Shown here: one piece after another, positions 1-64,000 of the stretch
How the letters are laid out: each line of letters starts with the position of its first letter
How positions within the stretch are numbered: position 1 is the first letter of the stretch
Source: Bacteroidia bacterium
GTDB taxonomy: Bacteria; Bacteroidota; Bacteroidia; B-17B0; Aurantibacillaceae
NCBI GenBank assembly: GCA_026415195.1
Contig: JAOAHO010000001.1
Span: 1 to 64,000 of the forward strand
Length of the DNA stretch: 64,000 nt
Reading direction: 5' to 3'
Translations under genes and position numbers: made by a program
Notes under the pieces: generated by a model
The model's database searches: none
What the model was told of the DNA's origin: nothing
Seen by the model: only the letters and a program-made list of their open reading frames with translations

Positions 1-228
1 GTACAGGGTAAAAATGTTTTAATACTATTGGGTAATGAAGGGAAAGGATTTTCGGAAGAAATCAGAAAAAAAGTTCCCCATGCAGTGAGCATTCCGGCTT
101 TTGCAGAGGAAGGCCCCGAATCGTTGAATGTTGCAGTAACATGCGGTATTTTTGCCTATGTGTTTTCAAATAAAAAAGGGCATCCTGCTGATGCCCTTTA
201 TTCTGATGAACAGCCTGCACCCGATTAG
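1..228 (+). CDS. TrmH/SpoU-family RNA 2'-O-methyltransferase, C-terminal end only
   Basis: The reading frame is open from base 1, so the gene starts before the window. The visible 75 codons contain the end of a SPOUT methyltransferase fold: the motif LLGNEGKG, then IPAF followed by ESLNVAVTCGIFAYV, which are the family's motif 2 and motif 3 that form the trefoil knot and bind S-adenosylmethionine. Members methylate a ribose 2'-OH in rRNA or tRNA; the target cannot be told from this fragment. The last codons (GHPADALYSDEQPAPD) lie on a hairpin that also serves as terminator of the opposing hsp20 gene, and the two stop codons overlap by three bases. Confidence 0.85.
   Translation, partial: VQGKNVLILLGNEGKGFSEEIRKKVPHAVSIPAFAEEGPESLNVAVTCGIFAYVFSNKKGHPADALYSDEQPAPD
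168..199 (-). terminator. Rho-independent terminator of hsp20
   Basis: Perfect 10-bp inverted repeat at 175-184 and 190-199 (AAAGGGCATC / GATGCCCTTT) with a 5-base loop. Read on the minus strand it is followed by a run of seven T. It lies 26 bases past the hsp20 stop and inside the coding end of the opposing methyltransferase gene. Confidence 0.8.
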
Positions 229-653
229 TTGATGGAAATGGTTTTCACCAGGTTTTGAACCGGGTTTTTAGGAATGTTTACATACAAAATTCCGTCCTTG
301 TACTCGGCCTTAATGTCATCGGTGTTGATGCCGTTTTCGGGGAGGTTAAACACCCGTTCGAAGGAAGTTGCGAAGAATTGGCGTTTGTGGTAAGTAAGGC
401 CATTTTCTTCTTTCTTCTCTTCATTTTCATTTTGATTTTGGTAAGAAATTCTTAAGGTGTTATTTTCGAGATCCACCTTAAAATTTTCCTTTTTTGCACC
501 GGGTGCCGAGACCTCAATTACCCAGGCATCGTTTTTTTCGGCAATGTTCACCGGAACAAAACCATTGCTTCCGAAGTTCAGCACATCATCGCTGAAAAAG
601 CTGTCCATCAACTGGCGGATGGTGGGATATAACATTAACGTATTCATAGGCAT
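225..653 (-). CDS. Small heat shock protein, Hsp20/alpha-crystallin family
   Basis: 142 residues, the usual size for a bacterial Hsp20. These are ATP-independent cytoplasmic chaperones that form large oligomers and hold unfolding proteins for the ClpB/DnaK system (clpB is at 38351-40972). The alpha-crystallin domain spans about residues 35-135: it opens with the PVNIAEKND and SAPGAKKENFKV strands and closes with the family motif AEYKDGILYVNIPK. Residues 1-30 carry the variable N-terminus. The ATG at 653 is followed by MPMNTLMLYPTI. Upstream are two exact 15-bp repeats and a TATAATTTG element, which may be heat or stress control. It is convergent with the methyltransferase fragment. Confidence 0.93.
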   Translation of the reverse strand: MPMNTLMLYPTIRQLMDSFFSDDVLNFGSNGFVPVNIAEKNDAWVIEVSAPGAKKENFKVDLENNTLRISYQNQNENEEKKEENGLTYHKRQFFATSFERVFNLPENGINTDDIKAEYKDGILYVNIPKNPVQNLVKTISIN

Positions 654-689
654 TTGATTTTTACGTAAAAAACATCACAAGATGCTTGC

Positions 690-746
690 CAAATTATAAA
701 AATGAAAAAATGGCTTATTTTTTATTGTTTTAAATGAAAAAATGGC
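690..746 (-). promoter_or_regulatory. hsp20 promoter region with two exact 15-bp direct repeats
   Basis: On the plus strand AAATGAAAAAATGGC occurs at 700-714 and again at 732-746, exactly 32 bp apart, i.e. three helical turns. The proximal copy abuts a TATAATTTG element (690-698, minus strand), close to the Bacteroidota -7 consensus TAnnTTTG but with one extra spacer base. The predicted leader is about 35 bases. The spacing suggests a regulator bound on one DNA face, or duplicated A-tract upstream elements. Confidence 0.5.
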
Positions 747-845
747 GTGAATAGATGAAAAATCAAGTCAATATTTCTCACAATAGTTCACATGGGGATG
801 TTTAAACCACAAACTAAATTGTAAATATTCAAATAACGTCGAATA

Positions 846-853
846 TAAATTTG
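846..853 (+). promoter_or_regulatory. TAnnTTTG -7 element of marC-like gene
   Basis: TAAATTTG ends four bases before the ATG at 858. In Bacteroidota transcription starts a few bases after this element, so the mRNA would be leaderless or nearly so. No clear TTTG at the -33 position. Confidence 0.4.
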
Positions 854-857
854 CAAT

Positions 858-1424
858 ATGCTATTTGATATTAAAGAAATTTTAAAAGTTACGATGATTT
901 TGTTTGCCGTAATTGATATTATCGGCAGCATACCCGCTATTATTGCGTTGAAGCAAAGAGTTGGAGAAGTTAATTCTGCCAAAGCTTCCTTGTGGTCGTT
1001 GGGCATAATGGTAGCTTTTTTGTTTGTTGGGAATTCCATACTGGAAATTATTGGCATTCGTATTGAGGATTTTGCCATTGCCGGTTCCATACTCATATTT
1101 ATTGTGGCGTTTGAAATGCTCCTGGGTATTCAAATTAACAAAGAACAAGTGGCGTCCACCGCATCTGTGGTTCCATTGGCATTTCCGCTTATTGCCGGAA
1201 CCGGTACCCTCACTACGCTTCTTTCTATCAGGGCCGAATATCATCTGAATTCCATCTTGATTGCAATATTGTTAAATGTCATAATGGTTTACCTTGTACT
1301 CAGGAATATCAGCAGAATTGAAAAATTTCTGGGGCCGGGCGGCATTGCCATTCTGAAAAAAGTTTTTGGTGTGGTTTTACTGGCCCTGGCCATAAAACTG
1401 TTCCGAAAATACACCGGTTTTTAA
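858..1424 (+). CDS. MarC family integral membrane protein
   Basis: 188 residues with about six hydrophobic segments. The family (formerly linked to multiple antibiotic resistance, now of unknown function; also called NAAT or UPF0056) is recognised by the early IDIIGSIPAIIAL segment and by the central AFPLIAGTGTLTTLLS motif, the counterpart of PLAIPLIAGPGAITT. It should sit in the inner membrane. The stop codon is followed after one base by the DUF486 gene, so the two are probably cotranscribed. Transport substrate, if any, cannot be told. Confidence 0.88.
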   Translation: MLFDIKEILKVTMILFAVIDIIGSIPAIIALKQRVGEVNSAKASLWSLGIMVAFLFVGNSILEIIGIRIEDFAIAGSILIFIVAFEMLLGIQINKEQVASTASVVPLAFPLIAGTGTLTTLLSIRAEYHLNSILIAILLNVIMVYLVLRNISRIEKFLGPGGIAILKKVFGVVLLALAIKLFRKYTGF

Positions 1425-1425
1425 T

Positions 1426-1797
1426 ATGATGCAATACCTGCTTCCCATCTTTTTGCTTTTATTATCCAACACGTTTATGACTTTTGCTTGGTATGGCCAT
1501 CTGAAAATTCACCAATGGCTGAACATCAAAAATCCTTCCATGTTAACGGCCATTTTCATCAGTTGGGGCATTGCTTTTTTTGAATATTGTCTGATGGTTC
1601 CTGCAAATAAATTGGGCTATGTTGCAAAAGGAGGTGCCTATGATTTATGGCAACTGAAAATAATTCAGGAAGCGATCTCTGTTACGGTTTTTACGATTTT
1701 TGCCATTGTTTTCTTTAAGGAAGACCCCTTACGTTGGAATTACCTTTGGGGATTTATCTTTTTACTGTTTGCCGTTTATTTCTTTTTTAAAAAATAA
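1426..1797 (+). CDS. DUF486 family small membrane protein (DMT superfamily)
   Basis: 123 residues with four predicted membrane helices, matching the 110-125 residue DUF486 family. Telling features are the first helix ending in FMTFAWYGHLK, the central AIFISWGIAFFEYCLMVPANKLGY and the C-terminal FKEDPLRWNYLWGF. The family is related to drug/metabolite transporters but no substrate is known. Two ATG codons in a row (1426 and 1429) could each be the start. One-base gap to the marC-like gene upstream; probable operon. Confidence 0.85.
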   Translation: MMQYLLPIFLLLLSNTFMTFAWYGHLKIHQWLNIKNPSMLTAIFISWGIAFFEYCLMVPANKLGYVAKGGAYDLWQLKIIQEAISVTVFTIFAIVFFKEDPLRWNYLWGFIFLLFAVYFFFKK

Positions 1798-1863
1798 TTT
1801 TTTAATTTTTTTCTTGCACTATTCCGTTAATTTCCTTATTTTTACGGAAATCTTACGTCTAAA

Positions 1864-3297
1864 ATGATACCAAAGCAAAAGACATTAAAACAGAGTGTTA
1901 CGCTTAAAGGTGTAGGATTACATACGGGAAAGCCCGTTCAAATGACTTTGTTGCCCGCACCCGAAAATCATTGGTTCAAGTTTCAGCGCGTGGATTTACC
2001 TGAAAAACCTGTGGTGGATGCCGATGTTGATTTAGTGGTGGATACTTCCAGAGGTACAACCCTCGAAAAAGATGGCGTCAGGGTTTATACTACGGAACAC
2101 GTTCTGGCTGCCCTGATGGGGATGGATGTGGATAATTGCCTGATTCAGCTCGACGGGCCGGAGGTGCCCATCATGGACGGGAGTTCGCGCCCGTTCATTG
2201 AAGCCATTGAAAAAGCGGGGGTAGTGGAACAAACGGCCGAACGTGAATATTTCGTGCTCACCAATAACATTACCTATGAAGACCCCATCAAAAAAGTAGA
2301 GATGCTGGCCGTTCCGCAGGACGAATTCCGCGTTACCGTGATGGTGGACTACAACAGCGATGTTTTGGGCACTCAGCATGCTTCCATGTATCATTTAGGA
2401 GAATTTAAAAGTGAAATTTCTCCCTGCCGGACTTTTGTATTCCTGCACGAACTGGAAGCACTGCTGGCCAATAACCTCATCAAAGGCGGCGACCTGGACA
2501 ACGCCATTGTTCTGGTGGACAAAGAACTTCCCAAAGAAAAAATTGATTACCTGAAAAAAGTATTTAATAAGGAACATGTGGAGGTGAAGGGCAGGGGCGT
2601 ATTAAACAATACCAAATTACATTTTTACAATGAGCCTGCCCGTCACAAGTTGCTCGACATTGTGGGTGATTTGGCATTGGTGGGCAAACACATGAAAATC
2701 CATATTCTGGCTGCCCGCCCGGGCCATTCGGGTAATGTGGCATTTGCAAAAAAGATTAAGCAAATGATCAAAGAGGAAATGCTTCGTCGTCGTAAAAATC
2801 TGGTTGAACCCTACGACCTGAATAAGCCCGCCCTAATGGATATCAATCAGATTCAGAAATTACTTCCGCACCGGCCTCCGTTCTTATTTGTGGACAAAAT
2901 CATGGAAATAACCGAAGATGGAATTGTAGGTGTGAAAAACGTAACGATGAACGAAACCTTTTTCGTAGGGCATTTCCCTGGCGCTCCCGTATTCCCCGGT
3001 GTTTTACAGATTGAAGCCATGGCCCAGGTGGGTGGTATTTTTGCCTTGAGCCGTGTGCCCGATCCTGAAAATTACCTGACTTATTTCATGAGCATCGATA
3101 AGATCAAATTCAAACATCAGATTGTTCCCGGCGACACTATTGTTTTCAAACTTCAATTGATAACACCCATCAGAAGAGGAATTGTTCACATGCGCGGCGA
3201 GGCTTATGTGCGTGATCGCGTCGTAATGGAAGGAGAAATGATGGCCATGCTTAGTAAAGTAAGAAATAAAGAAACGAAAGAGACCATAGAAGCATGA
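1864..3297 (+). CDS. lpxC/fabZ: Bifunctional LpxC deacetylase / FabZ dehydratase
   Basis: 477 residues, a fusion typical of Bacteroidota. Residues 1 to about 310 are LpxC, the zinc UDP-3-O-acyl-GlcNAc deacetylase that commits the cell to lipid A synthesis; the zinc ligand His79 is in TTEHVLAAL, the other ligands are in the later HKLLDIVGDLALVG motif, and GHSGN carries the catalytic histidine. Residues about 325-477 are FabZ, the (3R)-hydroxyacyl-ACP dehydratase of fatty acid synthesis, with LLPHRPPFLFVDKI, the catalytic His in GHFPGAPVFPGV and the Glu in IEAMAQVGG. Joining the two ties the hydroxyacyl-ACP branch point to one protein. Its end overlaps lpxA by ATGA. Confidence 0.97.
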   Translation: MIPKQKTLKQSVTLKGVGLHTGKPVQMTLLPAPENHWFKFQRVDLPEKPVVDADVDLVVDTSRGTTLEKDGVRVYTTEHVLAALMGMDVDNCLIQLDGPEVPIMDGSSRPFIEAIEKAGVVEQTAEREYFVLTNNITYEDPIKKVEMLAVPQDEFRVTVMVDYNSDVLGTQHASMYHLGEFKSEISPCRTFVFLHELEALLANNLIKGGDLDNAIVLVDKELPKEKIDYLKKVFNKEHVEVKGRGVLNNTKLHFYNEPARHKLLDIVGDLALVGKHMKIHILAARPGHSGNVAFAKKIKQMIKEEMLRRRKNLVEPYDLNKPALMDINQIQKLLPHRPPFLFVDKIMEITEDGIVGVKNVTMNETFFVGHFPGAPVFPGVLQIEAMAQVGGIFALSRVPDPENYLTYFMSIDKIKFKHQIVPGDTIVFKLQLITPIRRGIVHMRGEAYVRDRVVMEGEMMAMLSKVRNKETKETIEA

Positions 3298-4067
3298 TTT
3301 CTCCTTTAGCTTTCGTACATCCCAAGGCCGAACTGGGTAGTAACGTTGTGGTGGAGCCCTTTGCCATGATTCATCAAGACACGGTGATTGGCGACGGCTG
3401 TCACATTATGTCGCATGCCGTAATTATGCCCAAAACCCGTATGGGAAAAAACAACAGGGTGTTTCCGCATGCCGTTGTGGGTGCCATTCCGCAGGATTTA
3501 AAATTTAAAGGGGAAGAAAGCCTTGTGGAAATTGGCGACGATAACACCATCAGGGAATGCGTCACCATCAACAGGGGTACCCTGGACCGCATGACCACCA
3601 AAATTGGCAATAACTGCCTGTTAATGGCTTATGTTCATCTTGGACATGATGTAATTGTGGGTAACCATGTCATTATTGCCAATTGTGCACAAATTGCAGG
3701 CCATATCACTATTGAAGATTATGCTGTTCTGGAAGGCAAGGTGGCAGCTCAGCAGTTCGTAAACATCGGAAAGCATGCATTTGTAGCCGGAGCATCGCTG
3801 GTAAGGAAAAGCGTTCCGCCATATGTACGTGTGGCAAAAGAACCCTTACAATACATCGGTATCAACAGTGTGGGACTGGGAAGGCGCGGATTTTCCCAGG
3901 AAAAAATCCGACACATCGAGGATATCTACCGTATTATTTTCATAAGAGAAAAAAATATGTCGGTGGCACTGGAGCGCGTGGAAAAGGAAATTCCTGACTC
4001 TGATGAGAAAAAAGAAATTTTAAATTTTATCAGAAATCAGAAAGACGGCATTGTGCGCGGAGTTTGA
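3294..4067 (+). CDS. lpxA: UDP-N-acetylglucosamine O-acyltransferase
   Basis: 257 residues, usual family length. LpxA transfers a 3-hydroxyacyl chain from ACP to UDP-GlcNAc in the first step of lipid A synthesis. Residues 1-190 are left-handed beta-helix hexapeptide repeats; the catalytic histidine is expected in MAYVHLGHDVIVG (H118, with H115 also kept). The region GNHVIIANCAQIAGHITIEDYAVLEG is typical for LpxA. Residues 190-257 form the helical C-terminal domain. The ATG overlaps the lpxC/fabZ stop (ATGA), so translation is probably coupled. lpxD is not in the window. Confidence 0.97.
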   Translation: MISPLAFVHPKAELGSNVVVEPFAMIHQDTVIGDGCHIMSHAVIMPKTRMGKNNRVFPHAVVGAIPQDLKFKGEESLVEIGDDNTIRECVTINRGTLDRMTTKIGNNCLLMAYVHLGHDVIVGNHVIIANCAQIAGHITIEDYAVLEGKVAAQQFVNIGKHAFVAGASLVRKSVPPYVRVAKEPLQYIGINSVGLGRRGFSQEKIRHIEDIYRIIFIREKNMSVALERVEKEIPDSDEKKEILNFIRNQKDGIVRGV

Positions 4068-4690
4068 TGGAAAAAATTTCCCTTGGCATATCCGTTCAAA
4101 ACATCAGTAAAACCCTTGGTGATAAGCTGATATTCCGGAATTTCAGTATGGAAGTGAGTGCAGGGGAGTTTTGGGCCATTTTGGGTAAAAACGGTCAAGG
4201 AAAATCAACCCTGCTGAAATTAATATGCGGCATGATGTCGCCCGATGAAGGCAAAATCCTTTATACTCCTTCTGAATTGAATAAAGATGTTTTTTCTTTC
4301 TATCGGTATTTCTCTGCATCAGCGCCCTGGATAAATTATGATTTTGCTTTAACTACCATCGAATGCCTGGAGTTCCTGGGGAACTTAAAACCCTACAGAA
4401 AAGATGTTTCCTATAATGAAATAATCAGTGTGGGAGGGCTTCAACCTTTTTTGCATGTACCCCTAAAAGGGCTCTCCGGCGGCCAGATGCAACGCCTGAA
4501 GAATGCCTTGGCTTTTTTTCAGGATACTCCATTGTTGCTGCTGGATGAACCATTGAGCCATCTTGATGAAGATGGTATCCTTTTGTATCAAAAAATGTGT
4601 AAAACTTTAACCGATAAACGCACCGTTATGGTGTTCTCGAACCATAACGAAAAGGAATTTTTCTTTTGCAATAAAATTCACGAATTTTAA
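4067..4690 (+). CDS. ABC transporter ATP-binding protein, no permease nearby
   Basis: 207 residues from the ATG that overlaps the lpxA stop (TGATG); a TTG one codon earlier is less likely. Single nucleotide-binding domain: Walker A GKNGQGKST near residue 40, ABC signature LSGGQMQR, Walker B LLLLDEP, and H-loop SNH. The domain ends at the H-loop with only about 15 residues after it. It resembles the CcmA/LolD-like group of stand-alone ATPases, but no membrane partner is adjacent, so the substrate is unknown. Coupling to lpxA suggests an envelope role; this is inference. Confidence 0.85.
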   Translation: MEKISLGISVQNISKTLGDKLIFRNFSMEVSAGEFWAILGKNGQGKSTLLKLICGMMSPDEGKILYTPSELNKDVFSFYRYFSASAPWINYDFALTTIECLEFLGNLKPYRKDVSYNEIISVGGLQPFLHVPLKGLSGGQMQRLKNALAFFQDTPLLLLDEPLSHLDEDGILLYQKMCKTLTDKRTVMVFSNHNEKEFFFCNKIHEF

Positions 4691-4702
4691 AATAAAAAAA
4701 CT

Positions 4703-6601
4703 ATGGAAAGCATGCGTATCAGGACTTGGGACGATTACTTGAAGCACTATGCTTCCTCCGAGAAAGACCCCGAACAATTTTGGAGCACGATTGCAAGAAA
4801 TTATCAATGGAAAAAAGAATGGAGAAAAGTTTTGGAATGGGAATTTAAAACCCCATCGGTAAAATGGTTTATTGACGGAAAGCTCAACATCACCGAAAAC
4901 TGCCTAGACCGCCACTTGGCATCTCATGCCGATAAAATTGCTTTCTATTGGGAGCCCAATCATCCCGATAAACCCGGTAAAACCATCACCTATAAACAAC
5001 TGTACCATGAAGTGTGCCGCACTGCCAATGCACTCAAAGAATTGGGTATTAAGAAGGGAGACCGTGTTTGCATATATCTTCCCATGATACCGGAAGCCGT
5101 TATCAGTATGCTGGCTTGTGTGCGTATCGGAGCCATTCATTCCGTGGTATTTGCGGGTTTTTCTGCACTTTCTTTATCGGATAGAATTAAAGATGCAGGT
5201 TGTAAGCTGTTGATTACATCCGATGGAGCCTACCGCGGCGACAAAAATATTCCGCTCAAGGAAATTGCGGAAGAGGCCTTAAAATCGTGCTCTGAAATTG
5301 AAAAGGTTTTACTGGTGCGTTATACCGGCCAGGCCTGTCCCTTTCAACCCGGACGTGATGTGGAATGGGATAGCATAGTCCCCGGCCAAATTGCCGATTG
5401 CCCTGCCGAAGAAATGGACAGCGAGGATTATTTATTTATCCTTTATACCTCTGGTTCCACCGGAAAACCCAAGGGTGTAGTACACAGCTGCGGCGGATAC
5501 ATGGTGTATGCAGGCTATTCCTTTTTAAATGTTTTCCAGTATGATCCTGGTGATATTTTCTGGTGCACGGCCGATGTGGGTTGGGTGACGGGGCACAGTT
5601 ACATAGTTTATGGCCCGCTGCTGAATGGCGCTACATCGGTAATGTTCGAAGGAGTGCCCACCTGGCCCTCGCCATCCAGGTTTTGGCAGGTGGTGGAAAA
5701 ATACAAAGTAACGCACTTCTATACAGCTCCCACAGCCATACGTGCCCTGGAAGCGGCAGGAAATCAGTATGTTGAACCATACGAAATGAAATCGTTAAAA
5801 GTGTTGGGTTCCGTGGGAGAACCCATCAACGAAGAGGCCTGGCAATGGTATCATGAAAAAGTGGGTAAAAAGCGTTGCCCCATTGCCGACACCTGGTGGC
5901 AAACCGAAACTGGCGGAATTTTGATATCACCCCTTGCCGGCATTACTAAAGAAAAACCGTCCTATGCCACTTATCCCTTGCCGGGCGTGTTTCCTGTGTT
6001 GGTGGATGATAAAGGAAACATCCTGGAGGGCAATAATGTGGAAGGAAATTTGTGCATACGTTTTCCATGGCCGTCCATCATACGCACCACTTTTGGCAAT
6101 CATGAACGCTGCCGCCAGGCCTATTTTGAAACCTATCCGGGTTTGTACTTTACGGGTGACGGATGCCGCAGGGATGAAGAAGGCCGTTACAGGATTACGG
6201 GACGAGTGGATGATGTGATTAACGTGAGCGGTCATCGGCTGGGAACTGCGGAAATTGAAAACGCTATTAATGAACATCCTGATGTGGTGGAAAGTGCTGT
6301 GGTGGGTTATCCTCATGAAATCAAAGGACAAGGCATTTATGCTTATGTGATTGCACCACACACAAAAAAAGATGCCGATACGCTGAAAAAGGAAATCATT
6401 GCCACGGTGAATAAAATCATAGGTCCCATTGCCAAGCCCGATAAAATCCAATTGGTAAGCGGCTTGCCCAAAACACGCAGCGGAAAAATCATGCGAAGGA
6501 TACTCAGGAAAATTGCCGAAGGCGAACTGAACAACCTTGGCGACACCACCACCTTGCTTGACCCCGCAGTGGTGGAGGAAATTAAAATGGGAAGATTATG
6601 A
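4703..6601 (+). CDS. acs: Acetyl-CoA synthetase (AMP-forming)
   Basis: 632 residues, typical for the enzyme that makes acetyl-CoA from acetate, ATP and CoA through acetyl-AMP. An N-terminal ACAS segment (FWSTIARNYQWKKEWRKVLEW) is followed by the adenylation core: P-loop-like YTSGSTGKPKGVVHS, the acyl-pocket region TDWWQTETGG equivalent (DTWWQTETGG), the hinge aspartate in GRVDDVINVSGHRLG, and the C-terminal KTRSGKIMRRILRKI whose lysine is the acetylation-regulated residue. Start at 4703 (MESMRIR); ATG at 4712 is an alternative. It follows the ABC gene by 12 bases and may be read from the lpx operon. Confidence 0.95.
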   Translation: MESMRIRTWDDYLKHYASSEKDPEQFWSTIARNYQWKKEWRKVLEWEFKTPSVKWFIDGKLNITENCLDRHLASHADKIAFYWEPNHPDKPGKTITYKQLYHEVCRTANALKELGIKKGDRVCIYLPMIPEAVISMLACVRIGAIHSVVFAGFSALSLSDRIKDAGCKLLITSDGAYRGDKNIPLKEIAEEALKSCSEIEKVLLVRYTGQACPFQPGRDVEWDSIVPGQIADCPAEEMDSEDYLFILYTSGSTGKPKGVVHSCGGYMVYAGYSFLNVFQYDPGDIFWCTADVGWVTGHSYIVYGPLLNGATSVMFEGVPTWPSPSRFWQVVEKYKVTHFYTAPTAIRALEAAGNQYVEPYEMKSLKVLGSVGEPINEEAWQWYHEKVGKKRCPIADTWWQTETGGILISPLAGITKEKPSYATYPLPGVFPVLVDDKGNILEGNNVEGNLCIRFPWPSIIRTTFGNHERCRQAYFETYPGLYFTGDGCRRDEEGRYRITGRVDDVINVSGHRLGTAEIENAINEHPDVVESAVVGYPHEIKGQGIYAYVIAPHTKKDADTLKKEIIATVNKIIGPIAKPDKIQLVSGLPKTRSGKIMRRILRKIAEGELNNLGDTTTLLDPAVVEEIKMGRL

Positions 6602-6638
6602 AGCGTATTTAAATTTTTATTTGTTACCCCTTTTAAAA

Positions 6639-7061
6639 TTATTTCATTGTTAAAATAAAAAGCCCTGCCAGGATTAAACCTATACCCCACAGGGTTTTCC
6701 AAGTGAGTGGTTCATTTAATAAAATAAACGAAAGGAGTAATGTGATGATAATGCTTCCCTTGTCAATAAGTGCCACCTCCGAAACATTTCCGATTTTGAT
6801 GGCTTTGTAGTAAAATATCCAGGAAAGGGCAGTGGTGAGGCCTGATGCACAAAGCAATAAAATATCCTTTCCTTGTATGAATTGAAAATCTTTTAAATGA
6901 CGAAAAGCTAATGCATTAATCCAAACCAGGATAAACACCATCGAAGTCCTGACGGCAAGCCCGGCATCGCCACTCACGTTTTTTAATCCGCTTTTGGCTA
7001 TTACCGAAGTTAAACCCGCAAAAATCATGGAAATCAAGGCAAATACGTGATAGGTTTTCAT
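6639..7061 (-). CDS. EamA-family (DMT) transporter, single-repeat form
   Basis: 140 residues with about five hydrophobic helices: one EamA domain where larger relatives have two. The C-terminal NVSEVALIDKGSIIITLLLSFILLNEPLTWKTLWGIGLILAGLFIL is characteristic of the family. Such half-size proteins usually act as dimers in the inner membrane. Substrate unknown. Convergent with acs across 37 bases that show no clear terminator. Confidence 0.85.
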   Translation of the reverse strand: MKTYHVFALISMIFAGLTSVIAKSGLKNVSGDAGLAVRTSMVFILVWINALAFRHLKDFQFIQGKDILLLCASGLTTALSWIFYYKAIKIGNVSEVALIDKGSIIITLLLSFILLNEPLTWKTLWGIGLILAGLFILTMK

Positions 7062-7166
7062 AGGAGTTTTTTAAGATAAAGATAAGCTTAGAATATATTA
7101 TTATTCCGAAAAAAGCTTAACCTAATAAGACTAAAAATTTTGATAAGAAAATCGACGGAAATGAAT

Positions 7167-7472
7167 TTAGGTTTCGGAAGTAACAGAGTTATTATCAGCC
7201 TGGCCTTCTTGCTTTAACTTTTCAGAATGCTTAATCCCCGTTGCCACCTGAACGTTGATGGTTCTGTCCATGTGTACGCTTCCGTTCAGGGCTTCGATGG
7301 CTTTTTTTGCTTCTTCATCATTGGGCATTTCAACAAAACCATAACCTTTACTTCTTTTGGTTTCTCTGTCTTTGATAATCCTTACTTTGGTAACTTCCCC
7401 ATAGGGCTTGAACATTTCGGCCAAAGCTCGTTCACGGATACGAAAGTTTAAATTACTGACAAAAATATTCAT
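7167..7472 (-). CDS. RNA recognition motif (RRM) RNA-binding protein
   Basis: 101 residues, one RRM domain at 1-80 and a short polar tail. RNP2 is IFVSNL near the N-terminus and RNP1 is SKGYGFVEM around residue 42-50, both with the aromatic residues that stack on RNA bases. Small single-RRM proteins of this kind are common in Bacteroidota and cyanobacteria, where some are cold-induced; the target RNAs are not known here. The ATG at 7472 opens directly with the first beta strand MNIFVSNL. Confidence 0.93.
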   Translation of the reverse strand: MNIFVSNLNFRIRERALAEMFKPYGEVTKVRIIKDRETKRSKGYGFVEMPNDEEAKKAIEALNGSVHMDRTINVQVATGIKHSEKLKQEGQADNNSVTSET

Positions 7473-7543
7473 GGAATGAATCTTTTTTCTTATGTAAAGG
7501 TAAAAAAAAAATTTAAAAAAGCAAAAAAAACTAAAAAAATGAT

Positions 7544-7927
7544 TCAGAAAATTTTAGCCACCACGCTTATTTCCACATTTGCATCTTTGGGAAGGCGTGC
7601 GGCCTGAATGGTTGCACGGGAAGGGAAGTCAGATTTGAAATACGAGGCATACACTTCATTCACATGAACAAAATTGTTCATGTCAAGAAGGAAAATATTG
7701 GTTTTCACCACATTGTCGAAAGTGCAACCGGCGGCTTTCAGGATTTCCCCGATATAATCCATCACAATTCGGGTTTCTTCTTTGATATTGTTGGTTTTAA
7801 TCAATTGTTTGCTTTGCAAATCCATGGCGATGGTGCCGCTCACATAAACGGTATCGCCCACCACAATGGCTTGGTTGTAAGGGCCGATGGGGGCAGGGGC
7901 TTTTGGCGTGTTTATCACTTTTTTCAT
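7544..7927 (-). CDS. ridA: RidA/YjgF-family enamine/imine deaminase
   Basis: 127 residues, the normal size of a RidA subunit. RidA trimers hydrolyse reactive 2-aminoacrylate and related enamines formed by PLP enzymes. Seen here: INTPKAPAPIGPYNQAIVVGDTVYVSG at the start, the DFPSRATIQAARLPKDANVEI segment with the substrate-binding arginine, and NVVKTNIFLLDMNNF. Lies alone between the RRM gene (downstream, same strand) and a divergent permease gene. Confidence 0.94.
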   Translation of the reverse strand: MKKVINTPKAPAPIGPYNQAIVVGDTVYVSGTIAMDLQSKQLIKTNNIKEETRIVMDYIGEILKAAGCTFDNVVKTNIFLLDMNNFVHVNEVYASYFKSDFPSRATIQAARLPKDANVEISVVAKIF

Positions 7928-7957
7928 ACCCGTCGGAATTTTTGTGTAAAAGTATAA

Positions 7958-7965
7958 TATTTTTG
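7958..7965 (+). promoter_or_regulatory. TAnnTTTG -7 element of the permease gene
   Basis: TATTTTTG lies 10 bases before the GTG at 7976, in the 48-base divergent gap with ridA. It supports the GTG start over the ATG at 8021. Confidence 0.45.
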
Positions 7966-7975
7966 TAAAGTTTTC

Positions 7976-9226
7976 GTGAGGGTAAGCGTATTTTTTATTC
8001 AGCTTTCCGAACTTACCGGAATGGCATGGAAAAGCATCCTGCTGAACAAGACCCGATCATTACTCAGTTTATCGGGAATCAGCATCGGAATATTTTCCAT
8101 CATTTTAGTGTTCACTATTACCGATAGTTTGGAAAAGGGAATACGAAAGTCCATTCGATCTTTGGGTTCCGATGTCATTTATGTTCAAAAATGGCCATGG
8201 ATTTTCGGAGGGGAGTATCCCTGGTGGAAATACATTGCCCGTCCTTATCCTACATTTGAAGAGTATCAGTTCATAGAAAAAAAAGCAAACACAATCCGTG
8301 AAGCCGGATTTATTTTTACCGCTCGCAGAAAAATTAAAGCCGACAACAAACAAATCGACCGCATCACCATTTGCGGCATATCTCATTCATATCCGCAAAT
8401 CCGGAACATGCAGTTGGAGGAAGGAAGGTTCTTCAACAAAATGGAATCCGATAATGGTTCCCGTTGTGTGGTGGTGGGAAACGATATTGCCGAAGCCCTA
8501 TTTCCGGCTGGTAATGCACTGGATAACTACCTGAGTGTATCAGGCATACGATGCCGAATTATCGGAATTTTAAAGAAAGAAGGCAAAAGCATGTTCGGCC
8601 TTAGTTCCGACCGCCAGGTTTTTATGCCCTATACCTTAATGGTTAAGTTTATCAATCCGAAATCAGAGTTTGCCGACCCCTTGATTATTTGTAAAGTTAA
8701 AGAAGATGTTACGGTTGACCGGGGCATGGACGAAATAGAAAATATTCTCAGGGCAAAGCGCAGAATCAAACCAACCATGGAAAGCACCTTTGCCCTTAAC
8801 AAGATCACGCTGCTTGAAAAAGGATTTGATGATTTGTTTGTTTTAATTTCCCTGGTAGGATGGATCATCGGCGGTTTTTCCATACTGGTAGGCGGCTTTG
8901 GCATTGCCAACATTATGTATGTATCGGTTTCTGAAAGGATACAGCAAATTGGCATACAGATGAGTTTGGGGGCAACCCGTTATTTTGTACTGATGCAGTT
9001 TTTGCTGGAAGGGATTTTTCTGTGCCTTGCCGGAGGGGCAATAGGTTTGAGCATGACGGCTGCACTGGTATTACTGATGCATGATTTTTCCGGGCTCGAA
9101 TTGGCATTAAGCTGGTCAAACGTTGGCATGGCATTTCAATTGTCATTTTTGGTGGGAGTAGTGAGCAGCTTTGTCCCTTCTTATGAGGCCTCGCAACTTG
9201 ATCCGGTGGAAGCCATGAGGAGATAG
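7976..9226 (+). CDS. MacB/FtsX-type ABC transporter permease
   Basis: 416 residues. A first helix at about residues 28-50 follows the cytoplasmic MAWKSILLNKTRSLLSLSGISIGI, then a MacB-type periplasmic domain (about 50-270), then three helices in a FtsX domain; the segment VSERIQQIGIQMSLGATRYFVLMQFLLEG is the usual FtsX-domain motif and the protein ends PSYEASQLDPVEAMRR, as MacB permeases do. Such permeases move lipoproteins, peptides or drugs by mechanotransmission together with an ATPase. No cognate ATPase is next to it. The GTG start at 7976 is supported by a -7 element; ATG at 8021 is the alternative. Confidence 0.88.
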   Translation: MRVSVFFIQLSELTGMAWKSILLNKTRSLLSLSGISIGIFSIILVFTITDSLEKGIRKSIRSLGSDVIYVQKWPWIFGGEYPWWKYIARPYPTFEEYQFIEKKANTIREAGFIFTARRKIKADNKQIDRITICGISHSYPQIRNMQLEEGRFFNKMESDNGSRCVVVGNDIAEALFPAGNALDNYLSVSGIRCRIIGILKKEGKSMFGLSSDRQVFMPYTLMVKFINPKSEFADPLIICKVKEDVTVDRGMDEIENILRAKRRIKPTMESTFALNKITLLEKGFDDLFVLISLVGWIIGGFSILVGGFGIANIMYVSVSERIQQIGIQMSLGATRYFVLMQFLLEGIFLCLAGGAIGLSMTAALVLLMHDFSGLELALSWSNVGMAFQLSFLVGVVSSFVPSYEASQLDPVEAMRR

Positions 9227-9246
9227 CGATAATCACTATCGGGGCA

Positions 9247-10509
9247 TCATGTTGATAGTATGAGTTTCCTTAGTTCATTTAATGCGTAGATAGAAGCCAG
9301 GTGGATATTTCTTTCCCTGTTGTCGCCCAGTTGCAGGAGTTTGGTTTGGGGGGATGATGTTGAACCGAATGCCAGCCACACGGTGCCCACAGGTTTTTCC
9401 GGTGTGCCTCCGGATGGCCCTGCAATTCCGCTAACAGCAATTCCGTAATCGCACCCCAGTTCTTTCAGTAAACCATGAAGCATTTCCAAAACACATGCTT
9501 CACTGACGGCACCATGTTCTTCCAAAGTTTGAGGGCGCACGCCCAGGAGCCGTATTTTTGAAGTATTGGAATAAGACACCACTGAACCCCTGAATATTTC
9601 TGAACTGCCGGGTATGGAAGTAATTAACGACGACATGTGGCCCCCGGTACAACTTTCCGCAAATCCAATAGAAATATTTTTCTCTTTACAAATGTCGAAC
9701 AACGCTTTTTGAACGGTGAGTGGCGGATTGCCAAACATCTCTTCACCTAAATACCATTCACGGATTAAGGGTTTAAGTTCATTGATCAGTTGCTCAGCTT
9801 CATTGATGTGGCATTCCGTGGCCTGATAATGCGAAAGACGCAGGCGCACCATGCCGGGTTGCGGAAGATAGGCAAGAGAAAATCCTTTTTTTGCCGCGCT
9901 TTCCTCCCAGCCCGATATTTTTTCTGCTAGCAAACTTTCGCCTATGCCCACGGTAACCAATGTTCGGTGTAAAATTTTTGAAAGTGTTTTTATCTCATGT
10001 ATTTTCTGTAATTCTGGAATTACAGTGTTATCCATCATGTAGAGCATCTCATAGGGAACTCCGGGCATGGAGATAAAAATAGTATTGTTTTTTTCCATCC
10101 ACATGCCGGGTGCCGTACCGTTAGGATTGCGGATAATTTTACATCCTTCCGGTACCATGGCTTGCATGCGGTTTAATTCTGTGAGCGTACGCCCACGCCT
10201 TGCAAAATAACGTTTAACATCATCCAGCACTTCATGGTTCATTACCAGATTAACACCAAAAAAGTCGGCAAAGGTTTTTTTGGTGATGTCGTCTTTGGTA
10301 GGGCCCAGGCCACCGGTGATTAAAACAACGTCATATCGCATCCCTTCTTCAAGCGCACTTAAAATATCTTCTTTACGGTCGCGCACTACGAGTGTTTTTT
10401 CCACGGGGATACCCGCCATATTCATCAAAGTACCCATGCGTGCCGCGTTGGAATTGATGGTTTGGCCTACCAATAATTCGTCGCCAATATTGATGATCAG
10501 GGATTTCAT
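9247..10509 (-). CDS. cinA: CinA-family protein (nicotinamide mononucleotide deamidase type)
   Basis: 420 residues from the ATG at 10509, one base after the ung stop; an upstream in-frame ATG at 10554 lies inside ung and is unlikely. Residues 1-170 are a MoCF/COG1058 domain (MKSLIINIGDELLVGQTINSN, then TGGLGPTKDD). Residues about 265-420 are the CinA C-terminal PncC domain with the catalytic serine in GFAESCTGGHMSSLIT and GIAGPSGGTPEKPVGTVWLAF. The family recycles NMN to nicotinate mononucleotide and removes pyrophosphates; older work links it to competence. Operon with ung. Confidence 0.93.
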   Translation of the reverse strand: MKSLIINIGDELLVGQTINSNAARMGTLMNMAGIPVEKTLVVRDRKEDILSALEEGMRYDVVLITGGLGPTKDDITKKTFADFFGVNLVMNHEVLDDVKRYFARRGRTLTELNRMQAMVPEGCKIIRNPNGTAPGMWMEKNNTIFISMPGVPYEMLYMMDNTVIPELQKIHEIKTLSKILHRTLVTVGIGESLLAEKISGWEESAAKKGFSLAYLPQPGMVRLRLSHYQATECHINEAEQLINELKPLIREWYLGEEMFGNPPLTVQKALFDICKEKNISIGFAESCTGGHMSSLITSIPGSSEIFRGSVVSYSNTSKIRLLGVRPQTLEEHGAVSEACVLEMLHGLLKELGCDYGIAVSGIAGPSGGTPEKPVGTVWLAFGSTSSPQTKLLQLGDNRERNIHLASIYALNELRKLILST

Positions 10510-10510
10510 T

Positions 10511-11185
10511 TCAGGGATTAAGCTTCCAGTTAATGGGTTGAATGCCGTGTTCAATCAGATAACGGTTACAGGTTGAAAAATGTTTACAACCGTTAAATCC
10601 GCCTCTGGCCAAGGGCGATGGATGCGGAGCTTCCAGTACCAAATGCTTTTGCCTGTCAATGAAAGCGCCTTTTTTTCTTGCATAGTTTCCCCATAGCATA
10701 AACACCACATGTTGTTTTTTTTCTGAAATAAGTTGGATAACGGCGTCGGTAAAAATTTCCCAGCCCCAGTTTTGGTGCGAACCAGCCTGACCACGGCGTA
10801 CGGTGAGAACGGCATTGAGCAGGAAGACCCCTTGTAATGCCCAAGGGGTAAGATTTCCCGACAAGGGAATAGGATGTCCAAGGTCGTCCTTAATTTCTTT
10901 AAAAATGTTGATAAGGGAAGGAGGGAATGGAACACCTTCGTTAACAGAAAAACAGAGCCCGTGGGCTTGTCCCGGGCCATGATAGGGATCTTGCCCCAGG
11001 ATTACTACTTTCACTTTGGAAAACGGGGTTAGCCAAAATGCTTCAAAAATTTTTTTTCCGGGTGGGTAGATTTCATACAATAATTTGTCGGCTTTGATTT
11101 TTTTCACCAGTTCATCAAAATAGGGTTTTTCAAATTCACTCTTTAGCAATTCTTTCCATTCCGGTTCAATGTCAACGTTTGGCAT
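10511..11185 (-). CDS. ung: Uracil-DNA glycosylase
   Basis: 224 residues, family 1 UDG length. It removes uracil from DNA at the start of base excision repair. The water-activating loop is VVILGQDPYHGPGQAHGLCFSV with catalytic Asp66; the C-terminal minor-groove loop is APHPSPLARGGFNGCKHFS with the catalytic histidine. GVFLLNAVLTVRRGQAGSH is the uracil-pocket region. First gene of a two-gene operon with cinA; divergent from tgt across 70 bases. Confidence 0.97.
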   Translation of the reverse strand: MPNVDIEPEWKELLKSEFEKPYFDELVKKIKADKLLYEIYPPGKKIFEAFWLTPFSKVKVVILGQDPYHGPGQAHGLCFSVNEGVPFPPSLINIFKEIKDDLGHPIPLSGNLTPWALQGVFLLNAVLTVRRGQAGSHQNWGWEIFTDAVIQLISEKKQHVVFMLWGNYARKKGAFIDRQKHLVLEAPHPSPLARGGFNGCKHFSTCNRYLIEHGIQPINWKLNP

Positions 11186-11234
11186 AACAAAATCAAAAAA
11201 TCAAAATAACAGAAATTTTACAAATAACATACAC

Positions 11235-11242
11235 TATATTTG
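11235..11242 (+). promoter_or_regulatory. TAnnTTTG -7 element of the tgt operon
   Basis: TATATTTG, 13 bases before the tgt ATG, in the divergent gap with ung. It would drive the block tgt to epimerase (11256-16630). Confidence 0.55.
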
Positions 11243-11255
11243 ATTTTCATTAAAT

Positions 11256-12383
11256 ATGTTCACCATTGAACATCGATGTTCGAAATCCGCGGCACGTTGC
11301 GGAATATTAGAGTTACCACATGGTAAAGTTCATACTCCAGTATTTATGCCCGTAGCTACCCGGGGGGCTATTAAGGCATTACATACCCAATTGCTCAAAT
11401 CGGAAGTGGGCAATGAAATCCTTTTAGGGAATACGTATCATCTTTACCTGAGGCCCGGAACTGAAGTTATTCAGAAAGCAGGCGGACTGCATCGCTTCAT
11501 GAATTGGGAAAAGCCCATTTTAACTGACAGCGGAGGTTATCAGATTTTTTCCCTTGCGGCACAAAGAAAACTGTCGGAAGGGGGGGCACTTTTTCATTCG
11601 CACATCGATGGTAGCCGGCATTTCTTTACCCCCGAAAATGTAATCGATATTCAACGCATCATCGGTGCCGATATCATCATGGCATTCGACGAGTGCCCGC
11701 CCTATCCGTGTGAAAAGAATTATGCCATAAAATCCATGCACCTGACGCATCGCTGGCTTGACAGATGCTTTAAGCGTTTTAACGAAACCGACCCCTTATA
11801 TGATAATGCACAAATTTTGTTTCCGATTGTCCAGGGAAGCACATTTCCCGATCTACGGAAACAATCAGCTGAATATGTGCTTAAGTATGATGCTGCAGGA
11901 TATGCCATTGGGGGATTAAGTGTGGGGGAACCGGAAGAAATGATGTATGAGATAGTGGAGGTGGTGAATGGCATATTGCCTGAAGATAAGCCGCGTTATC
12001 TGATGGGAGTGGGTACACCGGTCAATCTGCTGGAAAACATTGCTCGCGGCGTAGACCCCCTTGATTGTGTTCTGCCTACACGAAATGCCAGGCATGGTAT
12101 ACTTTATACATACGAAGGAATAATTCACATCAAAAACAAAAAATGGGAATTTGATTTTTCCCCCATAGATGCAAATGCGCCCAACCCTTCCAGTCGCACC
12201 TTCACGAAGGCCTACCTCAGACATCTTTTTCATGTGGATGAAATGATGGCCCTGGAACTTGCCACTTTGCACAACCTTGCTTTTTTTGTGGAATTAATGA
12301 AAGAAGCCCGCAGGCAAATCATGAATAACACTTTTTATGAATGGAAAGAGAAAACGGTTAAGCAATTATCATTAAAATTGTAA
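11256..12383 (+). CDS. tgt: Queuine tRNA-ribosyltransferase
   Basis: 375 residues, full length. Tgt swaps guanine 34 of GUN-anticodon tRNAs for preQ1, the key step to queuosine. Seen: the TPVFMPVATRGAIK start, the catalytic acid in TDSGGYQIFS (D91), the substrate loop GGLSVGEPEEMM, and the nucleophile region GVDPLDCVLPTRNARHG (about 266-281). Oddity: the zinc site normally made by CxCxxC plus His is degenerate. Residues 300-320 (DFSPIDANAPNPSSRTFTKAY) hold no cysteine, though His339 in TLHN is kept. I recall this loss in other Bacteroidota Tgt. Four bases separate it from the lptF/G gene. Confidence 0.95.
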   Translation: MFTIEHRCSKSAARCGILELPHGKVHTPVFMPVATRGAIKALHTQLLKSEVGNEILLGNTYHLYLRPGTEVIQKAGGLHRFMNWEKPILTDSGGYQIFSLAAQRKLSEGGALFHSHIDGSRHFFTPENVIDIQRIIGADIIMAFDECPPYPCEKNYAIKSMHLTHRWLDRCFKRFNETDPLYDNAQILFPIVQGSTFPDLRKQSAEYVLKYDAAGYAIGGLSVGEPEEMMYEIVEVVNGILPEDKPRYLMGVGTPVNLLENIARGVDPLDCVLPTRNARHGILYTYEGIIHIKNKKWEFDFSPIDANAPNPSSRTFTKAYLRHLFHVDEMMALELATLHNLAFFVELMKEARRQIMNNTFYEWKEKTVKQLSLKL

Positions 12384-12386
12384 CTG

Positions 12387-13505
12387 ATGCAATTAAAAAC
12401 ATTAGACAGATATATCTTCTTCTGTTTTATGAAAACCTTTTGGGTTTCGATTGCACTTATTCTTTGCATTTTTATTGTGTTTGACATCAAAGAAAAAATT
12501 CAAAGTTTTACTTCAAACGACATACCTTTAAAAGAAATCATTTTTGAATATTATCTAATGTTTATCCCCTATTTTGCAAATTTGTTTTCTCATTTGTTCA
12601 TTTTTATATCCGTTATTTTTTTTACATCACGCATGGCAAACCGTAATGAATTTGTGGCCATGCTAAGCGGTGGAATTTCTTTCGGACGTATCTTAAGGCC
12701 TTATCTGGCAGGAGCACTATTCATTAGTAGCTTATCGTTGGTGATGAATCACTTTTTTTTGCCCGGTTTTACAAAAAGAAAGATAGCATTCGAAGATAAA
12801 TACATCAACGATAATTACAACACTGATGAAGAAAATATTCATCGTATGGTAGCGCCTGGCGTGGTATTATATATGCACCATTACGTGAATTCTGAAAATA
12901 CGGGCTATCATGTTAGTTTGGAAAAAATTCAAAATCAGCATCAGGAATGGTACATGCGTGCCGAACGAATGGTTTGGGACAGCGTTAACAAATGTTGGAA
13001 CTTTTATCATGGTGAAGAACGTATTGTGATTTACCGACCATTAGCAGATACATCGGGAAAAAGAGTAATTTTTCTCCACCGCATCAGGCCCTTTGCAATA
13101 AAAAAATTGCGGATGGAATTTACGCCTAACGATATGTGGCGCTATGAGAGCAGGGTGGAAGTGATGTCGACACCGGAACTGACAAAATTCATTGAAAAAG
13201 AAAAAATGAAAGGTTCAAACATCATTGTGCACTTTGAAGTAGAAAAATATCGTAGGACTGCTTTTCCATACGCCACTTTGGTGCTGACGGTAATGGGGGT
13301 GTGCATTTCATCCAGAAAAGTTCGCGGAGGTGTTGGCCTGCAAATAGCTATAGGCCTCATCTTGAGTTGTGCTTATGTGATCATGATGTATGTATTTACT
13401 ACCCTGGCCACCACTGGGTTTGCAAATCCTTTATTCAGCGTGTGGATACCTAATATTATCTTTACTATCTTAGCAGCATACTTTTACAGAACCGCACAAA
13501 AATGA
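12387..13505 (+). CDS. LptF/LptG-family LPS export permease (YjgP/YjgQ)
   Basis: 372 residues. Three hydrophobic helices near the N-terminus (about 14-35, 48-75, 95-120), a central periplasmic jellyroll region, and three helices at the C-terminus, the family's layout. The opening MQLKTLDRYIFFCFMKTFW matches LptF/G proteins (LDRYI). With LptB these permeases pull LPS from the inner membrane into the Lpt bridge. Bacteroidota often place one copy after tgt, as here. Whether it plays the LptF or LptG part cannot be read from sequence alone. Its stop overlaps pyrC by ATGA. Confidence 0.92.
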   Translation: MQLKTLDRYIFFCFMKTFWVSIALILCIFIVFDIKEKIQSFTSNDIPLKEIIFEYYLMFIPYFANLFSHLFIFISVIFFTSRMANRNEFVAMLSGGISFGRILRPYLAGALFISSLSLVMNHFFLPGFTKRKIAFEDKYINDNYNTDEENIHRMVAPGVVLYMHHYVNSENTGYHVSLEKIQNQHQEWYMRAERMVWDSVNKCWNFYHGEERIVIYRPLADTSGKRVIFLHRIRPFAIKKLRMEFTPNDMWRYESRVEVMSTPELTKFIEKEKMKGSNIIVHFEVEKYRRTAFPYATLVLTVMGVCISSRKVRGGVGLQIAIGLILSCAYVIMMYVFTTLATTGFANPLFSVWIPNIIFTILAAYFYRTAQK

Positions 13506-14857
13506 ACAAAAACATTCTTATAAAAAACGCCACGCTTATTAATGAAGGCGAAACATTTAATGCAGATATTTATGTTAAGAACGGAAGAATAGAGCAAATT
13601 GAATCATGCATTGACAATATTCAGGAAAATTTCGATGAATTTGATGCTTTCGGAAAATATGTTTTTCCCGGAGTGATTGACGATCAGGTTCATTTCCGCG
13701 AGCCGGGGCTGACTCACAAAGGAACCATTGCATCGGAAAGCAAGGCAGCCGTGGCCGGAGGTATTACCTCATTTATGGAGATGCCTAACACCCAGCCTCC
13801 TGCGCTCACCCGAACCTTATTGGAAGATAAGTATGCCATTGCTTCCCGGAATGCTTATGCCAATTACAGTTTTTATATCGGGGCATCGGATGATAATCTT
13901 AATGAAATACTCCAAACGGATTTTAATCGCGTATGCGGTATCAAGATTTTTCTGGGTTCATCTACCGGAAATTTAAAAGTGAAAGATCCCAAAAATGTAG
14001 AAGCCCTTTTCCGAGAGGCTCCTGCCATTATTGCCGCCCATTGTGAAGACGATGATATTATCGATAAAAACAAAGAAAAAATATTATCGGAATACGGTGA
14101 AGACCTGCCACCTTATTTTCATGCCATCATCAGAAATCATGAATCGTGCTTTTCATCTTCCAAATATGCCGTTGAACTTGCGGAAAGCGTTGGGGCTAGA
14201 TTTCATGTGCTTCATATTTCTACGGCGCAGGAATTAAAACTGTTTGAAAAAAACAAACATATTCCCTTAAAACAAAAACGCATTACGGCCGAAGCCTGCA
14301 TCCATCATTTATGGTTTTATGATGAGGATTACAATCGTCTGGGTAATTTCATAAAATGGAATCCTTCCGTAAAAACGCTTCACGATCGTGAAGCCATTCG
14401 TGCTGCCCTGCTTGACGGTACGATAGATGTGGTGGCCACCGACCATGCCCCGCACACGTTGGATGAAAAAAAACTTCCATTGCTGAAAGCACCAAGCGGC
14501 GGCCCTTTGGTGCAGCATTCGCTTCTTGCCATGATCGATCTACACAATCAGGGTGTTTTTCCTTTGGAAAAAATTCCTGAATTAATGTCACACAGGGTGG
14601 CAGAATTGTTTGGCATTACAGACAGGGGATATCTCAGAGAAGGATATTTTGCCGATTTGGTGGTGGTGGATATGGATTCGTCACATGAGGTTACGAAGAA
14701 TAATCTTCTTTATCATTGCGGATGGAGCCCTTTTGAAGGCCATATGTTTTCTTCAACTGTTGTTGCTACCATGATTAATGGAAACTGGGCATATAAGGAT
14801 GGTATTTTTCAGCAGGGATTGGGCATGAGATTGGAATTTCATGGTAATAAGCGTTGA
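13502..14857 (+). CDS. pyrC: Dihydroorotase (amidohydrolase), modified metal motif
   Basis: 451 residues, class I dihydroorotase-like length. The enzyme closes carbamoyl aspartate to dihydroorotate in pyrimidine synthesis; carA at 43763 is in the same pathway. Seen: IDDQVHFREPGLTHKG (residues 59-74), the lysine that is usually carboxylated in CGIKIFLGSSTG (K148), metal histidines in AAHCEDD (H180) and FHVLHIST (H235/H238), and the catalytic Asp in VATDHAPH (D314). Oddity: the usual HxH metal pair reads Q62-V-H64. ATGA overlap with the gene before and a TTGATG junction with the gene after. Confidence 0.9.
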   Translation: MNKNILIKNATLINEGETFNADIYVKNGRIEQIESCIDNIQENFDEFDAFGKYVFPGVIDDQVHFREPGLTHKGTIASESKAAVAGGITSFMEMPNTQPPALTRTLLEDKYAIASRNAYANYSFYIGASDDNLNEILQTDFNRVCGIKIFLGSSTGNLKVKDPKNVEALFREAPAIIAAHCEDDDIIDKNKEKILSEYGEDLPPYFHAIIRNHESCFSSSKYAVELAESVGARFHVLHISTAQELKLFEKNKHIPLKQKRITAEACIHHLWFYDEDYNRLGNFIKWNPSVKTLHDREAIRAALLDGTIDVVATDHAPHTLDEKKLPLLKAPSGGPLVQHSLLAMIDLHNQGVFPLEKIPELMSHRVAELFGITDRGYLREGYFADLVVVDMDSSHEVTKNNLLYHCGWSPFEGHMFSSTVVATMINGNWAYKDGIFQQGLGMRLEFHGNKR

Positions 14858-14859
14858 AG

Positions 14860-15663
14860 ATGGATTTTAAAGTAAACGAAAATCTTTTAGAGCAAGTTAT
14901 TAAGATAGCAAAAAAAGCCGGCAATTTTATTAAAAACGAACAAATCCGTTTTGACCGTAAAGCCATTCAGCTGAAAGCGAAAAACGACCTGGTGAGTTAT
15001 GTGGATATTGAATCGGAGAAAATTATAACTACTGAGTTGTTGAGCATTTTTCCGGAGTCCGGAATATTGGGTGAAGAATCACAAAACAACCGGAAGGGTG
15101 AGTGGATGTGGATGATTGACCCGCTGGATGGAACCACCAACTTTAGTCATGGGTTACCTATCTATTGTGTAAGTATTGCTCTGACTTATTTCGCTGAACC
15201 TTTGTTGGGGGTGGTGTTTGACCCTCAAAGGGATGAATGCTTTTATTCCATGAAAGGTAAGGGCGCATTTCTTAACGGCAACCCCATAAAGTGCTCTGAT
15301 GTATCAGAAATGGCAAAATGCCTGGTGGGAACCGGTTTTCCGACCAGAGATTTTTCCAGAAGAAAAGAATATTTACAAGCATTGCACGATTTAATGGAAA
15401 AGACACAGGGGGTAAGAAGAATGGGTTCTGCAGCCATTGACTTGTGTTATGTAGCCTGCGGGCGTTTGGATGTTTTTTTTGAATATAACCTCAGCCCATG
15501 GGACGTGGCTGCAGGAGCATTGATTTGTATGGAAAGCGGTTGTGTGGTTTCTGATTTTTCAGGCACTCAACAGTGGTTGTTCGGCAAGGAAATTGTTGCC
15601 GCGCCTGCCATGGTTTACAATGAATTTGCTAACTTTATTAAATTCAAGTTTAAGCATGCTTAA
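14860..15663 (+). CDS. Inositol monophosphatase-family phosphatase (SuhB-like)
   Basis: 267 residues from ATG 14860; a TTG at 14854 overlapping the pyrC stop is possible. Magnesium-dependent phosphatase fold: GEESQNN carries the first metal glutamate, IDPLDGTTNFSHGLP the metal aspartates and lithium-sensitive motif, and WDVAAGALICMESG the C-terminal metal aspartate. Such enzymes act on inositol-1-phosphate or other sugar phosphates. The next gene is a sugar-nucleotide epimerase that overlaps its stop, so a role in sugar metabolism or surface polysaccharide is possible but not shown. Confidence 0.92.
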   Translation: MDFKVNENLLEQVIKIAKKAGNFIKNEQIRFDRKAIQLKAKNDLVSYVDIESEKIITTELLSIFPESGILGEESQNNRKGEWMWMIDPLDGTTNFSHGLPIYCVSIALTYFAEPLLGVVFDPQRDECFYSMKGKGAFLNGNPIKCSDVSEMAKCLVGTGFPTRDFSRRKEYLQALHDLMEKTQGVRRMGSAAIDLCYVACGRLDVFFEYNLSPWDVAAGALICMESGCVVSDFSGTQQWLFGKEIVAAPAMVYNEFANFIKFKFKHA

Positions 15664-16630
15664 TGGCAGGATAGTGATTACAGGTGCGGCCGGATTTATT
15701 GGTTCCCATTTGTGCGAATATTTCCTTCAAAAACAATATTTTGTTATCGGTATTGATAATTTTATAACAGGATATAAAAATAATATTGATAAAATTAAAA
15801 ACCACAATAATTTTAATTTTTACGAAGCTGATATTTCAGTTTCCGGTGCACTCGAAAACATAATTCAGGAAAACGACATTATCCTTCATCATGCCGCTTT
15901 GGGGTCCGTATCAAGATCCATTCAGGATCCTTTAAAAACACATTTGCACAATGCCACAGGTTTTCTGAATGTTGCCTGGAGTTGTGTTAGAAAAAAGGCA
16001 AGGCGATTAATTTTTGCATCCAGCTCAAGTGTCTATGGAGATTCTGAAGAATTACCCAAGAAAGAAAATTTTATTGGAAGACCTTTGTCGCCTTATGCCG
16101 TCAGCAAAATAAGCAATGAATGGTATGCATATGTATTTGGTCTGAACTACGGCTTGGAGTGGATAGGGCTTAGGTATTTCAATGTATTTGGCGAGAATCA
16201 GCAAGCGGGAAATCCTTATGCGGCGGTAATTCCGTTATTTATTGAGGCTTTGAAAAAGGGTGAACGCCCGGTTATCTATGGCGACGGCCAGCAAGCTCGT
16301 GATTTTACGTATGTTAAAAACGTATGTATAGCGAACGAACAAGCCCTGAAGGCAGATCAGGATGCCTGCAACAGAATTTACAACATCGGCTGCGGAGTAA
16401 AAACCACTGTTTTGCATCTTTTTGAGAACATTCGCAGTGAAATAGGGAAAATTATTCCATCGGTGCTTACCATTGAACCGGAATTCAGACCGGAAAGAAA
16501 GGGAGAAATAAAAAATTCCATGGCCGATATTTCTTTGGCAAAAAAATTCTTGAATTATGAACCTAAAGTACTTCTTCACGAAGGTTTAAAGAATACCATC
16601 CGACATAAACTTATCGGGCAAAACTCATAG
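15656..16630 (+). CDS. NAD-dependent sugar-nucleotide epimerase/dehydratase
   Basis: 324 residues from ATG 15656, eight bases before the suhB-like stop ends; the frame is open further up but that is inside the phosphatase gene. Extended short-chain dehydrogenase fold: Rossmann motif GAAGFIGSH near residue 11, active-site Ser run SSSSVYGDS, and YAVSK (Tyr-x-x-x-Lys). It looks most like the WbpP/UDP-GlcNAc 4-epimerase branch (IGLRYFNVFGENQ, YGDGQQARDFTYVKN). Makes precursors for LPS or glycoprotein sugars in the cytoplasm. Last gene of the tgt block; its end overlaps the opposing 16611 gene by 20 bases. Confidence 0.9.
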   Translation: MLNGRIVITGAAGFIGSHLCEYFLQKQYFVIGIDNFITGYKNNIDKIKNHNNFNFYEADISVSGALENIIQENDIILHHAALGSVSRSIQDPLKTHLHNATGFLNVAWSCVRKKARRLIFASSSSVYGDSEELPKKENFIGRPLSPYAVSKISNEWYAYVFGLNYGLEWIGLRYFNVFGENQQAGNPYAAVIPLFIEALKKGERPVIYGDGQQARDFTYVKNVCIANEQALKADQDACNRIYNIGCGVKTTVLHLFENIRSEIGKIIPSVLTIEPEFRPERKGEIKNSMADISLAKKFLNYEPKVLLHEGLKNTIRHKLIGQNS

Positions 16631-17906
16631 TGGAATACAGAAACCATTCTCGTTTTCCTTCATCGACATTTATGCAATAAACAATCAGGGGAAATGAATT
16701 AATATGCAAGATTAATTTGTTATCGGATAATTCATGTGTAAAAAAGCTTATTTGATCGGAAATATTAAGATACTTTTGAAGAATGGTGTCGTTAATTTGC
16801 CATTTTATGTTACCTTTATTATCGGCATACGATATAAATATTTTTCCATCAGGTGTAATATTTTCCTTGTACACAAAGAGTACCCCATCTTTGTAATAAT
16901 CACAAAACCTGTATCGGTAAAAAATTTTATTGCTTGCTAATTGAATGGATTTAATGCCATAAAAATTTAGAGTGGTTGGATTTTTAAATTCATTGGTGTC
17001 GCTTATGTCGACAATGTGATTATTATGTAGAGCCTTTCTTGTAATTATGGCCCTGACAAGAAAAGGGTTGTCTCCGTAAGTAAAGTAAATACGTGATTTT
17101 TTTTCATTGACTTCCTGAATTTCATAATATTTTTTAGTGTATTCTTTTTCGGTAAATAATTTACCATTTGTTAAATCAAGAAAATATTTTTTGTCGGTTG
17201 CATTGGTAATTATAAATATTTTTTTGTCATAGTCATAATCTGTATTGAAGATTTGGTTTTTGAGTTCCGGAAATGTTTCCAAAAGATTTTTTCGAGAATA
17301 TTTTAAAAGTAATTCGGGTATTTCATATACATTAAAAACGCTGTCTTCAACTATAAATACAAAGTATTTTCCCTGAGAAAAGAATTTGATATTATTGTTG
17401 GTATTTAATTCTTTCCAGTTACCAGAAATGAGATTAAGGGTTTTTATGATTTTTTTACTGTTTGGGTCTATGACATTCAGTTCATACCATGTGGAATCAA
17501 GCTTTTGAGACTGATAATTGACAACCGAAACTACATAAGGTTTATGGTCGTTCACACATGAAGAAAAAAAGATGACAGTACCATTATCCTTCCAGGTTCT
17601 GTTAATGAAGTTGGACAAGGCATTAAATTTATTTTTATTTTTAACGAAAAACAGAATAATTAAAGAACTTGATAACAATAAGAGGGAAATGCCAATGATA
17701 TAAAAAAGTTTGGATTTAGATTGTTTTTGAATTTTTTCAATAATAATAATTTCATTATAATATTCATGAGGAACTTCTTTATCTTCAGGTTCTTTATCAA
17801 CAACAAAATCTGATTGACAGTAATTACATTTATAATGTGTATTATCTTTTTTAAATACACTGGTTGACCCGCAATTCGGACACTGAATTTTCTTGACTTG
17901 GTGCAT
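16611..17906 (-). CDS. Zinc-ribbon membrane protein of unknown function
   Basis: 431 residues, not recognised beyond its parts. Residues 9-30 form a CxxC...CxxC zinc ribbon (C9, C12, C27, C30) like that of TFIIB. One membrane helix lies at about 67-88. The remaining 340 residues should be outside the cytoplasm and are rich in short beta strands with repeated patterns such as FVFIVEDSVFNVYE and IYFTYGDNP, which suggest a beta-propeller-like fold. It ends over the convergent epimerase gene. It is the last gene of the minus-strand cluster with the cytochrome and peroxidase genes, from which it is separated by 68 bases. AT content is higher than in its neighbours. Confidence 0.75.
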   Translation of the reverse strand: MHQVKKIQCPNCGSTSVFKKDNTHYKCNYCQSDFVVDKEPEDKEVPHEYYNEIIIIEKIQKQSKSKLFYIIGISLLLLSSSLIILFFVKNKNKFNALSNFINRTWKDNGTVIFFSSCVNDHKPYVVSVVNYQSQKLDSTWYELNVIDPNSKKIIKTLNLISGNWKELNTNNNIKFFSQGKYFVFIVEDSVFNVYEIPELLLKYSRKNLLETFPELKNQIFNTDYDYDKKIFIITNATDKKYFLDLTNGKLFTEKEYTKKYYEIQEVNEKKSRIYFTYGDNPFLVRAIITRKALHNNHIVDISDTNEFKNPTTLNFYGIKSIQLASNKIFYRYRFCDYYKDGVLFVYKENITPDGKIFISYADNKGNIKWQINDTILQKYLNISDQISFFTHELSDNKLILHINSFPLIVYCINVDEGKREWFLYSTMSFAR

Positions 17907-17974
17907 TTATGCACAAAATTATATTTATTTTTTTTGAATATAGGTTGGGTTTTTAATCTAATTACACAATTATA

Positions 17975-18343
17975 TTAATTTTTGGTGTATTTTTTCTTAT
18001 ACCTTAAAAAGGTCATGATAGTGATCAAATCTTCCTCCGAGACCAGGGAATCGGGAAGTGCAGATTCATGCTTTTGATTGGATATTCTTAAAGCGTATCC
18101 TTTCAGTTGGTCTTCGGTAAAATCCGGTACCATTTTTTTTCTTCCTGCATTTACATAGTGGCATTTAAGGCAATTTGCCGCATACAGATTTTTTCCCCTG
18201 TTCCATTGCTCGGCATATTGTTCTTTCACATGTGGAAGCATTTCTTTCGGAAACTCCGGTTCAACAAAGAATTTTCTGCTGCAACACGTCAGAAACAGCA
18301 TTACAATTAGATATTTAATATTCACCATGTATTTTTCTTTCAT
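17975..18343 (-). CDS. Small c-type cytochrome, probable lipoprotein
   Basis: 122 residues. The start at 18343 (MKEKYMVN) overlaps the upstream peroxidase frame by 29 bases; ATG at 18328 is also possible. Hydrophobic stretch IKYLIVMLFLTCCS looks like a lipoprotein signal ending in Cys. One heme site, CLKCH, lies near residue 58-62 after NLYAANC; a distal methionine may be in KKMVPDFT. It should be a periplasmic or outer-membrane-anchored electron carrier, plausibly the redox partner of the diheme peroxidase encoded just upstream. No closer family assignment. Confidence 0.82.
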   Translation of the reverse strand: MKEKYMVNIKYLIVMLFLTCCSRKFFVEPEFPKEMLPHVKEQYAEQWNRGKNLYAANCLKCHYVNAGRKKMVPDFTEDQLKGYALRISNQKHESALPDSLVSEEDLITIMTFLRYKKKYTKN

Positions 18344-18914
18344 TAAGTTCTTTTATTTTAGATTTAGGCAAGTTTTGCGGTGATGAAATGTCCGGAATTT
18401 TTTCGTCAAGGGTTTTTAAAAATTCAATGAGGGCTTGCTTTTCATCACTGGTAAGGTGCAGGGAGTCGGGTGGAATGGTTTGATTTTCAAGATTAAACTT
18501 TTTGCCGGCTCCCCCTCCCGAGTCATAGAAATCTATCACTTCTTCAAGGGTTTTAAAAATTCCGTTATGCATGTATGGAGCGGTTCTTGTGATATTTCTG
18601 AGCGAAGGGGTACGATGTGCCCTGAGGGTTTGATTAGCAGGATTGACCTTATACCTGCCGCTGTCGGATGTGGGTAGGTGAGGATTAAGCTTATCGGGAG
18701 TCCCCAATACTTCAAATTCGGAAGAAATATAAGGCGGCTTAACACCATTAAATTGTGGAAGAAAATGACAGGTAGCACAGCGGGCTTTTCCCATGAATAA
18801 ATTAAATCCTTTTTTTTGATCTTCGTTAAGATCTGCCTTACCTTCCATGCATTCATCAAAAAACGAATAATGCATGGAAAATCTTGTGTAATAAAAAATA
18901 ATTGCTGATCCCAC
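18315..18914 (-). CDS. C-terminal part of the split peroxidase (heme 2)
   Basis: 199 residues if started at the GTG at 18914, but that GTG is simply Val434 of the full frame (RHVGSAI), so it is unlikely to be a true start. It holds the second heme site CATCH, LRAHRTPSLRNITRTAPYMHNGIFKTLEEVIDFYDSGGG, the family's calcium and heme environment, and a C-terminal tail rich in Lys. No signal peptide of its own. Confidence 0.6.
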   Translation of the reverse strand: MGSAIIFYYTRFSMHYSFFDECMEGKADLNEDQKKGFNLFMGKARCATCHFLPQFNGVKPPYISSEFEVLGTPDKLNPHLPTSDSGRYKVNPANQTLRAHRTPSLRNITRTAPYMHNGIFKTLEEVIDFYDSGGGAGKKFNLENQTIPPDSLHLTSDEKQALIEFLKTLDEKIPDISSPQNLPKSKIKELNERKIHGEY

Positions 18915-18977
18915 ATGCCTGATATCGGGCTCTGGATAGGCAGGCGTTAATTTACAAACGGATTTAAGTGTTTTTTT

Positions 18978-20213
18978 TTATTCAGGGCAACTCAGGATTT
19001 TATTCATCACATCCTGAATTCGTGCATTCATTTCCTCTTTGTTTTGAATTACGGAAAGAAATTGTTCCATCAGATCCAGGTGCCTTCCGTCCCACATGAT
19101 TAAATGCTGGAAGGGTGCACCCATGAGGTCGGGGCTGTTCCTGGATAGGAAACCGGTTTGGGTAAAGTTCAGTGCGGAAGATCGGCTGTTATCCGTGAAA
19201 AACTGATCCGGGCGGTGGCAGGATGAACAACTTCGCTTGTTGTTCCCCGACAAAATGGGATCGGCAAAAAGCATTTCACCAAATTGATAAATCTTGTCTA
19301 AATCCTCTTTTTTGGTTACGGAAGAAAAAATTCCTTTTGTATTCTGTGCATAATAAAGGTTTTTACTGAAAATGCTTTTACTGTGATTATTTAAAGAATA
19401 ATCTATTAGTTGTTTTGATTTCAATTGATGGCTTTGAATAAACACCTGGTTTAATGAAAACAAGGGTACAACAAATCTTTTAATAAAACCGTAATGATCA
19501 AAATTTTCGTAGTTATTATGATTTCCTAACCACTTGATCGAATTTTCAACTAAAGAATGGAATTCAGGAAGGTAATGAAGCCCCGTGGTTTGTTCATACA
19601 ATTGAACTTGTTTTTTGAATTCCGTCAGTGAAATTTTCAGTTCAGGCAAAATCCTTCCTTCATCTGCATTTTCAAAGCCAGTGGTATATAATGTTAACAG
19701 GTTTAGTATGAATAAACGTGCGGCAAAGGGAAAATATTCAGGTTTGTTGATTTCAATGATAATGGTATCGTGCAGGTATTTTTTTAAATCCTTATCCAAA
19801 TCTTTTGCCCATTCTCTGATTTTCTTAAAATCAGGTTGAGTTTCATTCAACCCTTCCTGTATCAGAAAAAAACCTTTTCCTTCCCTACGATAGGGCTTTT
19901 CATGTTTTTCGAAAACTTCTGTTTCCCATTCCACTTCCAGTGGTCCGTTGATTTTCCTGTATAAAACCGGTTCCGAATAACGAAGAAAAATATCAATGTG
20001 TTTTAATTTGTTTCTGCATTCAATGATTTGATTTCTAATTTTTTCTTTTTTTAAATCGGAATTATGCAACAGTTGTTGCATTTTTTTAATCTCATTTTCC
20101 AAATCAAAAATGTTGTTCCTAAAATAATCACATAAGTTTTGTTCAATTTCCGTTCTTGTAAACGACAAGCCAATAAAAATCAAAAAGACATAGATTCTAT
20201 TCTTGCCGTTCAT
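18978..20213 (-). CDS. N-terminal part of the split peroxidase (heme 1)
   Basis: 411 residues. Signal-peptide-like start (RIYVFLIFIGLSFT), a long helical region with NGPLEVEW typical of the extended peroxidase family, then FGEMLFADPILSGNNKRSCSSCHRPDQFFTDN with the first heme and FQHLIMWDGRHLDL. It ends abruptly at SCPE because of the TAA. As an independent product it would lack the second heme and the peroxide site. Confidence 0.7.
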   Translation of the reverse strand: MNGKNRIYVFLIFIGLSFTRTEIEQNLCDYFRNNIFDLENEIKKMQQLLHNSDLKKEKIRNQIIECRNKLKHIDIFLRYSEPVLYRKINGPLEVEWETEVFEKHEKPYRREGKGFFLIQEGLNETQPDFKKIREWAKDLDKDLKKYLHDTIIIEINKPEYFPFAARLFILNLLTLYTTGFENADEGRILPELKISLTEFKKQVQLYEQTTGLHYLPEFHSLVENSIKWLGNHNNYENFDHYGFIKRFVVPLFSLNQVFIQSHQLKSKQLIDYSLNNHSKSIFSKNLYYAQNTKGIFSSVTKKEDLDKIYQFGEMLFADPILSGNNKRSCSSCHRPDQFFTDNSRSSALNFTQTGFLSRNSPDLMGAPFQHLIMWDGRHLDLMEQFLSVIQNKEEMNARIQDVMNKILSCPE

Positions 20214-20221
20214 ACATATAA

Positions 20222-20246
20222 TTAAAAAGCCCGGATATACCGGGCT
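20222..20246 (-). terminator. Rho-independent terminator of the 20267-22348 gene
   Basis: AGCCCGG/CCGGGCT perfect 7-bp stem (20228-20234, 20240-20246), loop ATATA, followed on the minus strand by TTTTTAAT. It separates the PhoX-like gene from the peroxidase gene, so the latter needs its own promoter or read-through. Confidence 0.75.
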
Positions 20247-20266
20247 GAGTTTGTTATTTGTTATTT

Positions 20267-22348
20267 TTAATGATTGATTAAAACTTTTTCTGTAATCTTA
20301 TCGGACACTTTTATTAAGTAAGTTCCTTCGGGTAAAGATGCGACATTAAGTTCATAAGTACCATCACCTGTTTTAATAAAATCTTCTGGCCCTTTAACTT
20401 GTTTTCCGTTGATGTCGAACATTTTAAGCCGTATTATGTATTCAGGTATTTTTGAAATTTGTATGGAGACTTTAGTTTGGGCGGGATTAGGCACAATTTT
20501 TATTTCGGGTTTTTGTGTTATTTCTTGAATGCCTGTAGTGGTAAAGGTATTTGCAGAAATTCTGAAAGTATAAGTGTTCTCGTCGTAGTCATTGTTTTTA
20601 ACGGTTACATCAGCACTGAAGGTTCCCACGGAATTGGCGCTGAAATTGATGGAAAAGAATTGTGAAGAATTAGCATTTACGGTAAAGGGAATGGCAGGGG
20701 CAGCCAGAGTATAATGTGTGGCAGAAGAGCCGGTAATGGTTATGGAATTGACCACCAACGGACCCGGGCCTGCATTTTGTATCAGGAAAGTATTGGTTTT
20801 GATGGTGCCGACTTGCACATTTCCGAAATGAGTGTTGTTTAAGGTTGAAGTAGTAGTAGCATTGATGCTGATAGAATTATTGTTACCACTTAGGCTGATT
20901 TCAGGGCTGGAAGTATAAGTGTCCGGATTGAAAAGCAATAGCATCTGCCCGCCTGATACCATAGGTGAAGGCAGGGAGTAGTGAGCCTGATCGACAAACA
21001 AAAACCAACCCGGACCTAAGATTCCCTGCATATCCACTATACCTGAACTTTCTTCGTCCTGAGTTAGAAATTGCGGTCCGCTGTTCACAAACCTGGCGGG
21101 ATCGTGTACGGCAATTTCTTTAAGTAAGTCGGTGGCAATATCATATTGCCATATTTTGGCAGCATAGGTTTGATTTCCCGGATCTTCCTGCAATAAAATA
21201 TGTCCGTAATAATCAACGGTCATATTATCGAGCATTTTTTGTCCTTCCGTGCCGTCAAGCAAGGCGGTTATGGTCCCGCCGTTTTGTGGATTGTTAATGT
21301 CATTAAATTGCAGTTTCCATAACCTGCTGGGCGAATTGAATGAATTGGTAGTAACAAAATAGAAAACATTCGGATTATGCGGATCCCATGCTCCGTCTTC
21401 CGGACGCAAAAAATTCGTCACTCCCATGTTATTGCTCATGGTGTTCAGGGAACTTCCACTGATGGCCGAAACATTGCCAAGATTAACAAGAGAAAACGTG
21501 GTGTTGGGTGCAGGCACCGAACTGCTGGACTCATTGACCATTCCTGTAACGGCCACTCCGTAAAGTGTTCCGTTTGTCAGTCCGGCCTTATCCACATCAG
21601 TTCCAGAATTTGTTTTGGTGCCCACATAAACATATACCTGTCCGGGCGATGCATCGTCCATGCCTATCAGTATGGTCTGATTACTTTTGTATGGATTGGC
21701 CACATAGTTTTCCCAGGAGGCCCTGCCAAGACGTGGTAATTGGTAAGAATGTCCGGTTTGGGGGCCTGTTGCAATATGAGCAAATGCTCTTCCTTCACTG
21801 CCGATTTCTTCTCCGTTTATAAATATCCTGTTCTGAGTACCCATGCCTGTCTGGTCGTTGTAAAAAGCGCTTACAGGAGCCAATTCGGCAGCACAAAATC
21901 TGCCAAAAGCAATCAAAGTTGAATTATTTGATGCATTATACATGGTATATCCGCTGCCATTCCATAAATGCACATTCTGAATTAAATCGGAACCCGCAGT
22001 GACGGAATAGTTGCTTTTATTGATTATCCATTTTGATACAAATGCCCCTGGTTGGCCATGGGCGTGCACAGTTCCGGATGTCGAGGAAAATTCATGATTT
22101 AATAACATGGTGAAAGTTCCGTCACCGTTGTCATAGGCACCCAGGCCGTCGGCAATGCCGCAAAAAGTATATCCCCCCACTGACTGGCCGACCGTCAGGA
22201 GAGAAACTACCGTTACATTTGAAGCGGATAGGATTAAGTAAGGGGAGGAATTTGATGAAGGTCCGGTAATCACTGCAGTGTTTGTTACCTGAGCTTTGAA
22301 TGAAAGCATCAAAGCCAATGCAGATAATAAGATAAAATTGTTTTTCAT
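20267..22348 (-). CDS. Secreted PhoX/DUF839-like protein with T9SS type A sorting domain
   Basis: 693 residues. Signal peptide at 1-19 (LLSALALMLSFKAQ). Residues about 25-480 resemble the DUF839/PhoX propeller: GIADGLGAYDNGDGTFTMLLNHE, FINGEEIGSEGRAFAH, ILIGMDDASPGQVYVYVGTK and PEDGAWDPHNPNVFYFVTT; PhoX enzymes are calcium-iron phosphatases but I cannot confirm their metal cysteine here. Residues about 495-605 are an ASH/choice-of-anchor D domain (NTHFGNVQVGTIKTNTFLIQN). The last 75 residues are the Por secretion tail (IVPNPAQTKV ... LPEGTYLIKVSDK), which directs export by the T9SS. Ends at its own terminator. Confidence 0.75.
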   Translation of the reverse strand: MKNNFILLSALALMLSFKAQVTNTAVITGPSSNSSPYLILSASNVTVVSLLTVGQSVGGYTFCGIADGLGAYDNGDGTFTMLLNHEFSSTSGTVHAHGQPGAFVSKWIINKSNYSVTAGSDLIQNVHLWNGSGYTMYNASNNSTLIAFGRFCAAELAPVSAFYNDQTGMGTQNRIFINGEEIGSEGRAFAHIATGPQTGHSYQLPRLGRASWENYVANPYKSNQTILIGMDDASPGQVYVYVGTKTNSGTDVDKAGLTNGTLYGVAVTGMVNESSSSVPAPNTTFSLVNLGNVSAISGSSLNTMSNNMGVTNFLRPEDGAWDPHNPNVFYFVTTNSFNSPSRLWKLQFNDINNPQNGGTITALLDGTEGQKMLDNMTVDYYGHILLQEDPGNQTYAAKIWQYDIATDLLKEIAVHDPARFVNSGPQFLTQDEESSGIVDMQGILGPGWFLFVDQAHYSLPSPMVSGGQMLLLFNPDTYTSSPEISLSGNNNSISINATTTSTLNNTHFGNVQVGTIKTNTFLIQNAGPGPLVVNSITITGSSATHYTLAAPAIPFTVNANSSQFFSINFSANSVGTFSADVTVKNNDYDENTYTFRISANTFTTTGIQEITQKPEIKIVPNPAQTKVSIQISKIPEYIIRLKMFDINGKQVKGPEDFIKTGDGTYELNVASLPEGTYLIKVSDKITEKVLINH

Positions 22349-22475
22349 GGCTTAGGATTTTTCCACAAAGTAAATGTGATAGTTTTTTTAAAAAATTAAC
22401 CTAATTTGAAAAATACTTTATTCAAACTAAAATTTTACATTTCAAATATTATATTCTGGTTAATCATGCCAAAAA

Positions 22476-22507
22476 ATGATCAAATTTATTAATGATCAAA
22501 TTTATTA
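22476..22507. repeat. 16-bp tandem duplication
   Basis: ATGATCAAATTTATTA is present twice in direct succession (22476-22491, 22492-22507) in the divergent gap before rpsF. Each copy carries the palindrome TGATCA. Confidence 0.85.
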
Positions 22508-22546
22508 ATATTTTAAATGAAGAATTGAAATGCAGAATCAAGTTAA

Positions 22547-22576
22547 TTTGGAATTAAAGTTTTTTTTATATCTTTG
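22547..22576 (+). promoter_or_regulatory. Promoter of the rpsF-rpsR-rplI operon
   Basis: TTTG at 22547-22550 and TATCTTTG at 22569-22576, 18 bases apart: both elements of the Bacteroidota sigma-ABfr promoter. The 19-base leader begins CCTTCCCAAAATT, identical to the rpmE leader. Confidence 0.8.
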
Positions 22577-22595
22577 CCTTCCCAAAATTACATTT

Positions 22596-23009
22596 ATGGC
22601 AAACACGTATGAGTCGGTCTTCATTTTAACTCCCGTTTTGTCTGACGACCAGGCAAAGGAGGCCGCGAAAAAAATCAAAAAAAAGCTTTCAGAATTGAAA
22701 GCGAAGGTCGTACATGAAGAACATTGGGGCATGCGCAAACTGGCCTACCCCATACAAAAGAAAACCACAGGCTTTTATCACTTGTTTGAATTTACCTCAG
22801 ATCGTTCCGATATTGTAACTCAATGGGAAACCCTCTTAAAGCGGGATGAGCGGGTAATACGTTACCTCACGGTGAAATTGGACAAGGATGCATTGGAATA
22901 TGCCCAAAAAAGAAAAGCAAAAATTGCCGAAGCCAAAAAGGATCAGAATACCGTAAAGTCCCGTCCAAAAAAACAAACCAAGAAAGAAGCTGAAGAATTG
23001 GAGGATTGA
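22596..23009 (+). CDS. rpsF: 30S ribosomal protein S6
   Basis: 137 residues from ATG 22596. The frame is open up to 22530, but the promoter at 22569 lies inside that extension, so the shorter start is right. [17 protein letters not shown] is the standard S6 opening, with [23 protein letters not shown] in the core. S6 pairs with S18 on the 16S platform. The last 35 residues are a lysine-rich tail. Operon with rpsR and rplI, as in most bacteria. Confidence 0.98.
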
Positions 23010-23034
23010 TTTTATATTATAAAAACACTAGATT

Positions 23035-23301
23035 ATGAGCAATACAAGTGAAATCAGATATTTAACTCCGCAAATCACTCAGGTAAAAAGAAAAAAATTC
23101 TGCCGTTTTAAAAAACTCGGCATTAAATATGTGGATTATAAAGACCCTGAGTTTTTATTGAAATTCGTAAATGAACAGGGGAAAATTCTTCCCCGGCGCA
23201 TCACGGGGAATTCCCTTAAGTTTCAACGCAGGGTTGCTCAGGCCATCAAAAGAGCACGGCATCTAGCCTTATTACCCTATGTAACGGATTTGTTAAAATA
23301 A
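23035..23301 (+). CDS. rpsR: 30S ribosomal protein S18
   Basis: 88 residues. The core [37 protein letters not shown] and the C-terminal [20 protein letters not shown] are diagnostic. Sits 25 bases after rpsF and 12 before rplI. No Shine-Dalgarno sequence precedes the ATG; the upstream bases are A-rich, as is usual in the phylum. Confidence 0.98.
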
Positions 23302-23313
23302 AACATTTGAGCC

Positions 23314-23757
23314 ATGGAAGTAATTCTGACCAAAGACGTAAAGGGATTGGGATATAAATACGATGTGGTGAAAGTCCGTAACGGATACGGAAGAAATTAC
23401 CTTATCCCCAGAGGCCTTGCCATTTTGGCAACCGAAGGCGCCAAAAAGCACAACCAGGAAATGATTAAGCAACGCGCTTTTAAAGAAGAAAAACTTCGCA
23501 AAGAAGCCCAGGCTTTTGCTGAAAAACTACAAACCACAGTGGTGAAAATCGGCGTGAAGGCCGGTGAAAGCGGAAAAATTTTCGGCTCCGTAACCAACGT
23601 TCAATTGGCCGAAGCGCTCAATAGTCTCGGATTAAAGGTAGAAAGAAAAGCCATAGAAGTACCGGATAATGTTAAAACTTTAGGATCATACAAAGCTAAG
23701 GTTCAAATCTATAAAGACATCAAAACCGAATTTACTTTTGAGTTATTTGCGGAATAA
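23314..23757 (+). CDS. rplI: 50S ribosomal protein L9
   Basis: 147 residues, full length. N-terminal 23S-binding domain MEVILTKDVKGLGYKYDVVKVRNGYGRNYLIPRGLA, the central long helix at about 45-75, and the C-terminal domain (GESGKIFGSVTNVQLAEAL). Last gene of its operon, followed by a strong terminator. Confidence 0.98.
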   Translation: MEVILTKDVKGLGYKYDVVKVRNGYGRNYLIPRGLAILATEGAKKHNQEMIKQRAFKEEKLRKEAQAFAEKLQTTVVKIGVKAGESGKIFGSVTNVQLAEALNSLGLKVERKAIEVPDNVKTLGSYKAKVQIYKDIKTEFTFELFAE

Positions 23758-23781
23758 TCTGTTGTTTGTCCTAACTTATTT

Positions 23782-23812
23782 AAAGCCGTTCTTTTCGAGA
23801 GCGGCTTTTTTT
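23782..23812 (+). terminator. Rho-independent terminator after rplI
   Basis: 11-bp stem AAAGCCGTTCT/AGAGCGGCTTT with one G-T pair, loop TTTCG, then a run of seven T overlapping the stem end. The next gene starts 10 bases later. Confidence 0.9.
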
Positions 23813-23821
23813 GTTTAATAT

Positions 23822-25693
23822 ATGTTGCTTCTTGACAATATATCGGTTGAATTTAAAGGGGAATCTCTTATATCTAACATCAGTTTTCAAGTAAATGATG
23901 GGGAAAAGGTTGCTCTTTGTGGCAGAAACGGAGCAGGAAAATCTACATTGTTGAAAATAATCTGCGGTGAAATTGCCCCGATTTCAGGCAGAGTCGTTGT
24001 AAAGCAGGGAAAGAAGATTAAAATGCTAAGGCAGTTTTTGAATGTTACGGCCGACTGCACCGTGATGGAGGAATGCCTGAAAGGTTTTGAAAAAATTCAA
24101 AACAAGAAAAAAGTAATTTCGGATATAGAACAAAAAATAGAAACTTCAAAGTACGACGAAGAGAAAATCAGCTTATCCACTGCATTGGCGGATGCGTATT
24201 CGGCATTGGAATTGATGGGTGTTCATGAAATGGAAAAAATTGCATCAGGTGTATTGAAGGGTTTAGGGTTTAATGAGGAATTGTTGTATTGTCCTGTCAG
24301 GGAATTAAGCGGGGGATGGAGGATGCGGGTGGAATTAGCGAAATTGTTGGTATCCGGGCCCGACATTATGCTTCTGGACGAACCCACCAATCATCTGGAT
24401 GTGGCTTCCATTGTGTGGTTGGAGAAATATTTGTCGGAATACCCGGGAACCCTTATCCTGATTTCACACGACAGAGCTTTTTTGGATGCCGTCACCCATC
24501 GGACTTTGGAAATTGTGAAGGGAAAATTGTATGACTATCCCTGTTCATACAGCAAGTATGTGGAACTTAGAAAAGAAAGGATGGAACAACTAAAGCGCGA
24601 ACAGCAAAATCAGGAAAAGTATATCAAAAAAAGCCAGGAACTGATTGAAAAATTCCGTTACAAGGCAAGCAAAGCGGCATTCGCACAATCCTTAATACGA
24701 AAGATCGAAAAATTGGAAATCGTTGAAGTGGAAGATGACCTGAATTTAAAAAACATATACATACGTTTTCCAGAACCCGCGCACTGTGGTAAGTTGGTAT
24801 GTGAAATAAAAGGACTTGAAAAAAAATATGATGGGCTTACGGTTTTCTCGGATGTAGACCTGACCATTTCCAAAGGAGAAAAAATTGCTTTACTGGGCAA
24901 AAACGGTCAGGGGAAATCAACTTTCATGAAAATTCTTAATGGAATGGAAGTTCCCACGAACGGTAGTTTCCGGTGGGGAGAAAAAGTCATAAGGGGTTCC
25001 TATATGCAAAACGAAGAAGCATGCATGGAGGAAGATAAAACCGTATGGGAATTTATGGATGAAGTTGCAGATGGTAAGGTAAGGAAGCAACTAAGGAATT
25101 TGTTAGGAGCATTCTTATTTAGGAATGATGATATTGATAAAAAAATAAAAGTATTATCAGGTGGAGAGAGGGTGAGATTGTTACTTTGCAGGTTATTGCT
25201 GAAGCCCTATAATGTTCTTTTGCTTGATGAACCCACTCACCATCTGGACATGGCCTCCAAAGATATCCTTAAGCAGGCACTGTTAAATTATCAGGGAACT
25301 TACGTTATTGTGTCGCACGACAGGGAATTTCTTGAGGGCCTGTATAACCGCATATTTGTCTGTGAAAACGGAAAAATAAGAGATTTTGCGGGAGATGTAA
25401 ATGATTATTTAAGAACTGTTCAATTAAATATTAGTAACGAAAATACTAATAAAACTCAACTTAAAAAAACTCAGCCAAAAAGTAACCAGCAAAAAAATGA
25501 AAGGAAAAAAGTAAATGTCTTTAAACTGGAAAAAATTGAAAAAGAAATCATGGAACTGGAAGAACGAAAGAAAATACTGGAAGATAAGATGAACAACGGA
25601 CAAGCCGCGGATAATGATTTCCTAGAATATTCCGAAATCTGCAACAAAATTGAAGAAAAATATGCTGAATGGGGAAGAATGGCGGAAAATTAA
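23822..25693 (+). CDS. ABC-F family ATPase
   Basis: 623 residues with two nucleotide-binding domains and no membrane part, as in the ABC-F proteins that bind the ribosomal E site and relieve stalls. NBD1: GRNGAGKST, LSGGWRMRVELAKLL, LLDEPTNHLD. An inter-domain linker of about 80 residues (KYVELRKERMEQLKREQQNQEKY) follows. NBD2: GKNGQGKST, LSGGERVRLLLCRLL, LLDEPTHHLD. The C-terminal 90 residues are a Lys/Glu-rich coiled coil as in Uup/YheS-type members. Specific role not assignable. Convergent with the next gene with one base between. Confidence 0.93.
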   Translation: MLLLDNISVEFKGESLISNISFQVNDGEKVALCGRNGAGKSTLLKIICGEIAPISGRVVVKQGKKIKMLRQFLNVTADCTVMEECLKGFEKIQNKKKVISDIEQKIETSKYDEEKISLSTALADAYSALELMGVHEMEKIASGVLKGLGFNEELLYCPVRELSGGWRMRVELAKLLVSGPDIMLLDEPTNHLDVASIVWLEKYLSEYPGTLILISHDRAFLDAVTHRTLEIVKGKLYDYPCSYSKYVELRKERMEQLKREQQNQEKYIKKSQELIEKFRYKASKAAFAQSLIRKIEKLEIVEVEDDLNLKNIYIRFPEPAHCGKLVCEIKGLEKKYDGLTVFSDVDLTISKGEKIALLGKNGQGKSTFMKILNGMEVPTNGSFRWGEKVIRGSYMQNEEACMEEDKTVWEFMDEVADGKVRKQLRNLLGAFLFRNDDIDKKIKVLSGGERVRLLLCRLLLKPYNVLLLDEPTHHLDMASKDILKQALLNYQGTYVIVSHDREFLEGLYNRIFVCENGKIRDFAGDVNDYLRTVQLNISNENTNKTQLKKTQPKSNQQKNERKKVNVFKLEKIEKEIMELEERKKILEDKMNNGQAADNDFLEYSEICNKIEEKYAEWGRMAEN

Positions 25694-25694
25694 A

Positions 25695-26780
25695 TCAGAG
25701 GAATTTGTAGAGTTTGGTTTGTTTGAATTTTTTGTAAAATTTGGGTACTTTCATTCTTGTGAATCGGAATCCCAAAGCAGCCCCTCCGGTTGTGGTATAT
25801 TGGTTGATAAAAATGGGTGTTTGGTAATATACATTTACTCCGCTGGTTCCAAAGAAATACCAATAAAATTTATTTCCGTTAAATCCGGCGGAAATTTTAA
25901 AATGGGCATTATAACTGATTTTGGTTACACCTACACTTTTATCAATAAATTTATCATTGCGGAATTGCAATTCAGGTGCAATTAGTAAAGTTATATCCAA
26001 AAAAAATTTTTTTAAAACTAAATTATAGGCAGCCCCTCCGATAAGGCCTGTTTGTAAAATCCCCATCCCTTTCAGTTTTGAATATGTTCCAAAAGTGTCG
26101 CGGATGGAGAACGGGAAAATTACACTGTCAGTTTCGGTATTAAAAGTGGTGGCTATAATATTATATCCCCAGATCCAGGATCCCCTTGCCTTGAGTTGGC
26201 GGTAGTTGATCCCGTAAGGAGATTTGTAAGCATATTTTTTATATCCCGTATAGAATTGTCGCTGAATACCAAGTTGGGTAAAAGAAAACAAAGGATACTT
26301 GTAATTTCCCTTTATTGCATAATTTGCACTGTCATGAAGTTGGGTGGTTATATCTTCAAAGCCGATATAATTTCTTAAGTAAATTTGGAGGTTCTTTTTT
26401 AAGTCACCCATATCAAATTGAAGATTAAAAATTTTGGTGGTATTGACGGAGCCTTCGCGGTCCGTAGCGCCCGTATTGAAAGAAATGGAAAATTTATCAT
26501 ATGCAATGGTCATTCCCGTCAACATTTTCGATTGGGCTTTATAACGGAGTATGGGGCCACTAGTATTGTTGAATAAGTCGAAGGTAAATTCAATATCCCG
26601 ATAGTTTTGATGAAATGAAATAATCAGGGCTGAGTCGAATTTTCTGTAGTATTTTTTTGAAATGGAATCATCAGATACCGATTTATGGATTTCTGCTTTT
26701 ATTTCTTTGTTCTGAGGAAAAATAATTTTAAAACTAAAAATTAAAACACTCAACAAAAGGATTTTATATTTGCAGTTCAT
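25695..26780 (-). CDS. Outer-membrane beta-barrel-like protein, possibly DUF4421
   Basis: 361 residues from ATG 26780; a TTG at 26792 would touch the divergent mscS start. Signal peptide at about 1-22 ending FPQ. The body has alternating hydrophobic strands ending in aromatic residues (KFYWYFFGTSGVNVYY, GGAALGFRFTRMKVP) and a size that recall DUF4421 outer-membrane proteins; I assign this with low confidence. No function known. It is divergent from mscS, whose promoter overlaps the beginning of this gene. Confidence 0.65.
   Translation of the reverse strand: MNCKYKILLLSVLIFSFKIIFPQNKEIKAEIHKSVSDDSISKKYYRKFDSALIISFHQNYRDIEFTFDLFNNTSGPILRYKAQSKMLTGMTIAYDKFSISFNTGATDREGSVNTTKIFNLQFDMGDLKKNLQIYLRNYIGFEDITTQLHDSANYAIKGNYKYPLFSFTQLGIQRQFYTGYKKYAYKSPYGINYRQLKARGSWIWGYNIIATTFNTETDSVIFPFSIRDTFGTYSKLKGMGILQTGLIGGAAYNLVLKKFFLDITLLIAPELQFRNDKFIDKSVGVTKISYNAHFKISAGFNGNKFYWYFFGTSGVNVYYQTPIFINQYTTTGGAALGFRFTRMKVPKFYKKFKQTKLYKFL
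26765..26772 (+). promoter_or_regulatory. TAnnTTTG -7 element of the mscS operon
   Basis: TATATTTG, 20 bases before the mscS ATG. It lies within the first codons of the divergent 25695-26780 gene. Confidence 0.6.
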
Positions 26781-26792
26781 TATAAAATTCAA

Positions 26793-27602
26793 ATGGACAC
26801 ATCACAAATATACAAAATTGAAACTGTTTTGGAAAAATGGTTTCATCAGTTGATGGATTTCTTACCCAAACTGGCCACGGCCCTTTTGGTATTGATTTTA
26901 GGATTGTGGGTTATCAACAGGGTTTCATCATTGGCTCGCAAGGCCATGGAGAAAAGAGATCTGGACCCGAGCTTGAGAAGTTTTCTCCGTTCATTGCTGT
27001 CCATCGGGTTAAAAGTTATTTTAATTGTTACTGTGGCAGGAATGGTGGGCATAGGAACTACAAGTTTTGTTACCATTTTGGGTGCAGCGGGTTTGGCGGT
27101 GGGATTGGCATTACAGGGTTCGCTTTCGAATTTTGCCGGCGGTGTTCTGATTTTGATATTCAAACCCTTTAAAGTAGGCGACACTATAGAGGCTGGGGGG
27201 TATACCGGGAAGGTATTGGAAATTCAGATATTTAACACCATTCTTCAAACCGCCGACAGACGCACAGTGATCCTACCCAATGGTTCGCTATCCAATAATA
27301 CTATCGTTAATCATAGTAGAATAGGAACTAAGATGATAACCTTAACACTATATTTAAAGAATATCGATAAAATAAACGAATTAAAAGAATATATCCATAA
27401 GACAGTAAATGAAATTGAAGGTTTTCAATTAAATGAGAATCTAAATTTTTTGGTAACACAAATTCGACAAGATGAGGTAATTGTTGAAATCAAGCCTGTG
27501 GTACCCTGGGATTATACAGGTAAAGATGTTTCATTGATAATGGAAAAAATTTATGCCTTCTGTAAAAAAGAAAATATTGAATTTGCCGAAAGGCCAAAAT
27601 AA
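26793..27602 (+). CDS. mscS: Small-conductance mechanosensitive channel (MscS family)
   Basis: 269 residues, close to E. coli MscS. Helices at about 20-40, 65-90 and the pore helix TM3: TILGAAGLAVGLALQGSLSNFAGGVLILIF with its Gly/Ala packing pattern, followed by the beta domain KPFKVGDTIEAGGYTGKVLEI and PNGSLSNNTIVNHS. It opens under membrane tension to release solutes on hypo-osmotic shock. First gene of a three-gene operon; its last 50 bases overlap the mazG-like frame. Confidence 0.95.
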   Translation: MDTSQIYKIETVLEKWFHQLMDFLPKLATALLVLILGLWVINRVSSLARKAMEKRDLDPSLRSFLRSLLSIGLKVILIVTVAGMVGIGTTSFVTILGAAGLAVGLALQGSLSNFAGGVLILIFKPFKVGDTIEAGGYTGKVLEIQIFNTILQTADRRTVILPNGSLSNNTIVNHSRIGTKMITLTLYLKNIDKINELKEYIHKTVNEIEGFQLNENLNFLVTQIRQDEVIVEIKPVVPWDYTGKDVSLIMEKIYAFCKKENIEFAERPK

Positions 27603-27933
27603 CCTTACACTCTCTGATTATCAGCAAAAAGTACACCAATGGATTACCACGCATGGGGTAAGGTATTTCAACGAATTGACCAACACAGTGCTTTTAATGG
27701 AAGAAATGGGAGAATTTGCCCGTCTGATGGCTCGCACCTTTGGCGAACAATCTTTCAGAAAAAAAGATAAAGGAAAAAAAATAGAAGATGAAATGGCCGA
27801 TGTTTTTTTTGTGCTAACGTGCCTTGCTAATCAGATGAATATTTCTTTGGAAGATGCCCTTTTAAGAAATCTTGAAAAGAGATCCAAAAGAGACCGCAAG
27901 CGCCATAAACAAAACAAAAAGCTTTCAACCTGA
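27553..27933 (+). CDS. MazG-like nucleotide pyrophosphohydrolase
   Basis: 126 residues from ATG 27553, which overlaps mscS by 50 bases. Relatives begin near LTLSDYQQKVHQW, so a TTG at 27577 or 27583 may be the true start. All-alpha NTP pyrophosphatase motifs: LMEEMGEFARLMAR (EExxE type) and EDEMADVFFVLTCLANQ (ExxD), which bind magnesium. Such proteins hydrolyse non-canonical or excess NTPs. The C-terminus is very basic. Its TGA overlaps a possible CTG start of the MATE gene. Confidence 0.88.
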   Translation: MPSVKKKILNLPKGQNNLTLSDYQQKVHQWITTHGVRYFNELTNTVLLMEEMGEFARLMARTFGEQSFRKKDKGKKIEDEMADVFFVLTCLANQMNISLEDALLRNLEKRSKRDRKRHKQNKKLST

Positions 27934-27938
27934 CTTAC

Positions 27939-29258
27939 ATAAAAAGAAAATATCTTTCGGAACTTCTGAATCTGAGCATACCCATCACCATTACCCAGGT
28001 GAGTTACATCCTCACCGGTATGGCCGATACTTTTTTTCTCGGACAAATGGGGGTTACCGAATTGGCCATCGGGACGCTTGGGGTACAATATCATGTCATC
28101 ATGCTGGTGGTCACCATGGGAATATCTTATGCCCTTACGCCCCTCATCAGTCCTTTAACTGGGAATCCTGAAGAAAGAAAAAATATTTCCCTTGCATTTT
28201 GGAACACCCTGAAGGTTTCTGTTTTGTTCTCAATACTGATGATTCCCATAAGCATTATTTTATTTCCATTATTCTGCGAGTTATTTCAAGTAAAAAAAGA
28301 GATCGCCCAACCATCAGAATTATTTGTTTTACTGATTTCACTTTCGCTTATCCCCCTGTCTGTTTTTACCACATTGAGAATGTTTTTCGAATCTTTCAAC
28401 AATTCTTTTACCGGTATGTGGGTAAGTATACGTGGTAATGTTTTGAATATATTGCTGAATGTATATTTTATCTATTATTTAAGACCGAATTTTCTGGAAC
28501 CATATAACTATCCTGCTCTTGCTACATTGATAGCCAGAGTTTTTATGTGTGTGGATCTTTATTTCTGTCTATTAAAAAAAAATAATCTGAATTTTGTTCT
28601 GAATTCATTTACATTACGGTGGGATTATGCGTTAGTAAAAAAAGTTATTAAAATAGGAGTACCGATATCGATACAATTTTTTTCGGAAGTAGCGGCATTT
28701 ACGTGTGCAGGTTTTTTTGCTGCATCTTTTGGAAAGATTCAACTGGATGCCCATGGAATTGCTCTGCAATGGGCTTCATTTACTTATATGTTTGGTAGCG
28801 GCATATCGAATGCAGCTTGTGTTTTGTCGGGAAAATACTACAATCATTCCGGTTTAAAATATGCCTCTTTTATTGTACCATTGAAGCTGATTTTTTATAT
28901 CACAATGTTTTTTTCCGTCATGTTTTTTATTTTGAGAAATTATTTGCCCGTTATTTTTACGGATGATGCAGAGGTCATCCGTTTTGCTTCAAATCTTTTT
29001 TTGTTTGTGGCATTATTCCAACTTGCCGATGGCATACAAGTGGTTTGTTCAGGAATTCTGAGAGGCATTCAGGAAGTTCGGTTCCCCACGGTAGTAATCA
29101 TCACCACTTATTCTTTCCTTGGAATAGCCGGTTCATATTATGCAGGAATTATGATGAAAAAAGAAATTTATGGAGTCTGGGCCTCACTGTCGTTATCGTT
29201 AATTATAGTAGCAATATTATTGTTTTGGAAATGTAAAATGATTTACAAAAAGGTTTGA
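27939..29258 (+). CDS. MATE-family efflux transporter with non-standard start
   Basis: About 439 residues, 12 helices, the size of a NorM/DinF-type cation-drug antiporter; TGMADTFFLGQMGV is the family's first-helix motif. The first standard start in frame is GTG 27999, but that would remove the first half of helix 1. The codons before it read KRKYLSELLNLSIPITITQ, a proper MATE N-terminus. The frame is open from 27909, yet holds no ATG, GTG or TTG before 27999; ATA 27939 (followed by KRKYLSE) or CTG 27930, which overlaps the mazG stop as CTGA, are the likely starts. I give ATA as best guess. Last gene of the mscS operon. Confidence 0.85.
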   Translation: MKRKYLSELLNLSIPITITQVSYILTGMADTFFLGQMGVTELAIGTLGVQYHVIMLVVTMGISYALTPLISPLTGNPEERKNISLAFWNTLKVSVLFSILMIPISIILFPLFCELFQVKKEIAQPSELFVLLISLSLIPLSVFTTLRMFFESFNNSFTGMWVSIRGNVLNILLNVYFIYYLRPNFLEPYNYPALATLIARVFMCVDLYFCLLKKNNLNFVLNSFTLRWDYALVKKVIKIGVPISIQFFSEVAAFTCAGFFAASFGKIQLDAHGIALQWASFTYMFGSGISNAACVLSGKYYNHSGLKYASFIVPLKLIFYITMFFSVMFFILRNYLPVIFTDDAEVIRFASNLFLFVALFQLADGIQVVCSGILRGIQEVRFPTVVIITTYSFLGIAGSYYAGIMMKKEIYGVWASLSLSLIIVAILLFWKCKMIYKKV

Positions 29259-29308
29259 CAGGATATTTGATGATAAAAAAGTATGATATCAGGGAAGATC
29301 TTTTGGAT

Positions 29309-29602
29309 TTATCGCAAAATAACTTCCTTGATCAATTCTTTTCCTGCGTAGCGATTCAGTTTTTCTCTGATTTCTGTTTTAAGATAACTTGCCTCATGCC
29401 GGGCTGCATCCGAAGTAAACTCAATTACCAGATTACCTTCTTTTGTAAAATATATTTGTGCCGTGTGCTTTGCAATTCTTTTTCCAACAAGTTCATCCCA
29501 ATGGTTTTTTATGGAGTATTGCATTAACTTATCATCCAAAGCATATTCTTTCAAAAATTCCTGAATAGCATCGCCTAATTTTATAAGATTTGATTTTTTC
29601 AT
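29309..29602 (-). CDS. DUF721 (DciA-like) protein
   Basis: 97 residues from the ATG that opens MKKSNLIKLGDAIQEFLKEYALDDKL; the longer frame to 29686 overlaps the upstream gene and is unlikely. DUF721 proteins have an N-terminal helix and a KH-like fold (VGKRIAKHTAQIYFTKEGNLVIEFTSDAARHE). In other bacteria DciA of this family loads the replicative helicase. Five bases after the zinc-ribbon gene; operon with it and osmC. Confidence 0.88.
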   Translation of the reverse strand: MKKSNLIKLGDAIQEFLKEYALDDKLMQYSIKNHWDELVGKRIAKHTAQIYFTKEGNLVIEFTSDAARHEASYLKTEIREKLNRYAGKELIKEVILR

Positions 29603-29607
29603 ATCGT

Positions 29608-30705
29608 TTAATTTCCAAACAACATCAGGATCCAAATAAGCAGTGCTACTGTGAGAACGAACAGCAGAATTTTCACCGTGCTCCATGGTCTTTCGCCATA
29701 AACCCTTCCGGTGCGTGCATTAATCACAAAGCGATAGATTTTGTTACCGTATTTATAGGAACTTACCCACACCGGCAAAAGAATATGCTTAAAGGTAATG
29801 TTGTTATATCGTGTGTTTTTTGAAAGGACTTGTTGGGTGTCGCCGCCTATGTCTTTGCAGATGGCACGATGGATTTGGGGTTGAATTTCTTCTTTAGCAA
29901 TATTGAGGCCTTCTTCCGGTGGCAAGGAATATATTTCGGAAATAAACCCTGCCATATATTCAGGCTTTACGGGTTGAAGGTTTTCCTTGTCCCAGTTGTT
30001 AAGTTCCCTTTTGAGGGTATCCGGAATAACCTTGGATGCACACACCATAACATCATCAAACACCTGATGTATAACTCCATTCTGAGGGGGATACCATCGG
30101 GTTTGGCGTACCTGTCGGGTTTTCATTAATCCATTGGTGTCTTTGTATGTTTGAGTAACGTAGTAGTATTCCCCTTTTACTCCGGTATATTGGGTAGTAG
30201 TATCAAAGTCAAAAGTCCAGAATGGAACATATACCCCTTTCAGTTTTTCTTTGCTTTGCCCGGCAATCATTTTCAAATCGTTTGGCGCAAACCACAGTCC
30301 GTTCACCCATTTTCTGAATTTTTCTTCACTTTCTTTTCTGTCGATTTTGAATGGTAACAGATAATGTGGTGGAATAATCTGTTCTTTTATACTGTCTTGA
30401 ATGACCAAAGGAGTACCGCAATAAGCACACTCCCACGAAGTAATATTCTTCGGAAAAGTGGTTTCGGCCCCGCAGGATTTACACTTCACGGCATTTACGG
30501 CGGGAGTGTCGGATAGGGAGGCATTGTTTTTAAAACGTTGTAAAAACTCATCAAAATTTTGTTCCACAATTTCCGCCTCCGCTTTTTCTATGGGCGTAAG
30601 GGTGCCGCAATGTTCACATTCAAGAGCATCTTTGCCCGGCCTGAAAGCAGCTTGTCCACCACAGGCCTTACATCGTGCATGATATATCTCAGGGGTGGAA
30701 TTCAT
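29608..30705 (-). CDS. Double zinc-ribbon, C-terminal membrane-anchored protein
   Basis: 365 residues. Two zinc ribbons: C12/C15 with C30/C33 and C75/C78 with C93/C96. Then a beta-rich region of about 220 residues (PHYLLPFKIDRKESEEKFRKWVNGLWFAP, YVPFWTFDFDTTTQYTG) and one helix near 340-362, so the bulk is probably cytoplasmic and tethered at its C-terminus. Relatives are common in Bacteroidota and Firmicutes and are often mislabelled as PriA-type primosomal helicases; no helicase motif is present. Function unknown. Its start overlaps the osmC end by 17 bases. Confidence 0.82.
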   Translation of the reverse strand: MNSTPEIYHARCKACGGQAAFRPGKDALECEHCGTLTPIEKAEAEIVEQNFDEFLQRFKNNASLSDTPAVNAVKCKSCGAETTFPKNITSWECAYCGTPLVIQDSIKEQIIPPHYLLPFKIDRKESEEKFRKWVNGLWFAPNDLKMIAGQSKEKLKGVYVPFWTFDFDTTTQYTGVKGEYYYVTQTYKDTNGLMKTRQVRQTRWYPPQNGVIHQVFDDVMVCASKVIPDTLKRELNNWDKENLQPVKPEYMAGFISEIYSLPPEEGLNIAKEEIQPQIHRAICKDIGGDTQQVLSKNTRYNNITFKHILLPVWVSSYKYGNKIYRFVINARTGRVYGERPWSTVKILLFVLTVALLIWILMLFGN

Positions 30706-31096
30706 AAGTTACTTGAATGTCAGGGTGAATGCTTTGTGCAACCGGACATTGCTTCACCACGTTTTCTAAGATTTTTTTTTCTTTTTCCGAATAATGTAAA
30801 TTTTCGGGAATAATGATTTTTAACCTGATTTCCTTAACTCTTCTGGGAGCGTCGGCCATGACTTTACTGACTTCCATTTTAACTCCTGTGGGTTCCGGAA
30901 AACCGTTGGCTCTGGCTTTGATGCCCATGATGGTAAGGGCACAACAGGCCAGTGATGTGGCAAGCAGGTCGGTGGGCGAGAAAGCTTCGCCTTTGCCCTG
31001 ATTGTCGGTGGGAGCATCGGTGATGATTTGTTGTCCGCTTTTCATGTGGGTGGCCATGGTTCTCAGCCCCCCCTGGTATTCTACTAAACTTGTCAT
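30689..31096 (-). CDS. OsmC/Ohr-family peroxiredoxin-like protein
   Basis: 135 residues. The OsmC fold is shown by GEAFSPTDLLATSLACCALTIMG, which contains the peroxidatic cysteine, and the second conserved cysteine in VVKQCPVAQSIHPD. The family reduces organic hydroperoxides with two reactive cysteines, usually with lipoylated proteins as reductant; lipA lies nearby on the other strand. First gene of the osmC, zinc-ribbon, DUF721 operon. Confidence 0.92.
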   Translation of the reverse strand: MTSLVEYQGGLRTMATHMKSGQQIITDAPTDNQGKGEAFSPTDLLATSLACCALTIMGIKARANGFPEPTGVKMEVSKVMADAPRRVKEIRLKIIIPENLHYSEKEKKILENVVKQCPVAQSIHPDIQVTYEFHP

Positions 31097-31128
31097 GGCT
31101 TTTTTTGTTGAATGTACAAATAAATTCG

Positions 31129-31136
31129 TATATTTG
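31129..31136 (+). promoter_or_regulatory. Promoter of the 31151-31894 gene
   Basis: TATATTTG at 31129-31136 with TTTG at 31104-31107, spaced 21 bases; leader of 14 bases to the GTG start. Confidence 0.6.
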
Positions 31137-31150
31137 AATATCGCTTCCTT

Positions 31151-31894
31151 GTGAAATTTATATTAACAATCATAGTTGTTTTTTTATCGCTGTTTTGCCA
31201 ATCACAAATTTTGCCTGATTTTGAACGCGACGGAAGCGACCTGAATGTATTATATAAAAGTGAATACAATATCGGTTTTCGTATTCATCAAAGGGGCATG
31301 GGCTTGTATTACAAGCGCCTTAAGCACATTACAGGCTTAAGGAAATCGTTTTTGGATATAAGCATGACCACTTTACGTCATCCTAAAGAAATCCGGATGA
31401 ATGGTACGGCACAGGAAAGAAAAAAATTTGTCTATGGCAAAATGAATAGCGTATTTTCTTTGGAAGCCTTGGCCGGGTATATGAATACGATTGGCCGCAA
31501 GCCCGATAAATCCAGTGTGGAAGTGCGTTATGCCTATGCGATAGGCGGAGGCATTTCTTTTGCCAAGCCCTATTACTACCAACTTATACCAAACAAAGAA
31601 AATAAAGACATCCCCAATTACCGGCCCTTCAGAGAAAATTCTTTTACGCTGGACAGTGTTATTGGCAGGGCACCCTACCTGGTGGGGTTCGATGAAATGA
31701 AATTAAGACCTTATATTTCAGCCCACACCAACATCAGCTTAGACCTTTCACCCTACCGCAACCTGGTTAAAACCCTTCAAGCCGGAATTCAGCTAAATTA
31801 CTACCCCATCCCTCTGAAAATGATGGCATTTCAGCCGGGCGAGATGTTTATGATTTTGTTTTCTTTGTCTTTTGGATTGGGGGAACGTTGGTAG
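31151..31894 (+). CDS. Probable outer-membrane protein of unknown function
   Basis: 247 residues from GTG 31151. A signal peptide at about 1-18 ([16 protein letters not shown]) is followed by alternating strands ([42 protein letters not shown]) and ends in LGERW, i.e. an aromatic last residue, which fits a beta-barrel. I do not recognise a family. Its own TAnnTTTG promoter lies upstream. The lipA ATG starts 11 bases after its stop, so the two may be cotranscribed, although no link in function is evident. Confidence 0.75.
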
Positions 31895-31905
31895 TTGGTT
31901 CTATC

Positions 31906-32781
31906 ATGAGTGAAGAAATCATTACGGAAGAAAAAAAACCGTTATATAAGAAGCCGGAATGGCTGCGGGTAAAGTTACCTGTAGGCAAGGAATACTTGAA
32001 AGTCAGGGATATTGTGGAAAAGCACAAGCTTCACACGATATGCCAAAGCGGTAATTGCCCGAATATGGGGGAATGTTGGGGGGCCGGCACCGCCACATTC
32101 ATGATTTTGGGCAACATTTGTACCCGCAGTTGCGGCTTTTGTGCCGTGGCTACCGGCAAACCCCTGCCCGTCGATTGGGATGAGCCCGAAAGGGTGGCAC
32201 GGTCGGTGAAATTGATGAACGTGAAGCATTGTGTGATTACCAGTGTTGACCGTGATGACCTCAAAGACGGAGGTTCCATCATTTGGGCCGAAACCATCAA
32301 AGCTATCCGAAAAATATCCCCCGAAACAAAATTCGAATGCCTGATACCGGATTTTGCAGGAAAAAAAGAAAATATATTGAGGATTGTGGAAGCTCGCCCT
32401 GACATTGTTTCGCATAATATCGAAACTGTACGAAGGCTGACCCCATTGGTGCGCATTCAAGCCAAATACGACAGGAGTTTGGAAGTGCTTAAATTCCTGA
32501 AAAGCCATGGCATGAAAACCAAATCGGGCCTGATGGTGGGCTTGGGCGAAACCGACGATGAAGTATATCAAACCATTGATGATCTTGCTGAAGCCGGAGT
32601 GGATGTGATAACGATTGGCCAGTACCTTCAACCCACTGCCCGTCACCTGAAAGTGCAAAGATTTGTGCACCCGGATACATTTGCTGCCTATAAAGAGTAT
32701 GCATTGAAAAAGAACTTTCGCTATGTGGAAAGCGGCCCCTTAGTGCGCTCTTCCTATCATGCCGAACAACACGTATTCTGA
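31906..32781 (+). CDS. lipA: Lipoyl synthase
   Basis: 291 residues from ATG 31906. A radical-SAM enzyme that inserts two sulfurs into octanoyl groups on lipoyl domains. The auxiliary 4Fe-4S cluster ligands are C46, C51 and C57 ([12 protein letters not shown]) and the radical-SAM cluster ligands C72, C76 and C79 (CTRSCGFC). The terminal serine ligand is in VRSSYHAE. LipB is not in the window. Confidence 0.97.
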
Positions 32782-32799
32782 TTTGTTTTAAAGTTAATT

Positions 32800-33510
32800 A
32801 TGTCTTATATCTTATATCCATCCGAAAGTCGGGGACATTTTGATTATGGTTGGCTTAAAACATGGCATTCCTTTAGTTTTGGCCAATTTTACGACCGCAA
32901 CAGGATGCACTTCGGAACCTTGCGTGTTTTGAATGAAGACTTTGTGAAGCCCGAAACCGGCTTTGGGATGCATCCCCATAAAAACATGGAAATCATAACT
33001 CTGATTTTGGACGGCGAGCTCGAACACACCGACAGCATGGGAAATAAAGGGGTGTTAAGGAAGAATGAAGTGCAGGTGATGTCGGCCGGAAGCGGAATAC
33101 TTCACAGTGAAATGAACAACCACAAAAATTTGCCCTGCCACCTCTTGCAAATTTGGGTTATACCCTACAAAGAAAATGTACAACCGCGTTATGATCAGAT
33201 GAAATTCACCGAAGAAGATTTTAAGGGGAAATGGAAAAAAGTAGCTGGGAGTTTTGAGTCCGATGCCCCCCTGAAAATTTACAGCTATGCTTCAGTTTAT
33301 TTTGGAAGCTGGGAATCCGGTTCCCATGCTCAATTCTTAAAGGAAAATATGGATAACGGGCTTTATGCTTTTGTAGTCAAAGGAAGCGCCAAAATTAACG
33401 GGACAGATCTAAAACAAGGGGATGCTTATGCTACCATGGACGAACCAGTTTTAGACATAAATTTTGCAGGCGATTCAAAAATCCTGCTGTTTGAAGTGGG
33501 AAGAATTTAA
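32800..33510 (+). CDS. Pirin-family cupin protein
   Basis: 236 residues, two cupin domains. Metal-binding residues are present: GMHPHKNMEIIT (two histidines) and GSGILHSEMN (His, Glu). Bacterial pirins are iron proteins, some with quercetinase activity; the role here is unknown. Short C-terminal cupin at about 145-236. 18 bases after lipA. Confidence 0.93.
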   Translation: MSYILYPSESRGHFDYGWLKTWHSFSFGQFYDRNRMHFGTLRVLNEDFVKPETGFGMHPHKNMEIITLILDGELEHTDSMGNKGVLRKNEVQVMSAGSGILHSEMNNHKNLPCHLLQIWVIPYKENVQPRYDQMKFTEEDFKGKWKKVAGSFESDAPLKIYSYASVYFGSWESGSHAQFLKENMDNGLYAFVVKGSAKINGTDLKQGDAYATMDEPVLDINFAGDSKILLFEVGRI

Positions 33511-33519
33511 GGGAATCAT

Positions 33520-35316
33520 TTACACTGCCCTTTTATGATAGATTTTCAAAAGTCGTTTTTTGAATAATTTTTTTAATACCTGGATATCTTTAAATGTGAG
33601 ATCGGAATAGATGAGTTGATGGTCGTTTATTTTATAATCGAACACCCGATCCACCATTTCGTGAATGCTGACTTCATCGGGATTTTTTAATGAACGGGAT
33701 GCAGCTTCCACACTGTCGGCCAGCATGACGATGGCTGTTTCTTTATTGAAAGGCAAGGGCCCTGGATAACGAAATTTCTTTTCATCAACATCTGGATGAT
33801 TTTTTTGATACTCCTTAAAAAAATACTCTACCCGGGTGGTGCCATGGTGAGTCCTGATAAAATCAATTACCTGTTCCGGTAATCCGTGCGCATAGGCCAG
33901 TTCTATTCCGTCCTTCACGTGGGAGATGATAATTTCTGCCGCTTTTTCGGGAGGGATGTCGTTTTTAAATAATTCATCTTCATTTCGGTTTTCAATAAAA
34001 AACTCCGGATGATAAATTTTGCCAATGTCATGATATAATGCACCAACCCGAACAAGCAGGGTATTGGCATTCAGGTGATACGCGCCTTCTTCTGCCATGG
34101 CCGAAACCTGTATGGTATGGTGAAATGTGCCTGGCACTTGTTCCGAAAGTTGCCTGAGCAATGGATGTCGGAGGTCGGTGAGTTCCATCAGGCGGAAATC
34201 GGAAACCATGCCAAAGATGCGCTCAGCAAGGTAGATAAACCCCGGAGTCAGGAAAAGTGATCCGCCCCCCAGAGCAAATGGAAAATATGAAGAATAATAC
34301 TTCAGGCTTGTTGTGTCTCCGGTAATGATATGATATAGTACATAGAAAAAAGATGAAAGCATAAAATAAAAGAGCCCCAGAAATGAAAGTTTTTTTCTGT
34401 TGTCGAAAAGTTTGTAAGCATAAATGCAAAAGAGCCCGGAGGGAACAAACACTGCCATAAATTCAATCTTGTCGGGAAAGAACCACATCAGGATTAATGA
34501 TTGTGCCCAATAAAACAATCCCGAAAGATGAGGATTAAAAAACACCAATGCTATCAGCGGAAACATCAGCAATGGATAGGCTTGTAACATTAAATTCCAT
34601 TTATGAAAAAGCATAAAGCCGGAGATGGCCACTCCCATCAAAAAATAAATAAAAACAATTTTCTTTTCATCAGTATATAACTCCGGTTGAAAATTCCTGA
34701 GATATGTAAGAAAAATCAGCAAAAGGAAAAAAGCAAAACAATAAACGGTTGCTCTGTAGGTAAATGAAGAATTTTTTTTGAAATAGTGATAGATGGCACG
34801 GTTGATGACATCACGATCGGAACGTGTGAGTCCGGTTGTTCGGTATTCCCCGTCGGAATTAGGTAATTCAGGATTGATTTGTGCATCAGGTATAAGAAAT
34901 TCTATTTCCCTGAGCGTATCAGGAAAAAGATTTTGTTTGTTTTTTGAAGTGTCGTGAATCGGATAGATTTCGCTTTTAGATTTTTTATACGCTAAATTCT
35001 TCCATCGGATTATCAGTTGGTTCGGCAAATTTTGATACTCCTTTTCTGAAATATAATCGGGCGAATGAAGGGATGCGTTGGTATCTTTCATCAGGTAGCC
35101 CGTGTTATGATGGCGTGTAGAAAATTCGGGGTTATTGAATAAAGAATATTCCTTTTTTTTAAAAGGATATTTCCATACAGCATCAAAATTTCCGATGTAA
35201 TAAAAATCGGCACTAAAGTCAGGCAGGTAGAACAATATGGCAATCGGAGAGGCAAGTGCTGCCAGAATTTTTATAAGAAAGCTTTTGTATTTAAAACCTG
35301 AGAATGTACCTTTCAT
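33520..35316 (-). CDS. PgpH-like membrane HD phosphohydrolase
   Basis: 598 residues. One N-terminal helix (about 12-32), an extracytoplasmic segment of some 150 residues, then about seven helices (180-375) and a cytoplasmic HD domain: HHTIQVSAMAEEGAYHLNANTLLVRVGALYHDIGK with the HD metal pair and IIISHVKDGIELA. This is the layout of 7TM-HD proteins such as PgpH, which hydrolyse c-di-AMP; the extracytoplasmic domain is shorter than in Listeria PgpH. C-di-AMP controls osmotic and wall homeostasis, in keeping with the coupling (ATGA overlap) to the ddl-type gene upstream. Confidence 0.9.
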   Translation of the reverse strand: MKGTFSGFKYKSFLIKILAALASPIAILFYLPDFSADFYYIGNFDAVWKYPFKKKEYSLFNNPEFSTRHHNTGYLMKDTNASLHSPDYISEKEYQNLPNQLIIRWKNLAYKKSKSEIYPIHDTSKNKQNLFPDTLREIEFLIPDAQINPELPNSDGEYRTTGLTRSDRDVINRAIYHYFKKNSSFTYRATVYCFAFFLLLIFLTYLRNFQPELYTDEKKIVFIYFLMGVAISGFMLFHKWNLMLQAYPLLMFPLIALVFFNPHLSGLFYWAQSLILMWFFPDKIEFMAVFVPSGLFCIYAYKLFDNRKKLSFLGLFYFMLSSFFYVLYHIITGDTTSLKYYSSYFPFALGGGSLFLTPGFIYLAERIFGMVSDFRLMELTDLRHPLLRQLSEQVPGTFHHTIQVSAMAEEGAYHLNANTLLVRVGALYHDIGKIYHPEFFIENRNEDELFKNDIPPEKAAEIIISHVKDGIELAYAHGLPEQVIDFIRTHHGTTRVEYFFKEYQKNHPDVDEKKFRYPGPLPFNKETAIVMLADSVEAASRSLKNPDEVSIHEMVDRVFDYKINDHQLIYSDLTFKDIQVLKKLFKKRLLKIYHKRAV

Positions 35317-38006
35317 GCGCTTACGGCCGATGATTTTTTTATTCCGTATTGCAAGATGAGGTCGATGAATTCTACGGGTTTATAGTTTTGAATGGCAGCC
35401 TGGTGAAAAATACATGTGGCCGGGGTCATACCGGGCAGGGAATTGATTTCCACAATGATTACTTCAGCCCTGCTTCCGTAAATTCTCACAAAGGCATCTA
35501 TCCTGCAATAGCCTTCCACATCAAGAATTTCTGCAGTTTTTTGGAGTACGTTTTTAACCTGATTGCTGATATTTTGCCTTAGGACCGGGTCGGGTGAGTA
35601 ACGTGCCGGCGTGATGTTAAGCCCTTCTCCGGCCAGGAACTTTTCTTCCAACGAAAGTACATCTCCTGTTGCAACGGCTTCAGAAGCTTCGAATACTTCG
35701 TAGATCCGATTTCCCTTTTCATCGAATTTAGTGAGCATGCCACCTGTTATTTCCAGAAAATGATCGGCACCTTTAGGACCTATCAGTTCTTCAATCAATA
35801 CTTCTTCTTTCAACGGAAATTCCTCGTTGGGTTTTAAGTTCAATCCCTTTTTGGCAATTTCGGGAATTTCCGGATTATCACGGAATGCAGTGTTCAGATA
35901 AAGAGACATTTCTTCTTTGTTCTTGATTTTTTTTACGGCGCTGCTGCAGCCATCGTCGGGGGGTTTGGCAATAAGCGGGTAGGGGAAGAATTTTTCAATG
36001 TGTTTGAGGGTTTCCTCCGGATGGCTGAGCCAATCTTTTTTCTTAATCAACAAATGTTGGGCCACCAGAATTCCATGCTGCTTCAGAATTTCGTTGGTGT
36101 GGTATTTATGAATGGTTATGGATGAACTTTTTGGCCCAGAACCGTTGTAGGGAATTCCACGTTGTTCGAGTTCGGTTTGGACTTCACCGTTTTCTCCCGG
36201 GCTGCCGTGTAGGCCGATAAATACTATGTCGCACAGGTTTTTCAGTTCATCGTAGGTGATTTCTTTGGGAGGAGAAAGGCTACCGGGGGTTGAAAATAAA
36301 GCCGTAATTTCTTTGGCTTCATTAAGGATTTGTATCAGGATTTTTGGCTTTTTGTAATTTAAAACCGAGTCGCGTATGTCGTCGGCATTATCTTTAAGCA
36401 ACAAGGGGAGTGGGATAATAAACAACCGATGTGCATAAGGTTTTCCGGTCAGAAAAATAGGAAATGCTTCGTATTTTTCGGAGGAAGAAAGTTTTTCAAA
36501 TACATTCCTTCCGCTTTCCACGGAAATGTGTCGTTCAGACGAATATCCGCCCAACAACACCGCAACTTTTTGCTTTCGGGAACCGGCTTTTTTCAACAAC
36601 CGAATATGATGATCCAACCTGTTAAAAAGATTTTTTGTATTTAAACTCCCCGGTTTTTTTTGCAGGTTCTTTTTTAAAGAGGTATGAATGATGAAAGTGA
36701 TAAGTTCGGAAGGATTTAAGCCAATTTCAGCTGCCTGATGAAAGAAAAAACTTGAAGGCATCATTCCGGAAGTGGTATTGGGGTCGTTCAGGAATATACG
36801 TCCGTCAGGAAGATAAAAACCATCAATTCGGGCATAAACATCAAACTGAAATTCAGCAAAAAGTCGCTCGCACTCCCTTCGTATTTTTTGAATTTCTGCT
36901 TCGTCCAGTTCCATGGGAGTTACTTTCCTTGACAGTCCGGGTAGGTATTTGGATCGGTAGTCATAGTAAATATCTCCTTTAAGTATCTCAGTCGGAGGCA
37001 GGGCAACGGGAGTTCCGTCGGGTTTTTCAAAAACAATGCAACTGAATTCCCTGCCTCCGAGAAATTCTTCCACAATCACTTCGCTTTCCGACATGGTTCC
37101 CTGAAGAAGAATTTCATCTGAACGGAAAGTCCAATCGTTCAGGGATTGAAGGCATTCATCGGGACTATGGATGACGCGGAAATGCCCTTCCTCTTCTACA
37201 AAAGCAGGAAATGCAATTCCATTGCGGATGTCGGTGAGATTTAGAATAAATTTTATTTTTTCACTGTCGGAAAGCAGATGCCATTCCTTCTTTCGGATTT
37301 TTTTTACGAAGAAGGCACGTTCCAAAGCATCTTCAAAGGTTTTTGCATCATCGGTTCTCACCACGCTCACCCCAATGCTCGAACCTTGGTTGGCGGGTTT
37401 TACAACAAAAGGCAAACCGCATAACATTTTGCATTCAGCCAACCAATCGGTATGTTGGTCTTTACTAAAGTAGGCCTGACGTGTAAAAATTTTTTGTTTG
37501 GGTACATGAAAATTTTTTTCTTTCATCCATTTTTTCTGAACCGACTTGTTCATGCCGAAAGCCGATGGCAAGATCCCGGAACCGGTATAGGGGATGTTGT
37601 AATATTCCAACAGTCCCTGAATGGTTCCGTCTTCTCCGCCCTCACCATGTAAGCATAAAAAAACCAGGTCAAAGTAATTTGTAAATTCCTGAGGATGAAT
37701 AATTCTTCCAACTTTCGTCAGGATTTCTTTATGCTTTTCGGGTGAGGTGTTTAAATATTCAATGTAATATTGAAAAGGGGAGTGGGACGGAATATCCTCG
37801 GCAGGAGGAAAAAAATCGCGAATGGTTCCTTTGTAGATATGTTTCCAATCTAGTATACAAAAGTTCCCAAAGCTGTCGATGAAAACCGGTATGGGTTCGA
37901 ATAAGGATTTGTTGAGATTATCATATACGGTTCTGCCACCGGCAAACGAAACCTCCCTTTCCCTGGACTTTCCTCCGAAAAAAATACCAAGACGTATTTT
38001 ATCCAT
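35313..38006 (-). CDS. ddl: Tandem-fused D-alanine-D-alanine ligase, two ATP-grasp modules
   Basis: 897 residues, twice the normal Ddl. Module 1 (1-450): GGKSREREVSFAGG, HGEGGEDGTIQG, YTGSG, VVKPANQGSSIGVS, EEFLGGREFSC, YYDYRSKY, and RIDGF; its metal motif is NDPNTTSGMMP where ExNTxPG is usual, so Glu is Asp408. Module 2 (478-897): GGYSSERHISVESG, HGSPGENGEVQ (Asp to Asn606), YNGSG, AKPPDDGCSSAV, RIDAF, and a canonical EINSLPGMTP (E853, N855); its substrate loop is altered (no YDYxxKY). Ddl joins two D-Ala for peptidoglycan. Each module lacks something the other keeps. Start ATG 38006. Confidence 0.9.
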   Translation of the reverse strand: MDKIRLGIFFGGKSREREVSFAGGRTVYDNLNKSLFEPIPVFIDSFGNFCILDWKHIYKGTIRDFFPPAEDIPSHSPFQYYIEYLNTSPEKHKEILTKVGRIIHPQEFTNYFDLVFLCLHGEGGEDGTIQGLLEYYNIPYTGSGILPSAFGMNKSVQKKWMKEKNFHVPKQKIFTRQAYFSKDQHTDWLAECKMLCGLPFVVKPANQGSSIGVSVVRTDDAKTFEDALERAFFVKKIRKKEWHLLSDSEKIKFILNLTDIRNGIAFPAFVEEEGHFRVIHSPDECLQSLNDWTFRSDEILLQGTMSESEVIVEEFLGGREFSCIVFEKPDGTPVALPPTEILKGDIYYDYRSKYLPGLSRKVTPMELDEAEIQKIRRECERLFAEFQFDVYARIDGFYLPDGRIFLNDPNTTSGMMPSSFFFHQAAEIGLNPSELITFIIHTSLKKNLQKKPGSLNTKNLFNRLDHHIRLLKKAGSRKQKVAVLLGGYSSERHISVESGRNVFEKLSSSEKYEAFPIFLTGKPYAHRLFIIPLPLLLKDNADDIRDSVLNYKKPKILIQILNEAKEITALFSTPGSLSPPKEITYDELKNLCDIVFIGLHGSPGENGEVQTELEQRGIPYNGSGPKSSSITIHKYHTNEILKQHGILVAQHLLIKKKDWLSHPEETLKHIEKFFPYPLIAKPPDDGCSSAVKKIKNKEEMSLYLNTAFRDNPEIPEIAKKGLNLKPNEEFPLKEEVLIEELIGPKGADHFLEITGGMLTKFDEKGNRIYEVFEASEAVATGDVLSLEEKFLAGEGLNITPARYSPDPVLRQNISNQVKNVLQKTAEILDVEGYCRIDAFVRIYGSRAEVIIVEINSLPGMTPATCIFHQAAIQNYKPVEFIDLILQYGIKKSSAVSA

Positions 38007-38210
38007 GCATTAAGTTTTAATAAAAATCAATAAAAATATGGCTTATTGAATCCTTTGCTCAAAAATTAGTTAACGGAGTTATTAACTGATTTAAAATTAT
38101 AAAAATGTAATTTATGTTAATGGGTCAGAATTTTCTGAATGTATTTCTATTTATCTTGCAAAACCGGATGCATTTTTTCATACTATTCTGTAATTTTACG
38201 CTTTCAATTT

Positions 38211-38282
38211 GGCCCCGTAGTTCAATGGATAGAACGGAAGTTTCCTAAACTTTAAATACAGGTTCGATTCCTGTCGGGGCTA
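38211..38282 (+). tRNA. tRNA-Arg (CCT anticodon)
   Basis: 72 bases. Acceptor GGCCCCG pairs with CGGGGCT (final G-T), D-stem GTTC/GAAC, anticodon stem GAAGT/ACTTT with loop TTCCTAA (anticodon CCT at 38244-38246, codon AGG), T-stem ACAGG/CCTGT with loop TTCGATT, discriminator A. CCA is not encoded. Confidence 0.95.
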
Positions 38283-38293
38283 CTAAATAAAAT

Positions 38294-38332
38294 AAAAAAA
38301 TACCCACGCGGCGGTTTTTTTGCCATGTGGGT
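38294..38332 (-). terminator. Terminator of clpB
   Basis: Inverted repeat ACCCACGCGGC (38302-38312) and GCCATGTGGGT (38322-38332) with one mismatch and one wobble; on the minus strand a T-rich run follows. It lies 19 bases after the clpB stop. On the plus strand no T run follows, so it probably does not end the tRNA transcript in the same way. Confidence 0.75.
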
Positions 38333-38350
38333 TAAAAAAGCTCCGAATTA

Positions 38351-40972
38351 TTAAGATTTTATTGTTTCCGTTGCCGAGTTCCTGAATACGATCTCTTTTT
38401 CGTCGAAGCAATCGATGATTATGGGGTTATCTTTATTGATTTTACCCGCAATTATTTGCTTGGAAAGTTCATTTAAAATCAGACGTTGAATAACACGCTT
38501 CACCGGCCTTGCACCGAATTGCGGGTCATAGCCTTTCTGAGCAATGCATTCCACGGCTTCAGGAGTGTATTCGAGGCGTATGTTTTGTTCGGAAAGACGT
38601 TCGGCTACTTGCTTCAACTGAAGTTCCACAATGCGTGTAACATATTCCCTTGACAGAGGTTCGAACATGATAATTTCATCTATCCTGTTCAGGAATTCAG
38701 GTCTTATGGACTTTTTCAATAGTTCAAAAACTTCCAGTTTCAAATCGGCCATGACCTCCTCCCGGTTAAATTCATTCAGTCCTTCAAGCTTTTCAAGAAT
38801 AAGATGTGAACCAATATTGCTGGTCATGATGATGATGGTATTTTTAAAGTTTACGGTACGTCCCTTGTTGTCAGTAAGGCGACCATCGTCGAGCACCTGG
38901 AGCAAAATATTAAACACATCAGGATGTGCTTTTTCAATTTCATCCAACAGAATTACCGAATAGGGCTTTCGCCTGACGGCTTCCGTAAGTTGCCCACCTT
39001 CATCATACCCCACATAGCCGGGCGGGGCACCTATAAGACGGCTTACGGAATGTTTTTCCTGATATTCGCTCATGTCGATGCGTGTCATGGCATTTTCGTT
39101 GTTAAATAAAAACTCGGCCAGTGCTTTGGCAAGTTCGGTTTTTCCCACACCAGTGGTACCCAGGAATATAAATGAACCGATGGGGCGCTTGGCATCCTGC
39201 AGTCCGGCACGGCTTCGGCGTATGGCATCCGACACGGCAAGGATGGCCGAGTCCTGACCTACCACGCGCTTATGTAGTTCTTCTTCAAGGTGAAGCAGTT
39301 TTTCACGTTCGCTCTGTACCATTCGGCTGACCGGAATTCCGGTCCAGGCGCTGACTACGGTGGCAATATCCTCGCTGTCCACTTCTTCTTTCACCAATTG
39401 AGAACCGCTCTCTTTGGCCTCGGCCAATTTATTTTCCAGTTCTTTCAATTGAATTTCGGCTTCCCTGATCCTGCCATATCGCAATTCTGCCACTTTACCG
39501 TAGTCTCCTTGCTTTTCGGCCTGAGTGGCTTGCAATTTGTAATCTTCAATTTGCAATTTCAATTTTTGTACTTTTTCAATCAGGTCTTTTTCCTGTTGCC
39601 AACGTGCACGCAGTGCATTCCTTTCTTCCTGAAGCTCGGCAATTTCCTTATTCAATTCTTCGACCCTGGCATCTTCTTTTTCACGCTTCATGGCTTCACG
39701 TTCAATTTCCAGTTGCATAATTTTTCTTTCCACTTCATCCAGGGCAAAAGGTTTGGAATTGATTTGCATACGCAGTTTGCTAGCGGCCTCGTCCATAAGG
39801 TCGATGGCTTTATCGGGCAGAAAACGATCGGAAATGTAACGTTGGCTCAGTTCCACGGCCGCAATTATGGCTTCGTCTTTGATTCTGACTTTATGATGTG
39901 TTTCGTATTTTTCTTTGATACCTCGCAAAATGGCAATGGCATCTTCAGTTGAAGGTTCATCCACCATTACCTTTTGAAAGCGGCGTTCCAGGGCTTTATC
40001 CTTCTCGAAATATTTTTGAAATTCATTCAGCGTGGTGGCTCCGATGGCACGAAGTTCGCCGCGGGCCAAAGCTGGCTTTAAAATATTAGCAGCATCCATG
40101 GCTCCTTCACCGGAGGCACCGGCCCCCACAAGCGTATGGATTTCATCAATAAAAAGAATAATGTCGCCTTCACTTTTTACTACTTCCTTCACCACCGACT
40201 TCAAACGTTCTTCAAATTCCCCTTTATATTTTGCACCTGCCACCAATGCTCCCATATCCAGGGAATAAATCTGTTTGTTTTTTAAGTTCTCGGGAACGTC
40301 GCCTGAAATGATTCGGTGGGCTAAGCCTTCAGCTATGGCTGTTTTACCCACACCGGGTTCACCAACCAGAATGGGATTGTTTTTGGTGCGCCTTGAAAGT
40401 ATCTGCAACACCCTTCGGATTTCATCATCCCTGCCAATGACAGGATCCAGTTTTCCTGTAGCTGCTTGTTTGTTGAGGTTTATGGCATATTTATTCAGCG
40501 CATTGTAGGTGTCTTCCTGAGTCTGAGAAGTTACCCGTTCCCCTTTGCGCAATTCCTGAATGGCAAGCTTCAGAGATTTTTCCGTGATACCTTTTTCTTT
40601 CATCAACCTGCTGATTTCATCCTGGCTGCCAAGCAATGCCAATAAAAGATGCTCTATTGAGACATATTCATCATTCCACTCTTTCAGCATCTGTTGGGCT
40701 TTAACCAGGCATGAATTTAAGGTTGAGGAAAGGTGAGGTTGGCCGCCGGATACTTTGGGAAATTTTTGTATAATTTTATCCACTTCCTGTTCAAAACGTT
40801 CCGGATTAATCTGGTGTTTTTTCAAAACATAATCCGTAACGGAAATTTCTTTGTCGAGCAAAGCTTTCATCAGATGGGCGTTTTGAATTTCCTGGTGCCC
40901 ATGCGTCATGGCAATTTGTATGGCGTTCTGTATGGCTTCCTGAGCTTTTATAGTGTATTGATTCAGGTTCAT
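38351..40972 (-). CDS. clpB: Disaggregase ATPase ClpB
   Basis: 873 residues, full length. Clp N-domain repeats at 1-145, AAA1 with [15 protein letters not shown] and [12 protein letters not shown], the long coiled-coil middle domain (about 405-530, rich in Lys/Glu), AAA2 with [16 protein letters not shown] and [13 protein letters not shown]. ClpB threads aggregated proteins with DnaK help and no protease; it lacks the IGF/IGL loop that would bind ClpP. Single gene between tRNA-Arg and a divergent T9SS protein gene. The upstream minus strand shows TAATTTGC, similar to the hsp20 element. Confidence 0.98.
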
Positions 40973-41132
40973 GGCTAAATGTTTTTATTTTTTTTCACAG
41001 CAAATTACATACCTGAATTTTTATGTGTCATACTTTCATTAAATACCCGGAATTTATGAAAAAAATGCATGATTTTACAATTAAATCCGACGAAGTGGCA
41101 TTGTTTTTTTTTGTAATTTTATATGTTGGCCA

Positions 41133-41711
41133 ATGAGTTTTAAATTTTATCTTTTATTGATTGGGTTTATAATAACGTTTAATACTAAAGGGCAAATTTC
41201 AAATCCAACCTCTCCTCACATCTACATTAAATTTTCCAAAAAAGATTATGACTGTACAAAGGGCGCAGTTGCTCTTTCCATTGATAGTGGCAAACCTCCA
41301 TATACCATCACTTGGTCGAACGGGGTGCAGGGGTACTATTATCTGAACGAACTGGAACCTGCTGATTATTCAGTTTTAATAACTGATGGAAATGGTAAAG
41401 ACACCACACTTTATTTTTCAATATTGAAAACGGTGTGTCGGGTTATTCCTGATAACTTATTTTCTCCAAATGGAGACAATATCAATGACAGATGGAGAAT
41501 TAGCGGTTTGGAATATTATAAAAATTTCGAACTCTTTGTTTTTAATAAGTGGGGACAACAGGTACACCATCAGGAAGGAGGAACGTATGAACCCTGGGAT
41601 GGTCGGTATTTGGGAACCCCCGTTGTGGATGCCACCTACTATTTTGTATTATACTTGGAAAAAGGTAAAAAGGATAGCATTATTAAAGGAAATGTTACAA
41701 TAATTCGATGA
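41133..41711 (+). CDS. Small T9SS-secreted protein: SprB-like repeat plus type B sorting domain
   Basis: 192 residues. Signal peptide 1-20 (FYLLLIGFIITFNTKG). Residues about 35-95 match a single SprB repeat (GAVALSIDSGKPPYTITWSNG ... LEPADYSVLITDGNGKDTT, shown in parts). Residues about 100-192 are the gliding-motility-associated C-terminal domain: IPDNLFSPNGDNINDRWRI, FELFVFNKWGQQVH, WDGRYLGTPV, YYFVLYLEKG. So it is a minimal adhesin exported by the T9SS and attached to the surface. Its stop overlaps the PorP/SprF gene by ATGA, the classic secreted protein/partner pair. Confidence 0.9.
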   Translation: MSFKFYLLLIGFIITFNTKGQISNPTSPHIYIKFSKKDYDCTKGAVALSIDSGKPPYTITWSNGVQGYYYLNELEPADYSVLITDGNGKDTTLYFSILKTVCRVIPDNLFSPNGDNINDRWRISGLEYYKNFELFVFNKWGQQVHHQEGGTYEPWDGRYLGTPVVDATYYFVLYLEKGKKDSIIKGNVTIIR

Positions 41712-42661
41712 AAAAATATTTTTGTTTTCATATATTTCTTTTGGTTTTTCTTTTTGGGCAACAAACCCAACAATATACGCAGTTTCTTTTTAATAAGGCC
41801 GGATATAATCCAGCGGCATCAGGGTATTCGTTCAGAAGCCCTTATGAAATCATATTCGGAGGAAGAAATCAATGGATTGGTTTTGGGAATGAGCCGTCGG
41901 AAATTTTTTTAAATGCCAATTATACCCTTATTCCCCCAAGGGCATACAAAAGCTGGCACAATTTTGGAGTATATGTACAACAGGATATCAATGGAGCATT
42001 TATTAACAACGGATTTTATTTAGGTTATGCCTATCATAAGTTTTTACTGAATAAAACTGTAATGGCGGTGGGAGTTTTTGGGGGTGCAAAGCAATTTTTT
42101 TTTAAAAGAAGAGACTTTGATAAATCCGATCCTGCCGTATCAGCAAGTAATGATATGCTTTGGGCTTATCCCGAAATCATACCGGGGATAAGAATTTACA
42201 ATAAAAAATTTTTTTGGGATTTAAGCCTGTGGCAAACTACGGTATTCAGGATGAAGGGATTATTTGGGAGTAAAAAAATCGGAGCGCCGTCTAAAACTCC
42301 TTTGCATTATATCACTACTCTGGGGCTTCGTTTTAATCTTCCTTACTATAATCATTTGGTTTGTGCATTGAATCTGAGAGGAACTTTCAGGCCTTTGCCA
42401 AATCCGGAGATCAGTATTATGAATTACTTTTATCAACGTTTTGCCTATGGCATAAATATTCGTAATCGTGATTTTATTTGCGGAATTATTCAGTTCAGAA
42501 TTGTAAACCACTTGGTAGTAGGCCTTGCCTATGATCTTGCTATTAATAAAATGATCAAAAGGGCCCCGCATACGGCAGAAATTATGATAGGATTAAGCCC
42601 TATTTTTGGAAATGATATCAAGGAAAAACCGGTATATATTTTGGATGATTGTTACTATTAA
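41708..42661 (+). CDS. PorP/SprF-family T9SS outer-membrane protein
   Basis: 317 residues. Signal peptide at about 1-18; then QYTQFLFNKAGYNPAASGYS, the PorP/SprF hallmark (YNPA.AG), and GGRNQWIGFGNEPSEIFLNANYTL. Predicted 14-strand FadL-like barrel of the outer membrane. SprF-type proteins are dedicated partners needed for export or anchoring of type B sorting-domain proteins, here the one encoded directly before. Ends with a four-base overlap with the opposing pseudouridine synthase gene. Confidence 0.92.
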   Translation: MKKYFCFHIFLLVFLFGQQTQQYTQFLFNKAGYNPAASGYSFRSPYEIIFGGRNQWIGFGNEPSEIFLNANYTLIPPRAYKSWHNFGVYVQQDINGAFINNGFYLGYAYHKFLLNKTVMAVGVFGGAKQFFFKRRDFDKSDPAVSASNDMLWAYPEIIPGIRIYNKKFFWDLSLWQTTVFRMKGLFGSKKIGAPSKTPLHYITTLGLRFNLPYYNHLVCALNLRGTFRPLPNPEISIMNYFYQRFAYGINIRNRDFICGIIQFRIVNHLVVGLAYDLAINKMIKRAPHTAEIMIGLSPIFGNDIKEKPVYILDDCYY

Positions 42662-43353
42662 GAATTTTTGATTTTATTTTTAAAAAAATTCCAAAGCGGA
42701 TCATCGCTTTCGGGATATGAATGAAAAATCATTTTCTTTTTTAGTACGGGGTGATGAAAAGCCAATTTCCAGGCATGGAGGTGAATGTATGGTCCGGGAT
42801 TTGTGCGAGGCGCACCGTATTTAATGTCACCTTTGATGGGCATTCCGACATAAGACAATTGTGCCCTGATTTGATGGTGCCTGCCGGTATGAAGGTTGAT
42901 TTTTAGCAGATGGTAGTTGTCCGAAGAAGCCCAATATTCATATTCCAGCCTTGCTTCTTTAGCCCCGCTTATCATCTTTTCATGAACTTTCGATGTGTTG
43001 GTTTTTGTGTTTTTTTTCAGGTAATGCACCAAGGTATCTTTTTCTTTCGGAGGTTTTTCACACACCACTGCCAAATATTCTTTTTCTGTTTGCCTGCTTC
43101 GGAAGGCCTCCGATAATCGTGCCATGGCCTTACTGGTGCGGGCAAATACCATTACTCCTCCCACAGGTCTGTCAAGGCGATGTACTAGTCCTAAATAAAC
43201 ATTTCCGGGTTTTTGATATTTTTCTTTAATATATTCTTTTACAAGATCATATAAAGATTCATCTCCTGAGATGTCTGATTGAACAGGTTGTCCGGGAAGC
43301 TTTTCCAAAACCAGTATATGATTATCCTCAAAAAGTATTTTATTTCTCAACAT
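42658..43353 (-). CDS. RluA-family pseudouridine synthase
   Basis: 231 residues, without an S4 domain. The catalytic aspartate is in HRLDRPVGGVMVFARTSKA; the RluA C-terminal motif LHTGRHHQIRAQLSYVGMPIKGDIKYG is intact. It converts uridine to pseudouridine in rRNA or tRNA; the target is not predictable. Divergent from rpmE across 51 bases. Confidence 0.93.
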   Translation of the reverse strand: MLRNKILFEDNHILVLEKLPGQPVQSDISGDESLYDLVKEYIKEKYQKPGNVYLGLVHRLDRPVGGVMVFARTSKAMARLSEAFRSRQTEKEYLAVVCEKPPKEKDTLVHYLKKNTKTNTSKVHEKMISGAKEARLEYEYWASSDNYHLLKINLHTGRHHQIRAQLSYVGMPIKGDIKYGAPRTNPGPYIHLHAWKLAFHHPVLKKKMIFHSYPESDDPLWNFFKNKIKNS

Positions 43354-43377
43354 TGATGGGGGTTCAAAAATATTCTT

Positions 43378-43404
43378 TATATTTGCCTTCCCAAAATTTT
43401 ATCT
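43378..43404 (+). promoter_or_regulatory. Promoter and leader of rpmE
   Basis: TATATTTG at 43378-43385, then the 19-base leader that begins CCTTCCCAAAATT, the same 13 bases at the same place as before rpsF. Confidence 0.75.
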
Positions 43405-43662
43405 ATGAAAAAAGATATTCATCCTGAAAACTACCGCCTGTGTGTGTTTAAAGATATGTCGAACGGTTATTCTTTTTTAACCCGTTCTTGTGCCGAGACC
43501 AAAGATACCATAGTTTGGGAGGATGGCAAGGAATACCCATTGGTAAAGCTGGATATATCCATGGCTTCTCATCCTTATTACACAGGAAAGCAAGTTCTGG
43601 TGGATACCGCCGGGCGTGTGGATAAATTTCGAAGCCGTTATGCCAAGAAGAAAACGAAATAA
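43405..43662 (+). CDS. rpmE2: 50S ribosomal protein L31, type B
   Basis: 85 residues. [24 protein letters not shown] and [25 protein letters not shown] are the L31 core; the extended length and the lack of the CxxC zinc pair mark the zinc-independent type B. Monocistronic with promoter and terminator on both sides. Confidence 0.97.
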
Positions 43663-43667
43663 TTTTG

Positions 43668-43694
43668 AAGCGGGCAAAAGCCCGCTTTTTTTTT
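43668..43694 (+). terminator. Rho-independent terminator after rpmE
   Basis: AAGCGGGC/GCCCGCTT perfect 8-bp stem, loop AAAA, then nine T. Confidence 0.93.
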
Positions 43695-43762
43695 GACAAC
43701 CCATACTTTTTTTTTAACAAATTAAAAAAACGAAAGAAAATACCTGAATTTTAACTTCAAAT

Positions 43763-44869
43763 ATGCAACTGAAATATCAGGCCGATGAACCGGCATATCT
43801 TTTAATGGAAGATGGAACGTTCTTTGAAGGTAAGGCAGCCGGAAAAAAAACTACCTCTGCCGGGGAAATTTGTTTTAATACCGGAATGACCGGCTATCAG
43901 GAAATTTTCACCGACCCTTCCTACTCGGGCCAAATCATTGTAATGGCTAGTCCGCATATAGGTAATTACGGAATTCATAGAGATGAAACTGAGTCGGAAA
44001 GTGTTCAAATAAGGGGGATGGCATGCAGGGAATTCAGTAAAATATTTAGCCGCCCATCCGCATCAAAAAGTTTGCAAGCTTACTTTGAAGAAAACAACAT
44101 ACCGTGCATTTTTGGAATTGATACTCGTAAGTTGGTCAGGCATATTCGTATTAAAGGGGCTCAGAATGCAGTTATTACCACAGAAAAAAAATCGAAAGAA
44201 GAACTTGCAGAAATTCTGAAATCAGTTCCTTCCATGAAAGGCCTTGAACTGGCTTCAAGCGTGAGCACCAAAAAGCCCTACGACTTCGGCCCAGACTATC
44301 CGGGTAAAAAAGTGGCAGTATTGGATTTTGGTGTAAAAACCAATATCCTAAGGTCTTTGTCAGAAAGGGGATTACGTTTAAAAGTGTTTCCATGGAATAC
44401 ATCTTTGAACGATTTACTTTCATTTGAGCCCGATGGTATTATGCTCAGTAACGGTCCCGGAGATCCGGAACCCCTTACTGGGCCCATTCAGGTAATTCGG
44501 GAATTGGTAAATATGAATAAGCCAGTTTTCGGCATTTGTCTTGGGCATCAGCTTTTGGCTCTTTCACAAGGACTTAAAACCTATAAAATGCATGCAGGGC
44601 ACCGGGGCATAAATCACCCCGTAAAAAACCTTCTGACCGGCCATTGCGAAATTACATCCCAAAATCATGGATTCAGTGTTAGTATGGATGACCTGAAAGC
44701 AAATCCTGATTTGGAATTAACCCACATCAATCTCAACGACAAAACGGTGGAGGGCATTCGCATCAAAGGCAAAAAAGCTTTCTCCGTTCAATATCATCCT
44801 GAAGCATGTCCGGGACCACATGATGCTTCCTATTTGTTTGATGATTTTGTTAAACTAATGGATAATTAA
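43763..44869 (+). CDS. carA: Carbamoyl-phosphate synthase small (glutaminase) subunit
   Basis: 368 residues, normal length. N-terminal CPSase domain (LMEDGTFFEGKAAG, TGMTGYQEIFTDPSY) and C-terminal class I glutamine amidotransferase with the nucleophile in FGICLGHQLLALSQG and the His/Glu in SVQYHPEACPGPHD. It supplies ammonia to CarB for arginine and pyrimidine synthesis. carB is not adjacent: the next gene is on the other strand and overlaps by four bases. Confidence 0.97.
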   Translation: MQLKYQADEPAYLLMEDGTFFEGKAAGKKTTSAGEICFNTGMTGYQEIFTDPSYSGQIIVMASPHIGNYGIHRDETESESVQIRGMACREFSKIFSRPSASKSLQAYFEENNIPCIFGIDTRKLVRHIRIKGAQNAVITTEKKSKEELAEILKSVPSMKGLELASSVSTKKPYDFGPDYPGKKVAVLDFGVKTNILRSLSERGLRLKVFPWNTSLNDLLSFEPDGIMLSNGPGDPEPLTGPIQVIRELVNMNKPVFGICLGHQLLALSQGLKTYKMHAGHRGINHPVKNLLTGHCEITSQNHGFSVSMDDLKANPDLELTHINLNDKTVEGIRIKGKKAFSVQYHPEACPGPHDASYLFDDFVKLMDN

Positions 44870-46044
44870 AAACAAAGGTCGTCAGTAAAAATACTCAGTA
44901 CGGCTACATCGTCTTTTAGTTCATGTACTTCCGATAAGTGCTTTACTTCCTTTTCAATGGTTTGTATAATGACTTCAGGCTCGGTAAAATGCCCGGCCAC
45001 CAGTTGTTCGGTGAAATTTTGCGGTATCGACGGATATTCATCCAGTAATTCTTTCCAACCGTCGGTATATAAGAAAATTCCGATTTGCCCGGCATATTCA
45101 CGAATGTCCACATCCACTTGTTTAAGATCTTCAGAAATCCCCAGTAAAGTACATCCTTTATCCATAAGCGAGATATTACCGTTTTCAATCAACAAAGGAG
45201 AACAATGTCCGGCGTTAATGGTGGTGAGTTGTTGACTTCGAAGGTTGATTTTACCCAAGAACATCGAAGCAAATTGTTCCCCTTTAGCACTTTGCCAAAC
45301 CCTTTTATTTATTTCCAATATGATATCTTTCAGATTGTGCGTAAAGCCGATCAGGCTTCTAAGACAGGCCTGAATGTTGCTCATTAACAATGCCGCGGGT
45401 ATTCCTTTACCACTTACATCGGCAATGCAAAATAAAAATTCATGTCGGTTCAGGGGAATCCAATCGTAGTAATCACCGCCCACTTCATAGTAAGGCAGGT
45501 AAAATCCGCATACTTTCAAATGTCCTTCCATAGGTAAATCGGAAGGAAGCAATTTTCTTTGAATATCCGAGGCCAATGAAATTTCCCTGTTCAGTGTGCT
45601 TCTGGCCATTTCTAATTTTGCCAGGCGTTTGTTTTCAATGGCCATCATTAACACGTGGGTTAACGTTTTTATGAATTCAAGATCGGGCGGAGACGGTTCC
45701 TTCTCCCACCCCAGCAAAACCATGCCCAAAGGAAGGTTTTTGTGTAATACGGGTAAAACAAAACGAAATCCGTTGGCATAAGCCGGATGATTATGTTCAA
45801 TGATCATTTCTTTATCTGCATCAAGATAAGATCTGGCAAATTCGGGAATTTTCGTTTTAGGGTAGCGAAGTTCCCAGCTATCGTTACGGTGAATTAAAAA
45901 AAGGATGTTACGTATATTAAAATGATGCTCTAAAGAATCCGCATACAAGTGAATTAATTCTGAAGAAGGGCTGTTGCGGTTAATGGCCATGGTAAGCCGA
46001 AGTAAAGTTTGTAATTTTAAATCGGTTAATTGGGAAAGCATCAT
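44866..46044 (-). CDS. PP2C-type (SpoIIE/RsbU) phosphatase with N-terminal GAF-like domain
   Basis: 392 residues. Residues about 1-150 look like a GAF sensor (FIKTLTHVLMMAIENKRLAKLE at its end), then a short linker helix (IQRKLLPSDLPMEG, the RsbU linker motif), and a phosphatase domain with metal motifs GGDYYDW, DVSGKGIPAALLMS, NAGHCSPLL, LYTDGWKE and KDDVAVLSI. Such enzymes dephosphorylate anti-anti-sigma factors in partner switching. No anti-sigma or STAS gene lies in the window. Two successive ATG codons at the start. Confidence 0.92.
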   Translation of the reverse strand: MMLSQLTDLKLQTLLRLTMAINRNSPSSELIHLYADSLEHHFNIRNILFLIHRNDSWELRYPKTKIPEFARSYLDADKEMIIEHNHPAYANGFRFVLPVLHKNLPLGMVLLGWEKEPSPPDLEFIKTLTHVLMMAIENKRLAKLEMARSTLNREISLASDIQRKLLPSDLPMEGHLKVCGFYLPYYEVGGDYYDWIPLNRHEFLFCIADVSGKGIPAALLMSNIQACLRSLIGFTHNLKDIILEINKRVWQSAKGEQFASMFLGKINLRSQQLTTINAGHCSPLLIENGNISLMDKGCTLLGISEDLKQVDVDIREYAGQIGIFLYTDGWKELLDEYPSIPQNFTEQLVAGHFTEPEVIIQTIEKEVKHLSEVHELKDDVAVLSIFTDDLCF

Positions 46045-46074
46045 TCGAAAATTACGAATTAATTATTTAATATA

Positions 46075-46758
46075 ATGTCTTTCGTAAGAATTGTAATTTA
46101 TTTAATGATTTTGGTAAGATTAATTTTTTCTCAAAGCATGGGAAATTGGGTTATTTATATTTCTCAGGTTAAATTAGGTAAAAAAGGCGTGCTTTGGAAT
46201 GAATGTCAATGGCGGAATGGAGAGTTGTTCCAACCCGATTTAAATCAGTTATTGTTGAGATACGGAATAGGCATTCAGCATTCTCAGAGTATACAATCCA
46301 TTATGGGGTATGCTTTCATTCATAATCGAAACTCTTTACCTGTTGGTACCATAAATTATTTCAATGAACATCGTTTGTTTCAGCAATTCATATTCCTATT
46401 CAAAATTCAAAATCTGATGTTCCAAAACCGGTTCCGTCTGGAAGAAAGGTTTATGCAAAATCATCCCTTACAATTTCGATTTCGATATTTTGCATACATC
46501 ATGTTCCCCTTAATTTCAAGGGATTTCGGAACTAAAACTTTTTATTTTTCATCTTATAACGAAATTTTCATCCTCCCTTTCCCTTTTAATTTTGACAGAA
46601 ACCGGTTTTATGCCGCTTTCGGATATTATTTCAATCCAAACCTGAGAATTGAGGCAGGCATCATGAACCAGATGACGGGGCTGCATACAGAACAAAAGCA
46701 AGCACAATTAGCCGTTTTTCATAACTTTAAGATTCACAGGGACAGGGTGAAGAATTAA
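46075..46758 (+). CDS. DUF2490 family outer-membrane protein
   Basis: 227 residues. A signal peptide at about 1-19 is followed by the DUF2490 pattern: GNWVIYISQVKLGKK, RYGIGIQHSQS, IMGYAFIHN, NEHRLFQQFIF, NRFRLEERF, RFRYFAYIMFPL and YNEIFI. The family is predicted to form a beta barrel; function unknown. Divergent from the phosphatase gene. Confidence 0.85.
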   Translation: MSFVRIVIYLMILVRLIFSQSMGNWVIYISQVKLGKKGVLWNECQWRNGELFQPDLNQLLLRYGIGIQHSQSIQSIMGYAFIHNRNSLPVGTINYFNEHRLFQQFIFLFKIQNLMFQNRFRLEERFMQNHPLQFRFRYFAYIMFPLISRDFGTKTFYFSSYNEIFILPFPFNFDRNRFYAAFGYYFNPNLRIEAGIMNQMTGLHTEQKQAQLAVFHNFKIHRDRVKN

Positions 46759-46846
46759 CGGTTTTTAAAGTTCCTCAACTTAAAATTTTTATTAAATTTA
46801 AACGTTATTAAAAAAAATCAAACGGGTTTTATTCATAACTGCCTTT

Positions 46847-48829
46847 TTGCAATGGATGGCAATGCATCCGCAGTTGCCTCCTCCTTCTTTGCGTTGCCTT
46901 GAAGTGTTGAATAATGGTGATATCAAACTCACCTGGGTTCCGGTGAACGATCCCCATGGTGTTTTCCATTCCTATGTCATATATTCTTCGATAAACAAAT
47001 GGGGGCCCTATACACAAATTACGACAATTAATTCCCTTCCCGTTAATTCATTTATTCACGCTGGTGCTTTGGGAAATATGCAACCCAGGTATTATTTTAT
47101 GGTAACCCGCTATGGACCTGGAGGTTCGGATGCTTCATCTTCATCCGATACCCTTAAAAGTATGTACCTGACGCTTGTCAATATTGGCAACGGTATTGCA
47201 CAAATATCCTGCAGTCCCTTGAAAAACCCTCCGTTGCCCACCACTTTTCCCAACTATTCGCTATACAGGGAGTATCCTTTGAATACTTTTTCCTTGATTT
47301 ACCAGGGACCTCAGTATTTTTATAATGATACCATCGACCGTTGCACGGCTCCCTATAACTATCAAATGAAAATTTCCGATCAATACGGATGCATCTCTGC
47401 TTCACAAATTGTGGGAGACCTTTTTAAAGATAAGACCCCGCCAAAAATCCCTTCTTTTGACAGCGTCAGCGTAAATGCTTCAAACCAGGCCGTATTGGGT
47501 TGGAAACCCACACCCAACCCCGATGCCGTAAAATACTACATCTATGTTAAAGATTTAATAACGGGTATTGTTACATTGATTGATTCCGTTCCGGTTACGA
47601 TCGGCCCCTATTATCAATTCAACAGCCCTTTGCCCTCCATGCAATCGGTGGCCTTCCACGTGGCAACCAAGGACAGTTGCGGAAACATCAGTCCATTGAA
47701 TGTTTTTCATCAAACTATTTTTTTGGATTATCATTATGATATCTGCAGCGGAAAAGTAAAGCTGAGTTGGAACCCCTACCTTAAGTTTAAAAACGGCAGT
47801 GTAGGTAAATATGATATTCTGATGTCGGTGAATAACGGGCCTTACATGCAGATTGATCAGACGAATCAGAACTATTGGGAAAGCCCCTCCCTAACCCCAA
47901 ATGCCACTCATAAGTTTTATATACGTGCATGGAACCAAAACTTTGATATCAGCGCTTCATCTAACAGGGTTCAATTTTTATCCTATGTTCCTTTAGCCCC
48001 TTCTTTTGTTTATATTTCATCTTGTTCCGTATTACCCGATAGCAGCATAATGCTTAAAATATATCGTGACTCTCTCATCACAGCCCGAGATATCGATATT
48101 CTCAGAAGTGAAGACGGAATACATTTTTCTACCATCAAAACCCTGAATTTCTCGAATAAAGGTTTCATGATGTTTCATGATCAGGATTTTAAAAACAGAA
48201 AGGGCCCGGTTTATTATAAAGCGGTTTTAAAAGACAGTTGCAACAATCCAAGGGTAATTTCCAATCTGGTTGCAAGTGTGTGGCTAAAAGTGAAAGATTC
48301 TGAAAAAGAAATGCTGAACAAACAACTGGAATGGACTCCTTACTCAGGTTTTGACGGAGGAGTGGGATATTATGCCGTTTACAGAAAATCAGGAAATAAA
48401 ACCGAACATCTGGGCTATACATCTTCCAATACGTTTTCGGACAATATTGAAGATATCGCCCAGGACGGCACTGATATCTGTTATTTCGTCATGGCACACG
48501 AAGCAGCCATGAATCAGTTTAATCTTATAGACAGTGCCTCATCCGTTTGGGTTAAATCCTATGCTTCCGACGAGTTTTTTATCCCTAATGCTTTTGTTCC
48601 CGGCGGAATTAATCAGGTTTGGAAGCCGGTTCCTTATTTTGTGGTGAAAGAAGATTATGAACTTTTGATATTCAACCGATGGGGCAATTTGATTTTCAAA
48701 ACTAACGATATTCAACAAGGTTGGAACGGAGGAAGTCACCCACCCGGGGCTTATGTATATCTGATAAAATACAAAACCACTACGGGGGAATACAAGGAAA
48801 AAAGTGGGCAGGTGTTTTTAATCAGGTAA
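46847..48829 (+). CDS. T9SS-secreted protein with fibronectin-like repeats and type B sorting domain
   Basis: 660 residues from TTG 46847. Several domains of about 100 residues resemble fibronectin III (IKLTWVPVNDP, VLGWKPTPNPDAVKYYIYV, VKLSWNPYLKF, LEWTPYSGFDGGVGYYAVY). The C-terminal 90 residues are a type B sorting domain: FFIPNAFVPGGINQVWKPV, YELLIFNRWGNLIF, GWNGGSHPPGAYVYLIKYK. The same frame is open to 46802 and encodes LKKIKRVLFITAFLQ, an apparent signal peptide, but holds no ATG, GTG or TTG, only TTA codons at 46805 and 46808. Surface adhesin-like protein. The end overlaps maf. Confidence 0.85.
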   Translation: MQWMAMHPQLPPPSLRCLEVLNNGDIKLTWVPVNDPHGVFHSYVIYSSINKWGPYTQITTINSLPVNSFIHAGALGNMQPRYYFMVTRYGPGGSDASSSSDTLKSMYLTLVNIGNGIAQISCSPLKNPPLPTTFPNYSLYREYPLNTFSLIYQGPQYFYNDTIDRCTAPYNYQMKISDQYGCISASQIVGDLFKDKTPPKIPSFDSVSVNASNQAVLGWKPTPNPDAVKYYIYVKDLITGIVTLIDSVPVTIGPYYQFNSPLPSMQSVAFHVATKDSCGNISPLNVFHQTIFLDYHYDICSGKVKLSWNPYLKFKNGSVGKYDILMSVNNGPYMQIDQTNQNYWESPSLTPNATHKFYIRAWNQNFDISASSNRVQFLSYVPLAPSFVYISSCSVLPDSSIMLKIYRDSLITARDIDILRSEDGIHFSTIKTLNFSNKGFMMFHDQDFKNRKGPVYYKAVLKDSCNNPRVISNLVASVWLKVKDSEKEMLNKQLEWTPYSGFDGGVGYYAVYRKSGNKTEHLGYTSSNTFSDNIEDIAQDGTDICYFVMAHEAAMNQFNLIDSASSVWVKSYASDEFFIPNAFVPGGINQVWKPVPYFVVKEDYELLIFNRWGNLIFKTNDIQQGWNGGSHPPGAYVYLIKYKTTTGEYKEKSGQVFLIR

Positions 48830-49406
48830 AATTTTTCTTAATTTCCTCATACAAACGGGCCGTAGGAAGGCCCATCACGTTGTAATAACAGCCATCAATC
48901 TTTCTGATTCCCACTGCTCCTATCCATTCCTGAACCCCATAAGCCCCCGCTTTATCAAAGGGTCTGTATTTTTCTACATAGTGTATGATATCCGCTTCAT
49001 CAATCGGATTAAAATATACGCGGGTTTCTTCATAGAAAACATGAAGTTTTTCCATTGTGCGGAGTGCTACGCCTGTAAATACGGAATGAACGTTACCCGA
49101 CAGTTTTTTTATCATTTCTACGGCTTCCTCGGTGTTTTGGGGTTTTCCCAACATTTTTTCATGCAACCATACGATGGTATCGGCTGTGATGAGTAATTCT
49201 TTTGCTTTTAACGGAACATTGAATGAAAGCGACTTTTTATTGGCCAGATATTCCGCAATTTCTCCCGCTTTGAGTTCAACGGGGTACGATTCATCACAAT
49301 CGGATTTCAAGACTTCAAATTCACACTCCAGCATTCGAAGTAGTTCTTTTCTTCTGGGCGAGCCCGAAGCCAGAATAATACGGGAGAAAAGGGAATTCAA
49401 ATGCAT
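48822..49406 (-). CDS. maf: Maf-family nucleotide pyrophosphatase
   Basis: 194 residues from ATG 49406, two bases after the ubiA stop; an ATG at 49439 inside ubiA is less likely. ASGSPRRKELL at the start, then ITADTIVWLHEKMLGKP and the GAYGVQEWIGAVGIRKIDGCYYNVMGLP region define Maf/YhdE proteins, which hydrolyse dTTP, UTP or modified nucleotides and were first noted as septum inhibitors. Operon with the prenyltransferase. Confidence 0.95.
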   Translation of the reverse strand: MHLNSLFSRIILASGSPRRKELLRMLECEFEVLKSDCDESYPVELKAGEIAEYLANKKSLSFNVPLKAKELLITADTIVWLHEKMLGKPQNTEEAVEMIKKLSGNVHSVFTGVALRTMEKLHVFYEETRVYFNPIDEADIIHYVEKYRPFDKAGAYGVQEWIGAVGIRKIDGCYYNVMGLPTARLYEEIKKNFT

Positions 49407-49408
49407 AG

Positions 49409-50377
49409 TTATTGCATTGGAACCAAAAGGGGCATGCAAAGTCCAAAAAACATTACCAATTTCAGCCAGGTGCTGACACGGTGATAGTCTTTTTTTTCTT
49501 TTGATCTCAAAATCAGCAATCCGGTGATGAAGTTTAACAATAGGTGAAGTAAAAGAAACATCAGATAGGTGGCGTCTATGACTTTGTTTAACCGGAAAGT
49601 GTTATAGGTTACAAATGCGATAAGGATGAATAAGATAAGATTGATTAAAAAAGCAAAAATTTTGGCAGCATCCACGCCGTATTTGATAGGAATGGTCAGG
49701 GCTCCTGTGAGGCGATCACCTTCCATGTCTTCCAAATCTTTTATGATTTCACGAACTAAGTTCAACAAAAAAGCAAACACTCCGTAAAGGAGGATAAACT
49801 TGAAAAATTTACCCCACAAAAGCAGTTCATGGGTTGAAATCGGAGATTGATTTTTATGGTAAAAAGAAAGGGCATGCATATAAAACAGGATTGGCAAAAA
49901 TCCAATCAACAATGCTACCACCAGGTTCCCTATCCAGGGGTATTTTTTCAGATGAGAAGAATAAAAAAGCAATATGGCAGCAGCCAGCACATATACCAGC
50001 CCCAAGCTCAAATGTCCGGAAAGGTAAGCTGAAACAAATCCCAAAAATATTCCTATAATATTCAAAAAAAGATTCATAAAAATCAAAGATTTTCGGGAGA
50101 AATATTTACCTGCTATAACGTTTTCAGGCCTGTTCAGGTGGTCGGTGCGGATGTCGAAGTAATCATTAATAATATAACCGGCGGCAGCAATCAAAATTAC
50201 GGAAAAAGCTAAAAGTAAAAGTGTTGTATAGGACATAAGTGGAGTGCTGCCGAACAATTCAATGAAGCGCAAAAAGAACTTACGGGAATACCATATATAC
50301 AACATATGAAACAAAAGTAAGATGATAAGCAAATTTCCAAATCGAATCAATCGTAAAAAAGCAGTAACTCTCGACAT
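49409..50377 (-). CDS. UbiA-family prenyltransferase
   Basis: 322 residues, about nine helices. The two Asp-rich motifs are present: NDYFDIRTDHLNRPENVI (first) and DLEDMEGD (second), which bind magnesium and the prenyl diphosphate. The sequence is nearest to the geranylgeranylglycerol-phosphate geranylgeranyltransferase-like group annotated widely in Bacteroidota; the acceptor is not certain. Inner membrane. First gene of a pair with maf. Confidence 0.88.
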   Translation of the reverse strand: MSRVTAFLRLIRFGNLLIILLLFHMLYIWYSRKFFLRFIELFGSTPLMSYTTLLLLAFSVILIAAAGYIINDYFDIRTDHLNRPENVIAGKYFSRKSLIFMNLFLNIIGIFLGFVSAYLSGHLSLGLVYVLAAAILLFYSSHLKKYPWIGNLVVALLIGFLPILFYMHALSFYHKNQSPISTHELLLWGKFFKFILLYGVFAFLLNLVREIIKDLEDMEGDRLTGALTIPIKYGVDAAKIFAFLINLILFILIAFVTYNTFRLNKVIDATYLMFLLLHLLLNFITGLLILRSKEKKDYHRVSTWLKLVMFFGLCMPLLVPMQ

Positions 50378-50420
50378 GTAGTATAAAGTTAAGGCTTTTA
50401 GTTCTATTTCGGACTAAAGC

Positions 50421-51353
50421 TTAAAAATCAATCCAATTAATCCCTTTTTTTAATAATTCCAATGTTTTGAATTCTTCGGAGTGTTTTTCGGGGATGTAGT
50501 TATATTTCCAGGCAGCAAGGGGCGGAAGGCTCATGAGGATGGATTCAGTCCGTCCTCCGGTCTCTAACCCGAATTTGGTGCCTTTGTCATAAAGCAGGTT
50601 GAATTCTACATACCGGCTCCTTCTGACCAATTGCCAATCTATATGTGAATCTTGAAAATTTTTATTTTTATTCCATTGAATCAGGGTGGTATAGATAGGG
50701 ATGAAAAGCATTCCAAGGTCTTTCCAGAACTGAACTAACTTTTCTTTGTCTAAGCCCGAGTTTTCATTCAATCGGTCGAAAAAGATACCGCCTATTCCTC
50801 TTGTTTCATTCCGATGCGGTAGAAAAAAGTAGTCGTCGGCCCATTTTTTAAATTTGGGATAAAATTCAGGATGGTATGTATCACAATGTTTTTTTAACTC
50901 CCGATGGAACCAACGTGCCTGTTCCGCATCCACATAGTGAGGCGTAAGATCGATGCCTCCGCCAAACCACCAGACACCATTGCTAAGTTCAAAATACCGG
51001 ATGTTCATGTGAATGATGGGAATCAAGGGGTGTTTCGGGTGTATAACCAAAGAAAGCCCTGTTGCATAAAAATTTAATTTTTCTTTTATACCATCGGTTA
51101 TTTCTGAATGTTCTTTTTCTTTAAAAAGGAATTCTGGTGCTATTCCCCACACTGCACTTACGTTAACTCCGGCCTTTTCAAGTATCAGTCCGTTTTCCAA
51201 TATGGCGCTCTTTCCTCCTCCGCCTTCTTTTCTTTCCCAAAGATCATAGTTGAATTTTCCCTGGTTGTCTTCTGATTCCAGGGCATGTATGATTTTTACC
51301 TGAAGGTCAAAAAGAAAGTTTTCAATTTGGTGATGTAAGTTCGTTAATTCCAT
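50421..51353 (-). CDS. hemF: Aerobic coproporphyrinogen III oxidase
   Basis: 310 residues. HemF uses oxygen to convert coproporphyrinogen III to protoporphyrinogen IX in heme synthesis. Family motifs: VSAVWGIAPEF, HMNIRYFEL, WWFGGGIDLTPHY, GIGGIFFDRL, YVEFNLLYDKGTKFGLETGGRTESILMSLPP. Its start overlaps the LysM gene by ten bases. It implies growth with oxygen, consistent with heme use by the cytochromes at 18-20 kb. Confidence 0.97.
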   Translation of the reverse strand: MELTNLHHQIENFLFDLQVKIIHALESEDNQGKFNYDLWERKEGGGGKSAILENGLILEKAGVNVSAVWGIAPEFLFKEKEHSEITDGIKEKLNFYATGLSLVIHPKHPLIPIIHMNIRYFELSNGVWWFGGGIDLTPHYVDAEQARWFHRELKKHCDTYHPEFYPKFKKWADDYFFLPHRNETRGIGGIFFDRLNENSGLDKEKLVQFWKDLGMLFIPIYTTLIQWNKNKNFQDSHIDWQLVRRSRYVEFNLLYDKGTKFGLETGGRTESILMSLPPLAAWKYNYIPEKHSEEFKTLELLKKGINWIDF

Positions 51354-53014
51354 CCGGTTTTCCTGAATTGATACTGGTAAATTTGGTAAATGAAAGAACC
51401 CACATTATCCAGGCCTGTTTGAAAGTCGGGACGGATAAATAATAATTTTACAAAATCATCGGAATATTTGATTTGGGTTTGGTTCAGGAAATTCAGCCCA
51501 TAATCTTTTAACATTTTGGCTAAAAAATTTCCCAGTGATTTTCCAAGACGCGCATAATCGCCGGGGGCAACATTAAAGATGCTTCTGTATTTGTCTGCAA
51601 ACAATGAATCGGGCCTGGCATCGAATTCGGTGAAAGCAGGAAAAGTAAATTGAAAATAATTCAGATATTCCTGATCGATATTCTCAAATTCCAGCAAAGA
51701 TCGTAATCCAAGGAGCATCACATTCTTTTTCTGTGAAGCCAGATGAAGTTGGGTAATGAAATCAGTCATTAAAACTTTGTTTTGGCTTAATGTAATAATG
51801 GCGGTTTTTTCATTTGCATCGATAAACTTTTTGAGTTCTGACATGTTACGAAGCACTGGCAATGAATCGCGTTTTCCGTTGGCAATGTTTTTTGCAAGAA
51901 ATGCCTGTTTGAATAACCGTATGTAGGTTTGTTCTTTTAAATCTTTGAGTGAAGCCTGAAAACAAACGGGTTTGTATTTCAATGGGATCAAGGAATCAGC
52001 AATGAATTTGGCCAGGTTTTCCGCCATGGTTTGTTGAGAGGTGATGAATTTTAGTGCCAGCGGATATTCATGGAGAAATTTGTTGTGTGAAATCCACGGA
52101 CTGATGAGCGGGATATTTTTAGTTTTGGATATTTGGGTTACGATATTAATATGCTCGGGAAAATAGGGGCCGATAATTATATCCGGTGAATGATTGTTCA
52201 TGAATTTTTTCCAATAAGGCTCGAAAATTGAATCGGGGGCGGCTTCATGGACGTATTTTATTTGTATTTGATAATCTTCGGGAAGTGAAGCCCGTAATCC
52301 ATATTCCAACCCCCACGCAAAATCAACCACCGTTGAGGCTTCATCAGGAAAAGGAATATTTTTTTCCCACTCGGCCGGAGTTTGATTTTCTGCTTCAGGG
52401 TGAAGGAAGGGTAGTAGCAGGACTAAAACATAACTTTTTTTATTTTCAAATGTAACCGAAGGAGCAGCAATTAAAGTAATTCCTTCTGCCACATTTCCCT
52501 GAAAATTTTTATTTCTGAATTTTTCTGCTAATTCCCTTGCCGTTTCATCGGGCAACTTTTTCAGTCTTAACACCGTTCCTTCTGGAAGATTTTCAGGGTT
52601 GAGTCCCGGGTTCATATCCAGAATTTCCTGACGGGTTAGTTTGAATTGTTTTTGAATGGAGTAGAAGGTCTCACCTTTTTTGACGGTATAGGTTTCGGGA
52701 ACCTGAATATTTATTGTATGGTTATTTGGTGTAATGGTAGTGGGAGTGGAGGGGGTAGTTGAAAAAGAGGGATCGGGGATAAAAATTTTCTGACCTGCTT
52801 TAAGGCCATTGGTCCGGATATCGGGATTGTAATTCAGGATGATTTCCTGAGTTGTGTTAAATTTTTTGGAGATACCGTAAAGGCTTTCTTTTTTTTGAAC
52901 CTCGTAAAGTAAGCAGGGTTTACTATCGGGACAAAGGGTGGGGGTTCCTTGTGAAAAAAGGTAGGATATAGATAAAACAAAAACGGTAATGGAAATTTTC
53001 AGGTTGATTTTCAT
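51344..53014 (-). CDS. Secreted protein with two LysM domains and a type I periplasmic-binding fold
   Basis: 556 residues from ATG 53014, which overlaps the guaA stop as ATGA. Signal peptide about 1-20 ([11 protein letters not shown]). LysM 1 at about 35-80 ([19 protein letters not shown]) and LysM 2 at about 110-155 ([19 protein letters not shown]) bind peptidoglycan. Residues about 185-556 look like a leucine-binding-type substrate-binding domain ([29 protein letters not shown] is split across its hinge). Known as the PBP1-LysM type in Bacteroidota; ligand unknown. Between guaA and hemF in one operon. Confidence 0.88.
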
Positions 53015-54543
53015 TCCCATTCTATGGTTGCAGGAGGTTTGGAACTGATATCATATACCACACGGTTTATGCCTTTCACTTTATTGATGATGTCGTTGGA
53101 TATTTTTCCCAACAGGTCATAGGGCATCGGATACCAGTCGGCGGTCATGCCGTCGGTGCTGGTTACGGCCCGTAAAGCCACTACATATTCGTAGGTTCGT
53201 TCATCTCCCATCACCCCCACACTTTTGGTATCGAGAAGGATGGTACCTGCTTGCCAAATTTTTTGGTAATGTCCCGATTGTTTGAGGTGATGAATATAAA
53301 GGTCATCAGCTTCCTGAATTAAGCGTAATTTTTCTTCTGTAATTTCACCTATGATGCGGATGGCAAGGCCGGGCCCCGGGAAGGGATGCCTTTGGAGTAT
53401 GATATCCGGAAGCCCGAGTTCCTTTCCTATTTTTCTGACTTCATCCTTAAAAAGAAATTTTAAGGGTTCCAGAACTTTCAGGTTCATCTTTTCCGGAAGT
53501 CCGCCTACGTTATGATGTGATTTGATAGTTGCCGATGGCCCTTTAACACTGAGACTTTCAATTACATCTGGGTAAATTGTGCCTTGGGCTAACCAACGTA
53601 CGTTGCTAAATTTTTTGCTTTCACGTTCAAATACATCAATAAATTTTTTTCCAATAATTTTTCTTTTTTGTTCCGGATCGGAAATGCCCTTTAGTGCCTC
53701 CAGAAATTCTTTTGCGGCATCCACTCCGTGAACTTCCAACCCCATTTGCCTGTAGGCATCCAGAACATTTTTAAATTCATTCTTTCTTAAGAGTCCGTTA
53801 TTAACAAAAATCGGATGCAGGCGTTTGCCGATAGCTTTGTGAATAAGGAAAGCGGCCACGCTGCTGTCTACACCGCCGCTTAAGGCCAACACCACTTCTT
53901 CATTCTGAACAACAGAACGAATGTTTTCGATGGACTCTTCAATGAAATGAGCAGGTGTCCAATCTCCTTTCGCACCGCAAATTTCATACACAAAATTTTT
54001 AAGGATATTTATGCCGTATTCAGAATGATAGACCTCCGGATGGAACTGTATTCCGAAAACTTTTTGATTTTGAAATTCATAGGCCGCTACGGGGATATTT
54101 TCGGTTTTGGCAATGACGTTAGTGTTCGAAGGCAATTCGGTAATACTGTCACCATGGCTCATCCATACTGTCGACTCTTCGGGTATTCCGGCAAACAAAG
54201 GATGGTCTTTTTTTTGGATGATTAATTTGGATTTTCCATATTCACGATGCATGGATCGTTCCACTTTACCTCCGTTCACATGCGCAAGCCACTGAGCACC
54301 GTAACAAATTCCAAGCAATGGCAAGGTTTGGTATTGATAATTTAAATGTGGATTAGGTGCTCCTTCCTGATGAACGGAATATGGACTTCCGCTAAGAATT
54401 ATTCCTTTGGTGTTTTCATCATAGGGCGGAATTTTGTTGTAAGGATAAATTTCACAATAAACGTTCAATTCCCTGATTTTTCTGGCAATTAACTGAGTGT
54501 ATTGCGAACCAAAATCGATTATGATGATTTTCTGGTGGTGCAT
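53011..54543 (-). CDS. guaA: GMP synthase (glutamine-hydrolysing)
   Basis: 510 residues. Residues 1-190 are the glutaminase ([17 protein letters not shown] nucleophile; [12 protein letters not shown] His/Glu). The ATP pyrophosphatase domain has [18 protein letters not shown]. The C-terminal dimerisation domain ends in the canonical KPPATIEWE. Converts XMP to GMP. First gene of the guaA-LysM-hemF operon, with a -7 element ending five bases before the ATG. Confidence 0.98.
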
Positions 54544-54548
54544 TGGAG

Positions 54549-54556
54549 CAAAAATA
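54549..54556 (-). promoter_or_regulatory. TAnnTTTG -7 element of guaA
   Basis: TATTTTTG on the minus strand, five bases before the guaA ATG, which predicts a leaderless or near-leaderless mRNA. Confidence 0.5.
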
Positions 54557-54732
54557 AGGTTTTAGATAAATAATTTCAGACTTTATTCCTCAAACACAGG
54601 AAAATCCATCAAAAAAATAGTTAAATTCTTAAAACAATTCTTTCATGGAAAATAGAATTAATCTTTTTGTAATTTATTCTTATAACATGCTTTTTTCATT
54701 TAGGAAATCCTTTGCAGTGCATATATTTTCCC

Positions 54733-54740
54733 TATATTTG
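54733..54740 (+). promoter_or_regulatory. TAnnTTTG -7 element of tRNA-Leu
   Basis: TATATTTG, 12 bases before the mature tRNA 5' end. Confidence 0.55.
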
Positions 54741-54752
54741 CTCTTGTTTTTT

Positions 54753-54836
54753 GCCCGGATGGCGGAATAGGTAGACGCGTTGGTCTCAAAAACCAATGGA
54801 TTAACATCCTTGCCGGTTCGAGTCCGGCTCCGGGTA
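54753..54836 (+). tRNA. tRNA-Leu (CAA anticodon)
   Basis: 84 bases, class II with a long variable arm (TGGATTAACATCCT). Acceptor GCCCGGA/TCCGGGT, anticodon stem TTGGT/ACCAA with loop CTCAAAA (anticodon CAA at 54787-54789, codon UUG), T-arm GCCGG-TTCGAGT-CCGGC, discriminator A. CCA is not encoded. Confidence 0.96.
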
Positions 54837-54860
54837 CTCCCGAAAAAAATTCCAATTTTT

Positions 54861-56783
54861 TTATTCCAACCATTCCCAGGCTGACACATAAAAGTTGTTT
54901 TTCATACAATAATCCAATGCCTTAGCCAAATAGGGGCTACCTTGCAACGTTGAACTGTCGCCGATGATGACAAGTTTTTTCCTTGCACGGCTGAAAGCCA
55001 CATTTAACCTTCTGTCATCCGACAAAAAGCCTAATTCCCCTTTTGGATTACTTCTAACCAACGAAACGATAATGATGTCTTTTTCTCCGCCCTGAAAACC
55101 ATCCACAGTTTGAATTTGAATACGTTGTGAGATGATGTTTTGACGATAAACGTCTTCTGATAACAAATTCCGGATATATGAAATTTGAGCCTTGTAAGGG
55201 GATATCACTCCGATATCCGTCAGGAATTCCGGTTCATAATGTTCCCATAAAAAATTCAAATATTTTTTTACCATTCCTGCTTCCCCTTCATTAAACCTGC
55301 TTAAAGTTTTTTCATCAATGGCTTCCTCAAATCCCATACCTGCCGTGTCTATCCACAAACAGGGTTTAAAAAATCCTTCTCCGTTATCCCTCTGGAAATA
55401 CTGATAGGAAATGGTGGCATCAGAAAAAAGCTTCCCCTCATACATTCCGTGGCTCACCAATTCCTGTATGGGCAAATTCATCCGGTATTGTTGCAATAAG
55501 GTATAATGCCTGTTTTGAATACGTAACAGTTTGTCGGCCACTGTGGTTTCATATCCCAGTTTTTTGGCTTTTTCCGATCTGCATACCGGAGGCAATTGAA
55601 AAGGATCGCCAAATAAAATTATGTTTTTGCTTCTGCGCGCGCACATCCAGAACATGGGTTCAGGCATTTGCGCAGCTTCGTCGGCCAGGCAAATATCCCA
55701 TTGAAAGTTTTGCAAATGCTTGTGATCGAGGTTTACGGGGGTGGATAACAGGATTTGTGTATTGGTAATAACATCTAATTCCATGAAATCCTCCAGTTCT
55801 TTCAGCTCTTTTTTGAGGGCATTCAATTCGTCTTTTAAAAACGATTTGGTTTCTCTTTTTTCTTTGGTAAAATTTCTGTGATATACAGAAAGCTCTTTGT
55901 GAATTTGTTCGATATTCAACCGGATATTTTTCCATTCTTTGGCGTAGATGGATTTTTGTTTTTTCATGTCCATGGAAAATTCCCAGACTTCCGGTGTTGC
56001 CCTGGCAGGATGCCCTAATCTGACAAAGTCTAAATTTTTTTTTACCAGTCGCATTCCAATCACGTCCAATGCGACATTTGAAGGAGCTGTTATTAAAATT
56101 TTTTTACCCTGTTGCTGAAAAATGTTGGCCGATTCCGTCAGTACGGTGGTTTTTCCGGTACCGGGCGGGCCATGGACCAAAAACAGACCGTCGGAATTCA
56201 GAGCATGGTGTAGAGCTTCAATTTGAGATTGATTTAGCGCTTCGGAGATATGAAAGGTATTTTTTTTATTTATTTTAAGTGTTTTTTTTTCATGCAGAAT
56301 ATTAAAATAGTTGTCTAAATGCCTATTGTTAGATTGGAGTATGGCCTTAAGTTCTTTTTTCAGGGTGAAATAAGTTTTATCATCGGGCAAGGGAAAGAGT
56401 GAAGGGTCGGAAATTTCATGCCATTTTTCGAAAAATTCCAATCGCATCATTACTTCAATTCGATTTGACAATACTTTATATAGTACTCCGTTAAGACCTT
56501 CATGATTTTTAGTTTTCAGACATCGAACCGACACCGGGCTGCCTTGCTTTGCCCATTCCGGAAATTCTTTCTGATTCTGAAATTCCCATTTTATTAACAT
56601 GTACTCGGCTTGCAGTACTTCAAATTCATAGGAAGGCAAGGGATAAATTATTTGATTTAAAGCAATTTGCTTTTGTATGTCTGTATGAAAAATACGTTGA
56701 ATATAATCTTTTTCAGCTTCCCATTCATGATTTAAGGCAAAAATAAGGTTTTGAATAGTGTCAAGATAGGGATGGGTTTTCAT
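54861..56783 (-). CDS. SF1 (Upf1/IGHMBP2-like) helicase
   Basis: 640 residues. Q motif near LNQSQIEALHHAL, Walker A GPPGTGKT at 205-212, motif Ia ILITAPSNVALDVI, Walker B LADEAAQMPEP (DEAA form of the Upf1 group), motif III GDPFQLPPV, motif V VDGFQGGEKDIIIVSLVRSN, motif VI LNVAFSRARKKLVIIGD. The N-terminal 180 residues form the beta-barrel-like region of this group. Acts on DNA or RNA; target unknown. Its start overlaps the desaturase end by 23 bases. Last gene of the gldF block. Confidence 0.94.
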   Translation of the reverse strand: MKTHPYLDTIQNLIFALNHEWEAEKDYIQRIFHTDIQKQIALNQIIYPLPSYEFEVLQAEYMLIKWEFQNQKEFPEWAKQGSPVSVRCLKTKNHEGLNGVLYKVLSNRIEVMMRLEFFEKWHEISDPSLFPLPDDKTYFTLKKELKAILQSNNRHLDNYFNILHEKKTLKINKKNTFHISEALNQSQIEALHHALNSDGLFLVHGPPGTGKTTVLTESANIFQQQGKKILITAPSNVALDVIGMRLVKKNLDFVRLGHPARATPEVWEFSMDMKKQKSIYAKEWKNIRLNIEQIHKELSVYHRNFTKEKRETKSFLKDELNALKKELKELEDFMELDVITNTQILLSTPVNLDHKHLQNFQWDICLADEAAQMPEPMFWMCARRSKNIILFGDPFQLPPVCRSEKAKKLGYETTVADKLLRIQNRHYTLLQQYRMNLPIQELVSHGMYEGKLFSDATISYQYFQRDNGEGFFKPCLWIDTAGMGFEEAIDEKTLSRFNEGEAGMVKKYLNFLWEHYEPEFLTDIGVISPYKAQISYIRNLLSEDVYRQNIISQRIQIQTVDGFQGGEKDIIIVSLVRSNPKGELGFLSDDRRLNVAFSRARKKLVIIGDSSTLQGSPYLAKALDYCMKNNFYVSAWEWLE

Positions 56784-57654
56784 TCAGGAATTCTCTTCGA
56801 AGTTCACGGCTTGTTTTGGTAGAACCGTCGGGGCTCCAACCGGGAGGACCAAAAACGGCCATAAATTTATCTCTGTGCTTCTTGTGTTTTTTTAGGTCTT
56901 TCAGGATGTTTTTCCATTCATGAAAAACTACATGCAAAGGATGATGTGATTCCAGGTTTTTGGTGAGCCCGTATTTGACGGGGACTTCAGGAATTTCCTT
57001 CTGGAAAGTTCCGAACATTTTATCCCAGATTATCAGCGCCATGCCCATGTTCCTGTCCAGGTAAAGGGCATTGGAAGCATGATGCACGCGATGATGGGAA
57101 GGAGTTACCAAAATATGTTCGAATGGTCCGAGGTTTCCTACCAGGCGTGTGTGAACTAGGATGCCCCAAATTTGGGTGGCACTGTACATGAAAAGGATAT
57201 CCAATGGTTCAAACCCGCACCAGGCGATGGGGATAAAATATAAAAACCGGTACAAAGGCTGGAAAACAGAAGAGCGAAATCCTACACTAAAATTGAATTG
57301 CTCGCTGCTGTGATGGGTTACATGAATGGCCCAGAAAAAACGGCAGTAGTGATCGATGCGGTGAAGCCAATAGTACATGAAATCTTCAAATAGAAAAAGC
57401 AACAGCCAATACATTATGGCATTTTGCGGAGCCGAGGTAATTTTATTTTCAAAGAAAAATGACAGAACATAAAGCGTAAATGCTCTGAAAATAACATCCA
57501 ATCCCATGTTAAGCAACATCAGATAAATGTTTTCAATCGTGTCTTTCCATGTATAAGTTTTAATTTTCCTGAAAGAACTAAATATGATTTCCAGCCCGAT
57601 GACGATGATATAAATCGGTGTTGAAATAAGTACCAGCAAAAAGTCTCTGTCCAT
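56761..57654 (-). CDS. Sterol desaturase/fatty acid hydroxylase-family protein
   Basis: 297 residues, about four helices. Diiron histidine motifs: HRIDH, HVTHHS and HRVHHA, the HxxxH, HxxHH, HxxHH set of membrane hydroxylases. Likely acts on a lipid or carotenoid in the inner membrane with oxygen. The substrate is unknown. Three bases after folB, overlapping the helicase gene. Confidence 0.92.
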   Translation of the reverse strand: MDRDFLLVLISTPIYIIVIGLEIIFSSFRKIKTYTWKDTIENIYLMLLNMGLDVIFRAFTLYVLSFFFENKITSAPQNAIMYWLLLFLFEDFMYYWLHRIDHYCRFFWAIHVTHHSSEQFNFSVGFRSSVFQPLYRFLYFIPIAWCGFEPLDILFMYSATQIWGILVHTRLVGNLGPFEHILVTPSHHRVHHASNALYLDRNMGMALIIWDKMFGTFQKEIPEVPVKYGLTKNLESHHPLHVVFHEWKNILKDLKKHKKHRDKFMAVFGPPGWSPDGSTKTSRELRREFLNENPSLS

Positions 57655-57657
57655 GGT

Positions 57658-58032
57658 TTAATTTATATCTTCTTCAAGCACAAAGCTCACGCAGCTTACA
57701 TTACCTTCTATGGGCGGCTTCACTTTAGTGATTTCGACTTTTATGTGCCGGATCTTATTGCTGATTTTTTTTAGCTTGCTCATAATTCTGGAGGCAACAT
57801 GTTCAATAAGCCTGGAGCGCTTGCCCATTTCTTCGTTAACAGCTTCATATATCTTAACGTAATCCACGGTATCCGTCAATTCATCCGATTTTAATGCCTC
57901 CGGAACCCTGGCTTCAATTTCTACATTCACCCGGTATTTCCCTCCGATTTTTCCCTCTTCAGTCATACAACCGTGGAAGGCATAAAATTCCATATTTTGA
58001 ATTTTAATGATATGTTTTTGTTCAGAAGGCAT
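57658..58032 (-). CDS. folB: Dihydroneopterin aldolase
   Basis: 124 residues. MEFYAFHGCMTEEGKIGGKYRVNVEIEARV is the FolB opening with the substrate Glu, DTVDYVKIYEAVNEEM follows, and VEITKVKPPIEGNVSCVSFVLEE bears the catalytic lysine. It makes 6-hydroxymethyl-dihydropterin for folate synthesis. Start overlaps gldG by 11 bases. Confidence 0.96.
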   Translation of the reverse strand: MPSEQKHIIKIQNMEFYAFHGCMTEEGKIGGKYRVNVEIEARVPEALKSDELTDTVDYVKIYEAVNEEMGKRSRLIEHVASRIMSKLKKISNKIRHIKVEITKVKPPIEGNVSCVSFVLEEDIN

Positions 58033-59713
58033 ATTTTTTCTTTCTGATAAACTCCATTATAATCCAAAGCAAAAATAAAGCCAAAAGAGGAAGGGCAGCA
58101 TTAATGAATTGCCATTTTTTTCTTGATGTTTCTACTTTCTTTTTGTCGAGTAGACGAAGTTCCACTTTTTTACCTCTTAAGTGAATTAATCCTTTATCAT
58201 CAACCAGGTAATGAATGCAGTTTATCAGAAAATCTTTATTACCAAACAATTGTCTGGAAAATTTGTCATATCCCAATATCATGGGAGTACGTGTTTTATA
58301 TGAAACATCGTTTTTGGCGATATCGCCATCGGCCACTACAATCATTTTGGTGGTTTTTCCCTGGTCGATGTACTTGAAATTGGTGTCTTGCAATAATGCA
58401 TAAGGCAGGCGATATTCTACCACACTGCTAAAGGCTCCTTCCAAAAGTACGGCCACAGGACAGTATGAATATTTGTACTGGCGCTCCGGAATTTTAGCCA
58501 TGACACTTCCCAGGGTAACTCGAACTGGAGCATGCAGAATACGGGTGTATTTAGAAGTGGAAAGGAGTATGGTCTTTTTAATATTGGGATTTACGAGTGT
58601 ATCGATGCTTGATATATATTCTGTACGGATAACATCTAAATTTTTCACAATGGGATGGTCGGAATTAGGCTTCAATACAACAAAGTAGGGCCATGGGAAA
58701 AGCTTGAAATTAGGCTGTCCTTTTTTGAAGCCAATGTTAATGGGAATGGGGCTGCATTGCAAATCCTGAATAAGTTGGGGGTTCAGGCGAACACCATACT
58801 TAAATAACATATCTTCGATATTTAACTCGCGATACAATCCCATGGTATATCCTTTTGACTGGAGGGTATCGAGGTTTATATCGATGGGGTCAATAAGCCA
58901 CAGTACTTTTCCGCCTTTCATTATATATTGGTCTATGATGTATTTGTCTTTATCGGAAAAAGCCGAATCGGGTTTGGAAATCACTATGGCATCTGCATCA
59001 CGAAGGGCAAACAATTTGCCGTTAATCTGAATTCGATTAACGTAGTAGTATTCAGATAAAGAACGCATAAAATCGTATTGTTCCAGGGTATCAAGTTCAC
59101 CATGGCCTTCGATAAATGAAATTTCAGGAATTTTTTTTCGTATGAGCATGTAAATATTTTGTGCCAAACCATATTCCAGGTCGCGTATGCTGTTCTGAAG
59201 GTTTTCTTCAGTGGAGTATCCGATTTGTCTTTTAAATATTTGCCAAACCCTTTCTTTTCCTTTGTAATTTAAAATCGCTCCGGGCCAAACAATCCCCTGA
59301 ATCAATTTTCCGTTACGCATTTCCGCAATTTGTTCCGGGATAATGCCTTTTTCATAAAGTTGTTTTTGAAATTGGGCAACTTCTTCCTTAGTGCCTTGTT
59401 CATCGGGATTTATGAATTCATATTGAATTTTGTTGCCGGAATATTGCCTGAACATATCCAGCATTTCGCGTACTTCGTGCTTCAATCGTACAAATCCGGG
59501 CGTGATGTCGGACATTAAGTAAACTTTCACATAAATTTCTTCTTCGAGGGAGTCGAGAAGCTTTTTGGTTTCTTGGTGGATGGTGTAGCGCTTATCTTCT
59601 GTCAGGTCGATACGGAAAAAGAACATATAAGCCAGAAAGTTGGCAAAAAACAATATTGCCAGCAATGAAAGAAAATAAATCAGTCGCCCGTATGTTTTTA
59701 TTCCTTTCTTCAA
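58022..59713 (-). CDS. gldG: Gliding-motility ABC transporter component GldG
   Basis: 563 residues from a TTG start that overlaps the gldF stop (TTGA); no ATG is near. N-terminal helix at about 10-32, then RIDLTEDKRYTIHQETKKLLDSLEEEIYVKVYL, the GldG/GtrI-type motif, a large extracytoplasmic region with INPDEQGTKEE and VLWLIDPI, and a C-terminal helix followed by RKKKYAF. With GldF and the ATPase GldA it forms an ABC transporter linked to Flavobacterium gliding. gldA is not in the window. Confidence 0.92.
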   Translation of the reverse strand: MKKGIKTYGRLIYFLSLLAILFFANFLAYMFFFRIDLTEDKRYTIHQETKKLLDSLEEEIYVKVYLMSDITPGFVRLKHEVREMLDMFRQYSGNKIQYEFINPDEQGTKEEVAQFQKQLYEKGIIPEQIAEMRNGKLIQGIVWPGAILNYKGKERVWQIFKRQIGYSTEENLQNSIRDLEYGLAQNIYMLIRKKIPEISFIEGHGELDTLEQYDFMRSLSEYYYVNRIQINGKLFALRDADAIVISKPDSAFSDKDKYIIDQYIMKGGKVLWLIDPIDINLDTLQSKGYTMGLYRELNIEDMLFKYGVRLNPQLIQDLQCSPIPINIGFKKGQPNFKLFPWPYFVVLKPNSDHPIVKNLDVIRTEYISSIDTLVNPNIKKTILLSTSKYTRILHAPVRVTLGSVMAKIPERQYKYSYCPVAVLLEGAFSSVVEYRLPYALLQDTNFKYIDQGKTTKMIVVADGDIAKNDVSYKTRTPMILGYDKFSRQLFGNKDFLINCIHYLVDDKGLIHLRGKKVELRLLDKKKVETSRKKWQFINAALPLLALFLLWIIMEFIRKKKYAF

Positions 59714-60456
59714 ATGCTTTGATATTTAGATTTTACCGACCACAGCGTCAGAATGTTAAAAGCCCAAATCATGCTTAGGAAATAAAACAAATCGCGCGAG
59801 TCGAGTACACCTTTGCTCAATCCCCTGTAGTGTTCGGCCAGGCCGAGCTTTTGAATAAAATATCCGAACGAACCCAACCAGCCCGATTCGGAAAGCATAT
59901 CAAAGCCCACATATATCAGAAAGCATAGTGTGGCTGCCAGGACGAAAGCCACTACCTGATTGTCGGTTAAGGATGAACAGAAATTTCCGATGGAAATGAA
60001 CACTCCGCCCAAAAATATCAGCCCGATAAGTGCGCCCCAGGTTCCTCCTGCGTCAAGGTTTCCTTTAGGGAATCCCAGTTGATAAACCGTAAAATAATAA
60101 AGAAAAAAAGGCATAATGGAAAGCAAAACCAAAAACCATCCCGCAAAAAACTTTCCCCATATAATGGCGTTCAGCGTGAGGGGCTTCGTCAGCAAGAGTT
60201 CCATGGTGCCTGTTCGCATTTCATCGGAATAGCTTCTCATGGTGATGGAGGGAACCAAAAACAAGAATACCCAAGGAGTGAACTGAAAGTAAGGCTCAAG
60301 AGTGGCATAGCCGTTGTCGAGAATATTCATTCCGCCTGCCTCTGATGGAATGAACCAAAGAAAAAGAAAAGTTAATGTAAAAAAGATCCCCAACGATAAA
60401 TAACCGATTAAGGAAAACAAAAAAACACGGATATCTTTCAGGAAGATAAGGTACAT
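59710..60456 (-). CDS. gldF: Gliding-motility ABC transporter permease GldF
   Basis: 248 residues from ATG 60456; a TTG two codons earlier is less likely. Six helices of the ABC-2 type; PSITMRSYSDEMRTGTMELLLTKPLTLNAIIWGKFFAG is the typical coupling-helix region and PKGNLDAGGTWGALIGLIFLG the loop of GldF proteins. Operon with gldG, folB, a lipid hydroxylase and a helicase. The palindrome CGTAAATTTACG (60468-60479) lies just upstream. Confidence 0.92.
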   Translation of the reverse strand: MYLIFLKDIRVFLFSLIGYLSLGIFFTLTFLFLWFIPSEAGGMNILDNGYATLEPYFQFTPWVFLFLVPSITMRSYSDEMRTGTMELLLTKPLTLNAIIWGKFFAGWFLVLLSIMPFFLYYFTVYQLGFPKGNLDAGGTWGALIGLIFLGGVFISIGNFCSSLTDNQVVAFVLAATLCFLIYVGFDMLSESGWLGSFGYFIQKLGLAEHYRGLSKGVLDSRDLFYFLSMIWAFNILTLWSVKSKYQSI

Positions 60457-60483
60457 AATCAATGGGGCGTAAATTTACGTATT

Positions 60484-61674
60484 TCAAATATCATCATCTT
60501 GTGGCTGGGCATTGGATTTGGCAGAATGGCCCATGATTAAGCCACGAATGATGGAGGTGTAATAGACATGTTTGTCCAGTTGATTACTGAGCATGATGAT
60601 ATAGAGGTCGTCGGCAGGGTAGTAGTGAAAAGCAGAACGGTAACCATGCCACCAGCCATTATGGTAAATATCTTTGTTCAAAGAGTCGGAAGAATTTCTC
60701 AGGCGGAATCCGAGGCCGTAATCTTTGTTTTCATATTCATTTGCCTGAGGGGTTGTAGCTTCCTTGTAGGTTTCTTTGGATAAAATTTTTCCCGTATGTA
60801 AGGCCACTGAAAATTTAAGCAGGTCAGAAGGGGTTGAGAATATTCCTTTGTCTCCCAGAATATAATCGTTGGCATCGGTACTTTCTGGTTTGCCTTTTTT
60901 GGTAAAGGCATGGCAGGTATTGGTGCGCAAATGGCTTTCGGGATAGGTGAATGAATTTTTCATTCCCAGGGGTTCAAAAATTTCTTTTTTTAAAAACATG
61001 GAAAATTTCATGCCGCTTATTTTTTCAACCAGATAGGCCAGCAGTGCATAGTTTGTATTACAATAATGAAATTTTTTTCCCGGTGCAAATAAAGGCTTCA
61101 GGCCCGCATTAATAAAAAGCGCGTACCATTCCGAATTACTGGGATTACTGATTTCCCTGAGTTTAGGCAAAAGGGCATATACATAATTCGGCAATCCGGA
61201 TTGATGGCTAAGCAAATGCCTGATGGTGATGTCGTGGTAGGGAAAATCGGGAAGATAGGTTTGGATGCTGTCATCGAGGCGAAGCAACCCTCGGTCTTTT
61301 AAAATCAAGACCGAGACACCCGTGAAAACCTTGCTGACCGATGCAATCTGAAAAGCAGAATTGGGCTGAATTTTTACTTTAGTTTTTGGGATGGCATATC
61401 CAAAATAATCTTCATAAACTACTTCCCCGCCAATGGCAACCAAAACCGCTCCGTTCAGATGTTTGTTATTGTGCCAGGCCATCAAAGCGGAATCCACCAA
61501 GGGGAGGTTCTTTTTGGCAGTAATCAATTTGATATCGGCTTTTATTTCTTTTACAGGTTCAGTATGGAAGGGTAGGGGAGATTTTCGAACGGCATGAGGA
61601 AAAAAAGAAGTAAGCAGAAATAAGCTCAGAGGTAGAACAACAAAACAAATTATTTTGCGAGAGTTAATGGTCAT
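60484..61674 (-). CDS. Serine hydrolase of the beta-lactamase/class C penicillin-binding family
   Basis: 396 residues. N-terminal helix 8-25 as signal or anchor. Catalytic SxxK at S112-K115 (QIASVSKVFTG), YxN in HYCNTNYALLAYL, and HxG-like HNGWWHGYRS near the end. Members include D,D-peptidases, esterases and beta-lactamases; the sequence does not decide. It overlaps mtgA by 11 bases, which favours a wall-related role. Confidence 0.88.
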   Translation of the reverse strand: MTINSRKIICFVVLPLSLFLLTSFFPHAVRKSPLPFHTEPVKEIKADIKLITAKKNLPLVDSALMAWHNNKHLNGAVLVAIGGEVVYEDYFGYAIPKTKVKIQPNSAFQIASVSKVFTGVSVLILKDRGLLRLDDSIQTYLPDFPYHDITIRHLLSHQSGLPNYVYALLPKLREISNPSNSEWYALFINAGLKPLFAPGKKFHYCNTNYALLAYLVEKISGMKFSMFLKKEIFEPLGMKNSFTYPESHLRTNTCHAFTKKGKPESTDANDYILGDKGIFSTPSDLLKFSVALHTGKILSKETYKEATTPQANEYENKDYGLGFRLRNSSDSLNKDIYHNGWWHGYRSAFHYYPADDLYIIMLSNQLDKHVYYTSIIRGLIMGHSAKSNAQPQDDDI

Positions 61675-62383
61675 GATCTATTTCGTTAATATCGTAATTT
61701 ATTTTGTTGCCCCATAAAGCCATTTGTTTTTTTATCCACAGTTTTCTTTTCATTACGTAGGGGGAAGGAGGATTGGCTTTCCAAACCCGTGGGTTGGGCA
61801 AAATGGAAGCAATGGCGGCGGCTTCATCCTTACTTAATTTCCTGCAACTTTTCCCGAACCAATATTGTGCGGCGGCTTCTGCCCCGTAAATATTGTGGCC
61901 CATTTCAATGGAATTAAGGTACACTTCCATTATACGTTCCTTCGGCCAAAGAAGTTCTATTAATAACGTAAACCACGCTTCCAGGGCTTTACGGAAATAA
62001 TTTCTTCCCGGCCATAAAAAAACGTTTTTTGCCGTTTGTTGGGTTATGGTACTTCCGCCTATGATGCGCTTGCCTTTTTTATTCTTTTTAAATGCTTTTT
62101 TCATGGCTTCCCAGTCAAAACCGTTATGTTCCAGAAAATTTTGGTCTTCGCTGCACACAACGGCCAATTGAAGGTTTTCACTTATGTCTTCCAAATTTTT
62201 CCATTCATGCTTCCATTTCCATGGCTTGCCATCCGTTGCATTTTCCACGGCACGGATAATCATCAAAGGGGTAATATAAACCGGAACAAAACGATACCAT
62301 AATACCCCTCCGGCCGACAGTATTACAAACCATAAAAATACCTTAAGCAGTATTCTGAATATCAATCGTATGATGAACAACAC
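61664..62383 (-). CDS. mtgA: Monofunctional peptidoglycan glycosyltransferase
   Basis: 239 residues from GTG 62383. One N-terminal membrane helix and a GT51 domain: catalytic Glu in SEDQNFLEHNGFDWEAM, then GGSTITQQTAKNVFLW, KERIMEVYLNSIEMG and GAEAAAQYWFGKS. It polymerises lipid II without a transpeptidase domain. Relatives usually start about here; a -7 element TAACTTTG ends one base before the GTG, so the mRNA may start at or inside the first codons (TTG 62380 is an alternative). Confidence 0.94.
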   Translation of the reverse strand: MLFIIRLIFRILLKVFLWFVILSAGGVLWYRFVPVYITPLMIIRAVENATDGKPWKWKHEWKNLEDISENLQLAVVCSEDQNFLEHNGFDWEAMKKAFKKNKKGKRIIGGSTITQQTAKNVFLWPGRNYFRKALEAWFTLLIELLWPKERIMEVYLNSIEMGHNIYGAEAAAQYWFGKSCRKLSKDEAAAIASILPNPRVWKANPPSPYVMKRKLWIKKQMALWGNKINYDINEIDHDH

Positions 62384-62384
62384 A

Positions 62385-62392
62385 CAAAGTTA
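62385..62392 (-). promoter_or_regulatory. TAnnTTTG -7 element of mtgA
   Basis: TAACTTTG on the minus strand, one base before the GTG start codon. Confidence 0.4.
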
Positions 62393-62432
62393 TTTCATGG
62401 AATTCGGGAGTTAGCAATAAAGCATTATTTTT

Positions 62433-62930
62433 ATGCAAATTTTAATGTTTAAAAATAAATCTAATATTATAGGGCTTTTGGTTTTTGTATCAGTTTCGGT
62501 GTTTTTTTTATTGTATAAATATTGCTCTAATCATAGAATTCCCGATATTTCTTTTCAGTCGTTGCCTTTGTATGACTTAAATGAAAACCCTATCAGATTG
62601 GATTTTGCTTCTTCCGATATTACTTTGGTTTCGATGGGGGCAAGCTGGTGCCCGAATTGCAGGAGGGAACTGAATACTTTAAAAGATTTTTTTGCCCAAT
62701 ATCCTGAAAAAGGCATCAGATGTGTGGTGATCAGTAATGAGGTTCCAGGGGTTGTAAAGAAATGGAAAAACAAGACCGGAGGCCCGTTTGAATTTTATTT
62801 ATTGGCTGCCGAATGGCAGGATATAGGTATCAGGGTTTTACCAACAAATTTTTTGGTGAACAAGAACGGAAAAATTTTAAGAAAGAAAGTAGGTGAATTT
62901 AATCCTGAAACATTTTTAACCCAGCCATGA
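62433..62930 (+). CDS. Membrane-anchored thioredoxin-like (TlpA/ResA) protein
   Basis: 165 residues. One helix at about 12-30 anchors it, then a thioredoxin fold facing the periplasm with active site WCPNC and cis-proline region IRVLPTNFLVNKNGKI. Such proteins reduce or oxidise disulfides, for instance in cytochrome c maturation. ATG 62445 (MFKNK) is an alternative start. Four-base ATGA overlap with the kinase gene. Confidence 0.9.
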   Translation: MQILMFKNKSNIIGLLVFVSVSVFFLLYKYCSNHRIPDISFQSLPLYDLNENPIRLDFASSDITLVSMGASWCPNCRRELNTLKDFFAQYPEKGIRCVVISNEVPGVVKKWKNKTGGPFEFYLLAAEWQDIGIRVLPTNFLVNKNGKILRKKVGEFNPETFLTQP

Positions 62931-63925
62931 AGTGGTTATACAATATCATCAATTTTGGCATTCGTGAGGATTTTGATTATGAAGATCGTGTGCTGATAAG
63001 AAAATTGAATATCATTTTTTATTTCGGATATTTTTTGATTTTATTGGCATTTATTATTGAAAACCTTAATGGAATCAGTGAATTTAATTTTGTTTTTTGT
63101 TCCGTTTTGATACTAGCTTTTGCCATTCCCTTTCAGATCTACAAGGGAAATTTTATTAATGCATTATATACATATTTTATTTTGTCTTTTTTGTTTTTTG
63201 GCATCCTAACGGTATTGATGGGTATTGAAAGCAATGTCATTTATTTTTTAATTATCATGATTTTTTCTTTGAATAATCTTCTAGGTTCTGAAAAGCATAT
63301 ACGTCATTTGAAATGGTTTTATATTTCCATTTTTATTTTGTTGGTTGTAATTTATCTCCTGATATTTAAATCCGGAAAATCCTATCAAATTATTCTTCCT
63401 CAAAATGAATTTAATTTTCTTCGTAAGTACAACATTCTGATATTTTTTGTTACTGCCTTTTCTTTTGGTTTATTTTTAACATATGAATCTTACCTGAATG
63501 ATATAAAACTAAAAAAATTAATTAAACAAAAGGAAATATTGCTGGCTGAGGTATATCACAGGGTCAAGAACAATCTGAATATTATAAACAGCTTGTTAAA
63601 TTTGAAAAAGAACAGCACTGAAAGTCCTGAGATTAAAGAGGTTCTTGAAGAATTCAGACAAAGAATTTATGCCATTTCATCGCTTTACGAGAAGTTAATT
63701 TACAAACATGATAAAGCAATTAGCATTTCAAACTATCTTCACGAGATTGGAAAGGAATTCTTTTCGGTTTATCATAATCAGTCAAACAGAATAAAATTAA
63801 ATTTTAATTCAGACGATATAATACTCAGCATAGACAAAGCCATGCCTTTGGGATTAATTGTTAATGAATTATTAACCAATTCTTTGAAGCATAATATGTT
63901 GAATGAAAAAATCTTGAAATTGTGA
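62927..63925 (+). CDS. Sensor histidine kinase (HisKA_2 type), frame broken near the 3' end
   Basis: 332 residues before the stop. Six hydrophobic helices at about 27-190 form a membrane sensor; the phospho-acceptor box LLAEVYHRVKNNLNIINSLLNL has His211, followed by MPLGLIVNELLTNSLKH, the N box of the ATPase domain. After NEKILKL the frame ends at TGA 63923-63925, although the ATPase should go on. In the -1 frame NLEIVMSVQKNS then NTIILNYSDNG continue the domain, so one A seems lost from the run at 63906-63911. No response regulator is visible. Confidence 0.85.
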   Translation: MKWLYNIINFGIREDFDYEDRVLIRKLNIIFYFGYFLILLAFIIENLNGISEFNFVFCSVLILAFAIPFQIYKGNFINALYTYFILSFLFFGILTVLMGIESNVIYFLIIMIFSLNNLLGSEKHIRHLKWFYISIFILLVVIYLLIFKSGKSYQIILPQNEFNFLRKYNILIFFVTAFSFGLFLTYESYLNDIKLKKLIKQKEILLAEVYHRVKNNLNIINSLLNLKKNSTESPEIKEVLEEFRQRIYAISSLYEKLIYKHDKAISISNYLHEIGKEFFSVYHNQSNRIKLNFNSDDIILSIDKAMPLGLIVNELLTNSLKHNMLNEKILKL

Positions 63926-64000
63926 TGTCCGTACAAAAGAATTCAAACACCATTATTTTGAATTATTCTGACAATGGAAGAAAAAATTCCTATAACATAC
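63910..64000 (+). pseudogene. Out-of-frame continuation of the histidine kinase ATPase domain
   Basis: Open in the -1 frame relative to the kinase up to the window end: NLEIVMSVQKNS, NTIILNYSDNG. SDNG is the G1 box (DxG) of HATPase_c. It belongs to the kinase gene and is separated from it only by the apparent one-base loss. Confidence 0.7.

Follow-up and report, generated by a model that had tools for sequence, protein, structure and literature searches.

Introduction

For Salmonella pseudogenes, a single inactivating mutation has been reported in 346 of 378 cases, and in 131 of those 346 the lesion was a premature stop codon (PMC2916853). Among the diheme peroxidases, MauG and BthA are reported to have Tyr-His ligation (PMC6405878). 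The imelysins and the peroxidase of Leptospira have been described as products of separate genes. Here we describe a locus of a Bacteroidia bacterium at which an in-frame TAA interrupts the gene for a diheme peroxidase of the MauG/bCCP type that carries a predicted imelysin-like domain in front. The locus lies in a 64,000-nucleotide stretch of one contig, referred to below as the window.

An in-frame stop between two heme motifs

The features of the locus are collected in Table 1. The internal TAA sits between two CXXCH motifs, one on each side, and both parts of the gene share one frame. The extent of the frame and the position of its stop between the heme motifs had been given in the original prediction, and both were borne out by the reading frame. 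The same prediction held that the two halves lie in one frame and that the bases from the stop to the next possible start encode family-like sequence. Alignment to relatives confirmed this, since the codons from the stop to the GTG at 18914 align with the peroxidase family. Altogether, 219 open codons follow the stop, with 51-60% identity to relatives (n = 12). Because these codons align with the relatives, and because the same cytochrome gene adjoins the frame as it does there, the open frame past the stop is not a product of chance. The stop is located about 19 kb from the end of a contig of 101 kb. A frameshift around the stop was considered and rejected, as both other frames hit stops within a dozen codons.

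Table 1. Features of the interrupted peroxidase locus (window coordinates)
Feature	Position	Strand	Remark
Full interrupted frame, MauG/bCCP-type diheme peroxidase	18315..20213	-	633 codons, with both TAA codons (internal and terminal) counted
In-frame TAA, codon 412	18978..18980	-	Tyr in 48/48 aligned relatives
Nine-T run, plus strand (A9 in the mRNA)	18971..18979	.	Changed base at the run edge
Open frame before the stop (411 aa) with the imelysin-like domain, the first heme motif and the invariant Glu394; N-terminus signal-like by eye	18978..20213	-	
Imelysin/EfeO-like helical domain, residues 25-265	19419..20141	-	Fold match only
First heme motif CSSCH, residues 329-333	19215..19229	-	
Second heme motif CATCH, residues 479-483, past the stop	18765..18779	-	
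Open frame past the stop, 199 aa when started at GTG	18315..18914	-	By eye, no export signal
Intact monoheme cytochrome c gene	17975..18343	-	Overlaps the peroxidase frame at its 3' end; second ATG possible at 18328
PhoX-like protein with T9SS sorting tail	20267..22348	-	Upstream of the peroxidase

Domain make-up of the encoded enzyme

When the internal TAA is read through, residues 309-460 match PF03150 (CCP_MauG) across the stop (E 1e-31, 111.1 bits against a cut-off of 25.6), and with its two CXXCH motifs the read-through frame belongs to this family. The upstream part alone still matched CCP_MauG at 3e-24, with the match ending inside the domain. Scores against the NCBIfam models for MbnH (TIGR04039; 138.3 bits, cut-off 362.85) and MauG (TIGR03791; 128.5 bits, cut-off 443.85) fell far below the respective cut-offs. 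A structure predicted for the read-through frame from 49 sequences (mean pLDDT 86.8, pTM 0.86) consisted of two parts. In this model, residues 25-265 resembled 7wgu (Z 19.8, rmsd 3.0, 223 aligned residues), and the rest of the protein resembled 1iqc (Z 22.6, rmsd 2.9 over 293 residues). At an E-value of 0.01, no imelysin family appeared among the Pfam matches of the 49 sequences.

To the alignment of relatives (A1), 48 of 49 candidates were admitted, the contig-end fragment L019 being excluded, and 47 of its columns are invariant. Tyr563 is found in all 48 relatives, and its counterpart in chain 1iqc is Met258. By analogy with the known enzymes, this Tyr suggests that the family may use a MauG-type ligation. 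Residue 374, which we take to be the interheme Trp position, is Trp in only 5 of the 48.

The domain boundaries bear on whether the interrupted gene might still work in pieces, either through the upstream product, whose imelysin-like domain is complete, or through both pieces acting together. The stop does spare residues 25-265, the whole of that domain. It falls, however, in the middle of the CCP_MauG domain, none of the 48 relatives in A1 is split at codon 412, and the reopened frame, which starts from an internal GTG, shows no signal peptide by eye. As the downstream frame thus lacks an export signal, a split enzyme is unlikely, and we regard a functional split or truncation as highly improbable. 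The start codons past the stop, first the GTG at 18914 and then ATGs at 18875, 18848 and 18794, were each considered as an independent start for the second half, and by eye none of them is followed by a signal-like stretch.

Codon 412 in relatives

All 48 relatives in A1 carry Tyr at codon 412, and this position also aligns with Tyr in five solved peroxidase chains. At the codon level, where 29 relatives were tried and 28 could be read (L010 was dropped by the motif filter), the Tyr was encoded by TAT in 16 cases and by TAC in 12. In the search for relatives, at least 68 of 80 genomes gave a match at an E-value of 1e-10. Among the matches listed, the best eight outside the window's own genome had 43-50% identity and none came from a genome of the same genus; further stops were flagged in relatives whose matches reach residues 618-631. 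A second search, which yielded 53 loci with a best identity of 48%, found no copy from the same species elsewhere. Finally, a class-wide search of 395 genomes returned 86 rows in 74 genomes, the window copy included, and none of the 85 other matches had a stop before residue ~602. Five other flagged stops were fetched and aligned: one lies at residue 609 and four lie outside the aligned range, which ends at 602-605, so that no mid-gene stop is among them.

The comparison with the same locus in relatives, which the original prediction had proposed as a check, thus revealed an intact gene with Tyr at the site, the best relative being about 50% identical. Of the three readings offered in that prediction, a nonsense mutation, read-through and a consensus error, it supports the first, in that the relatives show a Tyr codon lost through substitution. 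From the sequence comparisons, the best explanation is probably a real and very young nonsense mutation at codon 412, to which we assign a probability of roughly 0.62.

Read-through had also been proposed; occasional decoding of UAA would then yield the full enzyme at a low or regulated level. The good conservation of the region past the stop, with changes in 4 of 74 conserved columns, fits this proposal. The stop itself is not conserved, however, as it recurs in none of the 85 other matches, and TAA ends more window ORFs than either other stop: in a mechanical set of 59, TAA occurs 32 times, TGA 24 times and TAG 3 times. This usage also led us to reject a change of the genetic code. Among the 33 tRNAs found in the genome, which is 93.45% complete, none has an anticodon that reads UAA, and a suppressor tRNA was likewise not among them. 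The absence of the stop from relatives, the prevalence of TAA in the window and the lack of a UAA reader among the 33 tRNAs together make read-through very unlikely. For enteric bacteria, read-through of TAA has been reported at ~1e-5 to 9e-4 (PMC6764699).

State of the gene past the stop

Compared with 12 relatives, the window protein is changed in 4 of 74 conserved columns past the stop versus 11 of 87 before it. Past codon 412 there is no further stop or frameshift, and the second heme motif is intact. In the whole frame, 291 single-base changes could each create a stop, and no other such stop is present. This corresponds to a neutral divergence since inactivation of at most ~0.03 per site, a rough 95% bound from a Poisson estimate that assumes equal base changes. 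The lack of decay in the part past the stop means that the lesion is either very young or a one-base sequence error.

Before the stop, changed conserved columns are more numerous in the window protein than in any other of the 13 sequences (11/87, followed by L009 with 7/83); past the stop this is not so, and it is tied with L009 (4/74). Relaxed selection before the stop arose was considered on this basis and rejected. As judged from these columns, the peroxidase gene was already somewhat divergent, and this divergence gives no date for the stop.

The absence of further decay suits a sequence error equally well. In that case the gene would be intact, and the TAA would reflect an error of the consensus or the assembly, with base 18978 miscalled at the edge of the T-run, or else an allele of the minority that entered the consensus. 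All but one base matches the state of the intact relatives, the changed base comes straight after seven T on the plus strand, and the genome is a draft of 116 contigs, 93.45% complete. Bases bordering a homopolymer are places where base calls can fail. Against an error, the change is a substitution and not a run-length error, and five other nine-base A/T runs sit within intact ORFs of the window. Furthermore, of nine same-frame neighbour pairs in the window only this one reads as a split gene (one other pair was checked by Pfam), so the window sequence looks otherwise clean. The predominance of single lesions among the Salmonella pseudogenes, with premature stops common, also speaks for a real mutation. 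Weighing these points, we consider a sequence error or a minority allele possible but somewhat unlikely.

The form that such an error would take is narrower than first proposed. The original prediction placed the stop beside nine A; a run of nine is correct, but its last two bases are the stop codon's own, leaving an adjoining run of seven. A wrong length of the A-run cannot explain the stop, because an insertion or deletion would shift the frame and T-A-A would persist. The error version is therefore a miscalled base at the run edge, and the run-length form is excluded by the frame, which is the same on both sides. Slippage or phase variation of the run was rejected on the same grounds, since T-A-A persists however long the run, down to a length of two.

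Neighbouring genes and paralogues

A cytochrome c homologue adjoins the peroxidase gene in 23 of 27 loci. The remaining loci are L154 and L160, where the contig or the fetched stretch ends within 283 bases, and L162 and L166. In the window the partner cytochrome gene is intact, as had been predicted. Over positions 17975-22348, the gene order is PhoX-like T9SS protein, diheme peroxidase and monoheme cytochrome c. A PhoX-like homologue is found immediately upstream and co-directional in 10 of the 27 loci. The 17 others include five with little upstream contig (L092, L094, L154, L158 and L159); in L036 the PhoX-like gene is divergent, in L093 it lies downstream, in L163 and L165 only the sorting tail matches, and the rest have no match or a distant one. 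In L093 (6351-9122), the gene downstream of the cytochrome encodes a fusion in which a phytase-like esterase domain (PF13449) precedes the PhoX-like one. A role for the PhoX-like protein as a partner or substrate is speculative.

Among the matches listed, three further ones in the window's own genome are free of a stop. The match on contig C48 (35% identity) is a full-length paralogue, and those on C83 and C33 have a single domain. On C48 (locus L086, 3262-4578 and 4739-6634), the intact paralogue adjoins a 438-residue frame with six CXXCH motifs. Because the genome keeps these other diheme peroxidase genes, a loss of the enzyme holds for the local partner only. The earlier statement that the likely enzyme of the cytochrome is lost can be kept for the local partner, but not genome-wide, and the other peroxidase genes could cover the loss.

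Discussion

The course of events that we favour is a simple one. A single substitution would have made Tyr codon 412 into TAA in an otherwise intact gene for a MauG/bCCP-type diheme peroxidase. Translation would then stop after residue 411, and the exported protein would carry the imelysin-like domain but only part of the first heme domain. The stop cuts off the second heme domain together with the end of CCP_MauG, and with TAA at codon 412 the two heme domains are no longer in one translated chain. The second heme domain would either not be made, or be made in the cytoplasm from an internal start, where c-type heme would remain unattached. Since this domain would be missing or lack its c-type heme, the peroxidase activity of the window copy would be lost, while the partner cytochrome gene stays.

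It is also conceivable that the stop is used, with an exported imelysin-like protein of 411 residues as the main product and a small amount of full-length diheme peroxidase, made by rare UAA read-through, as a second one. If true, one gene would give two products serving the same cytochrome; we consider this extremely unlikely. Judged by its sequence, the phenomenon is most likely ordinary, a pseudogene with a single nonsense mutation and not a new mechanism. The finding as such matters little and mainly serves as a warning about one annotated gene, which is either broken or misread.

Less ordinary, and more useful than the stop itself, is the protein family to which the gene belongs, together with its cytochrome. 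Structure prediction points to a Bacteroidota family of ~630 residues in which a MauG-type diheme peroxidase carries a fused imelysin/EfeO-like domain at its front. No paper naming this kind of fusion came up in a literature search combining imelysin with di-heme cytochrome c peroxidase or MauG.

How the locus relates to known systems can be stated for each of its aspects. With the pseudogenes of Kuo and Ochman 2010, as they are described there (PMC2916853), the interrupted gene shares a lone premature stop that removes more than 20% of the frame, an otherwise intact gene and conserved neighbours; unlike them, it is known from one draft assembly alone. Its residues 25-265 have the predicted fold of the EfeO/imelysin-like proteins (7wgu, 3at7 and 4ecg), from which they differ in having 14% identity and in being fused to a diheme peroxidase. 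Compared with the bCCP/MauG peroxidases (1iqc, the MbnH-like 6e1c, the MauG structure 3l4m and BthA, 6nx0), the window gene is interrupted by a stop and has an imelysin-like domain of ~260 residues in front, whereas the two CXXCH motifs, the invariant Glu394 and the Tyr at position 412 are traits that its family and these enzymes have in common.

Follow-up and report, generated by a model that had tools for sequence, protein, structure and literature searches.

A doubled D-alanine--D-alanine ligase in the place of the ordinary enzyme among Bacteroidia

D-alanine--D-alanine ligase (Ddl), which makes D-Ala-D-Ala, an essential building block of the cell wall, is an essential enzyme and a target of D-cycloserine. 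In its ordinary form, exemplified by Escherichia coli DdlA and DdlB (TIGR01205; PF01820 plus PF07478), the enzyme is a homodimer of single-module chains with a glutamate at metal-ligand position 270. In plants, DDL is described as two putative DDL enzymes joined in a fusion, present throughout the plant lineage (PMC9954125), and the Ddl of moss is reported to be closest to the Fibrobacteres-Chlorobi-Bacteroidetes group (PMC9434261). Knock-out of the fused gene in moss abolishes normal chloroplast division. In lactic acid bacteria, the residue at position 216 goes with the activity of the ligase, Phe giving depsipeptide and Tyr dipeptide activity (PMC5996685). The F-type D-Ala-D-Lac ligases of this kind, such as Leuconostoc LmDdl2 (1ehi) and those of lactobacilli, are single-module proteins with Phe in place of Tyr216. 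A Ddl is also contained within a larger wall-enzyme fusion, the MurC-Ddl bifunctional protein (NF011171), while the large chain of carbamoyl phosphate synthetase (CarB) carries two ATP-grasp modules per chain as diverged halves.

A stretch of 64,000 nucleotides from a Bacteroidia bacterium (GCA_026415195.1, contig JAOAHO010000001.1, positions 1 to 64,000; hereafter the window) encodes two Ddl modules in a single chain, laid out as follows.

35313..38006, (-) strand: fused two-module Ddl, 897 aa, ATG start, range including the stop codon
36651..38006, (-) strand: module 1, residues 1-452
36585..36650, (-) strand: linker between the modules, residues 453-474, weakly conserved (mean identity 0.41)
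35316..36584, (-) strand: module 2, residues 475-897, a complete Ddl fold

Two N-terminal and two C-terminal Ddl domains are recognized in this open reading frame (Pfam PF01820, E 2.6e-48; PF07478, E 5.6e-56), which bears out the first-pass annotation of the window in its claim of two Ddl modules in one protein. The whole chain passes the curated cut-offs of both families (PF01820, 164 bits against 34.6; PF07478, 190 against 24) and, at 380 bits, that of NCBIfam TIGR01205 (245.65); when cut apart, the modules reach 232.5 (module 1) and 153.4 (module 2), to be compared with the same TIGR01205 cut-off. The fusion shares with ordinary Ddl the fold, the ligand set of module 1 and the metabolic slot, and the two forms exclude each other in genomes; ordinary Ddl, however, lacks the signature of module 2. 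The MurC-Ddl model gives 171 bits against a cut-off of 1015, the partner there being MurC and not a second Ddl. CarB is matched by Foldseek (1bxr_A, TMq 0.46), but it has other substrates and extra domains and superposes weakly (rmsd 15.8). The plant proteins of Physcomitrium and Arabidopsis likewise contain two DDL units, but are eukaryotic and plastid-linked. No description of a bacterial double Ddl was found in the open-licence literature, although this does not prove its absence. A two-DDL fusion is already published for plants, and we regard the bacterial protein as a new form of Ddl.

The reading that we favour, at a probability of roughly 0.7, is that the fusion acts as the sole detected D-alanine--D-alanine ligase of its host, with module 1 as the catalytic unit working with an Asp and module 2 as a full-fold partner. 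Module 1 would then be the dipeptide ligase making D-Ala-D-Ala, with Asp408 as one of its metal ligands. Active-site residues are given here in the numbering of E. coli DdlB. The main alignment comprises 46 fusions, and residue checks drew on additional rows for 18 divergent fusions, four truncated forms and 29 single Ddl. Two features set module 1 apart.

36783..36785, (-) strand: codon of Asp408, the Asp at metal-ligand position Glu270, invariant in module 1
37095..37307, (-) strand: module-1-specific insert in the central domain, residues 234-304, retained also in the truncated family f68

Module 1 keeps E15, H63, K97, S150, S151, E180, E187, K215, Y216, R255, D257, N272, G276 and S281. The E15/S150/Y216 triad is present in 46/46 fusions, as are K97, E187, K215, R255 and S281, and all of them recur in the divergent rows; K144 is kept in 45 of the 46, with Arg in the other and one further Arg among the divergent rows. 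The metal ligands D257 and N272 are retained, while position 270 is always Asp (46/46 fusions, 18/18 divergent fusions and 4/4 truncated forms) and is Glu in every one of the 29 single Ddl rows. Alignment to DdlB thus confirms both peculiarities reported for this module at the outset, Asp408 at the metal-Glu site and Ser413 at Pro275 (SG for PG). Catalysis could be lowered by the change from Glu to Asp, a point against the main reading; the truncated family f68, described below, suggests that Asp in this position works.

Module 2 departs from ordinary Ddl at other positions, and its principal features are these.

35946..35948, (-) strand: codon of Cys687 (DdlB Ser150), placed by alignment
35415..35417, (-) strand: codon of Thr864 (DdlB Ser281), placed by alignment
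35598..35663, (-) strand: substrate (omega) loop, residues 782-803, with Lys789 (K215) and Phe790 (Y216)
36231..36434, (-) strand: helical insert of the N-domain, residues 525-592, with the invariant motif LKDNADDI; a remnant persists in the truncated family f68

The ATP and metal ligands K97, K144, E180, E187, D257, E270 and N272 of module 2 are found in 46/46 fusions and 18/18 divergent fusions, and E15, H63, K215, R255 and G276 are kept as well. The alignment agrees with the ExN metal motif and LPGM read earlier from the sequence; the GENG named beside them is present in this copy but is no family trait, the consensus being GEDG (D606 in at least 90% of rows). The substrate loop had been taken to be lacking. 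It is in fact present as a diverged loop, DVLSLEEKFLAGEGLNITPAR, with Lys215 and Phe216 invariant, and like a mobile loop it has an AlphaFold pLDDT below 50 at residues 780-795. Three changes had been overlooked, namely Ser150 to Cys687, Tyr216 to Phe790 and Ser281 to Thr864, so that the D-Ala-D-Ala substrate residues S150, Y216 and S281 are not kept; Cys, Phe and Thr stand there in 46/46 aligned fusions and, without exception, in the 18 divergent ones. The 29 single Ddl rows all have Ser150 and Ser281, and Tyr216 is found in all except the F-type row of Latilactobacillus. Since the divergent fusions agree and the single Ddl rows differ, Asp270 of module 1 and Cys150/Phe216/Thr281 of module 2 are fixed, ancient states and not decay. 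The complementary losses first proposed for the modules are not supported, as module 1 differs at one ligand and module 2 keeps its ATP and metal set together with the loop.

Because its ATP/Mg residues never vary, module 2 very probably still binds nucleotide, and it would either tune module 1 or run a secondary reaction. The same strict conservation argues that it is not a pure scaffold. Mean identity is 0.72 for module 2 and 0.71 for module 1, so the two are equally conserved, which exceeds the needs of a mere scaffold and counts as a point against the main reading.

A full-length AlphaFold2 model, built from the 46-row alignment, has a pLDDT of 85.6 and a pTM of 0.86, the latter lending confidence to the relative placing of the modules. 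The model makes a built-in pseudo-dimer plausible, in which module 2 would hold module 1 as the subunits of the Ddl homodimer hold each other, but within one chain. The best fold match of module 1 is DdlA (3q1k, Z 35.1). Module 2 matches the Leuconostoc D-Ala:D-Lac ligase (1ehi, Z 38.5) and the Thermus Ddl (6u1d, Z 38.4) equally well, a tie on account of which the former match was rejected as proof of a D-Lac ligase.

This match nevertheless belongs to the case for two catalytic modules with different acceptors, the Tyr-type module 1 making D-Ala-D-Ala and the Phe-type module 2 making D-Ala-D-Lac or another D-Ala-D-X. All ATP/Mg ligands, E15, K215 and R255 are present in module 2 of all fusions, and its Phe occupies the position that sets depsipeptide activity (PMC5996685), as in the plasmid-borne Latilactobacillus ligase. 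The resemblance to the F-type enzymes ends at Phe216, however, since the Latilactobacillus row retains the Ser150 and Ser281 that module 2 does not. In the tree, module 2 clusters with module 1 and apart from the F-type row, and both f68 and the slot-swapped relatives described below survive without module 2. On balance, two acceptors are unlikely, and an altered specificity is possible for module 2 rather than for the whole protein.

The truncated family f68 bears most directly on the division of labour. In 4/4 of its genomes (G260, G308, G368 and G404; loci L133, L134, L157 and L158), which are 6.4-8.0 Mb in size and 99-100% complete, the protein has 553-560 aa and is the only PF01820 protein. 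Its module 1 is complete, with all ligands and Asp270, and module 2 is reduced to a degenerate N-domain stub from which the ATP-grasp half and all catalytic residues have gone. The tree nests f68 inside module 1, near Rhodocytophaga, so that the loss of module 2 is secondary. The idea that this loss accompanies that of the PASTA partner was rejected, as f68 genomes retain PASTA proteins elsewhere. Module 1 of f68 has evolved faster (stem 0.82), and 18 of 113 otherwise near-invariant module-1 positions are altered in all four proteins, among them Ser413, which is again Pro. These changes, which count against the main reading, hint at a coupling of the modules: where the fusion is intact, module 1 may need module 2. 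As f68 lives on module 1 and a stub, it is most likely module 1 that acts as the ligase, with module 2 as a conserved partner or a second site.

The original proposal that the modules take part in one cycle of catalysis or jointly build a composite site, so that each fills the gap of the other, draws on the fixed, lineage-wide deviations at catalytic positions in both modules, and the return of Pro at 413 where module 2 was lost does suggest coupling. However, the sole missing ligand of module 1 is a conservative exchange of Glu for Asp, and the f68 protein keeps this Asp in the company of no module-2 catalytic residue. In known Ddl structures, moreover, the ATP-grasp site is contained in a single chain. 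A composite site is consequently very improbable.

The neighbours of the fusion in the window differ from those of the other loci described below. Upstream are a tRNA-Arg gene and clpB, and downstream is the following gene.

33520..35316, (-) strand: PgpH-like 7TM-HD phosphohydrolase gene, with 7TM-7TMR_HD and HD domains, overlapping the end of the fusion by 4 bp

The proposed cotranslation with a c-di-AMP-type phosphohydrolase is borne out insofar as the 4-bp overlap is real here, but the pairing is not conserved across loci. A conserved pairing was rejected, as a motif scan finds a PgpH-like gene adjoining the fusion only in this window; in L054 one HD gene lies close to the fusion, on the opposite strand. 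In the PgpH-like protein of the window (33520-35316), Pfam detected no 7TMR-HDED extracellular domain. Of 80 named loci, 40 have a gene for a membrane PASTA protein downstream of the fusion (as the second gene in three cases) and 29 have rdgB upstream. In one genome (G378, L136:1442-5041), double Ddl, a predicted membrane helix and PASTA domains form one chain of 1200 aa, which would link a cytoplasmic ligase to a wall-binding module outside the cell. An extra N-terminal domain in a 1389-aa frame of G387 was rejected, this being a mere open reading frame with no non-Ddl Pfam match.

In two families, the fusion and an ordinary Ddl alternate in the same operon slot (loci L210-L213). Family f61 has fusion-PASTA-T9SS-rluD in G156 against single Ddl-PASTA-T9SS-rluD in G393, and family f53 has fusion-PASTA-T9SS-rhodanese-TPR in G211 against single Ddl-PASTA-T9SS-rhodanese-TPR in G121. 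With an ordinary Ddl in the identical slot, the fusion very probably does the job of Ddl. Taken with f68, the swap shows that the place of Ddl is filled by the fusion and that the ATP-grasp site of module 2 is dispensable for this.

The fusion is no local oddity but a class-restricted form of Ddl that replaces the ordinary enzyme in its carriers. Within the family, every one of the 24 other genomes sampled carries a homologous fusion, at 54-63% identity (in three it is cut by contig ends); elsewhere in the class Bacteroidia, 7 of 16 genomes do so. At least 532 stretches code for a relative, and carriers by genome name include Pontibacter, Hymenobacter, Rufibacter, Adhaeribacter, Rhodocytophaga and many Bacteroidota MAGs. 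About 220 genomes from other classes of the phylum contained no full-length fusion and single Ddl only. In a class-wide sample, a Ddl N-domain occurs in 145 Bacteroidia genomes, of which 73, that of the window included, have the fusion and 72 a single Ddl, three of the latter showing two weak pieces that were counted as one split N-domain. Exactly two N-domains occur in 71 of the 73 fusion genomes and three pieces of broken genes in the other two. One fusion genome also has a 336-aa single Ddl (G013:C52:1-1400, L048); as this gene sits on a 6-kb contig, it may be contamination or a true second copy.

In the genome of the window, the only PF01820 matches are the two domains of the fusion, although a copy may have been missed as the assembly is 93.45% complete; the agreement of 72 other fusion genomes supports its status as sole Ddl. 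Other PF07478 matches (contigs C35, C116, C44 and C68) were rejected as a second Ddl, being AccC, CarB, RimK-like and PurK proteins. A search for a separate normal ddl, suggested together with the first-pass annotation, thus found none in this assembly, and the class-wide exclusivity favours a role in the wall. MurF, the next enzyme after Ddl, is present in this genome. Two MurF homologues were seen (G000:C32:33204-34439 and C24:6871-8148), one over the MurF cut-off and the other within a frame of 831 aa, possibly a fusion of MurF with alanine racemase.

These data also bear on the idea that the protein has nothing to do with cell-wall Ddl function and acts as a ligase on a different substrate. 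Both modules have unusual residues, and a changed function has been suggested for the double DDL of Arabidopsis (discussed in PMC9954125). Still, no other Ddl accompanies the fusion in the carriers examined, and it takes the same operon slot, beside the PASTA protein, as the ordinary Ddl of sister genomes. We therefore give a different substrate hardly any credence.

A maximum-likelihood tree places module 1 and module 2 each in one group (100/100) and splits the two together from all sampled single Ddl (99/94), which fits one duplication followed by fusion. The stems of the two modules are long (0.95 and 1.52), so that long-branch attraction is possible. To judge from these sequences, the fusion probably arose once in Bacteroidia. 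A bolder combined proposal, that module 2 is an active or sensing Cys150/Phe216/Thr281 site for D-Ala-D-X, strictly selected across Bacteroidia, and that the plant plastid DDL descends from the bacterial fusion, seems rather doubtful as a whole.

About half of the sampled Bacteroidia thus appear to use a doubled Ddl, of which one half is ligase-like and the other a strictly conserved, altered copy. The doubled enzyme and a sister lineage without the second site would make a natural experiment on the role of the Ddl dimer partner, and the bacterial fusion is a concrete candidate ancestor of the fused DDL in plant plastids.
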